In this document: positions 1 through 64,000 of the stretch, piece after piece
Numbering within the stretch: position 1 is the stretch's first letter
Layout of the letters: each line of letters starts with the position of its first letter
Source: Campylobacteraceae bacterium
GTDB taxonomy: Bacteria; Campylobacterota; Campylobacteria; Campylobacterales; Arcobacteraceae
Direction: 5' to 3'
Assembly: GCA_013373175.1 (NCBI GenBank)
Contig: JABXII010000024.1
Coordinates: 29,109 to 93,108 of the forward strand
Length of the DNA stretch: 64,000 nt
Position numbers and translations under genes: made by a program
Notes under the pieces: generated by a model
Told to the model about the DNA's origin: nothing
The model's database searches: none
The model's input: the letters and a program-made list of their open reading frames with translations, nothing else

Positions 1-830
1 CCCCAGAATCCACCACCAGAAACTCTTGCTGCTTGGAAAGAACCATAGCTTTTATTTCCTTTTACAAGTCTACCTTCAATAGAAGTAAACTTTGCATGGC
101 CTCTAAATGCTCCACCTTGACTAATTGCATCTACAATTTTAACATCTAAATATAAATCATTAGAAGTTGGTTTATTTTTATATTCTACTTTTAGACCTTG
201 CTCTTGGGCAAATTTTTTAATAAAAGATGCTAATTGTTCATTGATTGTACACTCAGCTTTAATATTTGCAGCAATTCTATTATCAGCTGAATAAGGAGTT
301 ATATTTTTAATATAAATTGTTTTTCCACTAATAGCACTACTGTCTGCTTTTTTATAGTTTTTATTTGAAGTAGATGAACTTTTTGGAGCAATATTAGTAA
401 CTGTTCTACTTGCATTAGTATTTCCCATCACACCAATTTGTGATAGTTCATAGTTAATATTTCTTTCTAAGTTTGCAATCCATTTATTATAGTTTCCATG
501 AATTGTATTAGAACTTGGGTCATAATTCATATTTCTACTATCTTTGTAAGAGATTTTATACCCTTTTGTGTCATATGCAATATCTACAACAACTAAGTGT
601 TTCCCTCTTACATTGTTTTTAGCTTCTAAAAGTCCAGTTTTAATTCTTTTTGTAGACCATCCTTTTCTCATTGCACCTTTTTGAATAGCTCTTTCAACTT
701 TTTTAGTTGTTACTTTAGAACCACTAATATACCCACTATTGTCAATATTTTGTACTGCTGCACTTTTACAACCAGATAACATTAAAAGAAAAGCTAAAAT
801 TAGCCCTGTAATCAAAGATGTTTTTTTCAT
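1..830 (-). CDS. Lipoprotein, 3'-truncated by the window edge (MKKTSLITGLILAFLLMLSGCKSAAVQ...)
   Basis: Open frame on the minus strand from ATG at 830 to position 1; signal peptide with lipobox LSGC. Absent from the ORF track, probably because no stop lies in the window. Confidence 0.85.
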   Translation of the reverse strand, partial: MKKTSLITGLILAFLLMLSGCKSAAVQNIDNSGYISGSKVTTKKVERAIQKGAMRKGWSTKRIKTGLLEAKNNVRGKHLVVVDIAYDTKGYKISYKDSRNMNYDPSSNTIHGNYNKWIANLERNINYELSQIGVMGNTNASRTVTNIAPKSSSTSNKNYKKADSSAISGKTIYIKNITPYSADNRIAANIKAECTINEQLASFIKKFAQEQGLKVEYKNKPTSNDLYLDVKIVDAISQGGAFRGHAKFTSIEGRLVKGNKSYGSFQAARVSGGGFW

Positions 831-919
831 CTTTTCTCCTTATTTAGATTTTTAAATTTCAAATTTTACTATAAAAATGTCTCAAAATTGGCTCATTTTT
901 ATTTTTTAGATTATCCCTT

Positions 920-2248
920 TTATATTTTTACATTTATAGTTAAATAAGGGTTATATAAAACATTGGCACCATGTTGTATTTTTACATTTCTTCTTTGTGT
1001 GTAATCAACACTGTATGTTCCTGAAAAGTCACTTGAAAATTGAGCACATATTTTTGCAGCCTTTTCAATAACGTTTTCAGGAATAGTTTTCTTACTGTTT
1101 TGAACTATTACATGAGAAGAAGGAGCATCTTTTAAGTGAAACCAAAAATCACTTGCTTTTGAGTTTTCTAATAAATAAATATTTTCTCTCTCATTAGTTC
1201 CAAGCATTATTTTATAACCTTCATAAAAAAAGCTTTCATAGTTTTGACTTTTTTTTGTTTTTGCTTGATTTTTCTGTTTCTTAGGAAGTAAAAACTCTAT
1301 TTCATCAATTGTCTTACAAGAATTGATATTATTTACAAGTCTTTTCAAGAATTCTACTTTTTCTTCTAAATTAGACTTTTCTATTTGTATATTATTTGCC
1401 TTTTGTTTAGCTCTTTTCGCTTTTTTAAACAAATCATTTGAATAAGTTGAGGCTAAATATCTTGTATCAAGTTTTATTTCAACTTCATTACCTTCATAAT
1501 CATAAGTTTTTAACACTTCTTGATAAGGTTTAATAGTATGTAAGTTTGCAAGTATCAAATTTGCTTTTTCATATAAAGAAAGTGACTCTTCTTCTAAGTC
1601 TTCTTTTTTAGGTAAAGTATTTAACGTCTTTTGTAACTTCTTTAGCTTTTTATTTACTTGACTTACTTTTTGACGCCTATGGTTTTCTAAGTTCTGAATT
1701 TCTATATTTTCATATACTTCATATAGATACTCTTCTACATTTTCAAGTTTTTCTATTTTAGGAACAAAATCTTGCTTTGGAACTTCATCAAGTTTTATTC
1801 CTACTTTAACTACTCTACTAGAAGCGAACTCATCAATATGTCTTAAAGCTTCCAAAATCACTCTATCTTCATCTAGAATAATTGCATTTGTGTGCTTTCC
1901 TGTAAACTCTAATTGTAAAATAGTAGTCAGTTTTTTATATGATGAAGAAGAATTAACTTTTATATTTATAATCTTGTCTTCATTATAAATATCTATTTTT
2001 TCTATTCTTGAATTAATAAATCTCTTTTGTAATACTACATCAAAAGGGGCATTAAAATCTTTTTTAGAGGCTTTCTCCCCTCTTTTCTTATAAATATAAC
2101 TTTTCCCCTTACTCATATCAAAATATACTTGATTTGTATTATTAAATTCAATTATAATTAGATTGTTGTCAATTCTACTTATATGTTTTATAACTTGGGC
2201 TTCTTGCTGTAAGTAACTTACGATTTCTTTTAGAATATAGTATTTCAA
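920..2248 (-). CDS. NFACT family protein (RqcH/Rqc2-like, DUF814 C-terminus)
   Basis: N-terminal NFACT-like region, coiled coil, and C-terminal FWFHLKDAPSSHVIV typical of NFACT-R. Confidence 0.85.
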   Translation of the reverse strand: MKYYILKEIVSYLQQEAQVIKHISRIDNNLIIIEFNNTNQVYFDMSKGKSYIYKKRGEKASKKDFNAPFDVVLQKRFINSRIEKIDIYNEDKIINIKVNSSSSYKKLTTILQLEFTGKHTNAIILDEDRVILEALRHIDEFASSRVVKVGIKLDEVPKQDFVPKIEKLENVEEYLYEVYENIEIQNLENHRRQKVSQVNKKLKKLQKTLNTLPKKEDLEEESLSLYEKANLILANLHTIKPYQEVLKTYDYEGNEVEIKLDTRYLASTYSNDLFKKAKRAKQKANNIQIEKSNLEEKVEFLKRLVNNINSCKTIDEIEFLLPKKQKNQAKTKKSQNYESFFYEGYKIMLGTNERENIYLLENSKASDFWFHLKDAPSSHVIVQNSKKTIPENVIEKAAKICAQFSSDFSGTYSVDYTQRRNVKIQHGANVLYNPYLTINVKI

Positions 2249-2337
2249 TATTTATCACTTTTTATTATACTTATGTAAGTATTATTTTTATTTTGCTTTG
2301 TTATAATCATACCAAAATATTAATTAGGAGATGAATA

Positions 2338-2661
2338 ATGACAAAGTTACTTAAACTTTCAATGGCAGCAGTTCTATTATTAGGTGTTGCTTCTACAACT
2401 GCTTCGGCTGATGCAAGAAAAGGTCAAAAGATTTTTATTAAGAAATTTAAATCTAGATGTGGATTTAATGGTGCTAAATTTGCAGCTAAGCATTCACAAG
2501 AAGAATGGTCTTCAATCAATGAAGCTGGAAACTTTAAAAGTGAGATGATTACAATTTGTCCAGATGTAAAAGAATCAGATATAAAAGACTCTTGGGTTCC
2601 TCATTTATATGATTTCTCATATGAGTATGCTAACGATTCAGGAAATGTTCCTTCTTGTTAA
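2338..2661 (+). CDS. Small secreted cytochrome c-like protein lacking a CXXCH heme motif
   Basis: Signal peptide; ARKGQKIFIKKFKSRCGFNGAKFA and PHLYDFSYEYANDSGNVPSC; no CXXCH. Confidence 0.6.
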   Translation: MTKLLKLSMAAVLLLGVASTTASADARKGQKIFIKKFKSRCGFNGAKFAAKHSQEEWSSINEAGNFKSEMITICPDVKESDIKDSWVPHLYDFSYEYANDSGNVPSC

Positions 2662-2689
2662 TTCATTTTACTATAAGAGGTTAATCCTC

Positions 2690-3496
2690 TTATAGATTCT
2701 CATTTGCTTCAACTTTACAGTTGTTTTTCTCACAAGTTACATTAGCATCAAAATAGAAAACATCTTTTCCTACTCTATTTTTTAAACTTAATGCAGCCTC
2801 TGCTGATTGCATTCCAGTATTACAATAAAATACTATTAACTTATCATCAGATATTTGTGATAGGTCAATTTTTTCATTTTTTGAATCCCAAGTTGCATTT
2901 ATAGCACCTTTAATATGACCTTCTTTAAAATCTTTTGCTTTTCTAATATCTACTAATTGAACATTTTTAGGTAAGTCATTTAAAACAACTTTTTCAAACC
3001 AGAATTGATCAATCATTCCCTTATCTTGTCCAAGATAAATAGTTGTTCCCTTAGCTTGATACTTTTTGCCTTTTGATTCTTCTACTTTTGGCTCATCAGA
3101 TTCAGTTTTTAAAGCCATTAATGGCATTGATTTTTCTTTCCATTGTGGATATCCACCTTTATATACTAATATATTTGTGTATCCTTCTTTTTGTAAAAGA
3201 TGTGCAAGTTCATCTGATTTTTCACATTTGAAACCATTACAAAAAGATACTATCTTTGCATCTTTATCCTTTGGTAAAAAGGCAATACTTTTTTTAAATC
3301 TATTTACTGGTAAATTTAAACTTCCTAAGATAGTTCCTCTTTTATAAAGTTTTTCACCCCTTGCATCTAAAAATAAAGCCTCTTTATTTTCAAAAAGTTT
3401 TTTTGCTTCTGAAAATTTGATTACTTTTAACTCTTGAGATTGTGCTATTGAAACTAGCATAAATAGTGCTAATAGCTTGAATACTAATGTTTTCAT
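2690..3496 (-). CDS. Exported tandem rhodanese-domain protein
   Basis: Signal peptide plus two rhodanese-like segments (LDARGEKLYKRGTILGS...SFCNGFKCEKS; VDIRKAKDFKEGHIKGA...FYCNTGMQS). Confidence 0.85.
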   Translation of the reverse strand: MKTLVFKLLALFMLVSIAQSQELKVIKFSEAKKLFENKEALFLDARGEKLYKRGTILGSLNLPVNRFKKSIAFLPKDKDAKIVSFCNGFKCEKSDELAHLLQKEGYTNILVYKGGYPQWKEKSMPLMALKTESDEPKVEESKGKKYQAKGTTIYLGQDKGMIDQFWFEKVVLNDLPKNVQLVDIRKAKDFKEGHIKGAINATWDSKNEKIDLSQISDDKLIVFYCNTGMQSAEAALSLKNRVGKDVFYFDANVTCEKNNCKVEANENL

Positions 3497-3570
3497 AATT
3501 CTCCTTACTTAAATTTTGAAAGAATTATACATAAGATAAGATTAATTTTTCTTATAAAAAAATATAAGTT

Positions 3571-4098
3571 TTACTTATTAAAAGATATTGAGTTGTAATT
3601 ATATATTACACTCTCTGCAAGTTCCAGCATCATGATATTGATTTTTTTAAAGTTTTCATCTTTGATATTTATTAATAACTTGTCATATACATTTGCATAA
3701 GGGTAGATTGTAAAGTATATATACTCTTTTGAACGATTCTCTTTATCTAACTCTTTAAACCAAACCGCTAGCATTGAGAAATATAACATTGATGGATTAA
3801 AAACTCTTTTTGATTCTTCTATTTTCTCAAACTCTTTTGTTAAAGAATTATTTATAAAATCATATGCTTTTAATACAGCAGAAATTCTATAATGTTTTTT
3901 GTTTTTAATATAATGTTCTGTTGGGAAAGTTACATTATTAATTTGAGTTAACATCTCATCAGAGATTTTATTGATATAATCAACTACCTCTTTATCGATA
4001 TTAAAAAAACTTTCTTCATTATCTTTATATGAAAGAATTAAGTCTTTACAAAATAGTAGTAAGGCTTCTGTTTTTATTTTAGATAAGTTTAAAATCAT
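3571..4098 (-). CDS. Hypothetical protein
   Basis: 175-aa ORF, no family recognised. Confidence 0.6.
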   Translation of the reverse strand: MILNLSKIKTEALLLFCKDLILSYKDNEESFFNIDKEVVDYINKISDEMLTQINNVTFPTEHYIKNKKHYRISAVLKAYDFINNSLTKEFEKIEESKRVFNPSMLYFSMLAVWFKELDKENRSKEYIYFTIYPYANVYDKLLINIKDENFKKINIMMLELAESVIYNYNSISFNK

Positions 4099-4206
4099 AC
4101 ACTATTCTATCAATTTTTTGTTAAAAGTCTCTGTTAAGATTAAATTTAAGAGCAATTAGGATAAAATATAAGAATTTTAAAAACTTTTAAGGAAAAAAGG
4201 AATTTA

Positions 4207-6015
4207 TTGGAACCAATTGGTATATTAAAAGAAGGTCAGATATACGATCTTCAAACAGCGGAGGCTTTAAACTTAAGTGGAGATGAGATTAAAGCTGACA
4301 ACTCTCCTGAATCTCTTGAAATATTAAGACATTCATGTGCTCACTTAATGGCACAAGCAATTAAAGAATTATACCCAGATGCGAAATTCTTCGTAGGGCC
4401 TGTAGTAAAAGAAGGTTTTTACTACGACTTTAAAACCGAAGAAAAAATATCAGAAGAGGATCTTCCAAAGATTGAAAAGAAGATGAAAGAATTAGCAAAT
4501 GCTAAACTTCCTATTGAAAGATATGAAGCATCTAGAGAAGAAATTCAAACAAAATTTGCAAATGATGAATTAAAGCAAGCAGTTCTTTCTAACATCACAG
4601 ATAACACATTAACACTTTATAAACAAGGTGAATTTGAAGACTTATGTAGAGGACCTCACGTACCTAATACAAGAATGATTAGAAGCTTCAAACTTACAAG
4701 AGTTGCAGGTGCATACTTAGGTGGTAATGAAGAAAACGAAATGATTACAAGAATCTATGGTATTGCTTTCTTTGACAAAAAAGAGCTAAATGACTATGTA
4801 AGAATGCTTGAAGAAGCTAAAAAAAGAGACCATAGAAAACTAGGAACTGAATTAGAACTTTTCACATTTAGTGATGATGTTGGTGCAGGTCTTCCTATGT
4901 GGCTACCAAATGGAGCACGTCTTAGATCAAAACTAGAACATATCTTATATAAAGCGCATAGAATAAGAGGATATGAACCAGTACGTGGGCCTGAACTACT
5001 TAAATCTAAGATGTGGGATATTTCAGGGCACAATGCTAACTATAGTCAAAATATGTACTATACTACTATTGATGAACAACAATATGCAATGAAACCAATG
5101 AACTGTGTTGGTCATATTCAAATATTTAAAAACTCTTTAGTATCATATAAAGACTTACCAAAAAAACTTTTTGAATATGGTGTTGTTCACAGACATGAAA
5201 TGTCTGGTGCTATGCATGGATTATTCAGAGTAAGAGAATTTACTCAAGATGATTCACACATTTTTTGTACGCAAGATCAAATGAAAGATGTAATCTTTGA
5301 AGTTTTAGAATTTGTTGATTCTTTACTAAAAGTATTTGATTTTAAATATGAAATCGAAGTTTCTACAAAACCAGAAAAAGCAATTGGTGATGATACATTT
5401 TGGGAAAAGACAACAAAAGGTATCATGGATGCACTTGATGAAAAAGCTATTTCTTATGGTATTGATGAAGGTGGTGGAGCATTCTATGGTCCAAAAATTG
5501 ACATCAAAATTCTAGATGCTATTGGAAGAAAATGGCAATGTGGTACTGTTCAAGTAGATATGAACTTACCAAGTAGATTTGAAGCTGAATTTATCAATGA
5601 AAAAGGTGAGAAAGAACAACCAGTAATGATTCATAGAGCAATCCTTGGTTCATTTGAAAGATTCATTGGAATCTTAACTGAACACTGTGCTGGTGAGTTC
5701 CCATTTGTAATTGCACCAACACAAGTTATTTTTGTGCCAATTGCAGATACACATGTAGAGTATGCAAAATCATTACAAAAAGAACTTTTAAATAATGAAA
5801 TTGATTCAAAAATATTTGATATGAATGAATCATTAAATAAAAGAATTAGAATGGCTGAAAAGCAAAGAGTTCCAATGATTATTGTTGTTGGAGATGAAGA
5901 GGTTGCAAATGAGACTGTTGCATTGAGAGATAGAAGAAAAAGAGAACAGTCAAATATGAGCAAGAATGAATTTATTAATATGTTAAATGAAATTATATCA
6001 GGGAGTAAAATTTGA
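4207..6015 (+). CDS. thrS: Threonyl-tRNA synthetase (TTG start)
   Basis: Motifs [52 protein letters not shown]. Confidence 0.97.
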
Positions 6016-6545
6016 GTAGACAAAATAAAAAGCCAGAAGCAATTATGAACGAGGACATCAGATGTCCAGAAGTTAGATGTACAGGAGATGATGGAACAAA
6101 TTATGGAATCATTTCAACAAAAGATGCACTTCAAACTGCTGATGATTTAGGATTAGATTTAGTACTAATTGCTCCAGATGGGAAACCACCAGTTGCAAAA
6201 ATCATGGATTATGGTAAATTTAAATACCAACAAGAAAAAAAGAAAAAAGAAGCAAAGAAAAAGCAAAAAGTAATTGTAGTTAAAGAAGTAAAATTCTCTG
6301 TAAAAATTGCAGAAAATGATATTAACTATAAAGTTAAACATGCGATTGAATTTCTTGAAAAAGGTTACCACGTTAAATGTAGAGTATTCTTAAAAGGACG
6401 AGAAATGGCTCATCCAGAAGCTGGTGCAGAAGTACTTGAAAGAGTATGGCCTATGCTTGAAGAGTATGGAGTAAGAGATGCTGCTCCTAAACAAGAAGGA
6501 AGATTTGTTAATATGATGGTTCTTCCTAAAGAAAATAGAAAATAA
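6012..6545 (+). CDS. infC: Translation initiation factor IF-3 (TTG start overlapping the thrS stop)
   Basis: IF3 motifs [25 protein letters not shown] and [16 protein letters not shown]; position between thrS and rpmI. Confidence 0.96.
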
Positions 6546-6715
6546 TTAATATACACAATCTAAAAACAATCTCCAATAAAAATTTCTATGCAGAGGTACT
6601 ACTCCCTCTGCACTCCTTTTATGTTATTTAATCTTAATTAAAGCTAAATTTAAGTAAAATCTCGAACTTTTTCATTGAATATGAAAATGCAAATTTATTA
6701 GAAAGGAACTGTACG

Positions 6716-6913
6716 ATGCCAAAGATGAAATCAAACAGTGGTGCTTTAAAGAGATTTAAAGTGAAAAAGAATGGTTCTATTGTTAGAGGATCAGCTTTTA
6801 GAAGCCACATCTTAACTAAGATGAGTCAAAAAAGAAAAAGAGCTCTTAGAGGGCCTCAAACTGTAGCTGCAACTGATGCAACTAGAGTTAGAAGAATGTT
6901 ATGCCAAGCATAA
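6716..6913 (+). CDS. rpmI: 50S ribosomal protein L35
   Basis: [25 protein letters not shown]. Confidence 0.96.
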
Positions 6914-6977
6914 TTAACTTTTAAAGTTAATTATTTAGTCCCTCCACATAAGTGGACAAGTTCGATTATAAAATCGA
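6912..6977 (+). promoter_or_regulatory. Three tandem inverted repeats in the rpmI-rplT intergenic region
   Basis: AATTAACTTT-T-AAAGTTAATT (6912-6932); TCCAC-ATAA-GTGGA (6943-6956); TCGATT-ATAA-AATCGA (6962-6977). Confidence 0.5.
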
Positions 6978-7014
6978 CACCTATTAAAAAAAATAGAGTA
7001 AAGAAAGGAAAAAT

Positions 7015-7374
7015 ATGCCTAGAGTAAAAACTGGTGTAGTTAGAAGAAGAAGACATAAAAAAGTTTTAAAGCAAGCTAGAGGATTTTTCTCAGGAAGAAG
7101 AAAACACTTTAGAAAAGCAAAAGAGCAATTAGAACACTCTTTAGTATATGCTTATAGAGATAGAAGACAAAAGAAAAGAGATATTAGAAAGCTTTGGATC
7201 GTAAGAATCAATGCTGCTTGTAGATTAAATGATATTAACTACTCAAGATTCATGAATGGATTAAAATTAGCTAACATTGAGTTAGATAGAAAAATCCTAG
7301 CAGACTTTGCTATGAATGATGCAGAAGCTTTTTCAGCATTAGTTGTAAAAGCAAAAGAAGCATTAGCAGCATAA
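7015..7374 (+). CDS. rplT: 50S ribosomal protein L20
   Basis: [38 protein letters not shown]. Confidence 0.97.
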
Positions 7375-7394
7375 TTAATAAATTTGCTATAAAT

Positions 7395-7428
7395 AAAAAG
7401 GTAGAAGATTAACTCTTCTACCTTTTTT
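7395..7428 (+). terminator. Intrinsic terminator after rplT
   Basis: AAAAAGGTAGAAGA-TTAAC-TCTTCTACCTTTTTTT. Confidence 0.85.
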
Positions 7429-7469
7429 TATGCCTAAAATAAAAAACTTCACTTACACTTATATATAAA

Positions 7470-7697
7470 TTATCTATTTATTATTCTTTTAAATATATTA
7501 ACTACTATTCTTACAATTAATACCATTAAATATACTAATATTGTGAAGATAAAAGGGTGCAAGAAGCCAAGTCCATAGGCTCCTGCATTTTCTAGATTTT
7601 TTATGTGTGTTATTGGGAATGAAAAAAACTCTTTATAATGAATAATTAAAGATAAAGATACAAATATTAAACAAATATATATAAGCTCTTTTTTCAT
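7470..7697 (-). CDS. Small membrane protein (about 2 TM)
   Basis: 75 aa hydrophobic ORF 6 nt downstream of the SQR-like gene, same strand. Confidence 0.65.
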   Translation of the reverse strand: MKKELIYICLIFVSLSLIIHYKEFFSFPITHIKNLENAGAYGLGFLHPFIFTILVYLMVLIVRIVVNIFKRIINR

Positions 7698-7703
7698 TAT
7701 ACT

Positions 7704-9173
7704 CTATGCTCTGCCAGATAACATTCCATATTGTGTCATAGGCTTAAGCATATAAACCTTTAATAGCCACCAAACATATCTTTCTACAGTTGGGTCAAGG
7801 GGGAATGTAGGTGTTGGTTTTTTAGTCCAATTAAACTCAGCAAGCATAACCTTTCCAATATCTGTAATTAAAGGACAAACTGTATATCCATCATATTTTG
7901 CACTTAAAGGTTTACCTTCCATACTTGAAATTATATTATCAACTAACACTTTATATTGTTTTCTAACACTACCACCTGTTTTACCCATAGGAACTGCTGC
8001 AATATCACCTAATGAAAAGATATTGTCATATTTCACATGTTGTAATGTTTCTTTATTTACAGGAACCCATCCTTTACCAGAACCAATTGCAGAGTTACCA
8101 ATTTCATCTGGAGCTTTCATAGGAGGAGTAATATGTAAAAAATCATATGGAACTTCTACATTTTTGTGTTTTGTAATAAGATCATACTCTTCTAAGTCAG
8201 GGTCATATTCCCCTTTTTCATCCCAGAAGTTATCAAAAGTTGCTATTTTTTTCTCTAAATCAACACCTACTAAATTGTGATTATAATGCCATTTAAAATC
8301 TCTTACTTTAAATTGCTCTAAAATTGCTTCATGGTACTCTTTAACACCAAACATACTTCCACCATTTGGATAGAAAGTTAAGTTTGCATTATCCCTTGCG
8401 CCAGCTTCTTCTAATCTTGAATTAGTAAGATACATGATTTTCTTTGGAGCTCCCCCACACTTAATTGAAGTATTTGGGTGAGTAAATACTGCTTCAACTT
8501 TTTTACCACTTTTTGCTTCTTCAATAAGTTTTTGCATACTTTCCCAAGTATCAACTGCACCATCAGTTGAATAAATAGAACAAACACCTGAGTTTTTAAG
8601 TTTTGAAGTAAGTTTAGAAGCATTACCTAATGTTGTTAATTCACCAATTTCTTCTAAGCCTTGAATCTTCCCAAAATCAAGTTTTAATCCAGCAGCTACA
8701 ATTAAGTAATCATAATCAAAAGTTTCACCATTTTGTGTTTTTACTTTATTGTTTTCTGGGTCAAATTCAATTGCTTTATCTTTGATAACTTTTACACCGC
8801 TTGGCACAAAATCTTTAGTATCATACATAATATCATCTTTTGTATATACACCAGCAGCTATTAAAGTATTACCAGGTTGATATGAGACAGATTTTGGATT
8901 TGGTTCTATTACAGTGATATCTGGATTTGATAAGCTATTTGATAATCTTGCAGCAGTAGATATACCAGCCAGTCCTCCACCAATAATTAAAATCTTAGCT
9001 TTAACATCACTTGCATTTGCAATTGTAGCAGCTTCAACTTCTGTGTTTCCCATTAAAAAAGATGCAGAACCTAATCCTGCAACCTTTAAGGCATCTCTTC
9101 TTGAAAGTCCCTTTTTCTTTAGTTCTTTATCTACTAAATCAAGAGCTTCTTTTAACTCATTATTATTAGACAT
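7704..9173 (-). CDS. FAD-dependent oxidoreductase, sulfide:quinone oxidoreductase-like, with Tat-like signal
   Basis: SRRDALKVAGLGSASFLMG twin-Arg region; ILIIGGGLAGISTAARL dinucleotide fold; SLGDIAAVPMGKTGGSVRKQ. Confidence 0.8.
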   Translation of the reverse strand: MSNNNELKEALDLVDKELKKKGLSRRDALKVAGLGSASFLMGNTEVEAATIANASDVKAKILIIGGGLAGISTAARLSNSLSNPDITVIEPNPKSVSYQPGNTLIAAGVYTKDDIMYDTKDFVPSGVKVIKDKAIEFDPENNKVKTQNGETFDYDYLIVAAGLKLDFGKIQGLEEIGELTTLGNASKLTSKLKNSGVCSIYSTDGAVDTWESMQKLIEEAKSGKKVEAVFTHPNTSIKCGGAPKKIMYLTNSRLEEAGARDNANLTFYPNGGSMFGVKEYHEAILEQFKVRDFKWHYNHNLVGVDLEKKIATFDNFWDEKGEYDPDLEEYDLITKHKNVEVPYDFLHITPPMKAPDEIGNSAIGSGKGWVPVNKETLQHVKYDNIFSLGDIAAVPMGKTGGSVRKQYKVLVDNIISSMEGKPLSAKYDGYTVCPLITDIGKVMLAEFNWTKKPTPTFPLDPTVERYVWWLLKVYMLKPMTQYGMLSGRA

Positions 9174-9256
9174 ACTAATATCCTTATTATAAGTAAAATT
9201 TATATGTAAGAGTACCCAAAAACAAATAATACAAAACTTATAAGTTTTCCAAATAG

Positions 9257-9859
9257 CTAATAAATAATATTAGTTTTATTTATAATTCTTAAGGCTCTTT
9301 GATACTCATCTCTTTCATTTAGATTTATAAATTCATCCTCATCTAAAAACTCAACATAGTTAGTGCTAAGCTCTTTTAATAGGAATCCTACCTTATGAAA
9401 GTCTTCTTTTAACATCTTCTCTACCAAAGGTTGAAGCTTGTCTTTTTCAAAAACTCCACAAAGATTATGTACTCTAGAAGTTTTAGCAACTGTAATATCA
9501 TAATTATTAGATTCTTTTATAATTTTTTTTATTGATTCAAGTTTTACTAAGGGAGTATCTACTGTTATTATAAAGATTTTATTGGTATTTAATTTTTCAA
9601 ATATTGATTGTAAAGCAGCTATTGGAGAATAAACTTTAGATTCATCAAGAAGAAGTTCTTCTTTTGAAATAAAATCAAATTTATCTATTTTTGAAGATAA
9701 ATAAACATTTTTAAATAGTTTTTTTAATTTTTCGTATTGATATTGAGTAAGTGTAGTTGAAGTAGAAAAAGGCAGAAGAGATTTGTCTTCGCCCATTCTT
9801 GAGCTTTTGCCACCACAAAGAATAACACAAGGTATCTCTTCTAGTGGTGGCATACTCAT
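9257..9859 (-). CDS. mobA: Molybdenum cofactor guanylyltransferase
   Basis: CVILCGGKSSRMGEDKSLLPF; overlaps the leuC end. Confidence 0.85.
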   Translation of the reverse strand: MSMPPLEEIPCVILCGGKSSRMGEDKSLLPFSTSTTLTQYQYEKLKKLFKNVYLSSKIDKFDFISKEELLLDESKVYSPIAALQSIFEKLNTNKIFIITVDTPLVKLESIKKIIKESNNYDITVAKTSRVHNLCGVFEKDKLQPLVEKMLKEDFHKVGFLLKELSTNYVEFLDEDEFINLNERDEYQRALRIINKTNIIY

Positions 9860-11139
9860 TATATACTTCTTGGGTCAGTAATATATCCAGAGATTGCACT
9901 AGCTGCTGCAACAGCTGAGTTTGCTAAATAAATTTTTGAAGTTCTTGATCCCATTCTTCCAACAAAGTTTCTATTTGTTGTAGAGATACAAACTTCTTCA
10001 TCTCCTAAAATACCCATATATCCACCTAAACATGCACCACAAGTTGGATTTGAAACAACAGCACCTGCATCTACTAATGTATCAATATATCCTGCTTTTG
10101 TTGCATCTCTAAGAATCTTTTGAGTACCCGGAGTTAAAATCATTCTTACATGTCTAGCAACTTTTTTGCCTTTCATAATCTCAGCAGCTACTTTAAAGTC
10201 AGATAATCTACCATTTGTACATGAACCAATAAATACTTGGTCTACTTTAATTTCATCAGCAACAGCTTGTGAAACCGCATGACCATTGTCTGGTAAGAAT
10301 GGATAAGCAATTACTGGTTCTAAATTACCCACATCAATCTCAAGAACTTTTGTATATTTTGCATCTTCATCAGAGTAATGAATTTTTGGTTCAGCTCTTA
10401 ATCCATCATTTGCTTCAGCAGTTTTCTTTAAAAACTCTTCTGTAATTTCATCATAAGCAAAAATACCATTTTTTGCCCCTGCTTCAATTGCCATGTTACA
10501 AATTGAGAATCTATCATCCATAGATAAATGTTGTACTGTATCACCTGTAAACTCTAGTGTTTGATAAAGTGCTCCATCAACCCCTAAGATTCTAATTACT
10601 TCTAAGATAATATCTTTTCCAGATACATATTCACTTGGTTTTCCAGTCATAACTACTTTAATTGATTCTGGAACTTTGAACCAGTTACCACCAGTAATCA
10701 TACCAAATGAGATATCAGTAGAACCCATGCCAGTAGAAAATGCTCCTAATCCACCGTGAGTACATGTATGAGAATCAGCACCAATGATAACATCACCAGG
10801 TAATACTAAACCTTTTTCTGGTAATAAAGCATGCTCAATACCCATATCTTTTTCATCGAAGAAGTGTTTTAAATCATATTTTAATGCAAAATCTCTTGAG
10901 ATTTTTGCTTGGTTTGCAGATGCAATATCTTTTGCAGGGATAAAGTGATCTAATACAATTGCAAAACCATCTGGATTTGCTAACTCTTTAAATCCTCCTT
11001 CTTCAAACGCTCTAATAGAAATAGGAGTTGTAATATCATTTCCAATTACCATATCAATTGGACTTCTTACAATTTCTCCTGCGTAAACCTCTCTTCCTAC
11101 GTGTTCACTAAATATTTTTTCTGTTATTGTCTGACCCAT
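9859..11139 (-). CDS. leuC: 3-isopropylmalate dehydratase large subunit
   Basis: Aconitase-family motifs GADSHTCTHGGLGAFSTGMGSTD, FIGSCTNGRLSD, SNPTCGACLG. Confidence 0.92.
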   Translation of the reverse strand: MGQTITEKIFSEHVGREVYAGEIVRSPIDMVIGNDITTPISIRAFEEGGFKELANPDGFAIVLDHFIPAKDIASANQAKISRDFALKYDLKHFFDEKDMGIEHALLPEKGLVLPGDVIIGADSHTCTHGGLGAFSTGMGSTDISFGMITGGNWFKVPESIKVVMTGKPSEYVSGKDIILEVIRILGVDGALYQTLEFTGDTVQHLSMDDRFSICNMAIEAGAKNGIFAYDEITEEFLKKTAEANDGLRAEPKIHYSDEDAKYTKVLEIDVGNLEPVIAYPFLPDNGHAVSQAVADEIKVDQVFIGSCTNGRLSDFKVAAEIMKGKKVARHVRMILTPGTQKILRDATKAGYIDTLVDAGAVVSNPTCGACLGGYMGILGDEEVCISTTNRNFVGRMGSRTSKIYLANSAVAAASAISGYITDPRSI

Positions 11140-11202
11140 AAAAACCCCGTTTTAATATTTTTTATTTGGATTATACCTAAATAAATATTTAAGTCCCAAA
11201 TT

Positions 11203-11673
11203 TTATTTTTCTATTTGTTTTTTCTTTTCTTCTCTAACTTCTTTTATTTGCATAAAAATCAAAATAGCCACTGCAATATTAATCATTACATCTGCTATAT
11301 TAAAAATTGCAAACTCAAAACCATAATGCCAATAAAAATAATCTACTACTGCCCCATAGGTAAATCTATCTAAGATATTCGATAAACCTGCAGCATAAAG
11401 AATAGATATTGGTAAAAAATATTTATAAAAAACCTCTTTGTTTTTTGCTAAATATATTGTTGCAACAAGTGCTATTAACAATTGAATGTATTTTAAATAT
11501 TCTTGTAAAAATTCAAACATTGAAAAAGCTACACCATAATTATATGCCAGTTTTAAAGACATATAAGCCCCATCAACTTCCCATGAGAAGTTAACAAAAG
11601 CGTATTTGATAAACTGATCAAATAAGAATATTGTTATAAAAATGATTATTGATAATTTATACTCTTTTCTCAT
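11203..11673 (-). CDS. lspA: Signal peptidase II
   Basis: [48 protein letters not shown]. Confidence 0.94.
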
Positions 11674-13004
11674 AAAACTTTTTCAATAAACTCTTTTAAT
11701 GTTTTCATTGATTCTTCAACTTCTTTTTTATCTTTACCTTCTAATAGTAATCTAATCTTATTTTCTGTTCCAGAATATCTAATTAAATCTCTAATACCTT
11801 TTTTTCTAATTGGTTCTAGAATCTCTTCTAGCCCATCAATCTCCTCTAAAGGTTTTTTCTCACTTACTTTTAAATTTACAAGTAATTGAGGATAAAGATC
11901 AAATGGATTTAAAGCTACACTTGCCTTTTGTTTTTTTCTTAAAATCAATGCTAATACTTGAAGTGCAGATGCTACACCATCACCAGTTTTTGCAACATCA
12001 GAGAAAATAATGTGACCACTTTGTTCACCACCAAAATTAACTCCTCTATCTTTCATTTGTTCTAAAACATTTTTATCACCTACATTTGATCTTAGAAGCT
12101 CTAAGTCATGTGAGTTTAAATAGTCTTCTAAAGCTTTGTTAGACATAACTGTTGCAACACAAGCCTCACCTTTTAATGTGTTCTCTTCTTTTAAGAAAGT
12201 ACAAAGAGCCCCAAGAAGTTTATCTCCATCGACAACTTCTCCCTCTTCATCTACAATAACCAATCTATCAGCATCACCATCAAGAGCAATACCAATGTCA
12301 GCTCTATATTCTTTAACTACTTTTCCAACATTTGCAGGATATAAAGCACCACATCCATCATTGATGTTATATCCATTTGGTTTATCATTTAGTGTAATAA
12401 CATCTGCACCTAATTCATCTAAAATTGTAGGTGCAACTTTGTATGCAGCCCCATTTGCACAATCTAAAACGATTCTCATACCTTGTAATGATAAATCATT
12501 AGGGAAAGAACTTTTAATAGCAACGATGTATCTTCCAATAACATCATCAATTCTTTTTGAAGAACCGATATTTTTACCTGTTACTGTGCCCTCTTTTAAT
12601 ACTTCATCATCAAAGAAAATTTTCTCGATATTTTCTTCACAGTTAGTACTTAGTTTATTTCCATGGTTATCAAAAAATTTAATACCATTATCCTCAAAAG
12701 GATTGTGAGAAGCAGAAATCATAATTCCAGCATCACATCTCATACTTTCTGTTAAGTAAGCAATTGCAGGAGTTGGCATAGGACCAATCTGAATTACATC
12801 ATAACCTACTGAAGTAAGACCACTTACAAGTGCATTTTCAATCATATAGCCACTTCTTCGTGTATCTTTTCCAACTAATATTCTTTTTGTTGTTGAATGC
12901 TTTCTAAAGTAGATTCCAGCAGCCTTTGCAAGTTTTAGTACAGTAACTGCATCTAAGAACTCACCTGCTAGTCCTCTAACTCCATCTGTTCCAAATAGTT
13001 TCAT
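11670..13004 (-). CDS. glmM: Phosphoglucosamine mutase
   Basis: [41 protein letters not shown]. Confidence 0.97.
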
Positions 13005-13088
13005 TAAATCTTCCTAAATTTAAACTAACTTTAAAGTTATTTAGATAATATTCTATCCTTTAAAATTTTACAAAGAGGTTAAATAATT

Positions 13089-13349
13089 ATGGCAAATCAC
13101 AAATCTGCTGAGAAAAGAGCGAGACAGACAAAAGTTAGAACAGAAAGAAACAGATTCTATAAAACTAGAATCAAAAATGTTACTAAAGACGTAGTAGCTG
13201 CAATTGAAGCTGCAGACAAAGACAAAGCAGTTGAAGCAATGAAATCTGCTAACAAATACATCCACCATTGTGTATCTAAAGGTATCCTAAAGAAAGGTAC
13301 TGCAGCTAGAAAAGTTTCTAGACTACAAGTACAAGTAAACGCTATATAA
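13089..13349 (+). CDS. rpsT: 30S ribosomal protein S20
   Basis: [30 protein letters not shown]. Confidence 0.96.
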
Positions 13350-13406
13350 GTATAAATTCAAATATTTTATTCGAGTCTATATAAATATAATAAATACTAA
13401 CTAAAT

Positions 13407-14474
13407 ATGCTACAAGATAAACTAAAACCATTTATAGACAGATATGAAGAAATCAATAATTTATTGATTTCTCCAGATATCACTTCTGACATAAAAAAAA
13501 TGACTGAGCTATCAAAGGAACAATCTAGTATTGAACCAATTGTTAACAAAGCAAAAGAGTATATCAAAGTTGTAGAAGATATTGAAGAAAACAAAATGAT
13601 GCTTGATGATCCAGAACTTGGTGAACTAGCAAAAGAGGAACTTAAAGAATTAGAAGCTTCAAAGCCAAAAATTGAAGAAGAAATTAAATTTCTAATGATT
13701 CCAAAAGATCCTAATGATGACAAAAATATCTATCTAGAACTTAGAGCAGGTACTGGAGGAGATGAAGCAGCGCTTTTCGTTGGTAATCTTTTTAGAGCTT
13801 ATATCAGATATGCAGAAAACAATGGATGGAAAGTTGAAATCATGAACCAAAGTGAAAGTGAAGCAGGTGGATACAAGGAAATTGTAGCTTTATTTAAAGG
13901 TGACCATGTATATTCAAAATTAAAATTTGAAGGTGGTACACACAGAGTTCAAAGAGTACCAGCTACTGAATCACAAGGTCGTGTCCATACGTCAGCAATT
14001 ACTGTTGCCGTTATGCCTGAAGTTGATGATGTAGAGATTGAAATCAACCCAAATGATTTAAAAATTGATGTTATGAGAGCAAGTGGGAATGGTGGGCAAT
14101 CAGTAAATACTACTGACTCTGCTGTAAGAATTACACATATTCCAAGTGGAATTGTTGTTACAAACCAAGACCAAAAGTCTCAACATAAAAATAAAGATAG
14201 AGCAATGAAAGTTCTTAAAGCAAGACTTTATGACCTTGAAATGCAAGAAAAAATGCAAAGTGAAGGTGCCACTAGAAAAGAACAAGTAGGTACTGGAGAT
14301 AGAAGTGGAAGAATTAGAACATATAATTATCCACAAGGAAGAATATCAGACCACAGAATTAATTTAACTCTATATAGATTAGATGCAATTATGAATGATG
14401 GTCTATTTGATGAAGTAATTGATCCTCTTATTACTGATTATCAAACAAGACTTATTGAAGCAAATGGGCTATAA
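13407..14474 (+). CDS. prfA: Peptide chain release factor 1
   Basis: [39 protein letters not shown] (GGQ). Confidence 0.97.
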
Positions 14475-14524
14475 TAGCCCTTTGCAATCTTACATAATAA
14501 ATAATATCACAAAAAAAACTTTTT

Positions 14525-14557
14525 AGTAACCAAGTTGTAATCAACAACTATTATACT
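14525..14557 (+). promoter_or_regulatory. Putative Pho-box promoter of pstS
   Basis: GTAAC (14526-14530) and GTAAT (14537-14541) at 11-bp period, 10 nt before TATACT (14552-14557). Confidence 0.55.
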
Positions 14558-14588
14558 TCCATATCATTATTAAAATATGGAGACAAAA

Positions 14589-15644
14589 ATGACATTAAAG
14601 AAAACTACAATTGCTTTATTAGCAAGTGCTGCACTAACTGTTTCTCTTTCTGCTAGAGATCAAATTAAAATGGTTGGATCATCAACAGTATATCCTTTCG
14701 CATCTGCGGTAGCTGAAGAATTAGGTGCTACAACTAAATACCCAACTCCAGTAGTTGAATCAACTGGTTCAGGTGGTGGTATGAAATTATTTTGTGCTGG
14801 AAATGATTTAAATACTCCAGATATCACAAATGCTTCAAGAAGAATGAAAGCTAAAGAGTTCACAATGTGTGAAAAAAATGGAGTTACTGATATCACTGAA
14901 GCTGTAATTGGATTCGATGGTATTGCATTTGCTCAAGATAAATCAAATGAACATTTTACAGTTACTAAAAAACAATTAGCATTAGCAGTAGCTGCTGAAG
15001 TACCTTCAAAAGATGGAAAAAAATTAATTGCTAACCCATACAAAAAATGGTCAGATATTGATGCAAGTTTACCAAACAGAGAAATCATTATTTATGGACC
15101 ACCAAAATCTTCTGGTACAAGAGATGCTTTTGAAGATATGGTTATGAAAGGTACATTCAAAAAAATGGCTGTATATACTGACCTTTACAAAGCAGACAAA
15201 AAAGCTAACAAAAAATATAAAAAATATCACGTAGTAAGAACTGACGGTGTTTATGTACCATCAGGTGAAAATGATAATATTATCGTTCAAAAATTAACTA
15301 AAAACAAAAATGCATTCGGAATCTTTGGATACTCTTTCTTAGTTGAAAATGATGACAAATTAGAAGGTGCAAAAGTTAATGGTGTTTCTCCAACTCCAGA
15401 TGCAATTTCTTCTGGGAAATACCCAATTTCTAGATCATTATTCTTCTATACTAAGAACTCTCATAAAAAAGATGTTCCAGCTATGAATAAATATATTGAG
15501 ATGTTTATGTCTGAAAACATGATTGGTTCTGAAGGAATTCTTTCAGAAATTGGACTTATTGCTTTACCAGACGCTCAAAGAGCAGCTATTAGAAAAGCAG
15601 TTATGAATTCTAAAAAACTTAAATTAGCTGACTTAAAACACTAA
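14589..15644 (+). CDS. pstS: Phosphate ABC transporter substrate-binding protein
   Basis: Signal peptide; MVGSSTVYPFASAVAEE; STGSGGGMKLFC; SSGTRDAFEDMVM. ORF track starts at 14577, but GGAG at 14579-14582 is a good SD for the ATG at 14589. Confidence 0.93.
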   Translation: MTLKKTTIALLASAALTVSLSARDQIKMVGSSTVYPFASAVAEELGATTKYPTPVVESTGSGGGMKLFCAGNDLNTPDITNASRRMKAKEFTMCEKNGVTDITEAVIGFDGIAFAQDKSNEHFTVTKKQLALAVAAEVPSKDGKKLIANPYKKWSDIDASLPNREIIIYGPPKSSGTRDAFEDMVMKGTFKKMAVYTDLYKADKKANKKYKKYHVVRTDGVYVPSGENDNIIVQKLTKNKNAFGIFGYSFLVENDDKLEGAKVNGVSPTPDAISSGKYPISRSLFFYTKNSHKKDVPAMNKYIEMFMSENMIGSEGILSEIGLIALPDAQRAAIRKAVMNSKKLKLADLKH

Positions 15645-15664
15645 TTTCTTTCCCTACTAACAAA

Positions 15665-15693
15665 ATTAAAAGAAGGTTTTTCCTTCTTTTAAT
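15665..15693 (+). terminator. Terminator hairpin after pstS
   Basis: ATTAAAAGAAGG-TTTTT-CCTTCTTTTAAT. Confidence 0.75.
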
Positions 15694-15775
15694 AGTTTTA
15701 AATATGAACTTTTATTCTGCCCGCGAACACAAAATAAGAGCTCATATTTAATCCTATAAAGAAGAGGTAAATCCT

Positions 15776-17494
15776 ATGTCAGCAAAAATTGATGTTGACA
15801 AACTTGACTTCGCTTTTCAACCTATCGTAAATACCAATACAGGCAAGATTTTTGCTGTAGAAGCTTTAATTAGAAATGTTGAAGAATTAGAGTTTGAATC
15901 AATTTTCCATTTTTTTGATACTTTAGCTAATAAAAAGATACTTTATAAAGTAGACATGCTTTTAAGAAAAAAAGCTATTAAAAAGTACAAAAAAATCGAA
16001 TTAAACAATCTAAAACTATTTTATAATATAGATAATAGGCTATTTGCCATGCCAGATTTCGAATTTGGTGAAACTGCAAAACAACTTGAGAAATATGAAT
16101 TAAGCAAAGATGATATATGCTTTGAAATAACAGAACATAGCTCTTTAGAAGATCAACAATTAATAAAACATATAGTAAGTACCTATAAATCAAAAAACTA
16201 TAATATTGCATTAGATGATTTTGGTACTGGTATATCTGGACTTCATTTATTATATTTATCAGATACAAATTATATAAAGATAGATAAATTCTTTATTGAA
16301 AATATTCATAAAGATGCTAAGAAAAGGTTATTCTGTGCTTCTATTGTAGAGATGGCTCATACTATGGGTATAAAAGTTATAGCTGAAGGTGTTGAAACAA
16401 AAGAAGAGTATTATGTTTGTAAAGAGATTAAAGCAGATTACATTCAAGGTTTCTTAGTTGCAAGACCAAGTACAGATATAAAAGATATAAAAAAATACTA
16501 TTCAAAAGATAATATTTTTAATAAAGATAGAAGAGTTACAAGGGGTAACTTTATTGATAAATCTTTTATTGATAAAATAGACCCTTTAAATGTAAATGCA
16601 AGCTTGCATGAACTATTTGTTTATTTTAAAGAACATACTTTAAATACCTTTGTTCCTATTATTGATGATAATAAAAAAATTCTAGGTGCCATTTATGAAG
16701 TAGATATTAAAGAAATCTCTTACTCACAATACGGTTTATCTTTAGCAAAAAATGATTCCTTTAAAGCAAAACTAAAAAACTATATCAAACCTGTTTTAGA
16801 GATAGATTTAAGTTGGGGAATTGATAAAGCCTTAGAAATTTTTAATATGAGAAATGATGCTCAAGGTGTATTTGTTTCAAAAGATGCTAGATACTATGGA
16901 TTTATAAATCTTAATAACCTTTTATCACTTTCATATAAAAGAAACCTTGAAATAGCACAAAATCAAAACCCTCTTACTAAGTTACCAGGTAATAAGCAAA
17001 TTGAAAGCTTCATTTCTACTGCATTTAAAAATGACCAACACACTCAAATTGTATATTTTGATTTTAATGACTTTAAACCTTTTAATGATACTTATGGATT
17101 TAGACAAGGTGACCGTGCAATTTTAATGTTCTCAGAAATTCTTCAAAAAAATATTTCAAGTGAAAACTTTATTGCCCATGTTGGAGGGGATGACTTCTTT
17201 GTAGGTTTTGTTAATAGTAAGTATGAATATGTTTATGAAGTTATTAAAAAAGTACAAGAAGAGTTTAGACTAAATGCAACAAGTCTTTACAACGAAAAAG
17301 ATATAAACAATGGTTACATGACATCAAAAGATAGATTTGGTACAAGTAGAAATTTTAGTTTATTATCTGTATGTGCTGCTATTATAGAACTAACTAAAAA
17401 CTCGACACAAGAGTCATTTAACCAAAATATAGGACAAATTAAAAAGCTATCTAAAGAATACCCTTACCCTTATGGTAGTTGCATTTTCATGTAA
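15776..17494 (+). CDS. EAL domain / middle domain / GGDEF-like (GGDDF) signalling protein
   Basis: FAVEALIRN (EAL), ALDDFGTGISGLHLL, IAEGVETKEEY; C-terminal HVGGDDFFVGF. Confidence 0.88.
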   Translation: MSAKIDVDKLDFAFQPIVNTNTGKIFAVEALIRNVEELEFESIFHFFDTLANKKILYKVDMLLRKKAIKKYKKIELNNLKLFYNIDNRLFAMPDFEFGETAKQLEKYELSKDDICFEITEHSSLEDQQLIKHIVSTYKSKNYNIALDDFGTGISGLHLLYLSDTNYIKIDKFFIENIHKDAKKRLFCASIVEMAHTMGIKVIAEGVETKEEYYVCKEIKADYIQGFLVARPSTDIKDIKKYYSKDNIFNKDRRVTRGNFIDKSFIDKIDPLNVNASLHELFVYFKEHTLNTFVPIIDDNKKILGAIYEVDIKEISYSQYGLSLAKNDSFKAKLKNYIKPVLEIDLSWGIDKALEIFNMRNDAQGVFVSKDARYYGFINLNNLLSLSYKRNLEIAQNQNPLTKLPGNKQIESFISTAFKNDQHTQIVYFDFNDFKPFNDTYGFRQGDRAILMFSEILQKNISSENFIAHVGGDDFFVGFVNSKYEYVYEVIKKVQEEFRLNATSLYNEKDINNGYMTSKDRFGTSRNFSLLSVCAAIIELTKNSTQESFNQNIGQIKKLSKEYPYPYGSCIFM

Positions 17495-17522
17495 CCATCA
17501 TGTAACTAATATCATGTAGAAT
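17490..17522 (+). promoter_or_regulatory. Putative Pho-box promoter of pstC
   Basis: GTAAC (17491-17495) and GTAAC (17502-17506) at 11-bp period, 10 nt before TAGAAT (17517-17522). Confidence 0.55.
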
Positions 17523-17550
17523 TACGCAAATTTAAACATAAAGGGAAGAT

Positions 17551-18480
17551 TTGCATTCATTTGAATCTAAAAACAAATCAACTGAATTAAAAGAGAACCT
17601 TATAAAAGGTGCATTGATTACAGCTTCTGTAATATCAATCCTTACTACATTTGGTATTCTTTTTTCAATTCTATTTGAAGCAATAGCCTTCTTTGAATTA
17701 AGAAGTTTCTGGTACTTCTTAACAGGAACAGTATGGTCGCCAGGTGTTGCAGGAAGTAAATTTGGAGCTATTCCAATTTTCGCTGGAACAATGATGATTA
17801 CTTTCATTGCAATGTTAGTTGCAATTCCTATTGGATTAGGTAGTGCTGTTTTTATGAGTGAGTACGCTTCTTACGAAACAAGGTCATATCTAAAACCAAT
17901 GCTAGAAATCCTTGCAGGTATTCCAACAGTTGTATATGGTTTCTTTGCAGCGATTACTGTTGCTCCTTTAATTGTAAAAGGTGCAGCTGCAATAGGATTA
18001 GAAGCTACTTTTAACTCAGCTTTAGCATCTGGAGTTGTAATGGGAATTATGATTATCCCTGTTATCTCATCACTTTCTGATGATGTTATTAAAGCAGTTC
18101 CAGATTCTCAAAGAAAAGCTTCACTTGGATTAGGAATGACTCAAGGGGAAACAATTAAAAACATTGTACTACCTTCAGCACTTCCAGGTATTATCTCTGC
18201 TTGTATTCTTGGTTTCTCAAAAGCAATTGGAGAAACAATGATTGTTGTAATGGCAGCAGGGTTAAGACCAAATCTATCATTTAATCCATTAGAAGATATG
18301 ACAACTGTTACAGTAACAATTGTAAACTCACTAGTTGGTGATTTTGAATTTAACTCACCTGAAACATTATCAGCATTTGCATTAGGACTTATGTTATTTG
18401 TTGTTACTTTAATACTTAATGTTATCTCATTAAGTTTAATTAGAAAATTCAAAGAAAAATATAAAGTGAATACATTATGA
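17551..18480 (+). CDS. pstC: Phosphate ABC transporter permease PstC (TTG start)
   Basis: PstC-like permease; GIPTVVYGFFAAITVAPL; first permease of pstC-pstA-pstB. Confidence 0.93.
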   Translation: MHSFESKNKSTELKENLIKGALITASVISILTTFGILFSILFEAIAFFELRSFWYFLTGTVWSPGVAGSKFGAIPIFAGTMMITFIAMLVAIPIGLGSAVFMSEYASYETRSYLKPMLEILAGIPTVVYGFFAAITVAPLIVKGAAAIGLEATFNSALASGVVMGIMIIPVISSLSDDVIKAVPDSQRKASLGLGMTQGETIKNIVLPSALPGIISACILGFSKAIGETMIVVMAAGLRPNLSFNPLEDMTTVTVTIVNSLVGDFEFNSPETLSAFALGLMLFVVTLILNVISLSLIRKFKEKYKVNTL

Positions 18481-19661
18481 TTAAAAGAAAAAATAAGAAT
18501 AAAGATAACCCATTTTATGACCCAACACTTTCAGGAAGGCATAGAAGTTCTAAAAGATTTAAGACTTTTACTTTATCTTCTTTAATCTTTTCAGTTGCAT
18601 TCTTAGCATTTTTCCTTTTTGACATTATTTCAAAAGGAAGTCCTGCATTCGAGCAAGCTTATGTAAATGTAAATGTAACATATAATGAAGCTTCAATGAA
18701 AAGTTATAGAAAAGCAATTGATAGAAAGTATTCAAGAATTGTATCAAGAGCATGGCTTAGAACACTGCCTATGGAAATGAAAAAGAATCCAGAATTAATG
18801 GGTACAACAGTTAAAATGTGGGTTCTAGCAGATGATCAAGTTGATCAATATTTAAAAGGTCATTACTATAAATTAAAGACAAAAGATAGAAGACTAATTG
18901 ATGATATGAAAGTAAATGGAGATGTTGAACTTAAATTCAATAAAATCTTCTTTTTAAATGGTGACTCAAAAACACCAGAATTTGCTGGTTTAAACTCTGC
19001 AATTGTTGGTTCTATTTTGACTTTAATTATTACGATGCTAGTTGCTTTCCCTATTGGAGTTATGACAGCGGTATATTTAGAAGAGTTTGCAGATGATAAT
19101 AAGTTCACTCAAACAATTGAAGTAAATATTAATAACCTTGCAGCAATTCCTTCAATTTTATTTGGTCTTTTAGGTCTTGCTATATTTATTAATCTTTTTG
19201 GAATGCCAAGATCTTCACCTTTAGTTGGTGGTTTAACACTTGCACTTATGACTTTACCTATTATTATTGTAAGTTCAAGGGCAGCATTAAGAGCAGTTCC
19301 AGATTCAATAAGACAAGCAGCATATGGCTTAGGATTAACAAAAATAGAAGTAACTAGAGACCACGTTTTACCATTAGCATTTCCTGGAATATTAACTGGT
19401 TCAATTATTGGTTTAGCACAAGCAATGGGTGAAACTGCACCACTAATCATCATTGGTATGATTGCATTTATCCCAGATTCACCAGAATCTATTTTCCAAG
19501 CAGCAACAGTTATGCCTGCACAGTTATTTACTTGGGCTGGTATGCCAGAGAGAATGTATATAGAAAAAACAGCAGCTGGTATTATGGTGTTATTAACAAT
19601 ATTAATTTCACTAAATGCATTAGCAATTTATCTTAGAAAAAAATATGAAGTAAAATGGTAA
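18477..19661 (+). CDS. pstA: Phosphate ABC transporter permease PstA
   Basis: PstA-like permease C-terminal half (NLAAIPSILFGLLGLAIF; MGETAPLIIIG), extended N-terminus. Confidence 0.93.
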   Translation: MIKRKNKNKDNPFYDPTLSGRHRSSKRFKTFTLSSLIFSVAFLAFFLFDIISKGSPAFEQAYVNVNVTYNEASMKSYRKAIDRKYSRIVSRAWLRTLPMEMKKNPELMGTTVKMWVLADDQVDQYLKGHYYKLKTKDRRLIDDMKVNGDVELKFNKIFFLNGDSKTPEFAGLNSAIVGSILTLIITMLVAFPIGVMTAVYLEEFADDNKFTQTIEVNINNLAAIPSILFGLLGLAIFINLFGMPRSSPLVGGLTLALMTLPIIIVSSRAALRAVPDSIRQAAYGLGLTKIEVTRDHVLPLAFPGILTGSIIGLAQAMGETAPLIIIGMIAFIPDSPESIFQAATVMPAQLFTWAGMPERMYIEKTAAGIMVLLTILISLNALAIYLRKKYEVKW

Positions 19662-19673
19662 GGAATAGATAAG

Positions 19674-20441
19674 ATGTCAAATAATAGTATAAAAATAGAT
19701 GTAAACGAATTAAATTTATGGTACGGAGATAATCATGCACTTCATAATATCACTGTTCCTTTATATGAAAACAAAATCACAGCATTAATTGGACCATCAG
19801 GATGTGGTAAATCTACATTCTTAAGATGTTTAAATAGAATGAATGACTTAATTTCAAGTGTAAAAATTGATGGTTCAGTTGTTATTGATAAGAAGAATAT
19901 CTATGACAAAGATGTAGATGAAGTAAGTGTTAGAAAAAAGATTGGTATGGTATTTCAACAACCAAATCCATTTCCAAAATCTATTTATGAAAATGTAGCT
20001 TATGCTCCTTTAAAACATGGTCATGTAAAAAAAGGAAAAGCTTGTGATGAACTTGTTGAAAAAGCCCTTATTGATGCTGGACTTTGGGAAGAAGTAAAAG
20101 ATAAATTACAAGAACCTGGTACTTCACTTTCTGGTGGTCAACAACAAAGACTTTGTATTGCAAGAACAATTGCAGTTAAACCAGAAGTTATTTTAATGGA
20201 TGAGCCAACATCAGCACTTGACCCTATTTCAACAGAAAAGATTGAAGCATTAATGTTAGAACTTAAAAAGAAATATACAATTGTAACTGTAACTCATAAT
20301 ATGCAACAAGCGGCAAGGGTAGCAGATTATACAGCATTTTTCCACCTAGGAAAACTAATAGAGTATGATGAAACAGAAACTATTTTTGTTAACCCATCAA
20401 ATAAAAAAACTGAAGATTATATTACAGGAAGGTTCGGATAA
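19674..20441 (+). CDS. pstB: Phosphate ABC transporter ATPase
   Basis: [44 protein letters not shown]. Confidence 0.97.
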
Positions 20442-21109
20442 TGTTAAAACCATATATTGAAAGTATTAATAAAATAAAAGAAGAAATCACAACTATAGGA
20501 GAAGAGATTTCTCATGCTAATAAAATCTCTTTATCTGCTTTAAAAGAGAATGACCCATCAATGTTAAAAGATGTGAATCTATCTTTAAAAAAGTTATCTT
20601 CTAAATCAAATGAAATTGATAACTTAATAGTTAAAACTTTAGCCCTTTATTCACCAGAAGCTAAAGACTTAAGAGAGATGGTTTCTTATTTAAAGATTAC
20701 AAATGAACTTATGAGAGCAGCATCGTATTCAAAAACATTTGCTAAAAACTTTAGAAAGTCATTTTCTCCAGAACTAAATGCGGATGCAATTTTAGAGTAT
20801 GCAATTCCTTTATTAAAAACATCAAACCTAGCACTTAATACAGCAATTGAGATGATTGGGGAAGATGATGAAAAAATCATTGAGGAAAAATTCAACAAAG
20901 TATTAGTTGAAGATAGTAAAACTGATGATTTATATGCAATGATTGAGAAAAACATTTTAAAACTTATTACTAGAAACATTGAACTTTCAAAAGACTATTT
21001 TGAAGTATTAAGCTCACTAAGAAGATTAGAAAAAATATCAGGAAGAGCTTCATCTATTGCTAATCTTTTAGTTTTTGCTGAAGTTGGTGGAGACTTAGAA
21101 AACGTATAA
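20441..21109 (+). CDS. phoU: PhoU-like phosphate regulator
   Basis: Helical PhoU-like protein directly after pstB. Confidence 0.75.
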   Translation: MLKPYIESINKIKEEITTIGEEISHANKISLSALKENDPSMLKDVNLSLKKLSSKSNEIDNLIVKTLALYSPEAKDLREMVSYLKITNELMRAASYSKTFAKNFRKSFSPELNADAILEYAIPLLKTSNLALNTAIEMIGEDDEKIIEEKFNKVLVEDSKTDDLYAMIEKNILKLITRNIELSKDYFEVLSSLRRLEKISGRASSIANLLVFAEVGGDLENV

Positions 21110-21113
21110 TTGT

Positions 21114-21518
21114 ATGAAAGCCATTCATAAAATAAAATCTTACTTCAACTCAAATTATGAAGTATTAGCAGCTATAGTTATCTTTACGATAGTTTTAGTT
21201 GCTAAGTTAGAGTTTTACAAAACAATCATCTTAATGCTTGAATTTATTGTTTTAATGGAAGTAGCTAAGATGATTTCTGATTTTATAAAAAAAGAGAAAC
21301 TAAGACTTAGGTTTGTTATTGATATCTTTATTATTTTTCTAATTAGAGATGTAATAATATATACTTCCCATGAAAAGAAAGACTACTTCACTATATTGTT
21401 TTTACTTTTTGTTATCTTTGTATTCTTTATTTTTAGAATATTAGCTATAAAATACTCTCCAGGAATTGTAAAACTACAAAAAGAATCTATCCAAGGGAAA
21501 AAAGAAGAAAATGAGTGA
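21114..21518 (+). CDS. PsiE-family membrane protein
   Basis: Four-TM pattern with FIVLMEVAKMISDFIKKEKLRLRFVIDIFIIFLIRDVI; in the phosphate operon. Confidence 0.7.
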   Translation: MKAIHKIKSYFNSNYEVLAAIVIFTIVLVAKLEFYKTIILMLEFIVLMEVAKMISDFIKKEKLRLRFVIDIFIIFLIRDVIIYTSHEKKDYFTILFLLFVIFVFFIFRILAIKYSPGIVKLQKESIQGKKEENE

Positions 21519-22185
21519 TAAATTAATATTAATAGTTGAAGATGAAGAAGATATTTTAGAACTTTTAGAGTATACACTCCAAAAAGAAGGTTATGAAACA
21601 ATTGGATTTTTAAGTGTAAATGAAAAACTAGAAAAAATTTTAGATGAAGAATATATTGATTTAATACTTATGGATAGAAACCTTCCAGGGATAGATGGAA
21701 CTGAGTTTATAAACAAAATAAAAGAGAAAGGTTATAACTCACCTGTTATTTATTTAACTGCAAAAGATAAAGACGAAGATATTTTAGATGGCTTTGATTC
21801 CCATGCAGATGACTATATTACAAAACCTTTCAAAATCCAAGAATTATTAGCAAGGGTAAAAGCTGTTATAAAAAGAAGTTCAAAGGATGTTGATATTTTA
21901 AAAATTAGAGATATCACATATAAAGCGGCAAATAAAAAGTTTTTTATAGAAGATAAAGTAATTGAACTTACTCATTTAGAACATGATTTATTATTAGAGT
22001 TTATTAAAAATAGAGATATTTTAATGACCAGAGAGCACTTACTTGAAACTGTGTGGGAAGACTCTTATGATAAAAAACTAAAAACTGTAAATGTTGCAAT
22101 CAAAAGATTAAAAGCTAAAATTGACCCTGATAATAAAAAAGAGTACATTAAATCTGTTAGAGGAGAAGGTTACTTATTTTGCTAA
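21511..22185 (+). CDS. OmpR/PhoB-family response regulator
   Basis: Receiver with LILMDRNLPGIDG and winged-helix C-terminus; operon with pst genes. Confidence 0.9.
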   Translation: MSDKLILIVEDEEDILELLEYTLQKEGYETIGFLSVNEKLEKILDEEYIDLILMDRNLPGIDGTEFINKIKEKGYNSPVIYLTAKDKDEDILDGFDSHADDYITKPFKIQELLARVKAVIKRSSKDVDILKIRDITYKAANKKFFIEDKVIELTHLEHDLLLEFIKNRDILMTREHLLETVWEDSYDKKLKTVNVAIKRLKAKIDPDNKKEYIKSVRGEGYLFC

Positions 22186-23558
22186 AACTTCATCAACTAT
22201 TTTTTAGAACCTTTTCTTTAATCTTTTTACTTGTGTTAATTATTATTAGTGCCACAACATACTATTGGTCAAAAAATATATATTTAGATCAAATTGAAAA
22301 AAACCTATCTCAAAATATAGACTCTCTTTCACTAAATCTAAACTCCTTTAAAAACCTTGATTACATTATCAAAACCTTTAAAGCAAAAACTGGACTTAGA
22401 ATTACTATTATTGATGAAGAAGGTAAAGTTATAGGCGATAGTGATAGAGATATCAAAACAATGGAAAATCATTCAACTAGATATGAGATTATTCATGCAA
22501 AATATGAAGGTTATGGGAAAAAGATTAGATTTTCACATACTTTAAATGAAGAACTTTTATATGTAGCAAAAAAGATAGTCATTGATGATGAAATATATTA
22601 CTTAAGATTAGCAGATTATACTGCTAAAATTATTGAAAATTTTACAAAATTATCTTTTCAAATAATTGCATTTATTTCTATGTTTATAATTGTTGCTTTT
22701 ATTGCTACATATTTAATAAGTATTAAAATTAGAAATGAAACAAATGCTATTTTAGGCTACTTAATAGAACTAAGTAATAAAAAGCCTACTTCTGGTATTT
22801 ACTCAGATTTTTCAGAAGAGTTTTACAAAATTACAAGACTTTTAAACAAAGTAGCTTCTAAACTTGCCAAAAGAGAAAAACAAAAATCAAAGCAAACAGC
22901 AAAATTAAAACTTGCTAATAAACAAAAAGATGAGATAATTTCTGCTATTTCCCATGAGTTTAAAAATCCTATTGCAGTTGTTACAGGATATAGTGAAACT
23001 ATTCTTTCAGATAAAGACCTTCCTGAACCTATGAAAGAGAAGTTTTTAAGAAAGATTCATTCAAATGGGATAAAGATGTCTCATATTATTGATAAATTAA
23101 GACTTACCCTAAAACTAGAAGAAGGTAAACAACAAATACTTACAACAAAATCTTCTATAATGAAAATATGTAAGCAAGTTGTATCTGATTTAAATGATAA
23201 ATATCCAAATAGAGAAATAGTCATTGAAGCAAATGAAGATTATGAATTTAATATTGATGAAACCCTATTTAGGATGGCCTTAGAAAACTTAGTTGAAAAT
23301 GCTTTAAAATACTCAGAAGATGAAGTAATAGTAAGCTTTGATGCAAAGCAAATTAGTATTGTTGATAAAGGAATTGGCATTAGTGAAACTGACTTAAGAA
23401 ATATTAGACAAAAGTTTTATAGAGTTTCACAAAATGGTTGGAATAACTCTCTTGGACTTGGATTGTTTATCGTTTCTTCTATTATATCTTTACATAATTT
23501 TACATTAGAAATTAAGAGTGAACTTTCAAAGGGTTCTGAATTTATAATAAAATATTAA
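22179..23558 (+). CDS. PhoR-like sensor histidine kinase (TTG start)
   Basis: ISAISHEFKNPIAVVTGYSE; N/G boxes ENLVENALKYS, DKGIGIS, GLGLFIV. Confidence 0.9.
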   Translation: MLKLHQLFFRTFSLIFLLVLIIISATTYYWSKNIYLDQIEKNLSQNIDSLSLNLNSFKNLDYIIKTFKAKTGLRITIIDEEGKVIGDSDRDIKTMENHSTRYEIIHAKYEGYGKKIRFSHTLNEELLYVAKKIVIDDEIYYLRLADYTAKIIENFTKLSFQIIAFISMFIIVAFIATYLISIKIRNETNAILGYLIELSNKKPTSGIYSDFSEEFYKITRLLNKVASKLAKREKQKSKQTAKLKLANKQKDEIISAISHEFKNPIAVVTGYSETILSDKDLPEPMKEKFLRKIHSNGIKMSHIIDKLRLTLKLEEGKQQILTTKSSIMKICKQVVSDLNDKYPNREIVIEANEDYEFNIDETLFRMALENLVENALKYSEDEVIVSFDAKQISIVDKGIGISETDLRNIRQKFYRVSQNGWNNSLGLGLFIVSSIISLHNFTLEIKSELSKGSEFIIKY

Positions 23559-23583
23559 ATAATACTTAATTTAAGTATTATTT
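23557..23583 (+). terminator. Inverted repeat after phoR-like gene
   Basis: AAATAATACTTAA-T-TTAAGTATTATTT. Confidence 0.5.
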
Positions 23584-23634
23584 AAGTGAAGCTACACTAT
23601 TATTCCACCTCATTAACAAAATCGGAGAAAATAA

Positions 23635-24054
23635 ATGAAATTTACTCAAATGGCAAAAGCTAACGAAATCGAAAGAGATTGGATAGTAGTTGATGCAACG
23701 GATAAAGTGTTTGGTAGAATTATTACTGAAGTTGCAACACTATTAAGAGGTAAACATAAACCTAGTTATACTCCAAATGTTGACTGTGGAGATAACGTAA
23801 TTATCATCAATGCTTCAAAAGCAAAGTTCACTGGAGCTAAATTAGAAGATAAAAACTATTATACTCACTCAGGATACTTTGGAAGTACTAAGACACACAA
23901 GATGTCAGATATGTTAGAAAATAACCCTGAAAAACTATATAAATTAGCAACTAGAGGTATGCTTCCAAAAACAAAACTTGGAAAAACAATGCTAAAAAAA
24001 TTAAAAGTATACGCAGGTTCAGAGCACCCTCACACTGCGCAAATTAAAGGATAA
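23635..24054 (+). CDS. rplM: 50S ribosomal protein L13
   Basis: [38 protein letters not shown]. Confidence 0.97.
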
Positions 24055-24059
24055 GACTA

Positions 24060-24449
24060 ATGGCAAAAGTATACGCAACTGGAAGAAGAAAATCTGCTGT
24101 AGCTAAAGTATGGTTAGAAAACGGTACTGGTGAAATTACAATTAATGGTCAAACTTTAGACGCATGGTTAGGTGGACACGAAGCTATCAAAAAAAGAGTT
24201 ATGCAACCACTAGAAGTATCTAAACAAGAAACTTCTGTAAATGTTGTTGTAAAAACTGTTGGTGGTGGTTATTCTGCACAAGCTGACGCTGTAAGACATG
24301 GTCTTTCAAGAGCTTTAGTTGCTTATGATGAGCAATTCAGAGCTATCTTAAAACCTTATGGTCTATTAACAAGAGACGCAAGAGCGGTTGAGAGAAAAAA
24401 ATACGGAAGAAGAAAAGCAAGAAAATCTACACAATTCTCAAAAAGATAA
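24060..24449 (+). CDS. rpsI: 30S ribosomal protein S9
   Basis: [15 protein letters not shown]-terminus [18 protein letters not shown]. Confidence 0.97.
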
Positions 24450-24493
24450 TCTGTACTATTCAAATTATTTTGCAATTGTGCAAAGCTTTTTAC

Positions 24494-24523
24494 AAAGGAG
24501 GGACTTATGTCTCTCCTTTTTTT
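24494..24523 (+). terminator. Intrinsic terminator after rpsI
   Basis: AAAGGAGGGAC-TTAT-GTCTCTCCTTTTTTT. Confidence 0.85.
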
Positions 24524-24567
24524 ATGCACTTTTTTCAATCAAAGATTAAAAAAGATATAATCTTTTT

Positions 24568-26067
24568 ATGAAAAAAATAGTATTAATATTTATCTTAATT
24601 GTAACAGTAAATGCAAGTACCCTCAACCTTTCTATGACTTCAAGTCCAAGTCGTTTAAACCCTATTTTATCAAATGATACAGCTAGTACACAAGTTTCTG
24701 GATGGCTTTTTAATGGACTTTTTAAATATGATAAAGATGGAAATATTATCAATGATATTGCTTCTTCATACAAGTTTGAAAACAATACAAAACTTCTAAT
24801 AAATTTACGAAAAGATGTGCTTTGGCATGATGGAGTTAAAGTAACTGCCCATGATGTAGTTTTTACCTATGAAAAAGTTATTGACCCAAAGGTTTTTAAC
24901 TCTATTGTTTCAAACTTTAAAGAAGTGAAAAGTGTAAAAGCTCTTGATGATTATACTCTTGAAGTAATCTACAAAAAACCTTATTTTAAAGCTTTAACTA
25001 TCTGGATGATTGGTCTTTTACCAAAACACATTTTAAAAGATGAAAAAAATCTAATGACAAGCTCTTTTAACAAAAATCCAATAGGAAATGGTCCTTATAA
25101 ACTTGATTCATTTAAAAACTCTTCGGATATCACTTTAAAAGCAAATGAAGACTACTTTGAAGGGAAACCTAAAATTGATACTATTCATTTCAAGTTTCTT
25201 CCAAGTCCTGATACAGTTTTTTTAATGTTAAAAGAAAATAAGTTAGATATAGGAGGATTATCTCCACTTCAAATAGATAGACAAATCGATGAAAAATTTA
25301 AAAAAGATTTTAAGATAGTAGAGCAACAAAGTTTTTCATACGCATATTTAGGTTTTAATCTTAGAAATAAAAAATTCCAAGACAAAAGAGTTAGAGAAGC
25401 TTTATCCTTAGCAATAGATAGACAAGAAATAGTTGATATTCTTTTCTTCGGACATGGAAAAGTTTGTAATGGACCTTTTTTACCTGGAAGTTTTGCTTTT
25501 AATGAGGAAGTAAAACAAATAAAACAAAACCAAGAGAAAGCCAAAGAACTTTTAAAGCAAGCTGGATATGATAAAAACAATCCATTTACCTTTGAGATAG
25601 TTACAAACACTGGAAATGATATCAGACTTAATGCAGCTCTTATTATGCAATATCAACTTGAAAAGATTGGAGTAAAAGCAAAAATCAAAGTAATGGAATG
25701 GCAAGCATTTTTAAATACAATTGTTCATCCAAGAAAATTTGAAACAGTACTTTTAGGTTGGAGTTTAGCTCTTATGCCAGATGCTTATCCTTTATGGCAT
25801 AGTGACTCAGATAAAACGGGAAGATTTAATCTTGTTGGATATAGAAACCCTACAGTAGACAAACTTATTGAAAAAGGTTCCCTTACAATTGACCAAGAAG
25901 AATTAAGCTTAATATATAAAAAACTTTTTAAAATAATCAGTAATGATTTACCTTATCTATTTTTATATATTCCAAACTCAATTACTGTTGTAAACTCTCA
26001 AATTAAAAATGTAGAACCCGCATTTATAGGTGTTATGCATAATCAAAAAGATTGGATTAAACCATAA
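24568..26067 (+). CDS. Peptide-type ABC transporter substrate-binding protein
   Basis: SBP family 5 features: VLWHDGVKVTAHDVVFTYEKV; GNGPYKL; RVREALSLAIDRQEIV. Confidence 0.88.
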   Translation: MKKIVLIFILIVTVNASTLNLSMTSSPSRLNPILSNDTASTQVSGWLFNGLFKYDKDGNIINDIASSYKFENNTKLLINLRKDVLWHDGVKVTAHDVVFTYEKVIDPKVFNSIVSNFKEVKSVKALDDYTLEVIYKKPYFKALTIWMIGLLPKHILKDEKNLMTSSFNKNPIGNGPYKLDSFKNSSDITLKANEDYFEGKPKIDTIHFKFLPSPDTVFLMLKENKLDIGGLSPLQIDRQIDEKFKKDFKIVEQQSFSYAYLGFNLRNKKFQDKRVREALSLAIDRQEIVDILFFGHGKVCNGPFLPGSFAFNEEVKQIKQNQEKAKELLKQAGYDKNNPFTFEIVTNTGNDIRLNAALIMQYQLEKIGVKAKIKVMEWQAFLNTIVHPRKFETVLLGWSLALMPDAYPLWHSDSDKTGRFNLVGYRNPTVDKLIEKGSLTIDQEELSLIYKKLFKIISNDLPYLFLYIPNSITVVNSQIKNVEPAFIGVMHNQKDWIKP

Positions 26068-26146
26068 AAAATTAGTTTATAAATTAAATATGCTTGTAAT
26101 GAATTTTATACTATATTACAAATAAAATTTTTAGGACGGATTAATA

Positions 26147-26791
26147 GTGGAAAAGATTATACTTTTTGATTTAGATGGAACACTAATAGACTCAACTGAG
26201 GCTATTGTATCTACTTTTCATCACTCATTTAAAGAACTAAATTATGATTTTCAAGGAACTGATGAAGATATTAAATCCTTAATCGGACATCCTTTAGATA
26301 TTATGTATCAAGACTTAGGTATCGACAAAGAAGTTGTATGGGATTTTGTTGATTCTTATAAAGAAAGATATAGACAAATATCAAGACAACAAACAGAGTT
26401 ATTAGAGTTTGCAAAAGAAGCAGTTGAATTAGCAAATACTTTTGCAAGACTTTCTGTTGTTACTACAAAAACAGGACTTTATAGTCAAGAACTATTAGAG
26501 CACATGGATATAATGCAATACTTTGAACATATCACAGGAAGAGAGCATGTAGAACATCCAAAACCACATCCTGAACCAATTCATAGAACACTTGATTTAA
26601 TGCAAATTAAAGAAACTTGTGACATCTGGATGGTTGGAGATACTGAACTTGACCTAATAGCAGCACAAAGTGCAGGAGTTAACTGTGTTGGTGTAACTTG
26701 TGGATATGGAAAAGAAGACTCACTAAAAGAGCATACTCCATTTATTGTAAAAAACCCTCTTGAAGCTGTACAACTAATAAAAGATATGTAA
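26147..26791 (+). CDS. HAD-superfamily hydrolase (phosphoglycolate phosphatase-like)
   Basis: LFDLDGTLIDS; MVGDTELDLIAAQSAG. Confidence 0.88.
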   Translation: MEKIILFDLDGTLIDSTEAIVSTFHHSFKELNYDFQGTDEDIKSLIGHPLDIMYQDLGIDKEVVWDFVDSYKERYRQISRQQTELLEFAKEAVELANTFARLSVVTTKTGLYSQELLEHMDIMQYFEHITGREHVEHPKPHPEPIHRTLDLMQIKETCDIWMVGDTELDLIAAQSAGVNCVGVTCGYGKEDSLKEHTPFIVKNPLEAVQLIKDM

Positions 26792-26903
26792 TCTTTTATT
26801 GGTTTATTACTTTTAAATAAACTTTATCTATTTACCATTCATACTTTTTTAAGTTTTTTTTAATTATTATCTATATATAGACTTAGAATTATAAGGATAG
26901 ATA

Positions 26904-29900
26904 ATGAGTAAACAGTTTGCTACAATGGATGGAAACGAAGCGGCTGCATATGTTTCATATGCCTTTACTGAAGTAGCAGGAGTATATCCTATTACACCCT
27001 CTTCTCAAATGGGGGACAATGTAGAAAAATGGGCTACACAAGGTAAGGAAAACCTTTTTGGCTCTACTGTAAAAGTTGTTGAAATGCAAAGTGAAGCAGG
27101 AGCTGCAGGGACTTTTCATGGTTCTTTACAAGCTGGGGCATTAACTACAACATTTACAGCTTCACAAGGTTTACTTTTAAAAATTCCAAATATGTATAAA
27201 GTTGCAGGACAATTATTACCTGGTGTTATACATGTTAGTGCAAGAGCTTTAGCAACACATGCTTTATCTATCTTTGGTGACCATCAAGATGTTATGAGTA
27301 CAAGAGCAACTGGTTTTGCTATACTTGCAACTGGTTCTGTTCAAGAAGTTATGGACTTAGCAGGAGTTGCTCACCTTAGTGCCATAAAAGGACGAGTTCC
27401 TTTCTTACACTTTTTTGATGGATTTAGAACTTCCCATGAAATAAATAAAATAGAAGTAATGCCATATGAAGAGTTTGATAGGCTAATAGATTATGAAGCC
27501 GTACAAAAGTTTAGAGACACTTCTTTAAATCCAGAGTCACCAATTACAAGAGGAACAGCTCAAAATGATGATATCTATTTCCAAGGAAGAGAAGCTTCAA
27601 ATAGATATTATGATGCCCTTCCTGATATTGTAAATGAATATATGAAAGAGATTTCTAAATGTACTGGTAGAGATTATGCTCCCTTTACATATTATGGTCA
27701 TAAAAATGCAACTGATGTAATCGTTGCTATGGGTTCTGTTACTGAAACTATTAAAGAAACAGTTGATTTCCTAAATGAAAAAGAGAATAGAAAAGTTGGA
27801 CTTCTTTCTGTTCATTTATACAGACCTTTCTCTGCAAAATATTTTATGGATGCCTTACCTTTAAGTGTTGAAAAAATCTGTGTAATTGATAGAACAAAAG
27901 AACCTGGAAGTTTAGGAGAACCATTATATTTAGATGTAAAAGCTTTATTCTATGGACAAAAAAATCAACCTAAAATCATAGGTGGAAGATATGGACTCTC
28001 TTCAAAAGATGTACCACCTAATCAAATTATTGCTCTATTTGACAATCTTGCAAGTAAAAATCCTAAGGATAATTTTACTGTAGGTATTATAGATGATGTA
28101 ACAAATACTTCTATTGAGGTAAAAGAGAATATTTCAGTTGTTGAAGACATAAACGAATGCTTATTTTATGGACTTGGAGCAGATGGAACAGTTGGTGCAA
28201 ATAAAAATTCAGTAAAAATTATAGGTGATAAAACTGATCTTTATGCACAAGCATATTTTGCTTATGATTCTAAAAAAAGTGGTGGTTACACAAGGTCACA
28301 CTTAAGATTTAGTAAAAACCCTATTCGTTCAACATATCTCGTTTCAAATCCAAGTTTTGTAGCCTGTTCGAAAGAAGTTTATTTAGAACAATATGAAGTT
28401 GTAGATAAACTAAAAGAGAATGGTACTTTTTTATTAAACTCTATTCACTCTAAAGATGAAATAGAAAGTAAATTACCAAATAGAGTAAAAAAAATACTTG
28501 CAGATAAAAATATAAAGTTTTATATCATAAATGCCACAAAGCTAGCCCATGATATTGGACTAGGAAATAGAACAAATACTATCATGCAAGCTGCCTTTTT
28601 CAAATTAGCAAATATTATTCCATATGAAGAAGCTAAAGAGTATATGAAACAATATGCTAAAAAAGCTTATGGAAACAAAGGTGAAGAGATAGTTAGAATG
28701 AACTATCTTGCAATTGACCAAGGGGAACATGGAGTAGAAGAAGTTGAAGTAAAAAAACAGTGGACAGAGTATGAAGATGAAAAGTTAGTTATAAATAGTG
28801 ATTATAAAGGTTCACAGTATGTAGAAAACTTTGCAAAAATAGTTAATGCAGCAAAAGGAGATGAAATACCAGTATCTACAATAGTAGAACTTGGAATGGA
28901 ATGTGGTACCTTTGAAAATGGCTCTACAAAGTATGAGAAAAGAGGTATTGCAACTATGGTTCCTCAATGGAATGAAGATACTTGTATTCAGTGTAATCAA
29001 TGTGCTTTTGAGTGTCCACATGCTGTTATTCGACCATTTTTAATGGATGAAAAAGAGTTTGAAAATGCTCCTAATGGAATTAAAGAACACTCTCTTGATG
29101 CAAAAGGAAAAGAGTTTAAAGGCAAAGATTTAAAATATAAAATCCAAGTATCTATTTTAGACTGTACTGGTTGTAATATTTGTGTTGATATCTGTCCTAC
29201 TAAAGAAAAATCACTAAAAATGGTTCCTTATGGGGTAGAAGATGAAAACAATGAACAAGAAAATGCTGACTATTTATTTAATGATGTATCCTATAAAGAC
29301 TATTTAGTAGAAAAAAACAATGTGAAGAACTCACAATTTGCACAACCACTTTTTGAGTACCATTCAGCTTGTCCAGGTTGTGGAGAAACTCCATATATAA
29401 CTTTAGCTACACAACTATTTGGGGATAGAATGATGATTGCAAATGCAACTGGATGTTCTTCTATTTATTCTGCTTCAGCTCCATCAACACCTTATACAAA
29501 AAATGAAAAAGGAGAAGGTCCAGCATGGGCAAACTCTTTATTTGAAGATAATGCTGAATTTGGTTATGGAATGCATACAGCAAATGAAACTATTAGAAAT
29601 AGAATTGCAAGAATCATGTTAAAGAGTATGGATGAAGTATCAAACCCTTTAAAAGTACTTTATAAAGAGTGGCTAGAGCATAGAAGTGATGGTGCTAAAA
29701 CCCAAGAGATAAGAGATAAACTTGTACCTCAGCTTGAAAATAATAGAGGTCAAAAGGAAGTAGAAGAGCTGTTATCTTTAAAAAAATACCTTGTAAGAAA
29801 ATCACAATGGATGATTGGTGGAGATGGTTGGGCTTATGATATTGGTTATGGTGGTCTTGACCATGTTTTATCAACTGGTGAAAATGTAAATATCTTAGTT

Positions 29901-30497
29901 GTAGATACAGAAGTTTATTCAAATACTGGTGGGCAATCATCAAAAGCTGCAAGAGCTGGTTCTATTGCAGACTTTACAAATGATGGGAAACCAAATGCTA
30001 AAAAAGATTTAGGCTATATCTCTATGACATATGGAAATATCTACATAGCACAAATAAACTCAAGGGCAAACCAAAAGCAAGCAGTACAAGCTATGAAAGA
30101 AGCAGAAGCTTATAATGGACCATCTTTAATCATCTGCTACTCTCCATGTATTGCCCATGGTATTCAAGGTGGACTTATGAAATCAGTTGAACAAGGACAA
30201 CTTGCAACTGATTGTGGATATTGGCCTATATATACTTTTGACCCAAGAAAAATAGAGGAAGGACAAAACCCTATTAAAATATATGGTAAAAAACCAGATT
30301 GGGATAGATATGAAGAGTTTTTATTAAGAGAAAATAGATATAGATCTTTAAAAAAACTAAATCCAGAACATGCAAATGAACTACTAAATAAAAACAAAAA
30401 AGATTCCCAATATAGATATAGACAACTTCAAAGATGGGCTTCTATGGATTATAGCGATGAAGTAGAAGTTAGTGTTACACAAGAGGCTAAGGTTTAA
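26904..30497 (+). CDS. nifJ: Pyruvate:ferredoxin (flavodoxin) oxidoreductase
   Basis: 1197 aa; YAFTEVAGVYPITPSSQMGDNVEKWA; two 4Fe-4S motifs CIQCNQCAFECPH and CTGCNICVDICP; TPP-binding GGDGWAYDIGYGG. Confidence 0.96.
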   Translation: MSKQFATMDGNEAAAYVSYAFTEVAGVYPITPSSQMGDNVEKWATQGKENLFGSTVKVVEMQSEAGAAGTFHGSLQAGALTTTFTASQGLLLKIPNMYKVAGQLLPGVIHVSARALATHALSIFGDHQDVMSTRATGFAILATGSVQEVMDLAGVAHLSAIKGRVPFLHFFDGFRTSHEINKIEVMPYEEFDRLIDYEAVQKFRDTSLNPESPITRGTAQNDDIYFQGREASNRYYDALPDIVNEYMKEISKCTGRDYAPFTYYGHKNATDVIVAMGSVTETIKETVDFLNEKENRKVGLLSVHLYRPFSAKYFMDALPLSVEKICVIDRTKEPGSLGEPLYLDVKALFYGQKNQPKIIGGRYGLSSKDVPPNQIIALFDNLASKNPKDNFTVGIIDDVTNTSIEVKENISVVEDINECLFYGLGADGTVGANKNSVKIIGDKTDLYAQAYFAYDSKKSGGYTRSHLRFSKNPIRSTYLVSNPSFVACSKEVYLEQYEVVDKLKENGTFLLNSIHSKDEIESKLPNRVKKILADKNIKFYIINATKLAHDIGLGNRTNTIMQAAFFKLANIIPYEEAKEYMKQYAKKAYGNKGEEIVRMNYLAIDQGEHGVEEVEVKKQWTEYEDEKLVINSDYKGSQYVENFAKIVNAAKGDEIPVSTIVELGMECGTFENGSTKYEKRGIATMVPQWNEDTCIQCNQCAFECPHAVIRPFLMDEKEFENAPNGIKEHSLDAKGKEFKGKDLKYKIQVSILDCTGCNICVDICPTKEKSLKMVPYGVEDENNEQENADYLFNDVSYKDYLVEKNNVKNSQFAQPLFEYHSACPGCGETPYITLATQLFGDRMMIANATGCSSIYSASAPSTPYTKNEKGEGPAWANSLFEDNAEFGYGMHTANETIRNRIARIMLKSMDEVSNPLKVLYKEWLEHRSDGAKTQEIRDKLVPQLENNRGQKEVEELLSLKKYLVRKSQWMIGGDGWAYDIGYGGLDHVLSTGENVNILVVDTEVYSNTGGQSSKAARAGSIADFTNDGKPNAKKDLGYISMTYGNIYIAQINSRANQKQAVQAMKEAEAYNGPSLIICYSPCIAHGIQGGLMKSVEQGQLATDCGYWPIYTFDPRKIEEGQNPIKIYGKKPDWDRYEEFLLRENRYRSLKKLNPEHANELLNKNKKDSQYRYRQLQRWASMDYSDEVEVSVTQEAKV

Positions 30498-30595
30498 TAA
30501 CCTTAGTCTACTGTCTATACAAAAGATTAAAAACTATACAGCTAAATTTGCACGTCTTTTTATTAATTTGATATACTAAAACAAAAAGATTTCAC

Positions 30596-30970
30596 ATGAG
30601 CCTATTTAATGTATCAATAAATGAACCTACAAAAAAAGATAAAAAAGAGTTATTTGACTCTTTATATGCACAATTACTAAAGAATCAGAATTGTGAATCA
30701 ATTAAGGGAAACCATAGTTTTGAAATACAAAAGTGTAAGTTAAATACTATTCTTAGATTTAATACTAAAGTTGCAATTGAGTCTAAGAGTATTCAAGTAG
30801 ATGCAGAACTTCATGATACTCTACTTTTAACTATCCTTGTAGTTATTGGAATTCTTCTTACCTATGGAATAGGAGTTATTTTAGTTATTGCTTTTGCATA
30901 TTTACAAAAAAGAAAAGCAGAAACTTATCTAAAAGATTTTATTTCAAAAATCAATATAAATAATAGTTAA
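30596..30970 (+). CDS. Hypothetical membrane protein
   Basis: 124 aa with hydrophobic segment LLLTILVVIGILLTYGIGVILVIAFAYL. Confidence 0.6.
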   Translation: MSLFNVSINEPTKKDKKELFDSLYAQLLKNQNCESIKGNHSFEIQKCKLNTILRFNTKVAIESKSIQVDAELHDTLLLTILVVIGILLTYGIGVILVIAFAYLQKRKAETYLKDFISKININNS

Positions 30971-31027
30971 AATCTATTTTGGATATTTTTTAGACAGTTA
31001 TTCTAATACCCATAGTTTATATTCTGT

Positions 31028-31163
31028 TATACTGATATTATGTTTTTAAGAGATAGCAGCCTCTTAAAATTCAAATATCATATCAAATAGCAACCCCGTC
31101 AAGTACTCCTACTTCTAACATCGTCCTTCTAGAGCTATTTGATATGAAAATACTACTTTTTTA
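31028..31163 (+). ncRNA. Putative structured small RNA upstream of luxS (or structured luxS leader)
   Basis: TATACT -10-like box 31028-31033; 9-bp hairpin 31044-31069; 14-bp perfect stem 31078-31091/31134-31147; T-run near 31157; second TATACT at 31162 could serve luxS separately. Confidence 0.4.
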
Positions 31164-31230
31164 TACTAATCACCCATTTAACTTTATTTAGCTAAAATCC
31201 AAAAATAATTACAAAAGAAAGGTTTATAAA

Positions 31231-31746
31231 ATGCCATTATTAGATAGTTTTAGAGTTGACCATACAATTATGCCAGCACCAGCAGTTAGAGTTGCAAAGA
31301 CAATGAAATCTCCATCAGGAGATATCATCACAGTATTTGATTTAAGATTCTGTGTGCCAAATGAAAAGATGTTAGGTGAAAAAGGTATTCACACTTTAGA
31401 GCACCTTTTTGCAGGATTTATTAGAGAACATTTAAACTCTGATACTGTAGAAATCATTGATGTATCTCCTATGGGATGTAGAACTGGTTTTTATATGAGT
31501 TTATTAGGAAATCCAACAGAAGAGCAAGTTGCAACTGCATGGAAAAAAGCAATGGAAGATGTATTAAATGTACAATCACAAAATGATATTCCAGAGTTAA
31601 ATGAATTCCAATGTGGTACATATAAAATGCACTCATTAGAAGAAGCAAAAGAGATTGCACAAGACATTTTAGACCAAAACATTGGTGTAATGTCAAATAA
31701 AGAACTTTTCCTTTCTGAAGAGAAGTTAAACTCACTTGGAAACTAA
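31231..31746 (+). CDS. luxS: S-ribosylhomocysteine lyase
   Basis: [42 protein letters not shown]. Confidence 0.97.
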
Positions 31747-31751
31747 GACTA

Positions 31752-31772
31752 AGCCCATTTTAAAAATGGGCT
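31752..31772 (+). terminator. Hairpin after luxS
   Basis: AGCCCATTTT/AAAAATGGGCT inverted repeat. Confidence 0.5.
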
Positions 31773-31782
31773 AGTTTCAAAT

Positions 31783-32508
31783 ATGATAGTAAAAACTAAC
31801 GATAACTCAAATACACTTTATTCTAGTAAATACAATCAACACTTTCATGATATAAAAACAGGTGCTATTCAAGAATCCCTTACTAAACATGTTATTCCTG
31901 CGTTTGATTTTCATAAAGAAAAGAAGCACCTAAGAATACTTGATATCTGTTTTGGTTTAGGATATAACACTTTTTCTACTATAAACTATGTATTAGAAAA
32001 TACTCTTGATAAAAAACTAGAAATCTTTTCCCCTGAATTAGATAATGAATTAGTTGAGTCTTTAAAAGAGTTTGAGTTCCCCAAAGAGTTTGAAAAAATA
32101 TCACATATAATAAAAGAACTTCTTGAAACGAAAAAGTACAAAGATGAAAATATACAAATAGAACTTTTCATTGGAGATGCAAGAGAATATATTAAAACAC
32201 TTGAAAACTTAGATATTGTGTATCAAGATGCTTTTAGTTCAGAAGTTAACACTGAACTTTGGACAGTTGAATATTTTCAAGATATATTCAAAGCCTCTAA
32301 TAATGAAGCTATAGTAACTACCTATTCAATATCAAGTAGTATTAGACTTTCACTTTATGAAGCTGGTTTTGAAATTTATGAAGTAAATCCTACTGGAAAA
32401 ATGAAACAAACAATTGCACTAAAAAATAAAAAGAATATTGAAGCTAAGTATATTGATATGCCGTTGAAACTAACAAGAAATAAAGAGCTAAAAGCCCTTT
32501 ATGATTAA
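31783..32508 (+). CDS. MnmC-like (MnmD-only) tRNA methyltransferase domain protein
   Basis: DUF752-type: LRILDICFGLGYNTFSTI; YQDAFSSEVNTELWTVEYFQDI. Confidence 0.75.
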   Translation: MIVKTNDNSNTLYSSKYNQHFHDIKTGAIQESLTKHVIPAFDFHKEKKHLRILDICFGLGYNTFSTINYVLENTLDKKLEIFSPELDNELVESLKEFEFPKEFEKISHIIKELLETKKYKDENIQIELFIGDAREYIKTLENLDIVYQDAFSSEVNTELWTVEYFQDIFKASNNEAIVTTYSISSSIRLSLYEAGFEIYEVNPTGKMKQTIALKNKKNIEAKYIDMPLKLTRNKELKALYD

Positions 32509-33002
32509 TCTTCTACAAGATTATCTAAGATATATCTTTCTAAATCTTTTTTAGATATTTCTTCTTTTATTGCTTTTACATATATCTCTTCAATTTTTTG
32601 ATTATACTCTTCATATGAGAAATAAGGAAATCTTAATCTCCATGATTTTTTGATTTGTCTTTTTGTAATTTCATCTCTTAGCTTAGCTCTAAAGAAATTA
32701 AAACCTATAAAAATCACTGCGGTGATTACCATAGCTCCTAAGATAGAGATATGTGGGTCTATATTTGCTAATGGCTTATGTAAAATAGCAGAAAGAGGAA
32801 CTACAATTGCTAATATAATTAATATATAAACTAAGTAAGCTCTAGCCAATCTTAGTCTAAAACCAAGTTTTGCAGGGTCAACATGCATCCCTTCATTATA
32901 TTGTCTATTAGCCTCTAATAAATCTCTTAAAAGAATTGGTTGTTTTGATAAAATATAAATATAATCTAAAATTTTCTCTTTTAAGTTTCTTTCTCTTGTC
33001 AT
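32505..33002 (-). CDS. Hypothetical membrane protein (2 TM)
   Basis: 165 aa ORF with two hydrophobic segments. Confidence 0.65.
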   Translation of the reverse strand: MTRERNLKEKILDYIYILSKQPILLRDLLEANRQYNEGMHVDPAKLGFRLRLARAYLVYILIILAIVVPLSAILHKPLANIDPHISILGAMVITAVIFIGFNFFRAKLRDEITKRQIKKSWRLRFPYFSYEEYNQKIEEIYVKAIKEEISKKDLERYILDNLVED

Positions 33003-33136
33003 TATCTTTCCTATATTTTAATGAAGTATATTTTATCAAATAATTAGTAAAAACTTCAATTTGTTGTATTTTTTCGTTTCATTGTATCATTATAATAATT
33101 GAATTTCATTTATAATTCAATTTTTTCTAATAATAT

Positions 33137-33970
33137 TTAATGACTCATAAATACAGGGATAGGTGAGTGTTCAAGTAAATATTTTGTAGCCCCACCAAAC
33201 ATTAATTCCTTTAATCCCTTTTGTCCAAAAGCACCAGCAACAATTAAATCAAAGTTTCCATCTAAAGCATTTGTAAGAAGTGCTTCCCCTGGAATTCTTG
33301 TAGTCTCTACAATCTTGTATGTTGCATCTACATCATGCTCTTTTAGATAGTCTATTAATTTGTTCATCTTTTCATCACTTTTTGTATACTCTTCAGAAGA
33401 AACAATATGAACTCTTTGTGCTTTTTTTAACATATCTATAGATAAGGTAATTGCTCTTGAAGCTTCAGGAGAGCCATTCCAACCAATAATAACTGAGTCT
33501 AATCGAAACTTCTTTAAAACTCTTGGAAACATTAATACAGGCTTTCCACTTTTTAAAAGTGCAGTTTCAAAGGTTGCAGTTGTTACACCTTGAGGAGGAG
33601 CTGCGGCTATAACTAAATCACAATACTTTGAATCTTCTTCTATAAGCTTACTTCTAACTCCCTCTTTTATGATTAAATCAATTTGAGAGTTATTAAAAGG
33701 AAAATTAAACTCTAATTGTTTTGCAACTTTTTCTAATAATTCTTTAAAATCTTTATCCTCATCACTTAACTTAACACCAACATCTTCTTCTATCTCTTCT
33801 ACTATATGCTGTGAAAGTCCAAGCTCTTTATATTTTTTCGATTGAGGGAAAGAACATTTTAATATTTCTAGTTTTATATCAAAAAATTTTGTAATGAGTA
33901 ATGCCCCATACAATCTTTCTTCTAATTCATCTCCCCCACCTACGGGGAAAAACATCTTTTTATAATTCAT
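33137..33970 (-). CDS. Universal stress protein family
   Basis: Usp-type C-terminal half: VIIGWNGSPEASRAITLSIDML; DLIVAGAFGQKGLKELMFGGATKYLLEHSPIPVFMSH. Confidence 0.88.
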   Translation of the reverse strand: MNYKKMFFPVGGGDELEERLYGALLITKFFDIKLEILKCSFPQSKKYKELGLSQHIVEEIEEDVGVKLSDEDKDFKELLEKVAKQLEFNFPFNNSQIDLIIKEGVRSKLIEEDSKYCDLVIAAAPPQGVTTATFETALLKSGKPVLMFPRVLKKFRLDSVIIGWNGSPEASRAITLSIDMLKKAQRVHIVSSEEYTKSDEKMNKLIDYLKEHDVDATYKIVETTRIPGEALLTNALDGNFDLIVAGAFGQKGLKELMFGGATKYLLEHSPIPVFMSH

Positions 33971-34087
33971 ACTTTTCCTTTTATCAAAGCTTATAAACTA
34001 TACTTAAGTTATCTAACATGAAACTTGCAAATTATAAAGGAATAACTAAAAAGTAAATATAGAGTTCTAAATTAAGAACTCTATATT

Positions 34088-37000
34088 TTAAACATTATAG
34101 TAATTTGCTTTGTGGTGTGGCACTACAATTGCGCACGTTGATTGTTCTGGATGAATTTGGAATGTTTCACTTAGCTCTATTCCAAACTCTTCTGGTTTTA
34201 ATAAATCAAACATATCTCTACTTTGTTCTAAATCAGGACAAGCAGCATACCCAGGAGAGTATCTACAACCTATATACTGTTTCATTTGAACATCTTTTAA
34301 AGTATTTCCTTCTTTTGGAACAATATCTAAATCAAGTCTTACTTGCTTATGTAAAACCTCTGCTAAGGCTTCTGCTAATTCTACCCCTAAACCATGTACT
34401 TGATAATACTCTGTAAACTTGCTATCTTTATAAAGTTCTGCTTCATATGGACTTAGTTTTAATCCTGCACTTGCAAAAGTAAAGGCAACTACGTCAAGTC
34501 TATCATTAGCAAAGAAATCTGCTATACATCTATGAGGTTTCTTTCTTTGTCTAGGGAACTGCATTACTTTTATTGCTTTTTCTAATGGTGGAATATTTTT
34601 TGCTTCTTCTTCTGAGTGGAAAGCATACTCTTCAGAGAAAATATAAAGTTTATTCCCCTTTGAAATACAAGGATAATAGGCATAAATAGCAATTGGGTCA
34701 AAAAGTTCTTTTTCAATAAACTCTTCTTTTAATCTTTCATAAATAGGTTCAACCACATTTTTTTCATGGTCTAAGAACTTCTCTTTTGATTGTTTTGCTC
34801 TTTTATATCCCCATCTTTGTCTAAATAAAACTCTATGATTAATCCATTTAAATACTAAATCTTTATCAATGGCTTTATTATCTAAAGCAACTCTTCCCCA
34901 TAATGGAGGGAAAGTAAATTGCCCTGCTTCTGGAAGAGTTACATCTTCTTCATTGATAACTACTTCTTTTTCTTCTTTTCTTGCTACTTCTTCTTCATCA
35001 ACTAAATCAGCAGCAAGTGCCGTATTTTCTAAATCACCCTCTTCAATTCTTTGCATTGAAACAACACCATCAAAGGCATCTCTACAATAGAAAATTGGAC
35101 CATCATAGATTGATCTACAATAATCATTTACAAAACCTTTTGTAAGTGCTGCTCCACCAAGAAGTACAGGAATATCTATACCTTGTTTTTGTAACTCTTC
35201 AAGGTTTTCTTTCATAACAGCTGTTGATTTTACAAGTAAACCACTCATTCCAATAGCTTGAGCTTTGTGTTCCTTAACAGCAATGATAAAGTCATTTAAA
35301 TCAGCTTTGATACCAATATTGATTACTTTAAATCCATTATTTGAAAGAATAATATCAACTAAGTTTTTACCAACATCGTGAACATCACCTTTAACTGTTC
35401 CTAGAACTAATACCGTCTCACTTGCTTTTTCTTCTTTTGGTAGATATGGGTTTAGTGCATCAACTGTTGCTTTCATAGTCTCTGCACTTTGAAGTACAAA
35501 TGGTAACTGCATTTGTCCAGAACCAAATAGCTCGCCAATAACTTTCATCCCATCAATTAGCCATTCATTTACTATAATTTCTGGATTTACTTCATGTCTT
35601 AACTCTTCAACTAGTGGTAACATTCTATCTTTATCACCATCAAGTAGTAGCTTTTTAACTTTATCTATTGGTGCAAGTTTTTGATATTCTTCATCACTTT
35701 GCTCTTCCATATCACCAACATTTGCAAAGTGCTCTATGAATTTAAATAATGGGTCACCATCTTCTTGATTATTGAAGATTAAATCATCACAAGCTTTTCT
35801 ATCCTCATCAGAGATTTTATTTAGTGGTAAGATGTGTTTAACATTTACAATAGCAGAAGTTAATCCAGCTTTTACACAGTGGTCAAGATAAATAGAGTTT
35901 AAATATATTCTTGCTTTTTGGTCAAGTCCAAATGAGATATTAGAAAGTCCAAGAGTAGTTCCCACTTCTGGATGACGTAGTTGGAACTCTTTAATTGCTT
36001 CAAGTGTCTCAATACCAGCAGTTCTATACTCATCATCCCCTGAACCAATTGTAAAGGTAAGCATATCAAATACTAAATCATCAGGTTTAAATCCATGTCT
36101 ATTTACACATAAATCATAGATTCTTTCTGCTACTTCAAGTTTTCTTTTCTTACTTTTTGCCATACCTACTTCATCAATTACAAGACAAACAAGTGCTGCA
36201 CCAAACTTTTTAGCTAACTTACAAACTATATCAAACTTCTCTTCCCCATCTTCTAGGTTAACTGAGTTGATAATACATCTTCCACCAATTTGTTTTAAAG
36301 CTGCTTCTAATGCTGGAACTTGCGTTGAATCTGGCATTAAAGGAAGTGAAACTTTTTGAGAATATAAAGATACTACTTTATCCATATCTCCTGTTTCATC
36401 ACGTCCTGCAAATCCAACTGACACATCAATAACATGAGCTCCTGCTCTTACTTGTTGTTGTCCTACTGAAAGTGTTCCTTCATAATCATTTGCTTTAAGT
36501 AATTCTCTAAAAGCTTTTGAACCAGTTGCATTTGACCGCTCCCCTATTAAAAGTGGTGCAGGGTCTTGTTTTAATGGAACTGTATTAAATAAAGAGGCTA
36601 AAGAAGCTTTTAAAAATCCACTTGGTTTTTTAGGAACAATTCCCTCAACTGCTTTTACTAAAGCTTCAATATGCTCAGGAGTTGTACCACAACAACCACC
36701 TAAAAAAGATACTCCATTGAAATCTAAAAACTCTTTTGTTAGCTCTGTAAACTCTTTTGGTTGCATTGGGTAATAAGTTTGTCCACCTCTATTTTGAGGA
36801 AGACCAGCATTTGAGTGAACAGAAATTGGGAATTTACATACTTCACTTAAAGTTTTTACATGTTTAAGTACTTGTTTTGGTCCAGTACCACAGTTAAAAC
36901 CTAAAGATAAAATATTAAAAGGTTCCATAATAGCTGCAATTGTCATTGCATCTGTTCCAATAAGCATAGTACCACTAAGTTCAATTGTTACAGAAACCAT

Positions 37001-37555
37001 AATAGGAATTTCAGGTGCCACTGCTTTTAAAGCATGAAGTCCAGCTTTTATTTGTAATGGGTCTTGGCAAGTTTCTAGTAAAAATACATCTGTTCCACCA
37101 TCTGCTAAACCTTGTGCCATGATTTTATAGCCTTCAAACATTTCATCATAGCCAATATGTCCCAGACTTGGAAGTTTTGTTCCAGGCCCTATTGAACCTA
37201 ATACAAATCTTGGTTTTTCAGGTGTTGAATATTTTTCACAAGATTTTTTAACAAGTTCTGCACCTAGTCGTGAAAGTTCATATGAAGTTTGTGGAATATC
37301 GTACTCATCTAAAACCCATGGCATAGAACCAAAAGTATTTGTAGTAATAAAGTCAGCTCCAGATGCAGCATAAGCATCATGGATACCTTCTAAAACATGA
37401 GGTGCAGTTAAGTTTAAAAGTTCATTACAACCTTCTAAATTAATACCTTCATGTAACCAGTACTCATCTTTGATGTCTGCTATTTGAAGTTGTGTTCCCA
37501 TAGCTCCATCAATAATTATAACTTTCTCTTCTATTAATTTTTGTATGTCTATCAT
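34088..37555 (-). CDS. metH: Cobalamin-dependent methionine synthase
   Basis: 1155 aa; IDGAMGTQLQ; FLGGCCGTTPEHI; B12-binding motif VKGDVHDVGKNLV. Confidence 0.97.
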   Translation of the reverse strand: MIDIQKLIEEKVIIIDGAMGTQLQIADIKDEYWLHEGINLEGCNELLNLTAPHVLEGIHDAYAASGADFITTNTFGSMPWVLDEYDIPQTSYELSRLGAELVKKSCEKYSTPEKPRFVLGSIGPGTKLPSLGHIGYDEMFEGYKIMAQGLADGGTDVFLLETCQDPLQIKAGLHALKAVAPEIPIMVSVTIELSGTMLIGTDAMTIAAIMEPFNILSLGFNCGTGPKQVLKHVKTLSEVCKFPISVHSNAGLPQNRGGQTYYPMQPKEFTELTKEFLDFNGVSFLGGCCGTTPEHIEALVKAVEGIVPKKPSGFLKASLASLFNTVPLKQDPAPLLIGERSNATGSKAFRELLKANDYEGTLSVGQQQVRAGAHVIDVSVGFAGRDETGDMDKVVSLYSQKVSLPLMPDSTQVPALEAALKQIGGRCIINSVNLEDGEEKFDIVCKLAKKFGAALVCLVIDEVGMAKSKKRKLEVAERIYDLCVNRHGFKPDDLVFDMLTFTIGSGDDEYRTAGIETLEAIKEFQLRHPEVGTTLGLSNISFGLDQKARIYLNSIYLDHCVKAGLTSAIVNVKHILPLNKISDEDRKACDDLIFNNQEDGDPLFKFIEHFANVGDMEEQSDEEYQKLAPIDKVKKLLLDGDKDRMLPLVEELRHEVNPEIIVNEWLIDGMKVIGELFGSGQMQLPFVLQSAETMKATVDALNPYLPKEEKASETVLVLGTVKGDVHDVGKNLVDIILSNNGFKVINIGIKADLNDFIIAVKEHKAQAIGMSGLLVKSTAVMKENLEELQKQGIDIPVLLGGAALTKGFVNDYCRSIYDGPIFYCRDAFDGVVSMQRIEEGDLENTALAADLVDEEEVARKEEKEVVINEEDVTLPEAGQFTFPPLWGRVALDNKAIDKDLVFKWINHRVLFRQRWGYKRAKQSKEKFLDHEKNVVEPIYERLKEEFIEKELFDPIAIYAYYPCISKGNKLYIFSEEYAFHSEEEAKNIPPLEKAIKVMQFPRQRKKPHRCIADFFANDRLDVVAFTFASAGLKLSPYEAELYKDSKFTEYYQVHGLGVELAEALAEVLHKQVRLDLDIVPKEGNTLKDVQMKQYIGCRYSPGYAACPDLEQSRDMFDLLKPEEFGIELSETFQIHPEQSTCAIVVPHHKANYYNV

Positions 37556-37711
37556 TTTTTCTCTATTTTCTTTTGATTATGTTGGATTATAATTATTATA
37601 AAAGTAAGATAGTCTATTTAAATTATGGTTAAAAAGTTGTTAAGTAAAAAAAGTAAAAAATAAATGCAACTTAGTTGTAAAAAAGTAGAGCAAAGCCCTA
37701 CTTTATTGGTT

Positions 37712-40057
37712 TTAGAATTTGTAATTTAGACTTAAACTAAATACTCTTGGTTCACCTGATGATATATGTCCCCATTGTGAAGCACCTTCATAATATGCTT
37801 TATTTGTTACATTATCAATGTCAAACATTACAGTTAAATCATTTTTGTTATATTTAGTTTCATATTTTAATCCCATATCCCATCTTGTCCAAGAAGGAAG
37901 CTTTACTGTAGAACCATCTCTTACATATTGTTCATCACTATAGATTAAATAGTTTCCAAATGATAAACCTTTTACAAAAGGAATATCAACATCTAGTCCT
38001 AAATTTGCTAAAAGTTCAGGAGCTCCTCCTACCTCATCACTTGCATATGTTTGTTCTGTTTCTTTTATTTTTGTTTTCATATATGTTAAAGCAGATGAGA
38101 ATCTAACTCCCTCTATAAGTTCCCCAAAGGCAGAAAACTCAATACCTCTGTGTTGTAATTTCATAGTTGAAGCATATACATTATCTGCTCCTGATTCTCC
38201 TTTTCTTCTTTCCATATCAAATAAAGCTAAAGAATAATCAATATTATTGTGATTATATTTTGCACCAACTTCTACTTGAGTCGTTTTAAATGGTTTTAAT
38301 GATTCACCTTCATTATTACTTCCTGCTGGAGCATTTTGCCCTGCACTTAATCCTTGTGAGTAGTTTGCATATAAACTTAAATCCTCTATTGGTTTATAAA
38401 CAAGTCCTACAAAAGGTGAAAATCTTGAATCATCATAATGACTTGTTTTATCTCCTGAAGTATTGTAGTTTATAGACTCTACATTTTGATATCTTCCACC
38501 AAAAGTAAATCTAATATCTTCTGCTTCGTTTGAAATAGTATCTGAAATAGCAAATGACTCTAAAATTGTATCTGTTCTTTTTTCATCTGGTAAACTTAAA
38601 TGAACTTTTGAAATCTTTGCAGGATTGTAAATATTACTATCATAGTTTGTAGTATCTGTATTTATTCTTGTTTTAACTTTTCCTTCATAAGAAGAAGCAT
38701 CAAAATTGATTTTATGATTTAAACTTCCTGTTTTAAATAAAGTATTTGCTTTTATTCCATAAGTAAATCTTGAAACATCAAATGTTCCTTTACTGAACTT
38801 AGTTTTTACATCACCATTTGAGTTTTGAAGTACTCCACCTTTTTGAAATAATCTATCAACATCAGATTGACCACCACCTAAATAAAAGCCAACTTGAGTA
38901 ACCTCATTTAAAAAGTAATCGAATTTATATAAAGCTAGATTTTCATCTGCTTTTGAATATTCCCAATCTTGTGCAAGATTAAAATCATTATCAGGTGCAC
39001 TAGCTAAATCTACTCCATCAGCTATATACAATCTTCTAAAAGGAGCATCAATATTTTCAAAAGTTGAGATATAGTCTAAACTAGTAATAAAATTATCTCC
39101 TATGTAATCTAGACTTAATGAGCCACTAAAAGATTCACTCTCTAAGTTATCAATTACAGAATCCCCATTGTCATAGGCTAGGTTTACCCTTGCACCAAAC
39201 TGTTTGTCTTTTCCAAATCGTCTAGAAATATCAGTAGCTATTCCTGGTCTTGAATCATTTGTATATCTTAGTTCAATCTCATTTGAGTCTTTGTATGCTC
39301 TTTTTGGAACTAAGTTTATAGCTCCACCTGTATTTCCTTTAGGAGACATTCCAAAAAGAATTGTACTTGGTCCTTTTACTACAGATACAGCTTCAAATAA
39401 ATCAGTAGGTACTTTGTAGTTTGGAGCAACACCATAAACTCCATCAAAAGCATATTCTCCTTGATTCCAATCTCCCATTGGAACACCTCTTAAATAGAAT
39501 GACTCTGCATTATCACCATAGGCTCCTGAACTTCTTACAGAAGAGTCTTGTGTAATTAAATCGCTTAATTGTCTAGCTTGGTTATTTTTAATACTATCTT
39601 TAGTAAAAGTAACCACTGACATGGGAACATCTTTTATATTTGATTCACCAAATAAACCTAAGTGTGCATCACTTGAAAAGTTTTTATTTGCCATCTTATT
39701 TTGTAGGCTTTCAGTTACATTTACTTCACCTAAATTATCAGACTCTGTTGAAGAGTTATTACTCTTTTTTTCTTTGATAATAATTGTATTTTTATTTAAT
39801 ACTGCTTCTAAACCCGTACCTGCTAAAAGTTCTTCTAATGCTTTTTCTAACTCACTTATATTTTCAATATCATTTACTTTTTTTGATTCTAAAAGTTTAT
39901 CCTTTGCAATATATGACAACTTAGATTTTTTTGATATAATTTCTAATGCCTCTTTTAAAGTTTTATCTTTTATTGTGTATGACTCTTGGGCAAAAAGATT
40001 TACACTTAAAAGTAAAGCTAAACTTGGGGCAACTAACGAACTTTTTAATAGCTTCAT
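37712..40057 (-). CDS. TonB-dependent siderophore-type receptor with N-terminal STN signalling domain
   Basis: Secretin/TonB short N-terminal domain; plug and beta-barrel; C-terminus EPRVFSLSLNYKF; adjacent fecR/fecI. Confidence 0.9.
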   Translation of the reverse strand: MKLLKSSLVAPSLALLLSVNLFAQESYTIKDKTLKEALEIISKKSKLSYIAKDKLLESKKVNDIENISELEKALEELLAGTGLEAVLNKNTIIIKEKKSNNSSTESDNLGEVNVTESLQNKMANKNFSSDAHLGLFGESNIKDVPMSVVTFTKDSIKNNQARQLSDLITQDSSVRSSGAYGDNAESFYLRGVPMGDWNQGEYAFDGVYGVAPNYKVPTDLFEAVSVVKGPSTILFGMSPKGNTGGAINLVPKRAYKDSNEIELRYTNDSRPGIATDISRRFGKDKQFGARVNLAYDNGDSVIDNLESESFSGSLSLDYIGDNFITSLDYISTFENIDAPFRRLYIADGVDLASAPDNDFNLAQDWEYSKADENLALYKFDYFLNEVTQVGFYLGGGQSDVDRLFQKGGVLQNSNGDVKTKFSKGTFDVSRFTYGIKANTLFKTGSLNHKINFDASSYEGKVKTRINTDTTNYDSNIYNPAKISKVHLSLPDEKRTDTILESFAISDTISNEAEDIRFTFGGRYQNVESINYNTSGDKTSHYDDSRFSPFVGLVYKPIEDLSLYANYSQGLSAGQNAPAGSNNEGESLKPFKTTQVEVGAKYNHNNIDYSLALFDMERRKGESGADNVYASTMKLQHRGIEFSAFGELIEGVRFSSALTYMKTKIKETEQTYASDEVGGAPELLANLGLDVDIPFVKGLSFGNYLIYSDEQYVRDGSTVKLPSWTRWDMGLKYETKYNKNDLTVMFDIDNVTNKAYYEGASQWGHISSGEPRVFSLSLNYKF

Positions 40058-40079
40058 TTTTTTCCTTTTCTTTATTTAT

Positions 40080-40098
40080 GATTTTGAGAACTATTATC
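40080..40098 (-). promoter_or_regulatory. Possible Fur box upstream of the TonB receptor
   Basis: GATAATAGTTCTCAAAATC, 13/19 to GATAATGATAATCATTATC by eye. Confidence 0.35.
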
Positions 40099-40145
40099 TC
40101 TAATACATTAAACGAATAAAGATTGAAAAACGGACAGAATATTTT

Positions 40146-41102
40146 TTATTTTTTTGATATTTTTAAAACTTCTTCTTTTTCATTAACTTCAAGGGAATAC
40201 AAAAGCTTTATAGAATCAATGAAATCATTAAAATGTTTTGTGGAAAATTTACCTGAAATTTTTAATTGAGATACTTCGTAAGAGTCAAACTCTATTTTTT
40301 TGTTAACATATCTTTGGAAAAAAGATGTTGCATCTTTTAAAGAATCATTTTCTAAATATATAAAATCATTCTTCCAACTGGCTATTTGTGTTAAATCTGT
40401 TTTCTTAAAGCCTAAAATATTTCCTTTATTATCTAAAGAAAAACTTTCTGCTTTTCTTAGTTGAATTAAATCTTTTTTCTTTTTAGAATCAGATATATAA
40501 CTTACTTTTACTACTCCACTAAGAACTTTTACACTTACCTTATCACTTAAGTTTACTACCTCAAACTTTGTTCCTAAAACCTCTATTTGAGCATTTTTCA
40601 TCTTAATAATAAATGGTCTGTTTTTATCTTTTGCAACAGAAAACAAAGCTTTACCTTCATGAAAGTTTACCACTCTTTTATTTTTAAAATATTCAACTTT
40701 TAATTTTGATTTTATATCTAAATCTATTAAAGAGTTATCCTCTAATGCAATGTTTAACATTTTCTCATTTTTACTAATAAACTCTTTTGAAAACAGTGCT
40801 TTATTTTTATTGTGTTCCAAAAGAAAAACACATACAAAAAGTAATGCTATTATTGAAGCTACAAAGTATTTACTCTTTTGAAAGATATTTGATTTATTTG
40901 TATTATCAAGGCATTCATCAAAAAACTCTTCATCTAGATTTTTACAGTCAAAAAGAAGTTTTTTATTTTCATTATATGATTTTTCATGGCTTTTATTTTC
41001 TAACCATTTTTTTAAATCACTTTCTTCTTTTAGACTCAAGTCTTCTTGCTCTTTTATTATCCAAGCTATTGCTTTTTTATCTATCTCTTCAAATAAATCC
41101 AT
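40146..41102 (-). CDS. fecR: FecR-type anti-sigma factor / transmembrane signal transducer
   Basis: N-terminal DUF4880-like AIAWIIKEQEDLSLKEESDLKKWL; one TM; FecR domain (LEVLGTKFEV-like IEVLGTKFEVVNL). Confidence 0.88.
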   Translation of the reverse strand: MDLFEEIDKKAIAWIIKEQEDLSLKEESDLKKWLENKSHEKSYNENKKLLFDCKNLDEEFFDECLDNTNKSNIFQKSKYFVASIIALLFVCVFLLEHNKNKALFSKEFISKNEKMLNIALEDNSLIDLDIKSKLKVEYFKNKRVVNFHEGKALFSVAKDKNRPFIIKMKNAQIEVLGTKFEVVNLSDKVSVKVLSGVVKVSYISDSKKKKDLIQLRKAESFSLDNKGNILGFKKTDLTQIASWKNDFIYLENDSLKDATSFFQRYVNKKIEFDSYEVSQLKISGKFSTKHFNDFIDSIKLLYSLEVNEKEEVLKISKK

Positions 41103-41575
41103 TAGTACTCTTTCTTCATCTGTTCTTTTATTTTCATTGTTGCTCTTGTAATGTTTTTTTCAACGGCATTTACACTTATTCCCATAATCAGGGAAATCTC
41201 TTTTCGAGTAAGTCCTTTATAAACATGTAAAACAAAAGCTTGTTTATTTCTCTTTGAAAGAGCACTAATACATTTTTTTAATTTTTGTTCTCTTTTTTCA
41301 TCACTTAAAATTTCATCTGGACATTCTGTTTTAGGAATTGAGTATTGTTCTTCTTCAAAACTTGTATAAGATATTTTTTTGTTTTTTCTTGCCTTATCAA
41401 TAACAAGACTGTGTGCTATTTTATATAGATATGCTTTTTGAATAGTAATGTTTTCTGATTTTTTATCTATTTCTAAAGCTTTAGCATAGGTTTCTTGAGT
41501 AAGGTCCTTTGCTAAATCTTTATCTTTTGTAAGTCTTAGTAAGTAGTAAGAGATTTCTTTATAATACTCTAACAT
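41102..41575 (-). CDS. fecI: FecI-type ECF sigma factor
   Basis: 157 aa with region 2 (KDLTQETYAKAL) and region 4 (LTRKEISLIMGISVNAVEKNITRATMKI). Confidence 0.9.
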   Translation of the reverse strand: MLEYYKEISYYLLRLTKDKDLAKDLTQETYAKALEIDKKSENITIQKAYLYKIAHSLVIDKARKNKKISYTSFEEEQYSIPKTECPDEILSDEKREQKLKKCISALSKRNKQAFVLHVYKGLTRKEISLIMGISVNAVEKNITRATMKIKEQMKKEY

Positions 41576-41596
41576 GCAAACTCTTTAATCTATTGC

Positions 41597-42361
41597 TTAC
41601 TCTTTTATATCAAAAGTTAATGTGGCAACATTTATCTCTTCGTCACATTTTGTATTATCTTTTAACTCTTTTTTTACTTGAACTTTTACTAACCATTTCC
41701 CTGCTTTAAGTGGTAATATTTCTGTAACACCTCTTAAGTCAGTTCTTCCATAATAAGCATATTTACCTTTTAAATAACCATCTAAAGTAGCTTTAACAAC
41801 TGATACTTTTAAAGGTCTATTTTTAAATAAAACTTTTACTTTAAATGGCTCACCTACTTTATAATCTTTTGGGTTAGATAAAGGAACTATTTCTAGTTTA
41901 TGTCCTATAGGTTTTGTAATAATATCACTATGTTTATTTCCTATAGAGAAGATATTTTTAGCTTCAAGTTGTGTTTTTTCACAATGTCTAGCTTTTGTTT
42001 CTATCTCATCTTTTGTTTTACCTTGATACCATTTAAAGTTTTCATCTTTTGTCCAATAAGTTGGTTTATAAACTCCTGATAAAACATAAGAACCCTCTTC
42101 AAGTTTTTCATTTGATTCATAATTATAGTTAATAGCTGAACTTTTTTTTAGTTCAATAGTTTGTTTTTCACCTGTTATCTTTAGAGGTTCAAAAAGACCT
42201 AATCTGTCCTCTGGTATTTTTTCAAGTTTTGGAAAGTCATGACCATATCCAATGTTAAAAGAAAGTTTGCCATCATTTTGAGAATCTACCCAATACTCAT
42301 GAGCACTTAAATTTGTTATTGCAAGAAATGCAAACCCCATTAGAATTTTTTTAATATTCAT
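41597..42361 (-). CDS. DUF4198-type exported protein (metal uptake associated)
   Basis: Signal peptide then HEYWVDS; HKLEIVPLSNPKDYKVGEPFKVKVLFKNRPL. Confidence 0.75.
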   Translation of the reverse strand: MNIKKILMGFAFLAITNLSAHEYWVDSQNDGKLSFNIGYGHDFPKLEKIPEDRLGLFEPLKITGEKQTIELKKSSAINYNYESNEKLEEGSYVLSGVYKPTYWTKDENFKWYQGKTKDEIETKARHCEKTQLEAKNIFSIGNKHSDIITKPIGHKLEIVPLSNPKDYKVGEPFKVKVLFKNRPLKVSVVKATLDGYLKGKYAYYGRTDLRGVTEILPLKAGKWLVKVQVKKELKDNTKCDEEINVATLTFDIKE

Positions 42362-42375
42362 AATCTACCTTTATT

Positions 42376-42394
42376 GATAATAATTTTCATAATT
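42376..42394 (-). promoter_or_regulatory. Putative Fur box upstream of the DUF4198 / fec cluster
   Basis: GATAATAATTTTCATAATT, 14/19 to GATAATGATAATCATTATC by eye. Confidence 0.5.
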
Positions 42395-42448
42395 GTAGTT
42401 ATTTAATATTAAAAATTTTATTAAATGTATGGGGTTTATTGTAAAATC

Positions 42449-43048
42449 TTAATTATCTGAAAGTAAAACTCTTATAACACTAGCTTCACCTTGATGACCT
42501 TTTCCCTCATCTAAAATAGTAATTTGCTCTTTTACCTCTGCATCACAAAAAGCATAATGATTTTTAAAATCTTCTACTTTGTATAAAAGTTTTTCATCCT
42601 TTGGTCCACCACTTGAAAAATTTAATTGATTTACAGAGAAAAACTCACCCACAAATAAACCTTCAGACTCTAATGACTCATCAATATTTTCAAATAGTCT
42701 TGCTCTATCTTTTTCATACATATGTAAATATGAAGCAACTATTACATCATATTTTTCATCTGCTTCCCAATTATTTAAATCAATACAAATAGTCTTGATA
42801 TTTAAGCCTTCTTCTTTTGCTCTTTGTTCTAACTTTTTAAGACCTACATCAGAAGCATCAATAGCAGTTACTTCAAAACCTTTTTTAGCTAAAAAGATTG
42901 CATTTCTACCTTCACCCTCACCTAAGCATAAAACTTTTGCACTTCTTTTGAAAAGTTTTACTTTACTTGCTATAAAACTATTTGGTTTTACTCCATAAAG
43001 ATATCCATCTCTTGAAAATTTACTGTTCCAAAACTCTTGTTGAGACAT
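42449..43048 (-). CDS. SAM-dependent methyltransferase (TehB-like)
   Basis: FWNSKFSRDGYLYGVKPN; VLCLGEGEGRNAIFLAKKGFEVTAIDAS. Confidence 0.82.
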   Translation of the reverse strand: MSQQEFWNSKFSRDGYLYGVKPNSFIASKVKLFKRSAKVLCLGEGEGRNAIFLAKKGFEVTAIDASDVGLKKLEQRAKEEGLNIKTICIDLNNWEADEKYDVIVASYLHMYEKDRARLFENIDESLESEGLFVGEFFSVNQLNFSSGGPKDEKLLYKVEDFKNHYAFCDAEVKEQITILDEGKGHQGEASVIRVLLSDN

Positions 43049-43265
43049 ATAATATTACCTTTTATTTTTTATTTGGATGATAGCAAATTAAAAAGAAATT
43101 CTTCTTAAAAAAACTCCATGTTAAATTCACATTAGTTTAATATAATTAATAGTTCTAAAGGTAAAAACAATCATTCACTTTAATTTAAAGCAAGCTTGGA
43201 TAAACTATCAGACAAAAATCAAAAAGTAAATTGAAAACAATTACTTTATTTATAGGGATGGATAA

Positions 43266-44186
43266 ATGACAGAAGCAAAATACATCTGGATGGATGGAAA
43301 ATTTGTTGACTGGCATGAAGCAAAAGTTCATGTTTTAAGTCACACATTGCATTATGGGAATGGTGCAATTGAAGGTACTAAAGCTTATAAAACACATGAT
43401 GGAAGATGTGCAATTTTCAAATTAAAAGAGCACACTAAAAGATTAATTAATTCAGCTAAAATGACTCTTATCGATGTTCCTTTTTCAGCAGACGAATTAA
43501 ACGATGCTCAAGTTGAATTATTACAAAAAAATGAATTATTTGAGGGAGCATACATCAGACCGCTAGTATATCTAGGTTACGGTGTTATGGGATTATATCA
43601 TAAAGATGCACCTGTAAATGTTTCTATTTCTGCTTGGGAATGGGGAGCATACTTAGGTGAAGAGGGAATGAAAAAAGGTGTAAGAGTTAAAATTGCATCT
43701 ATGACAAGAAACCCTAATACTTCAGGTATGGGAAAAGCAAAAGCAGTTGCTAACTACTTAAACTCTCAAATGGCAAAATTTGAAGCAGTTGAAGCTGGTT
43801 ATGATGAAGCTTTATTAAGAGATGACCAAGGTTATATTGCTGAAGCGTCTGGTGCTTGCTTCTTTATCGTAAGAGATGGTGTTATTATTACTCCTCCAAA
43901 TGACAACTCATTAGAGTCTATCACTCAAGCTACAGTTATTGATATAGCTGAAGATTTAGGATATACAGTTGTTAGAAGAAGACTTACAAGAGAAGAAGTT
44001 TATATTGCTGATGAAGCATTCTTTACTGGGACTGCTGTTGAAGTAACTCCTATTAGAGAGATTGATTGTAGAGTTATTGGAGCTGGTGAGAGAGGTCCAA
44101 TTACTGAAGCCTTACAGACTGCTTATTTTGACGTAGTTCAAGGTAAGAATGAAAAGTATGAAAAGTATTTAACTTATATTAACTAA
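43266..44186 (+). CDS. ilvE: Branched-chain amino acid aminotransferase
   Basis: HTLHYGNGAIEGTKAY; GKAKAVANYLNSQMAK; EAFFTGTAVEVTPI. Confidence 0.95.
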   Translation: MTEAKYIWMDGKFVDWHEAKVHVLSHTLHYGNGAIEGTKAYKTHDGRCAIFKLKEHTKRLINSAKMTLIDVPFSADELNDAQVELLQKNELFEGAYIRPLVYLGYGVMGLYHKDAPVNVSISAWEWGAYLGEEGMKKGVRVKIASMTRNPNTSGMGKAKAVANYLNSQMAKFEAVEAGYDEALLRDDQGYIAEASGACFFIVRDGVIITPPNDNSLESITQATVIDIAEDLGYTVVRRRLTREEVYIADEAFFTGTAVEVTPIREIDCRVIGAGERGPITEALQTAYFDVVQGKNEKYEKYLTYIN

Positions 44187-44204
44187 AACAAAAAAGGGTA
44201 ATTT

Positions 44205-45293
44205 ATGCCAATAGACAACGACTATTTTAAGAATAGACAACAACAAAACAAGGGTAACAACTCTAATAACGGTGGAGGTGGTAACTACCAACCTCCTTTT
44301 GAGCCACCTGAGTTTTTTAAAAACTTCGGCAAGAAAGCTGGGATAATTTATGCAATTATCATCATCTTAGCTGCTTTATTTATCTTTAAACCATTCGTAA
44401 TCATTGAATCTGGTCAAGTAGGTATCAAAGTTACAACAGGTAAATATGAAGATAGACCTTTAAATCCTGGTTTCCACTTATATATTCCAGTATTCCAAAA
44501 GGTTATTGTAGTTGATACAAAAGTAAGACTTATTAACTATGCTTCAGTGGAAACTAGTGGTAGTGGTGGTTTTGACCAAAGTATTAAATTAAACCCTGCT
44601 ATTAATATTCTTGATGCAAGAGGGTTACCAGTTTCAATTGAATTAACAGTTCAATATAGACTTACAGCTTCAGGAGCACCAGTTACTATTGCAACTTGGG
44701 GTCCAGGATGGGAAGATAAAATCGTTAACCCAGTTGTTAGAAACATAGTAAGAAATGTTGTTGGTGGATTTAACGCAGAAGAATTACCAACTAGAAGAAA
44801 TGAAATTGCAACTATGATTGAAAATGGAATTAGAACAGAAATTGAGTCTTTAGAAGGAACTCCTGTATCAGTTGAGTCTGTACAATTAAGAGAGATAGTT
44901 CTTCCTCAAAAAATTAAAGACCAAATTGAAAGAGTTCAAATAGCAAACCAAGAAGCTCAAAGAGTTAGATACGAAGTTCAAAGAGCTAAACAAGAAGCTG
45001 AGAAAAAAGCTGCACTTGCAAAAGGTGAGGCTGACAAAAATAGAATTGAAGCACAAGGTAGAGCTGATGCTGTAACTATTGAAGCAAAAGCACAAGCAGC
45101 TGCAAATAAATCAATTGCAAGCTCACTTACTCCTAAGTTACTTCAAATGCAACAAATTCAAGTTCAAGGTAAATTTAACGAAGCTCTTAGAGAAAACAAA
45201 GATGCTAAGATTTTCTTAACACCTGGTGGTTCAACTCCAAATATCTGGGTTGACACTAAAAACAAATCAAGAGACACTGCAATTAACCAATAA
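44205..45293 (+). CDS. SPFH/prohibitin-family membrane protein
   Basis: Single TM, prohibitin-like VESGQVGIKV-type core, coiled-coil AKQEAEKKAALAKGEADKN. Confidence 0.88.
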   Translation: MPIDNDYFKNRQQQNKGNNSNNGGGGNYQPPFEPPEFFKNFGKKAGIIYAIIIILAALFIFKPFVIIESGQVGIKVTTGKYEDRPLNPGFHLYIPVFQKVIVVDTKVRLINYASVETSGSGGFDQSIKLNPAINILDARGLPVSIELTVQYRLTASGAPVTIATWGPGWEDKIVNPVVRNIVRNVVGGFNAEELPTRRNEIATMIENGIRTEIESLEGTPVSVESVQLREIVLPQKIKDQIERVQIANQEAQRVRYEVQRAKQEAEKKAALAKGEADKNRIEAQGRADAVTIEAKAQAAANKSIASSLTPKLLQMQQIQVQGKFNEALRENKDAKIFLTPGGSTPNIWVDTKNKSRDTAINQ

Positions 45294-45343
45294 TATTAAG
45301 AGGAATTTTTCCTCTTAATAAATTTACTATCACGGATTTTTAA

Positions 45344-46021
45344 ATGAGTACTGAAAAAATTGACTGGCAAAAAATGGATGGATTAATTCCTGTAATTACA
45401 CAAGATGCAACTAGTAATGAAGTTTTAATGCTTGCATATATGAATGAAGAAGCACTAAAACTAACACTTGAAACAAAACAAGCTCATTATTACAGTAGAA
45501 GTAAACAAAGACTATGGAAAAAGGGTGAGAGCTCTGGACATACACAAGAAGTTGTTTCTACAATGGTTGATTGTGATAATGATACAGTTTTATTAAAAGT
45601 AAACCAAAATGGTGTTGCTTGCCATACAGGAAGAAAGTCATGTTTCTTTACTGATTTAGAAAATGATGAAGTAAAACTTGATGTAGAAGTAAATACTACA
45701 GATGCTTATGGGGTAATTGATACTTTATACCATGTAATAGAATCAAGAAAAAATGATGACCCAAGTAAGTCATATACTGCGAAACTTCTTCAAGGTAAAG
45801 AAAACTCTATGCTTAAAAAGATTGTAGAAGAAGCTGGAGAATTTACTTTTGCAGTAAAAGATAATGATGAAGAAGAGATTATTTATGAAGCAGCAGATTT
45901 ACTTTATCATAGTTTAGTTGCTCTTTCAAGTAAAGGAATAAATCCAGATAGAGTAAAGCAAGAGCTTTCTAGAAGATTTGGTTTATCTGGAATTGAAGAA
46001 AAAAACTCAAGAGAAAAGTAG
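45344..46021 (+). CDS. hisIE: Bifunctional phosphoribosyl-AMP cyclohydrolase / phosphoribosyl-ATP pyrophosphatase
   Basis: [39 protein letters not shown]-terminal [16 protein letters not shown]. Confidence 0.95.
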
Positions 46022-46029
46022 CCTAAAAC

Positions 46030-46137
46030 TTAGGCTTTCTTCTCTTTCTTTCTAATAAAGTGTTTAACCACAAAACTAGCTGCCATAAATGCTAACAATC
46101 CAACTACAACAAATGTAAAAATCTCAGTTAAAAACAT
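46030..46137 (-). CDS. 35-aa single-TM small protein MFLTEIFTFVVVGLLAFMAASFVVKHFIRKKEKKA
   Basis: ATG at 46137, stop TAA 46030-46032; AAAGGAG SD about 6-8 nt upstream; one TM followed by a Lys/Arg tail; below the ORF-track size cutoff. Confidence 0.6.
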   Translation of the reverse strand: MFLTEIFTFVVVGLLAFMAASFVVKHFIRKKEKKA

Positions 46138-46243
46138 ACCAAGCTCCTTTTGTCTTTATTAAAAGTTTATAATAATATTTAAATTTTTGGAAATTTTAGA
46201 AGTCTGTATTAAAAATAGAATAAAGAAAGTTACTGAAAGTAAT

Positions 46244-46271
46244 AATAAAAAGAGCAAAAGCTCTTTTTATT
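46244..46271 (-). terminator. Terminator after mrp
   Basis: AATAAAAAGAGC-AAAA-GCTCTTTTTATT. Confidence 0.7.
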
Positions 46272-47464
46272 TAGTGGCAACCACAACCAGTTCCACATCC
46301 ACCAGATGAAGATTCTTGTTTTTGTTCAGACTTAGAAGCTGCTGCCGCACCACTTGTAGAACAAGCTGATTCTCCTGGGCCTGTAGTTGGTTGAATAGAA
46401 GCATTTTCTGCTTTTCCTGCATGCTCATCTACAAAGCTGATTAATTTTTCTGCAGCTTTCATATATCTTTTTGCAGATTCTGATTCTGGTTGGAAATAAA
46501 CAACTGGTTTTCCACCATCTCCACCTTCTCTAATAGCTGGTTCAATTGGAAGTAATCCTAGAACTTCTGTATTATATTGATCTGCTAAATCTTCACAAGT
46601 TCCTTGTCCAAAGATATCTGATTCTGCATTACACTCAGGACAGATAAATCCACTCATGTTTTCAATAATTCCACCAATAGGAATATGAAGTTTTTGGAAC
46701 ATATCTAATGATCTTCTTGAGTCATCAAGTGCAACATGTTGAGGAGTAGTAACATTAATACCACATGTAACAGGTACACTTTGTGCAAGAGTTAATTGTG
46801 CATCACCAGTTCCAGGAGGCATATCAATAAATAAAATGTCTAAATCTTCCCAAAGAATATCTCTTAATAGTTGTTGGATTGCTTTCATAATCATAGCACC
46901 TCTCCAAATAAGAGATTGCCCTTCTTCCATTAAAGAACCCATAGACATAACAGAAATACCAAAGGCATTAAAAGGTTTAGCCTTATTTCCAACTACCTCA
47001 ACTTCAAGTCCATTTAAACCCATCATTCTAGGAATATTTGGTCCATAGATATCTGCATCTAGAATACCTACTTTTTTACCTTGCATTGCAGCTGCAATTG
47101 CTAAGTTTACAGTTGTAGTTGATTTACCAACTCCACCTTTACCTGAACTTACCATTACAAAGTTTTTAATTTGTGGAGCAATATTACTTCCACTTACACT
47201 ATTACTTTGTTGCTTTGGAGCTTCTGGTTTACTAATTTTTAGATTTACATTTGTAACACCAATTGAACCTAAAACTTTTGAAATATCTTCTTCTAGTTTT
47301 GAAGCTACATCTTCAGCACTTGAAGTAATATCTAAAAGTATTGTACAGGCATCATCGGCATCAACTTGAATATCTTTCACGAAACCAAAATCAACAATTG
47401 ATTTTTGGAAACCTGGATATATAACTTTTGATAATTCTTCTTTTATATCAGCTATAGTTGCCAT
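46271..47464 (-). CDS. Mrp/ApbC-type Fe-S carrier P-loop ATPase with Cys-rich tail
   Basis: VSSGKGGVGKSTTTVNLA; CPECNAESD; C-terminal GGCGTGCGCH. Confidence 0.93.
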   Translation of the reverse strand: MATIADIKEELSKVIYPGFQKSIVDFGFVKDIQVDADDACTILLDITSSAEDVASKLEEDISKVLGSIGVTNVNLKISKPEAPKQQSNSVSGSNIAPQIKNFVMVSSGKGGVGKSTTTVNLAIAAAMQGKKVGILDADIYGPNIPRMMGLNGLEVEVVGNKAKPFNAFGISVMSMGSLMEEGQSLIWRGAMIMKAIQQLLRDILWEDLDILFIDMPPGTGDAQLTLAQSVPVTCGINVTTPQHVALDDSRRSLDMFQKLHIPIGGIIENMSGFICPECNAESDIFGQGTCEDLADQYNTEVLGLLPIEPAIREGGDGGKPVVYFQPESESAKRYMKAAEKLISFVDEHAGKAENASIQPTTGPGESACSTSGAAAASKSEQKQESSSGGCGTGCGCH

Positions 47465-47601
47465 ATATTTTATCCTTAAAACAGTCCCTGTTTTTAGGGA
47501 CCTTAATTTTTAATTTCTTTTAACAAGAAAATAAATTTTCTTAAATTTCACGGTATTATATTTCAAATAGGATAATTTTTGTCTTAATTGAAATCATTAA
47601 T

Positions 47602-47638
47602 AAAAAAAGGTCAAGTAAAAAAAACTTGACCTTTTTTA
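47602..47638 (-). terminator. Intrinsic terminator after thiC
   Basis: AAAAAGGTCAAGT-loop-ACTTGACCTTTTTT. Confidence 0.8.
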
Positions 47639-47660
47639 TATCTTACATTTTATTAAAAAA

Positions 47661-49016
47661 CTAAGCTGTTGCCGTTGCTTCAATTTTATCACCATGATCT
47701 TTTACAATCTTTTGTGTGATTTTATATGAACAAAACTTTGGTCCACACATTGAGCAGAATTCAGCTTCTTTAAATACATCTTGAGGAAGAGTTTCATCAT
47801 GATACTCTTTTGCTCTTTCAGGATCTAAACATAATTCAAACTGTTTATTCCAATCAAAGGCATATCTTGCATCTGACATTTCATCATCAATATCTCTTGC
47901 ACCTTTTCTACCTCTTGCAATATCTGCTGAGTGAGCTGCAATTTTATATGCGATAATACCTTCTCTTACATCATTTGCATTTGGTAATCCTAAGTGCTCT
48001 TTTGGAGTTACATAACAAAGCATTGAAGCTCCATGCCATCCACCAACAGCTGCACCAATTGCAGAAGAGATGTGGTCATAACCAGCAGCAATATCAGTTG
48101 TAAGTGGTCCTAAAATATAGAAAGGTGCCTCATGACAATACTCTCTTTCAAGTTTCATATTTCTTTCGATTTGATTTAACGGAACGTGACCTGGTCCTTC
48201 AATCATAACTTGAACATCTTTTTCCCAAGCTCTAAGTGTTAGTTCACCTAATACTTTTAATTCTGATAATTGTGCTTCATCTGATGCATCTGCAAGACAT
48301 CCTGGTCTTAATGAATCACCTAAAGATAAAGATACATCATATCTTCTACAAATATCTAAGATATCATCAAAAGCATCATAAAATGGATTTTCTTTATGAT
48401 AATGCATCATCCATGCAGCCATTAAAGAACCACCTCTTGAAACGATTCCCATTTTTCTTTTTGCAATATGAGGCATGAATCTTAAAAGGAATCCAGCGTG
48501 AATAGTAAAATACGAAACCCCTTGTTGAGCTTGTTTTTCTAAAACATCTAACATAACATCAATAGATAAATTTTCAATTTTATCTTTAACATCATGTAAA
48601 ATTTGGTACATAGGAACTGTTCCAATAGGAACTGTTGAGTGCTCAATAACAGCAGCTCTAATAGCATCTAAATCTCCACCTGTACTTAAATCCATAATTG
48701 TATCTGCACCATATTTTAATGAAACATCAACTTTTTCAATTTCACCTTGAATATCTGATGCCAATGCAGATGAACCAATATTTGCATTAATCTTACATGA
48801 AGAAGCCATGCCAATAGCCATTGGCTTTAAATGCTTATGATTAACATTTGCAGGAATAATTAACCTTCCTCTTGCTACTTCATCTCTTACAAGTTCCGGT
48901 TTAATCTTCTCTACTTTTGCAACATACTCCATATCTGGTGTAATAATGCCTCTTTTAGCATAATACATTTGAGTTCTTACTTCATCATCTTTATGATTGT
49001 CTAACCAATCTCTCAT
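47661..49016 (-). CDS. thiC: Phosphomethylpyrimidine synthase
   Basis: [30 protein letters not shown]-terminal [14 protein letters not shown]. Confidence 0.97.
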
Positions 49017-49152
49017 ATAAAATCCTATCTAATAATTTAAGCTGATTATATCAAATTTATATTATAGAAACTTAATTAAAACAACTAGTTTCAAATTATT
49101 AATTATGTAAGGTGTAATTGATTATAATAGATTAAAATAATTTAAGGTTCAT

Positions 49153-50091
49153 ATGAAAAGTATCAAAAATCTAACAGTGCTTTATGAAAACTCAAAGAAT
49201 GACCTTAAAAGAATACTTAATAGCGAGTATGTAGAAGATTTAGAACTTTTAGAACTAATAGATACTCTTACTTTTAACAATAGTTTTGCAATCAAAAAAG
49301 ATACAACTTATGACCTAAATGAAATTGCTAAGATATTTAGATTTTATGAAGATTTATTAAAAAATAGTTTTCAAGAAAATAAAAACAGATTTGAAATAGA
49401 GTTTAAGCTTTATTTATTACTTATAAAAGTTTTTACAGAGCTTTGCAATACTTTTGTTAATGACAAAAATAAAATTCCTGATATAGATAACTTTTTCCAG
49501 ATTTTAAAAGAATCAAAAAATATGTTGAAGTTAACAGTACCTTTAGACTTAAAACATCTAAATATTTTAAATAATTTAATCGGGGAACAACTATACTATT
49601 TTTCACATATTCACTATCATGATATAAATGCTTATCCACTAGAGTATACTTTTGAAAAATATTTACTAAATCTTGAAAGAATGTTTCATGGTTTTGATTT
49701 AAGTCTTGCTTCTGATTTTGGAAATAAAGAGTTTACAAACAAAGAGATTGAATTAGAAATATTAAAAAATAATGCCTCTTTTTTAATTCTTACTCTTATT
49801 TATAAAATTTATAGATACAAAACTGTAGATATATTTGATAATGAGAAGTTCAAAGATATTATAATTTTTTACATTGATAATTTTAATTCCCCTATAAATA
49901 TTGATAAATTTTCAATAAAAAGTTTTGAAGAAGTTATTTTAAGGGACTTTTTAAGTAGTACTTTATATATTAAGAAAATAACTAAGCATAATTTACTTGA
50001 ACAAAAGTTAGTTATATTAGAACTTTATACAGATGAGTATAAACAATTAATTGATAATATAAAAAAAATTGATTTCCAGGAACGACAATGA
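49153..50091 (+). CDS. Hypothetical protein coupled to an HDOD gene
   Basis: 312 aa ORF overlapping the next start by 4 nt. Confidence 0.65.
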   Translation: MKSIKNLTVLYENSKNDLKRILNSEYVEDLELLELIDTLTFNNSFAIKKDTTYDLNEIAKIFRFYEDLLKNSFQENKNRFEIEFKLYLLLIKVFTELCNTFVNDKNKIPDIDNFFQILKESKNMLKLTVPLDLKHLNILNNLIGEQLYYFSHIHYHDINAYPLEYTFEKYLLNLERMFHGFDLSLASDFGNKEFTNKEIELEILKNNASFLILTLIYKIYRYKTVDIFDNEKFKDIIIFYIDNFNSPINIDKFSIKSFEEVILRDFLSSTLYIKKITKHNLLEQKLVILELYTDEYKQLIDNIKKIDFQERQ

Positions 50092-50909
50092 AACAATTAA
50101 TAGTAGATAAAATTGACTCTTTACCACCTTTACCTAATTCTGTTTTAGAATTAGAAGAGTTTAGAAAGATGCCAACAAAAGAACCATTAGACTTATTAAA
50201 GATTATTGAAAAAGACCCTTTAATTATTACTACTGTTTTAAGAGTTGCTAACTCTGCTATGTTTGGATTTGTAAGTGAAGTAGAAACTCCAAGTCGTGCT
50301 ATTTCTCTTTTAGGTGTGAATTTCACAATTTCTATTGCTTTAGGTTCTGTTATTCAAAACCTAATTCAAACTGACCTTAGTGCATATGAAGCTTCTACTG
50401 ATGACTTTATGTTTTCTTGTAATTTAGCTTCAAATATAATTAACACTTGGGTAAGTAAAATAGATAAAGATTTAAAAGAAGATTTACTTTTACCTGCATT
50501 CTTACAAGAGACTGGAAAATTTATTATCTCTGATATAATCACAGAAAATAAACAAAAAGAAGAGTTCAAAGAACAAATTGCTATAACTAAAAATCTTTCA
50601 AGTGTAGAAAAAGAGTTTGTAGGTTATTCTTGTGCAAGAATTACAGCAAATATTTTCAAACACTGGAACTTAAGTCATAACCTTATTTTCTCTATTGGAT
50701 TTGTTGAAGATTTAGAAAATTGTCCTAAAGAATATGTAAAAAAAGTTCAGATTTTAGAGATAGTAAAAATACTAGCTGATATCAAAAATCCTTTATCTGA
50801 TTCTAATATTCAAAGGGCTACAAATAAAGCTATTGAGTATGGTTTTGAAGTGGAAACTTTAGAAAAAGCTATTGAATCTATTAAATATAAATTAGAAGAA
50901 GATCTTTAA
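50088..50909 (+). CDS. HDOD-domain protein
   Basis: IDSLPPLPNSVLELEEF; ILRVANSAMFGF-type segment VLRVANSAMFGFVSEVETPSRAISLLG. Confidence 0.88.
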   Translation: MKQLIVDKIDSLPPLPNSVLELEEFRKMPTKEPLDLLKIIEKDPLIITTVLRVANSAMFGFVSEVETPSRAISLLGVNFTISIALGSVIQNLIQTDLSAYEASTDDFMFSCNLASNIINTWVSKIDKDLKEDLLLPAFLQETGKFIISDIITENKQKEEFKEQIAITKNLSSVEKEFVGYSCARITANIFKHWNLSHNLIFSIGFVEDLENCPKEYVKKVQILEIVKILADIKNPLSDSNIQRATNKAIEYGFEVETLEKAIESIKYKLEEDL

Positions 50910-50965
50910 GATTTCATAAGTTACATTAAAGTATAATTTGTAACTTTTTTACTCAAAGGGGTCTT

Positions 50966-52090
50966 GTGTCGAATGTAACGCTTGTAGTATTATGTGCTGG
51001 AAACTCCACAAGATTTGGGCTTCAAACAAAAAAACAGTGGCTTAGGATAGATAACCAACCACTCTGGCTTTTTGTTACAAAAAGACTCGAAAATCTATAC
51101 AAATTTGATAAGGTAATTGTCACATCAGCAAAAGATGAACTTTCTTATATGCAAAACTTTAGTGATGATTATGAGTTTGTTGCAGGTGGAGATACTAGAC
51201 AACAATCTATGAAAAACTCTTTAGAAAATGTCACATCTACATATGTAATGGTTACTGATGTAGCTCGTGCTTGTATTCCTGAAAATGTTATTTCTTCATT
51301 AATTAATTCAAAAGAAAATGCTGATTGCATTGTTCCAACTTTAAAAGTTAGTGATACAGTTATTTACAATGAAGAAACAATAAACAGAGATAAAGTAAAA
51401 CTTATTCAGACGCCTCAACTTTCTAAAACTACTGTTTTAAAAGGTGCTTTAAATACAGATATAGAGTTTACAGATGACAGTTCGGCTATTAAAGCAAATG
51501 GTGGTTCTGTTTTTTATGTAGAAGGTTCAATCAAAAGTAAGAAGTTAACTTTTGGTGATGACTTAAAAGAGTTATCTTGTTTAAGTGCTCCAAGTAATAA
51601 CTTTTTTACTGGAACTGGTTATGATATACACCCTTTTGAAGAAGACAAAAAAATGTATCTTGGTGGAATAAATATTGATGTTCCTTATGGTTTTAAAGCT
51701 CACAGTGATGGTGATGTATTAATTCACTCACTTATTGATGCTCTACTTGGAGCTTGCGGAGCTGGAGATATTGGTGAGTTTTTCCCTGATACAGATGAAG
51801 AGTTTAAAAATATAGACTCAAAAATTCTTTTACAAAAGATTGTAGAATTTATTTATAATGTAGGATATGAGATAGTTAATGTTGATTTAACAATAATTGC
51901 TCAACAACCAAAAATAAATCCATATAAAAATGAAATCAAAAAAACTATTGCTTCATTACTAAACTTAGAAAAACAGTTTGTAAATATAAAAGCAACAACT
52001 GCAGAAAAACTTGGATTTATAGGACGAAAAGAGGGAGTTGCAGTACAATCAATTGCAACTTTAAAATACTATGACTGGACGAAAAAATGA
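50966..52090 (+). CDS. ispDF: Bifunctional IspD/IspF
   Basis: LCAGNSTRFGLQTKKQW (IspD) and GTGYDIHPF...HSDGDVLIHSLIDALLGACGAGDIGEFFPDTD (IspF). Confidence 0.96.
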   Translation: MSNVTLVVLCAGNSTRFGLQTKKQWLRIDNQPLWLFVTKRLENLYKFDKVIVTSAKDELSYMQNFSDDYEFVAGGDTRQQSMKNSLENVTSTYVMVTDVARACIPENVISSLINSKENADCIVPTLKVSDTVIYNEETINRDKVKLIQTPQLSKTTVLKGALNTDIEFTDDSSAIKANGGSVFYVEGSIKSKKLTFGDDLKELSCLSAPSNNFFTGTGYDIHPFEEDKKMYLGGINIDVPYGFKAHSDGDVLIHSLIDALLGACGAGDIGEFFPDTDEEFKNIDSKILLQKIVEFIYNVGYEIVNVDLTIIAQQPKINPYKNEIKKTIASLLNLEKQFVNIKATTAEKLGFIGRKEGVAVQSIATLKYYDWTKK

Positions 52091-52971
52091 ATATACTGAT
52101 TATTGAAAGCGAAATTTACCTCGCTCAAAAAGTTGTCTCTAGACTCTTAGATGACGGACATAATTGTGATTTTGTAGAATCACCAAACATTGATAATCTT
52201 ACAAAAGATTACGATATTATTTTACTATCTACTTCACTGCCTGCTGCTTTATGTAAAACAATAATTAGAAGATATAGTGATTCAATTATTTTACTTCTTG
52301 TATCATATATTTCAGATGAAACTGTTACTGACCCGATTAAAGAGGGTGCTAAAGATTATATTATGAAACCATTTATAATGGATGAGCTTGTAAGAAAAAT
52401 ATATCACTATAGAGAATGTAAATCTATAAGAAAAGAGCTACATACATTAAGAGACTACCTTAACTTCCAATTTGAAGAAGTAGATACAAGTAACCATGTG
52501 TTACCAACATCTTTTCCAACACTTATTGAAACAAATTCACAAATTTGTGCTGATAAGTTAGCATTTGAGTTAGTTAGAAAGCTAGATTTACAAATGAAAT
52601 TTATCTCATTGTCAAGTGATAATTGGCAAAAAAGAGTAAATGAGAAATTTAGTGGAATCATATACTTAACTGACTATCACAGTCTTAAAAAAAGTACAAA
52701 AGAGAACTTAAATAAACTTATTGAAGATAAAAAATGTATTATTGTCTCTTTAGAAAAAGAAGAAGATTTCCCTTACAATAAAATAGAGTTTGAAAAAGAA
52801 GATAACCTTCTTATGACAAACAATATAATGACTATAAACGATTATGTTAAGATGATGGTTTTATCATATCAAACAAAATACCCGGATACTGAACTTTCTA
52901 AAAAACTTGGTATCTCAAGAAAATCTCTTTGGGAAAAGAGAAAGAAACTTGGAATAGAGAAGAAGAAATAA
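52087..52971 (+). CDS. Orphan atypical response regulator, HP1021/Cj1608-like, degenerate receiver plus C-terminal HTH
   Basis: Receiver-like fold with LLSTSLP in place of LLDxxLP, IMKPF retained, Fis-like HTH YPDTELSKKLGISRKSLWEKRKKLGI; directly after ispDF as in Helicobacter and Campylobacter. Confidence 0.82.
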   Translation: MNILIIESEIYLAQKVVSRLLDDGHNCDFVESPNIDNLTKDYDIILLSTSLPAALCKTIIRRYSDSIILLLVSYISDETVTDPIKEGAKDYIMKPFIMDELVRKIYHYRECKSIRKELHTLRDYLNFQFEEVDTSNHVLPTSFPTLIETNSQICADKLAFELVRKLDLQMKFISLSSDNWQKRVNEKFSGIIYLTDYHSLKKSTKENLNKLIEDKKCIIVSLEKEEDFPYNKIEFEKEDNLLMTNNIMTINDYVKMMVLSYQTKYPDTELSKKLGISRKSLWEKRKKLGIEKKK

Positions 52972-53450
52972 TGAGAAAACTATTTTTAACTGTTTTTTAT
53001 AGTGGACTAAGTCCAAAAGCACCAGGTACGGTAGGAAGCTTTGTATCTCTTATCTTAGGTGTTTTATTATTACAATATATTCCAGAGTCAACTATGTTCT
53101 TACTTGCCTTCTTAATCTCAGTTATAGCTGTAAGAGAGATAAACAAGTATGAAGAAGAAGTTGGAGAGCATGATAGCAAAGAGATTGTTATTGATGAACT
53201 TGCTGGTATGTGGATTGCCCTTTCTATTTGTGGTATTACACCTGAAAATATGTATTACCTAGCTCCTATTGCTTTTGTATACTTTAGAATCTTTGATATT
53301 TGGAAACCTTCTATTATAGGGAAGATTGATAGAGATGTAAAAGGTGGTTGGGGTGTTATGGGTGATGACATCGTAGCTGGACTTGCTGCTGGTATTGCTG
53401 CTAGTGGAACTTACTATTTAATTGAAAGATTTATCTTACCTACAATGTAA
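52971..53450 (+). CDS. pgpA: Phosphatidylglycerophosphatase A
   Basis: SPKAPGTVGSFVSLILG; DELAGMWIAL; GGWGVMGDDIVAG. ATG at 52971 (TAATG overlap) preferred over the ORF-track start at 52929. Confidence 0.93.
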   Translation: MRKLFLTVFYSGLSPKAPGTVGSFVSLILGVLLLQYIPESTMFLLAFLISVIAVREINKYEEEVGEHDSKEIVIDELAGMWIALSICGITPENMYYLAPIAFVYFRIFDIWKPSIIGKIDRDVKGGWGVMGDDIVAGLAAGIAASGTYYLIERFILPTM

Positions 53451-53475
53451 AACAAACGATTAAATTCGTTTGTTT
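53451..53475 (+). terminator. Hairpin after pgpA
   Basis: AACAAACGA-TTAAAT-TCGTTTGTT. Confidence 0.65.
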
Positions 53476-53567
53476 AAACTCACTAAAACTCTTATTCTTA
53501 AATTATTTATTCTATAATAAATTCTTTTTACATACATTAATTTGAAAAGTGAAGTAAAACATAAATT

Positions 53568-53708
53568 AGATTGTAAAAGAAGTGATTGCTTTTTGTAAGG
53601 TCAAGGCGAAGTTTTAAATTTTTGAGGAGCATACTTAAAGTATGTGACGAATAAATTTAAAACTTCAACGCAGAGATTGCTAAAATAAGATTACTTATTT
53701 TACAATCT
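53568..53708. repeat. Nested palindromic intergenic element (REP/MITE-like)
   Basis: Outer imperfect IR 53568-53586/53690-53708 (17/19), perfect 14-bp IR 53608-53621/53653-53666, central CATACTTAAAGTATG palindrome, flanking GATTGCT direct repeats. Confidence 0.7.
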
Positions 53709-54819
53709 TAGCGAATTCATCGAAGATATATTTCGACTCATGAGGACCCGGACTAGCCTCTGGGTGATGTTGAACAGAGAAAATCTCTTTGTTTTTATAT
53801 TTAACACCCTCAATAGTTCCATCAAATAAGTTCTTATGCGTAATCTCAGCAATTTCTACAATACTATCTGGAACATTATAGTTGTGGTTTTGTGCAGTGA
53901 TTTCTACAACCATTGAATCAGGATTTGCAACTGGGTGGTTACCCCCATGTTGTCCAAATGGTAATTTATATGTGTCATGTCCATGTGCAATAGATAACAT
54001 TTGGTGTCCTAAACAAATAGCAAACATAGGGATATTTGCAGTGATTAGTTTTTGAACTTGTTCTTTTTCTTCTGTTAAAGTAAGTGGATCACCAGGACCA
54101 TTTGATAAGAAGATACCACCAATTTCATTTGCTTCGAATCTTGCAATTAAATCCTCAGCTTTAAATGTAGCTGGAACTACTTCTACTTCAAGACCAGACT
54201 CTACTAATTCATTTAAGATATTTCTTTTTACACCAAAGTCAATTACAACTACTTTTTTATCACTCATTACAGCTTTGTTGTAAGCTTTATTTTCATGGTT
54301 CCATGCACCGTTTTTATGTACATAAGCTTCTTTTGTAGATACTTCTTTAATGTAGTTAACATCTTCAATTCTAGGACTTTGCTCTAATTTAGCTGCTAGT
54401 TCTTCTCTATCAGAGATTTCAGTTGATGCAATCATCATCATAGCACCTTCATCTCTTATTAGTTTAGTTAAGTATCTTGTATCAATTGCAGTGATTCCAA
54501 GAACACCATGTTCTTTTAAGAATGAATCTAAATCACCTTCTGATCTGTAGTTTGAATGTTCATGGTGATAATTTCTAACTAAAACACCTTTACAGTAAGC
54601 TGTTTTACTTTCCATATCATCTGCATTTACACCTACATTTCCAATTTCTGGCATTGTAAACGTAATAAATTGACCAGCATAACTTGGGTCAGAAATAATT
54701 TCTTGATACCCTGTTAATGATGTATTAAATACAATTTCTCCAACTGCTGTACCAGTTGCACCAAATGATTTAGCTTCTAAGAATGTTCCATTTTCTAAAT
54801 AAATCCACACTTTTTGCAT
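53695..54819 (-). CDS. carA: Carbamoyl phosphate synthase small subunit
   Basis: FNTSLTGYQEIISDPSYAGQ; FAICLGHQMLSIA; FSVQHHPEASPGPHES. Confidence 0.97.
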   Translation of the reverse strand: MQKVWIYLENGTFLEAKSFGATGTAVGEIVFNTSLTGYQEIISDPSYAGQFITFTMPEIGNVGVNADDMESKTAYCKGVLVRNYHHEHSNYRSEGDLDSFLKEHGVLGITAIDTRYLTKLIRDEGAMMMIASTEISDREELAAKLEQSPRIEDVNYIKEVSTKEAYVHKNGAWNHENKAYNKAVMSDKKVVVIDFGVKRNILNELVESGLEVEVVPATFKAEDLIARFEANEIGGIFLSNGPGDPLTLTEEKEQVQKLITANIPMFAICLGHQMLSIAHGHDTYKLPFGQHGGNHPVANPDSMVVEITAQNHNYNVPDSIVEIAEITHKNLFDGTIEGVKYKNKEIFSVQHHPEASPGPHESKYIFDEFAKIVK

Positions 54820-55370
54820 TACATTAACCCTCTTTTAATTAGTTCTTCTTCGTATAATCTATGATAAACAATATCATACTCGTCAGTTCCTGGAATAAGC
54901 TTTCTTTTGTAATGTTTTATCTTTTCCATTACAGCATCGTCTGCTTTTTCAAACCCTTTTAAAAACTCATCAATAGATGAAAATATTACGTTCTTAACTT
55001 GATTATCTGTACAAGTATAATGAATGTAATCCTCTTCCCATAAATAGTCTAATACTTTGTGAGCAATATCAGAAAATCTATCTTCATTGTTTAATATTAC
55101 ACCAAAGTCATTAGCTAATCTTTTTTTAGTCAACCAAAATAGTTGTCTTCTATCTGCATTTAAGAACTCAATTTCATCTTCTTGTTCATCTAATAATTCA
55201 TGAACTTTTTCATCTAACTCATGTTCTTGTTCAATATCAGCATCTAAGATTTTTTCAATCTCTGCGCTGATTTCGTCTTTTGTTTTTCTAATCTCTACAA
55301 AATCGCAATTTACTAAATCTCTTGAGATTCTTCTAGAAATATATGGTGTATGATGTAATTTCATTCTCAT
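54819..55370 (-). CDS. DUF507-family protein
   Basis: Acidic 183 aa ORF coupled to carA; MRMKLHHTPYISRRISRDL start typical of the family. Confidence 0.75.
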   Translation of the reverse strand: MRMKLHHTPYISRRISRDLVNCDFVEIRKTKDEISAEIEKILDADIEQEHELDEKVHELLDEQEDEIEFLNADRRQLFWLTKKRLANDFGVILNNEDRFSDIAHKVLDYLWEEDYIHYTCTDNQVKNVIFSSIDEFLKGFEKADDAVMEKIKHYKRKLIPGTDEYDIVYHRLYEEELIKRGLM

Positions 55371-55374
55371 AGGG

Positions 55375-56631
<1,257 letters not shown>

Positions 56632-57477
56632 CTAATCCTCTAAAATTTTTAATAAACTATCTGTATAAAGTGCGAATCCTAATGAAGAAATTCCATCAGA
56701 ACTATATTTACCACCTTTACTAATTACAAAATTATCTTGAATTACTCTAAAATATACATCATCATAGTACTTTAAACTTCCATGATAAAGTGGAGCAACA
56801 ACTAAATTTTTATATTCAACACTGTTTGCTGTTTCTAAAAGTTTTTCAAGTTCTGCTTTTATCACCTCTGGTGAAATTTTTATAGCTTTTTCTAAATCTT
56901 TGATATCTTTTACTTTAATAAGTGAATTTAACCAAGCATGGTCTATTTCAAATAGTTTTGCGATTTCACCATTCTTAAAGTAGTCAATATCAATATCAAA
57001 CTCTTTTGAAATAAGTTTTGGAATATTGATATTTGACAGTTGTAAAACTGGATTAATATCTAACTCATTTAAAATATTTCCAGTAATATTTACTAAATCA
57101 ATAATATTGTCATGGTCTATCCACTCACAACCAATTTGATAATCCTCTGTTGAAGGATACGAAAATATTGGTTGTACATAAAACCACTTTTTATGTGAAG
57201 TTGCTCTTCCAAGTCTTTTTGTAATAATTCTTACAACATCAAGTGTTGAATCAGCTCTTAATGAAACTTGTTCATTTGCTTCATCTGAAAACTTGATAAG
57301 CTTTCTATCATTCTCAATTGCTTGGTGCTGAGAGTAAGAAAAGTTAGGTGTGATTATCTCTTCAAAACCTTTTTCATCAAGAATTTCACATACTCTATTT
57401 TCTAGATTTCTCTTAGCTTTAGCTAATTTTCCAAAATATAGTCTTGAGCCCTTTGGTATTTCGTGTTCAAAAACCAT
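56632..57477 (-). CDS. ATP phosphoribosyltransferase regulatory subunit-like (HisZ-like class II synthetase fold)
   Basis: HisRS-paralog features: FEEIITPNFSYSQHQAIE, VSLRADSTLDVVRIITKRLG. Confidence 0.7.
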   Translation of the reverse strand: MVFEHEIPKGSRLYFGKLAKAKRNLENRVCEILDEKGFEEIITPNFSYSQHQAIENDRKLIKFSDEANEQVSLRADSTLDVVRIITKRLGRATSHKKWFYVQPIFSYPSTEDYQIGCEWIDHDNIIDLVNITGNILNELDINPVLQLSNINIPKLISKEFDIDIDYFKNGEIAKLFEIDHAWLNSLIKVKDIKDLEKAIKISPEVIKAELEKLLETANSVEYKNLVVAPLYHGSLKYYDDVYFRVIQDNFVISKGGKYSSDGISSLGFALYTDSLLKILED

Positions 57478-57482
57478 GATTA

Positions 57483-58592
57483 CTAATTTCCTTTAAACAT
57501 CTCTTGAGAAAATACTTTTGAAGCAGTTCCATCAAAATCTCTAATATTTAATTCATCCATTGCTAATTCAATTGCATTTACTACCCAAGTAGCTTCAAAA
57601 TCTTCAACCAATCCCATGTGATTTATTCTGTAGATTAATTTTTTGATGTGGTCTTGTCCACCAGCAATATTAACATTGTACTTTGTTTTTAAAATATTTC
57701 TTATTTCAGGTGCATTTTCTGTATAAATAGTTGTCATTGCATTTGCAGGAGATGAAGGGTAAATTTCACATCCAATAGCTTTTAAAGCTTCTCTTGTAGC
57801 TTTTGCTCTTAATGCTGTTTTTTCATATAATGCATCAAATCCACCATTGTTTTTAATATGTGCTAAAATCTCTTTTAGTCCAATAATTAAAGTTGTTGCA
57901 GCAGTCCAAGCTGTAGTGTTTGTTCTTTGTTTTTTAATCTCAGTTGCTAAATTAAAATAGAAACCTTTTGCATTTTCTTCAATTTTTGCAACGGCATCAT
58001 TTGATAAACCAATAATCGCAAGTCCAGGAGGAAGCATAAGTGCTTTTTGACTTCCTGTAATTACAGCATCTAAGTTTGTAGTATCAATCTTCTCAACACC
58101 AATAGCAGTAATTCCATCAGCTACAATTGTAATGTCTTTATTTAATTTTTTAACTTCTTTTGCAAGCTCTTCAACAGGATGTCTTAATCCCCCTGCACTT
58201 TCGCATAGTTGAATAAATATTGCATCAATTTCACTATCATTTTTAACTGCTTCTAAAATAGCATCTACACTTACTGGTGTATTCCATTCGTTTTTAATTT
58301 CAGTATATTCGATGTTAAAAGCTTTACAAATTTTTCCAAATCTTTCACCGAATTTTCCTGAATTTACAGTTAACGCTTTTTTCTTTGTTAGATTAGTAAC
58401 ACAAGCTTCCATCGCACCTGAGCCACTAGATGCAAGCATTACAACTTCATCCATTCCATATAATTCAAATAATAATTCTCTTGTCTCTTCAAATATTTTT
58501 TCAAATTCTGGTGTTCTATGGTGAATAGTAACATCTGCCATAGCTTTTCTTACAAATTCTGGTACAGGCGTTGGTCCTGGCGTTAGTAACAT
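57483..58592 (-). CDS. Class V aminotransferase (alanine-glyoxylate / serine-pyruvate type)
   Basis: MLLTPGPTPVPEFVRKAM; SGSGAMEACVTN; DAVITGSQKALMLPPGLA. Confidence 0.88.
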   Translation of the reverse strand: MLLTPGPTPVPEFVRKAMADVTIHHRTPEFEKIFEETRELLFELYGMDEVVMLASSGSGAMEACVTNLTKKKALTVNSGKFGERFGKICKAFNIEYTEIKNEWNTPVSVDAILEAVKNDSEIDAIFIQLCESAGGLRHPVEELAKEVKKLNKDITIVADGITAIGVEKIDTTNLDAVITGSQKALMLPPGLAIIGLSNDAVAKIEENAKGFYFNLATEIKKQRTNTTAWTAATTLIIGLKEILAHIKNNGGFDALYEKTALRAKATREALKAIGCEIYPSSPANAMTTIYTENAPEIRNILKTKYNVNIAGGQDHIKKLIYRINHMGLVEDFEATWVVNAIELAMDELNIRDFDGTASKVFSQEMFKGN

Positions 58593-58701
58593 ATAATTTC
58601 CTTATAAGCTTTTAGTAAAACTCGATATTATATCCAAGTGTTTATAATTAATTGGTTAAACAAAAAAAATAAAATTTTAAGGTAAATTTTAGTTATAACA
58701 C

Positions 58702-58730
58702 TTGACATTATTGTCTTAAATGTGTAGAAT
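58702..58730 (+). promoter_or_regulatory. Sigma70-type promoter of the histone-like gene
   Basis: TTGACA (58702-58707), 17-nt spacer, TAGAAT (58725-58730). Confidence 0.75.
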
Positions 58731-58795
58731 ACCTATATTATATTACTATTTACAATAAGTAATAGATAATATCACAATTAAAAAAAGGACGAAAA

Positions 58796-58984
58796 ATGGC
58801 AAAAGAGTTAAAAGAAAAAAAAGTTGCTAAAATAGCTAAAAAAGCAGCAAAGAAAGTTGCAAATAAGAAAAAAGACGTAAAAAAAGTTGCAAAGAAAGTT
58901 ACTAAAAAAGTTTTAAAACTTAAACCAACTAAAGTTAAAAAAGCAAAGAAAGCAGCTAAAAAAGAAGCTAAAAAAGCTGCATAA
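58796..58984 (+). CDS. Lys/Ala-rich histone H1-like small basic protein
   Basis: 62 aa composed mainly of K, A, V repeats; own promoter and terminator. Confidence 0.75.
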   Translation: MAKELKEKKVAKIAKKAAKKVANKKKDVKKVAKKVTKKVLKLKPTKVKKAKKAAKKEAKKAA

Positions 58985-59004
58985 TAATACTTAATTATTA
59001 TTTC

Positions 59005-59034
59005 AAAAGGCAGTTTAATAGCTGCCTTTTTTTA
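59005..59034 (+). terminator. Intrinsic terminator after histone-like gene
   Basis: AAAAGGCAG-TTTAATAG-CTGCCTTTTTTT. Confidence 0.85.
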
Positions 59035-59086
59035 TGTACCTTTACTATAATTATTAAATCAAAACTCAATAAAAAGAATTATTATC

Positions 59087-59710
59087 ATGGAATTAAATGT
59101 TTGGTTAACACTATTACTTGCAACAATTGCTATTTCAGTTTCACCTGGAGCGGGAGCTGTTGTATCAATGAATTATGGAATAAAGTATGGATTAAAAAAA
59201 TCATATGCTGCGATATTTGGTTTGCAAGCTGGATTACTTATACAAACTTTTATTGTAGTAATTGGACTTGGAGCATTAATCGCAAAATCTGTAATGCTTT
59301 TTAATATAATTAAATGGATAGGAGTTATTTATCTTATTTATTTAGGTCTTAGTAAAATATTTGAAAAAGTTGAAACAATTGATGAAGAAGAACATATAAA
59401 AGCATATAGTGCAAAAAAAGCATTTATTAGTGCAACTTTAATAAACCTAACTAACCCTAAAGCAACTGTATTTTTAGTTGCATTTATTCCTCAGTTTCTA
59501 AATCCTGAGTATTCATTATGGCTTCAATTTGGAATAATCTCAGTTACTTTTTGTGTAATTGATATTTTTGTTATGACAGGATATGCATCTATGGCATCTA
59601 AGTTAAAATTCTTAATTAAAGATGTAAAAGCAATGAAGATTCAAAACAGAATCACAGGTAGTTTTTTAATCTTAGCAGCAATACTTATGAGTACAACTAA
59701 AAGAGCTTAA
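59087..59710 (+). CDS. LysE-family exporter
   Basis: SVSPGAGAVVSMNYGIKYGLKKSYAAIFGLQ; NLTNPKATVFLVAFIPQFL. Confidence 0.88.
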   Translation: MELNVWLTLLLATIAISVSPGAGAVVSMNYGIKYGLKKSYAAIFGLQAGLLIQTFIVVIGLGALIAKSVMLFNIIKWIGVIYLIYLGLSKIFEKVETIDEEEHIKAYSAKKAFISATLINLTNPKATVFLVAFIPQFLNPEYSLWLQFGIISVTFCVIDIFVMTGYASMASKLKFLIKDVKAMKIQNRITGSFLILAAILMSTTKRA

Positions 59711-59763
59711 TAAATTTATAAATTTTGCTAGAGACCTATTTATGGCCTCTTAAATGGTATTTT

Positions 59764-59827
59764 AATACTAGTTAGTAGTATTTTAGCAAAACAACACTTG
59801 ACAAGTAATACTAGTTAGTACTATAAT
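59764..59827 (+). promoter_or_regulatory. marR promoter with two operator palindromes
   Basis: TACTAGTTAGTA at 59766-59777 and 59809-59820; TTGACA 59798-59803 and TATAAT 59822-59827 with the second site inside the spacer. Confidence 0.75.
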
Positions 59828-59848
59828 TTTATCTGAGGAGTTAAATAT

Positions 59849-60301
59849 ATGAATACTAAATCACTTATAAGTTATGGAAAAAGAACAGATAAATCTATGA
59901 AAACTATTATTAGAATAGAAAGAATTAGGTCAAAATTTCATAATAGATTAGTGAATTATTTAAATGAATTTAACTTAACCTTCAATCAATTCAAAGTATT
60001 AGAAGTACTTTATCACAGAGGTGATTTAAATATTGGTTCAATTACTAAACTTACAATGAGTACCCCTGGAAATATAACAGTTGTAGTAAAAAATCTAAAA
60101 AGAGATGGTTGGATTACAACTATTTCTGACCCAGAAGATAAAAGAGCTTCAATTTTAACTATTACTCAAAAGGGTATGGAAGTAATTGAAAAAGTATTTC
60201 CAAGTCATGCAAAAAACTTGAAAAAATCACTTGAGGTTTTAAGTGATGAAGAGCTTGACACTTTATACGAACTTTTAAATAAAGTCTATAAAGCAAATTA
60301 A
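59849..60301 (+). CDS. MarR-family transcriptional regulator
   Basis: Winged-helix: LTFNQFKVLEVLYHRGDLNIGSITKLTMSTPGNITVVVKNLKRDGWITTISDPEDKRASILTITQKG. Confidence 0.92.
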   Translation: MNTKSLISYGKRTDKSMKTIIRIERIRSKFHNRLVNYLNEFNLTFNQFKVLEVLYHRGDLNIGSITKLTMSTPGNITVVVKNLKRDGWITTISDPEDKRASILTITQKGMEVIEKVFPSHAKNLKKSLEVLSDEELDTLYELLNKVYKAN

Positions 60302-60306
60302 AAAAT

Positions 60307-60336
60307 TTTACATTTATATTACTAATTAGTAATATA
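60307..60336 (+). promoter_or_regulatory. Operator/promoter upstream of the yceI-like gene
   Basis: 22-bp perfect palindrome TATATTACTAATTAGTAATATA (60315-60336); TTTACA (60307-60312) 17 nt upstream of TAATAT (60330-60335). Confidence 0.7.
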
Positions 60337-60355
60337 TTAAACATAAGGAAAATAA

Positions 60356-60925
60356 ATGACAAAATTAGTAAAACTAGGATTAGCTTCAGTTTTAACAGCA
60401 AGTGCACTATTTGGTGGAACATATAATGTGGATAAAAGTCACTCAACTGTTGGTTTTAAAGTAAAACATATGATGATTTCATCTGTTAGAGGAACTTTTG
60501 ATAACTTCAGCGGTTCTTTTGAATATGATGAGAAGACAAAAACTTTAAAATCATTAAATGGTACAGTAGATGTTAAGTCAGTGAATACTGCAAATGAAAA
60601 AAGAGATAAACACTTAAAAGAATCAGACTTTTTTGCAGCAGATAAATACCCACAAATTGTTTTTAAACTTGATAAAGTAGAAGATGATAAAGCCTATGGA
60701 AAACTGACTATGAGAGGTGTAACTAAAGATGTTGTTTTAGATGTTGAAGTAAATGGAACAATAAAAGACCCTTGGGGAAATGTAAGAACTGGATTAGTTT
60801 TAGAAGGTAAAATTAATAGAATGGATTATGGAATTAAATATAATTCTGTATTAGAAGCAGGTGGAGTTGCAGTTGGCGAAAAAGTAAAACTAATTGTTGA
60901 ATTAGAAGGAATCTTAGAAAAATAA
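60356..60925 (+). CDS. YceI-family secreted protein
   Basis: Signal peptide; TYNVDKSHSTVGFKVKHMMISSVRGTFDNFSG. Confidence 0.92.
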   Translation: MTKLVKLGLASVLTASALFGGTYNVDKSHSTVGFKVKHMMISSVRGTFDNFSGSFEYDEKTKTLKSLNGTVDVKSVNTANEKRDKHLKESDFFAADKYPQIVFKLDKVEDDKAYGKLTMRGVTKDVVLDVEVNGTIKDPWGNVRTGLVLEGKINRMDYGIKYNSVLEAGGVAVGEKVKLIVELEGILEK

Positions 60926-60944
60926 GTATAAGAAAGGATAAAAA

Positions 60945-61439
60945 ATGATTTTAATATTTGTTGCAAGTTTAAATGAAAATATGAAACTAGCCCAAAAGGT
61001 TAAAGAACAACTACAAGAGAATGGTAAAGAAAGTGAAATTATCAATCTAGTTGAACTAAACCTTCCTATGTATGATAGTCAAAAAGAAGAAAGAGATGGA
61101 ATTCCAAAAGAGATTGTTCCTATTATTGAAAAGATGAAAAATTGTAATAGCTATGTTTTTATTTCTCCTGAGTATAACTTTTCACTTCCTCCTGTGTTAG
61201 TGAATTTTGTTGCTTGGATTTCAAGAGTAGGAGATGATTTTAGAGAATTATTCTCTATGAAAAAAGTTCAACTAGCAACACACAGTGGGAGTTTTGGTAG
61301 TAATGTTACAACTTGCATGAGAAGCCAATTTACAAAATTAGGGGCAGTTGTAATGCCAAGAGAGATTATCACAACATACCAAAATAGTCTAAATGAAGAG
61401 AGTTCAAAGAAAATTATTTCTACTTTTGCATCTTTTTAA
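60945..61439 (+). CDS. NADPH-dependent FMN reductase-family protein
   Basis: Flavodoxin-like: LPMYDSQKEERDGIPKEI; YVFISPEYNFSLPPVLVNFVAWISR. Confidence 0.85.
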   Translation: MILIFVASLNENMKLAQKVKEQLQENGKESEIINLVELNLPMYDSQKEERDGIPKEIVPIIEKMKNCNSYVFISPEYNFSLPPVLVNFVAWISRVGDDFRELFSMKKVQLATHSGSFGSNVTTCMRSQFTKLGAVVMPREIITTYQNSLNEESSKKIISTFASF

Positions 61440-61450
61440 AAGAGATTAAA

Positions 61451-62221
61451 ATGTTTCCTTCATTATTCATTTCACACGGTGCTCCAAATATTATCATTCA
61501 TGATTCTCTTAGTAAAGCAAATATAAAAAGCTTTGCTAAGAGTTTAAAGAAACCTAAATATATAATCATTTTTTCTGCACACTACGTAACAAATGATTTA
61601 AAAATCATAAACTATGAAAACAATGATTTATTATATGACTTTTATGGTTTTGAAAAAGAGTTATATGAGTATGAATATGAAATAAAAAGTGATAAAAACC
61701 TTAGCCATAAAATAATGGACTATCTAAATGAAAATGACATTGATATCTCTATAGATAAAACAAGACTTAACTATGACCATGGCGTATGGAGTTGTCTTTC
61801 TATGATGTATGAAAAGCTTGATATTCCAGTTATTCAGTTATCTATTCCTTTTTCATATTCTAAAGAACAACTTATTAATTTAGGTGAAAAATTAGCAATA
61901 TTTAAAGAAGAAGCACTACTTATTGGAAGTGGAGGAATAACACATAATCTTTCAGATATGCAATTAAGTAGTACAGTTAAACCCTATGTCTATAATTTCA
62001 ATAATGAAATAACAAATATAATAAACAGTGGTAACCAAGAAAGGTTACTAGAAATAAAAGAATCTATTAATTATAAAAAGAATCATCCTAGTGATGAACA
62101 CTTCTTACCTCTTTTTATTATATTTGGAAGTGCAAAAAATAAAAAAGGCATCTCTTTTAATAGTGAGTTTATGTACTCAACTATTTCAATGGAGTGTTTT
62201 GCCTTTGATTTAAAGGAGTAA
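61451..62221 (+). CDS. Class III extradiol dioxygenase (DODA/YgiD-like)
   Basis: LFISHGAPNIIIHDS; YDHGVWSCLSMMY; LIGSGGITHNLSDM. Confidence 0.85.
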   Translation: MFPSLFISHGAPNIIIHDSLSKANIKSFAKSLKKPKYIIIFSAHYVTNDLKIINYENNDLLYDFYGFEKELYEYEYEIKSDKNLSHKIMDYLNENDIDISIDKTRLNYDHGVWSCLSMMYEKLDIPVIQLSIPFSYSKEQLINLGEKLAIFKEEALLIGSGGITHNLSDMQLSSTVKPYVYNFNNEITNIINSGNQERLLEIKESINYKKNHPSDEHFLPLFIIFGSAKNKKGISFNSEFMYSTISMECFAFDLKE

Positions 62222-62223
62222 TT

Positions 62224-62928
62224 ATGATAAAAAAATTAAATAAAGAGAACATGGGCACATCAAATCTTGGATGGCTTGAATCAAGATTTCACTTCTCATT
62301 TGCTGAATACAGAAATCCAAATAATATTAACTTTGGAGTATTAAGAGTTTTAAATGATGATATTATCCATCCAAAAAGTGGTTTTGATACACATCCCCAT
62401 CAAAATATGGAAATCATCTCATACGTAATTGAAGGAGAGATTACCCACAAAGACTCAATGGGTAATGAAGAGACTTTAAAACGTGGTGAAGTTCAATATT
62501 TAAGTGCAGGAGATGGTATCTATCATAGTGAACATAACCTACATGAAAGTAAAGACTTAAGACTACTACAAATTTGGATTATACCTCCTACAAGTGGTCT
62601 TCCTAGACTTTATGGTTCACAAAGGTTTACAAATGAGCAAAGAGAAAACAAACTTTTAAATATAGTCTCTTCAAAAGAAGGAGAGGCTCCTATAAAAATT
62701 CACCAAGATGTAAACTTTTATGTAAGTGAATTAGAAAAAGGAAAATCTTTAGATTTTGAGATAAATGAAAATAGACAAATTTATTTTACTCAGATTGAAG
62801 GAACTTCATTAATAAATGGTATTGAGATAAATGGAGGTGATGCAATGGAAATTACTAAAGAAAAGAGTTTAACTATTGAAGCAAATACAGACTCTCACTT
62901 CTTATTTATTGAAATGCAAGAAGCATAA
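62224..62928 (+). CDS. Pirin-family protein
   Basis: GFDTHPHQNMEIISYVIEGEITHKDSMGN; RGEVQYLSAGDGIYHSEHN. Confidence 0.93.
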   Translation: MIKKLNKENMGTSNLGWLESRFHFSFAEYRNPNNINFGVLRVLNDDIIHPKSGFDTHPHQNMEIISYVIEGEITHKDSMGNEETLKRGEVQYLSAGDGIYHSEHNLHESKDLRLLQIWIIPPTSGLPRLYGSQRFTNEQRENKLLNIVSSKEGEAPIKIHQDVNFYVSELEKGKSLDFEINENRQIYFTQIEGTSLINGIEINGGDAMEITKEKSLTIEANTDSHFLFIEMQEA

Positions 62929-62958
62929 AAAAAGGCAAGTTTTTACACTTGCCTTTTT
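62929..62958. terminator. Bidirectional terminator between the pirin gene and purM
   Basis: AAAAAGGCAAG-TTTTTACA-CTTGCCTTTTT. Confidence 0.85.
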
Positions 62959-62977
62959 AGTTTTAGAATAAAAAAGA

Positions 62978-63973
62978 TTAGATATATTCTACTTCTTTTT
63001 CTCCAGCTTTAATTTCACCAATAACATAACCATCAGTATTTTCTAATACAGAATCTACATTTGAAGGATTTACAACAAGAACCATACCAACACCCATATT
63101 AAATGTTCTGTACATCTCTTCTTGTTCTACGAATTGTCCCATATAATCAAAGATTGGTAATACTTGGATTTTACTTCTATCGACAACTGCTTTTAAGTTG
63201 TCAGGAAGTACTCTTGGTAAGTTTTCAGTAATACCACCACCTGTAATATGTGCTAAGGCATTGATTTTATCTTTATTAGCTTTGAACTCTTTTACATAAA
63301 TTCTTGTTGGCTCTAATAAAACATCTTTTAAAATTTTACCGTCAAATTCATCTTCTAAAGTCATTCCAAGTTTTTCTAAAAGAAGTTTTCTAACAAGAGA
63401 GAATCCATTTGAGTGAACACCTGAAGAAGGAAGTGCGATTAAAACATCACCCTCTTCTATTTTTTCAATTCTATTTAACTCTTCTTTTTCTGCAATACCT
63501 ACACAAAAACCTGCTAAATCAAAATCACCTTCTTTGTACATACCAGGCATTTCAGCAGTTTCACCGCCTACTAATGCACATTCAGATCTAATACAACCTT
63601 CTGCAATACCTTTTACAACATCTGTTGCTGCATCAACTTCTAACTTTGCAGTTGCATAGTAATCTAGGAAAAATAATGGCTCTCCAAAATTACAAAGTAA
63701 GTCATTTGTACACATTGCAACTAAGTCAATTCCTACTGTATCAAATTTTTTTGAGTCAATCGCTAGTTTAAGTTTTGTACCTACCCCATCAGTTCCTGAT
63801 AATAAAACTGGGTTTTTATAACCTGTTGGTAATTCAAATGCACCTGCAAATGAACCAATTCCTCCAAGTACTCCTGGGATTAAAGTAGATTTAACATGTG
63901 GTTTAATATTTTCTACAAACTGATTTCCAGCATCAATATCTACACCAGCATCTTTATAACTTACTGTTGACAT
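62978..63973 (-). CDS. purM: Phosphoribosylformylglycinamidine cyclo-ligase
   Basis: SYKDAGVDIDAGNQFVENIKPHVKST; GTDGVGTKLKLA; HITGGGITENLPRVLP. Confidence 0.97.
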   Translation of the reverse strand: MSTVSYKDAGVDIDAGNQFVENIKPHVKSTLIPGVLGGIGSFAGAFELPTGYKNPVLLSGTDGVGTKLKLAIDSKKFDTVGIDLVAMCTNDLLCNFGEPLFFLDYYATAKLEVDAATDVVKGIAEGCIRSECALVGGETAEMPGMYKEGDFDLAGFCVGIAEKEELNRIEKIEEGDVLIALPSSGVHSNGFSLVRKLLLEKLGMTLEDEFDGKILKDVLLEPTRIYVKEFKANKDKINALAHITGGGITENLPRVLPDNLKAVVDRSKIQVLPIFDYMGQFVEQEEMYRTFNMGVGMVLVVNPSNVDSVLENTDGYVIGEIKAGEKEVEYI

Positions 63974-64000
63974 TATTTTCCTTCTTTTTTTGTTTTTAAA

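Follow-up and report, generated by a model that had tools for sequence, protein, structure and literature searches.

To our knowledge, ERIC elements have been recognized for more than 30 years with neither a known transposase nor a settled function. The ERIC element, also named IRU or RU-1, is a 127-bp enterobacterial repeat with short terminal inverted repeats and TA ends (PMC2229807, PMC10969869), and a 2024 review gives its range as the Enterobacteriaceae and Vibrionaceae (PMC10969869). ERIC fusions that lengthen proteins at the C-terminus have been described (PMC2759123). As summarized in two reviews, ERIC insertion at gene 3′ ends in Yersinia affects the mRNA in an orientation-dependent manner, via an RNase E site (PMC2229807, PMC10969869, citing De Gregorio 2005). 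GTAG/CGTC REPs, by comparison, measure 20-40 bp and bear an unpaired GTAG/CGTC tag, the CGTC stems being 8-9 bp long and starting with AT (Di Nocera 2013, PMC3733652). Correia/NEMIS, RUP and Rickettsia palindromic elements are miniature palindromes that lie close to genes and in some cases are translated in frame; as MITE-type elements they resemble the locus studied here in kind only, by description (PMC2229807, PMC10969869). We found no report of ERIC in Campylobacterota in the open-licence literature. The element described below is an ERIC-family element outside its reported range. Its ERIC identity is near certain, and it very probably belongs to a set of copies that were dispersed in the past.

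The element lies between carA and a convergent pgpA-like gene, within a 64-kb stretch of DNA that was analysed as a whole (the window). Its parts and neighbours, in window positions, are:

53568-53708, + strand: whole ERIC-type element, one long imperfect hairpin, matched by covariance models R1, R2 and R3
53568-53586, + strand: outer left arm, partner of the carA 3′ end; complementary to 53690-53708 at 17 of 19 positions and co-varying with the carA end in orthologues
53600-53608, + strand: left conserved box GTCAAGGCG (AAGGCG in ERIC); TCAAG invariant in 61 copies; aligns with ERIC
53608-53621, + strand: inner stem, left arm; perfect inverted repeat, 15 of 15 helix pairs showing both-side changes among copies
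53624-53651, + strand: apical module GAGGAGCATAC-TTAAA-GTATGTGACGAA; 6-bp hairpin between GA/GA mismatches, matching ERIC GGAGCTTACATAAGTAAGTGAC
53653-53666, + strand: inner stem, right arm; perfect inverted repeat with both-side pair changes among copies
53666-53674, + strand: right conserved box CAACGCAGA (AACGCAG in ERIC); at least 90% conserved in 61 copies; aligns with ERIC
53690-53708, + strand: outer right arm; on the − strand, the last codons of carA, the stop codon and a few bases after it
53695-54819, − strand: carA, carbamoyl-phosphate synthase small subunit, antisense to the element (TIGR01368, E 1.6e-135)
52929-53450, + strand: pgpA-like gene, convergent left neighbour, start provisional (NF008288, phosphatidylglycerophosphatase A, E 1e-29, under the curated cut-off)

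All strings and coordinates quoted for the site in the initial annotation were found correct on re-check, including the perfection of the 14-bp inverted repeat, the extent of complementarity between the outer arms, and the presence of the last carA codons and stop codon (53695-53697) inside the outer right arm. For the carA-site region, the + strand reaches a folding energy of −48 kcal/mol (z = −7.5, unequalled by any shuffle) and the − strand one of −35.8 (z = −6.9). The carA end has two alternative partners: the nearer segment 53670-53690 in the minimum-energy fold and the far arm 53568-53586 in the centroid fold. The window contains seven perfect inverted repeats of 14 bp within 60 bp, against 0.2 expected from first-order Markov sequences. 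These analyses confirmed that 53568-53708 forms one long hairpin with conserved internal loops, far above chance. Further perfect inverted repeats of at least 14 bp within 60 bp are found at 7395, 23555, 31078, 34055 and 47603; they are probably terminators and gave no matches to the ERIC models.

A blastn search of the element against its own genome returned only itself, and 26 of 60 genomes searched, own genome included, gave matches, many at genes other than carA. Within the own genome six other copies were missed in this way, and a covariance model was thus needed to find them. This model (R1), built from 61 aligned copies of the Arcobacter family, identified seven copies in the genome (E 5e-22 to 7e-10), preceded by carA, nrdB, hypD, secF, guaA, htpG and guaB, and matched the window site at 53571-53704 (E 1e-23); E-values from the models, here and below, are rough owing to shortened calibration. 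The carA copy is the only one in the window, as originally noted, and the six others lie elsewhere in the genome. Within the family (Arcobacteraceae), copies are present in 81 of 104 genomes, at 1 to at least 31 per genome, and a sample of the phylum (Campylobacterota) has them in 104 of 397. The element is thus intergenic, dispersed and multicopy. The carA site is occupied in at least 12 genomes; it lacks the element in G009, which has a plain terminator-like hairpin instead, and in G012, and carries half an element in G027.

Alignment of the copies defined a common architecture. From the outside inward, an outer stem that differs between loci is followed by the box GGTCAAGGCG opposite CAACGCAGAGA, then by roughly 15 pairs of inner stem, and last by the 6-bp apical hairpin between GA/GA mismatches (GGAG...TGA). 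The hairpin has three conserved internal loops, and the distance from left-box start to right-box end is 74-78 nt in nearly all copies. With a total length of about 130-141 bp, the element agrees with the description of ERIC as an imperfect palindrome of about 127 bp forming one long stem-loop. In the 61-copy alignment, 91% of structure cells are paired (99.7% in the apical helix, helix 5) and 33 of 38 pairs show changes on both sides. The covariation score is 0.609, versus 0.200 after shuffling and at most 0.178 when the structure is slid; the structure was drawn from the same alignment and kinship inflates the counts, the margin being nonetheless large. Compensatory change extends even to the coding end of carA and the far arm, which co-vary in carA orthologues: the combination is TTTACAATCT and AGATTGTAAAA in the window, TTTACTATTT and AAATAGTAAAA in L008, and TTTACAATATT and AATATTGTAAAA in L010. 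The initial annotation had proposed a dispersed element rather than a one-off terminator and had named in advance two outcomes, a lack of further copies and a lack of compensatory changes, that would speak for the latter. Both came out the opposite way, and the seven genomic copies together with the strong compensatory changes in the stems bear the proposal out.

The initial annotation had also mentioned, as an unverified impression, similar elements elsewhere in bacterial genomes. An exact search found the apical module in several phyla, and genome-wide searches with R1 detected 14-30 copies in single genomes, including that of Serratia sp. M24T3. Together, these matches led us to suspect ERIC. 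A covariance model restricted to 12 E. coli and Serratia copies (R3) has a single match in the 64-kb window, at 53572-53701 on the + strand, spanning positions 1-133 of 133 (E 3.7e-8). R3 also matches other family and Campylobacterota copies, with a best E of 2e-12; among the seven own-genome copies, the guaA copy is unmatched and three others are weak. With a wider gammaproteobacterial model (R2), the window site was found at 53570-53690 (E 5e-14), the next match in the window having an E of 1.7. In the reverse test, genuine ERIC copies were drawn from E. coli records, and R1, which was built without E. coli ERICs, matched each of these end to end, on the expected strand and located at the ERIC (E 4e-4 to 7e-3 in 15 kb), and it matched Serratia copies with an E of 4e-10. 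The resemblance mentioned there is therefore real: ERIC carries GGAGCNTAC-loop-GTANGTGAC at its apex, as well as the flanking boxes AAGGCG and AACGCAG. The likeness further extends to the stabler strand, which is the same in E. coli ERIC, to the placement and direction relative to the preceding gene (in Serratia and E. coli), to a chromosomal location and to occasional C-terminal fusions. The element differs from ERIC in several respects. Its stems are AT-rich, and the inner stem is not CCCC/GGGG; the outer arms vary by locus and include the last codons of the gene; copy number is low, and the phylum is a different one. When checked against the short terminal repeat, TA ends and target duplication of ERIC, the outer arms proved to be inverted repeats but locus-specific.

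Primers for ERIC PCR presumably end in the variable stem, and exact primer sites are therefore not expected here. The copies described here bear on the dispute over ERIC-PCR typing in Arcobacter: two A. butzleri genomes have been reported to lack ERIC primer sites (PMC3566208), yet true ERIC relatives exist in the family.

The position of the copies relative to genes follows a strict rule. At all seven sites of the own genome, the right-hand gene, antisense to the element, has its end there, and the same orientation is seen in 51 of 51 family copies whose context was usable; although these include many orthologues, they represent about 20 different genes, as counted from C-terminal sequences. 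At these sites the stop codon lies 6-54 nt from the right box, mostly 18-36, and the left gene may run in either direction (33 and 18 cases). Serratia ERICs obey the rule in 12 of 12 cases and E. coli ERICs at both loci. In complete genomes, 118 of 139 copies are co-directional with replication, a bias that may reflect host-gene orientation only. Beyond the family, some copies are found immediately ahead of tRNA or tmRNA genes or in the gaps between stable RNA genes, where a terminator role would be harmful. These data bear on the view that the locus is a bidirectional intrinsic terminator of local origin between convergent genes, resembling ERIC by convergence. Such a view would suit the position behind stop codons, the A-rich and T-rich ends of many copies, and the terminator-like hairpin found in place of the element in G009. 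It explains neither the two boxes, GTCAAGGCG and CAACGCAGA, with the GA mismatches of the apical module, which are superfluous for a terminator yet kept at unrelated genes and in other classes, nor for the specificity of R3 within 64 kb; moreover, the copies between stable RNA genes would end needed transcripts. We consider a terminator of local origin very improbable.

The two strands of the element are not equivalent. With RNA energies, the + strand, antisense to the gene, is the stabler in 60 of 61 copies, by a mean of 14.4 kcal/mol; with DNA energies this holds for 59 of 61 (mean 4.5). Stems of the + strand contain 269 G.T cells versus 33 A.C cells, and next to the GA mismatches 54 of 61 copies have a G.U pair, the others A-U or G-C. 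The + strand is likewise the stabler in E. coli ERIC. This asymmetry argues against a DNA palindrome lacking strand preference. Since the best-folding strand is antisense to carA, we infer that the most strongly selected structure is either an RNA read toward carA or single-stranded DNA of the + strand.

The first of these forms raises the question of a conserved structured RNA, acting in cis or in trans from the + strand and inherited vertically as a non-mobile family. The strong compensatory evolution with conserved non-canonical loops, the filled carA site in at least 12 genomes and the RNA-like strand preference would all be explained. What fits poorly is a copy number ranging from 0 to at least 31 at different genes, the homology to a dispersed element, ERIC, and the lack of an Rfam match (the best match in the window scores 20 bits, against a cut-off of 70, and none falls at the element in divergent loci). 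A non-mobile RNA family thus appears somewhat unlikely, conserved function and past mobility being mutually compatible. If instead the working form were folded single-stranded DNA, it might be handled by a putative recombinase in the manner of attC sites or REPs. That the strand asymmetry persists with DNA energies, that orientation relative to genes is fixed, and that copies are chromosomal and hardly occur on plasmids would agree with this; Blast searches of plasmids and phages for the element, and of viral contigs for the exact apical pattern, gave no match. Yet no enzyme was found, RNA shows G.U pairs and GA mismatches just as commonly, and no attC-type R boxes were seen in the copies. We hold the single-stranded DNA form to be quite unlikely. 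An integron attC site as such, considered on the ground that the strand antisense to the gene end folds, was dropped when no R-box pattern was apparent by eye.

The initial annotation had described the locus as REP/MITE-like and pointed to a Y1 (RAYT) transposase. The first description was right as regards a dispersed palindromic element, which turned out to be ERIC/IRU, a name not given at the time; a REP of the GTAG/CGTC type is not supported. Like GTAG/CGTC REPs, the element is palindromic, dispersed and downstream of genes, and in both cases G.T pairs in the stem suggest single-strand folding (Di Nocera 2013, PMC3733652). Unlike them, it measures about 140 bp, comprises several helices and is associated with no RAYT. 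Size, tag and stem (a 6-bp apical stem not starting with AT) rule out membership in the GTAG/CGTC families. The suggested link to a transposase found no support either: PF01797 is absent from the own genome (G000) and from the copy-rich relatives G032, G112 and G090, while G036, of the same family, has 17 Y1 transposase matches, many identical, and zero element copies. Y1 genes in the vicinity of copies are at about 1 kb (G006) and 2.6 kb (G108), with other genes between. This pattern of presence and absence across genomes led us to reject the Y1/RAYT link. A REP-type element whose folded single strand is mobilized by a Y1/RAYT transposase is scarcely credible, even though one strand is built to fold and the element sits near gene ends as REPs do (PMC3733652).

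Two readings in terms of target duplication were also discarded. The GATTGCT direct repeat flanking the core is present as described; it is not a target duplication, since the second of its copies belongs to the conserved CGCAGAGATTG and orthologues have not retained the repeat. Direct repeats of a terminator arm that flank the core at carA, guaB and nrdB resembled target duplications but are a consequence of the nested palindromes.

Recent movement is not in evidence: the own-genome copies are divergent, several occupy sites common to relatives, and neither a transposase nor an insertion event was seen. The variation in copy number between genomes, the existence of carA sites without the element or with half of it, and the set of near-identical hairpins in one myxobacterial MAG, whose homology is less certain, count toward past mobility, which is likely. 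We propose that ERIC copies once spread as non-autonomous insertions, moved by a putative enzyme acting in trans, and would then have been retained where the hairpin was useful or harmless behind a gene. Transcription of carA or of the convergent pgpA into the element would yield an RNA with a long hairpin overlapping the carA stop codon. This hairpin would most likely set mRNA 3′-end stability and insulate carA from pgpA, in line with reports on ERICs that follow Yersinia genes. By this analogy, an old miniature insertion acting on RNA 3′ ends is a possible mechanism, which we advance tentatively. A role confined to mRNA 3′ ends is at odds with the copies directly before tRNA and tmRNA genes in other phyla, and a role in the carA mRNA with the finding that the better-folding strand is not the carA mRNA strand.

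Copies long drifted in another phylum provide three things that close copies cannot: a deep covariation that fixes the structure, a test of the folding strand and a strict orientation rule at stop codons. In our judgement it is almost an even matter whether ERIC, rather than being special to enterobacteria and vibrios, is an old, widespread bacterial element that occurs in Campylobacterota, in Desulfobacterota-type lineages, in many gammaproteobacterial ones and perhaps in Bacillota and Myxococcota, and whether its one foldable strand and single orientation behind stop codons reflect a shared, hypothetical factor that acts on the folded strand as RNA or single-stranded DNA.

Several additional loci were recorded. 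C-terminal fusions such as those known for ERIC seem to occur in relatives: copies form, in frame, the C-terminal tail of small ORFs in G006 (L192:1028-1695) and G108 (L194:~3960-4220), and in G006 the ORF, including its element, is repeated nearby. A Myxococcales MAG, JAHFDT01 (L111-L168), carries about 20 hairpins that are nearly identical and share the apical module. Most lie between convergent genes, and the TTA at the end of the hairpin itself often serves as stop codon for the gene on the right. Homology of this hairpin to the Arcobacter-family element is less certain: retrieval of the myxobacterial and acidobacterial loci had relied on the apical pattern itself, and at E 1e-3 the genomes concerned yield no copy with R1. 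At L113, L114, L120, L143, L147, L149, L160, L186 and L189, copies immediately precede tmRNA or tRNA genes, fall within the Serratia 23S-5S spacer region or separate tRNA-Ile from tRNA-Ala. In Sulfurimonas-like MAGs, several copies lie among tRNA genes in alternating orientation. Finally, a tandem pair of ERIC-like hairpins precedes ssrA (tmRNA) in Candidatus Kurthia equi (L143), and in Kurthia sibirica (L136:161-770) three such hairpins, in tandem and 238 bp apart, adjoin the tRNA-Phe gene.

Follow-up and report, generated by a model that had tools for sequence, protein, structure and literature searches.

A conserved palindromic operator predicted to link a cysteine-free MarR-family repressor to its own promoter and to a putative detoxification operon in Arcobacteraceae

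The 64,000-nucleotide stretch of DNA analysed here (the window) encodes a MarR-family protein that very probably acts through palindromic operators to repress its own gene together with an adjacent putative detoxification operon, and that would be released by a quinone or catechol. The parts of this model are not equally firm. Binding of the protein to the operator cores and autorepression are predicted with high confidence, and a quinone or catechol is the inducer that we favor with some reserve. Autorepression and co-repression of the yceI, FMN reductase, LigB, and pirin genes had been proposed in the initial annotation and are now supported, at the sequence level, by the syntenic co-occurrence of operator and MarR ortholog in 68 relatives and by a promoter register that is fixed at 67 of 67 sites.

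The proposed unit lies on the + strand. The marR gene (59849..60301) encodes a 150-aa relative of Staphylococcus aureus MhqR that contains no cysteine (Pfam MarR, 1.2e-11). It is followed by genes for a YceI-family protein whose N terminus, judged by eye, has a signal-like stretch (60356..60925; Pfam YceI, 2.9e-47), a putative quinone reductase of the NAD(P)H-dependent FMN reductase family (60945..61439; Pfam FMN_red, 3.7e-25), a member of the LigB/4,5-DOPA-type extradiol dioxygenase family (61451..62221; Pfam LigB, 7.6e-31; NCBIfam PRK10628, 3.3e-43, under its cut-off), and a pirin/quercetinase-like protein (62224..62928; Pfam Pirin, 2.5e-32, and Pirin_C_2, 1.1e-24). The gaps between successive genes are 54, 19, 11, and 2 nt. 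A hairpin that separates pirin from the convergent purM gene (62929..62958) was called on the – strand by a terminator-like scan, but its stem is readable on both strands and we assign it none; together with the convergent purM it likely marks the end of the operon. The gene for a LysE-type exporter 5′ of marR (59087-59710) is missing at that place in many relatives and was left out of the unit. Also observed was an open reading frame for a 62-aa Lys/Ala-rich, histone-H1-like protein (58796-58984, + strand), for which Pfam and NCBIfam returned no matches and which has its own promoter-like TTGACA-17-TAGAAT (58702) and a terminator-like hairpin (59005-59030).

All of the palindromes described in the initial annotation were recovered. 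The core TACTAGTTAGTA occurs before marR at 59766-59777 and 59809-59820 (+), 43 bp apart from start to start, and the core TACTAATTAGTA occurs before yceI at 60320-60331, at the center of the 22-bp perfect palindrome TATATTACTAATTAGTAATATA (60315-60336). These are the only three exact cores in the window on either strand. We refer to the corresponding putative operators, none of which is assigned a strand, as O1 (distal; TAA-TACTAGTTAGTA-GTA, 59763..59780), which lies ~20 bp 5′ of the –35 box of marR; O2 (proximal; TAA-TACTAGTTAGTA-CTA, 59806..59823), which fills the spacer of the marR promoter; and O3 (intra-operon; 60315..60336), which is followed 8 bp further on by the yceI Shine-Dalgarno sequence. 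Under a dinucleotide model, the chance expectation is 0.04 exact cores for 64 kb and 0.0003 for the 566-bp segment containing all three. When two mismatches were allowed, the motif was no more frequent in the window than expected by chance, so only near-exact copies are informative. A purely accidental origin of the palindromes could appeal to these loose matches and to the AT-rich genome, but it is negligible in view of the expectation for exact copies and of the register conserved at 67 sites. A pattern search of the window's own genome (2.76 Mb), a scan that had been suggested at the outset, returned a single further exact copy (G000:C25:101877) against a chance expectation of ~1.6 copies, rather than many copies at random positions.

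The near-consensus marR promoter with an operator in its spacer, another element of the initial annotation, stood up to scoring: TTGACA (59798-59803) and TATAAT (59822-59827) form a TTGACA-18-TATAAT promoter (59798..59827, + strand) that scores 12/12, and the second core fills its 18-nt spacer. When the proximal sites of the window and of 66 relatives were aligned on the core, this composite of promoter and operator was present in fixed register at all 67 of them. A TTGACA-like –35 box begins 10 or 11 bases 5′ of the core and a TATAAT-like –10 box begins one base past it, with a spacer of 17 or 18 nt; all promoters score at least 10/12, and 47 score 12/12. The palindrome extends to the 18-bp consensus TANTACTARTTAGTANTA, whose outer TA pairs are complementary at 67 of 67 proximal sites, and in most species the marR start codon lies 22-28 bp past the core. 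A palindrome within the regulator's own promoter, a feature of the MarR family, is thereby found at all 67 sites. Among the 66 relatives that have an upstream site, 22 have a second one equivalent to O1, 40-45 bp from the proximal site. The 43-bp spacing, which had been likened to four helical turns, is real in the window but only loosely kept elsewhere, as two thirds of these relatives have no second upstream site and the remainder vary between 40 and 45 bp. Site pairs at other genes are spaced by 25, 31-34, and 48 bp, and strict helical phasing was not adopted.

We followed the regulator and the motif through 104 Arcobacteraceae-like genomes, 69 of which, including the window's own, encode a MarR ortholog; the relatives' proteins are 54-95% identical, and named members of the group include Poseidonibacter, Malaciobacter, and Aliarcobacter. 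Loci were fetched from the 68 relatives, and the 200 bp before marR and the gap to the next gene were scored. These stretches contain 139 copies of the core, compared to zero elsewhere in the same loci, and 29 control palindromes with permuted half-sites yielded no copies in the same stretches. The core lies upstream of marR in 66 of 68 loci. In the two loci where it does not (L054 and L073), the gene order is yceI-FMN reductase-pirin-marR, and two operators precede yceI instead (L118, L153). The order marR-yceI-(FMN reductase)-ligB-pirin is otherwise widely conserved. Across the 104 genomes, ortholog and exact motif occur together in 68, the ortholog alone in 1, the motif alone in 5, and neither in 30 (Fisher p = 8e-20), counts that represent non-independent events since the relatives share ancestry. 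The motif copies in the five genomes without an ortholog lie within genes or distant from any start, and intragenic copies in other genomes (~15-17 in the fetched set) were treated as background. One marR-less genome (G044; L257, L258) has a pirin ortholog whose frame is split and interrupted by two internal TGA stops, apparently a decaying remnant.

These distributions bear on whether the operators might belong to another regulator, with MarR a mere neighbor. In a single genome, a core lies inside a TTGACT/TACAAT-like promoter before a TetR-family regulator gene (L139:2006), from which it follows that regulators other than MarR could in principle act at such sites; this core could be a cross-target or, alternatively, a look-alike operator of independent origin. 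Family-wide, however, the presence of MarR predicts the presence of the motif, and where genomes lack marR we found no operator at yceI and pirin, the sequence 5′ of yceI included, which makes ownership by a different regulator very improbable.

Beyond the family, the operator is retained together with MarR in Sulfurospirillum, Sulfurimonas, Sulfurovum, and Sulfuricurvum, the last of these marking the lower end of MarR identity (~43%). Distantly related MarR genes from other phyla, some located beside pirin or yceI, have no copy of the operator within 3 kb, and the operator therefore appears to be restricted to Campylobacterota. A different palindrome, TAGTTTAAYGTTAAACTA, was seen in the marR-pirin gap of Zixibacteria MarR-pirin pairs (L223, L229), ~470-530 bp past the marR start, and may serve as the operator in a sister clade.

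The regulon is predicted to be wider than the operon originally described, with an ADP-ribosylglycohydrolase gene as an extra member here and DoxX and relocated genes in relatives. The fourth operator of the window's own genome, outside the window (L103:5878, the further exact copy noted above), lies 37 bp 5′ of the ATG of an ADP-ribosylglycohydrolase gene (Pfam PF03747, 1.8e-47), again in a promoter spacer (TTGACA-17-TATACT). Among 14 orthologs of this gene in the family, 9 have an operator just upstream, 2 lie inside the marR cluster as assigned from gene coordinates, and 3 have no exact site. Operators also precede DoxX genes in 10 relatives' genomes, at sites without a recognizable TTGACA; DoxX-family members are also contained in the MhqR and CatR operons of Bacillus subtilis. 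Relocated genes with an operator of their own include FMN reductase (3 genomes; L133, L134, L149), yceI (3 genomes), a pirin paralog (2 genomes), and a LigB gene with an export-signal-like start (1 genome). In one further genome, a CDGSH/glutamate-synthase-like gene directly 5′ of marR has two operators, of which the first lies within a composite promoter scoring 12/12 (L154:2462-2575). Several units (ADP-ribosylglycohydrolase, FMN reductase, LigB) combine a composite promoter-operator with a second operator 25-34 bp downstream, beside the Shine-Dalgarno sequence.

This pairing is relevant to O3. Of the 68 relatives, 51 have a core between marR and the next gene; it is generally lacking where marR and yceI are separated by 20 bp or less. 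The initial annotation had noted a –35/–10 pair overlapping the yceI-side palindrome, and such a pair does exist, TTTACA (60307)-17 nt-TAATAT (ending at 60335), but it scores only 9/12, is not conserved, and resembles what shuffled flanks produce: pairs as weak as this are equally common in shuffled sequence (24 observed vs. 27.7 expected). At the 52 sites in the gap, the best-scoring promoter reached 8.4 of 12, compared to 8.1 for shuffled flanks, and the register of the marR promoter was kept at none of them. Since no conserved promoter is found at the yceI-side site, we read O3 as a downstream operator within the operon, and its designation as a conserved intra-operon operator without a recognizable promoter is probably correct. 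Were the palindrome instead to cover a genuine internal promoter, marR and the enzyme genes would form two separately initiated transcription units. The overlapping pair speaks for such an arrangement, and a weak promoter could be overlooked because Campylobacterota promoters often have no clear –35, but the shuffled-flank scores and the loss of the marR register count against it, as does the layout of many relocated units, whose start-proximal site is a second one downstream of the promoter site. We consider an internal promoter possible but rather unlikely. Because a promoter operator is repeatedly accompanied by one near the start site, we favor the view that O3 acts as a roadblock or tightens repression.

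The protein itself is a MarR-family member by its Pfam PF01047 winged-helix domain (44.7 bits vs. a cut-off of 24.6) and by an AlphaFold2 model with a pLDDT of 92 and a MarR fold. Its best PDB sequence match is 9qdr, S. aureus MhqR (8e-18), to which the model aligns with a TM score of 0.85, although several other MarR structures rank above it by E-value. Scores against the NCBIfam MarR model (48 vs. a cut-off of 240) and against HpaR (TIGR02337; 48.2 vs. 121.2 bits), the best NCBIfam family match, are far below the cut-offs. MhqR binds methylbenzoquinone through a pocket formed by F11, F39, E43, and H111 and not through a thiol (PMC12893000, PMC6798810). The alignment between MhqR and the window MarR is gapless over the matched stretch, with chain numbering shifted by 3 residues. 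F39, E43, and H111 correspond to F48, E52, and H120, which are invariant in 28 orthologs, whereas F11 corresponds to I20, a variable position that is mostly I, V, or W. Three of the four quinone-pocket residues are therefore kept at a sequence identity of ~30%. No cysteine position is conserved among the orthologs, which sets the protein apart from YodB and QsrR, which sense through a conserved cysteine, and would fit cysteine-independent sensing of the kind described for MhqR.

Like the window MarR, the MarR-type repressor MhqR is encoded beside ring-cleavage dioxygenase or reductase genes (mhqRED in S. aureus; azoR2, mhqNOP, mhqED, and mhqA in B. subtilis), and YodB, CatR, and QsrR of these species repress quinone reductases and dioxygenases, as set out in the cited part of PMC6798810. 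The cited passages do not name YceI, pirin, LigB, or ADP-ribosylglycohydrolase among MhqR targets. The MhqR operator, TATCTCGAA-ATCGAAATA, is unrelated to TANTACTARTTAGTANTA, and the DNA-contact loop serines S65/S66 of MhqR are replaced by Gly-Asn in the window MarR, a change that fits the differing operator. Escherichia coli MarR, HpaR, and HosA have the same winged-helix fold and palindromic operators at promoters, but their gene neighborhoods differ. The window regulator would thus work like MhqR, yet judging by its operator it would not be MhqR.

In the mechanism we propose, a MarR homodimer (59849-60301) would bind the 18-bp palindrome TANTACTARTTAGTANTA, and a dimer occupying O2 in the spacer of the marR promoter would exclude RNA polymerase and repress marR along with yceI, FMN reductase, LigB, and pirin. 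Steric exclusion of RNA polymerase by a spacer-bound dimer is established for MarR-type repressors. O1, further upstream, probably raises occupancy. For O3, just 5′ of the yceI start, the most likely role is a tighter repression of the enzyme genes, independent of marR, in which it would act as a roadblock or cover a weak internal promoter. Detoxification would be induced when a small aromatic electrophile, for which a quinone or catechol is the most likely candidate, enters the MhqR-like pocket and releases the dimer. The ADP-ribosylglycohydrolase gene of the same genome should answer to the same repressor.

Two features lead us to propose a quinone or catechol as the releasing ligand: the MhqR-like pocket and the set of enzymes, which comprises a reductase, a ring-opening dioxygenase, the quercetinase-like pirin, and DoxX. 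The palindromes could instead be MarR operators that respond to a non-quinone inducer such as an aromatic acid, a flavonoid, or a phenazine, in which case the operon would serve aromatic catabolism or periplasmic lipid handling. Consistent with this, the MhqR pocket residues are partly common to MarR proteins with other ligands, among them salicylate and urate binders (cited part of PMC12893000), Pirin_C_2 is a quercetinase domain, and HpaR, though far below its cut-off, is the top NCBIfam family match. On balance we find such an inducer rather doubtful, as the FMN reductase, the ring-opening dioxygenase, and, in relatives, DoxX resemble the MhqR/CatR/YodB enzyme set in the cited part of PMC6798810, and MhqR is the best sequence match in the PDB.

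A search of open-licence PMC articles, weak evidence of absence, returned no description of a regulon in which MarR is associated with pirin, quinone, dioxygenase, YceI, or DoxX, and the operator strings TACTAATTAGTA, ACTAATTAGT, ACTAGTTAGT, and TTACTAATTAGTAA gave only incidental matches in unrelated papers. The regulon appears to be newly recognized here, and its regulator would belong to the known kind of MarR autorepressors. We tentatively suggest that it serves a cysteine-independent response to quinone/catechol stress across Campylobacterota and has an operator code of its own, combining a spacer operator with a start-codon-proximal roadblock operator, and that ADP-ribosylglycohydrolase belongs to it. 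The membership of ADP-ribosylglycohydrolase, if true, hints at reversal of ADP-ribosylation or related repair under electrophile stress. The paired-operator layout lends itself to easy testing of the roadblock model, and because the operator is highly constant, genes of the regulon can be recognized by sequence. The YceI, pirin, DoxX, and ADP-ribosylglycohydrolase proteins, all poorly understood, would be placed under a single switch, with likely substrates, and Arcobacter-like bacteria and their sulfur-oxidizing relatives would gain a well-defined electrophile-stress regulon with an exact operator.
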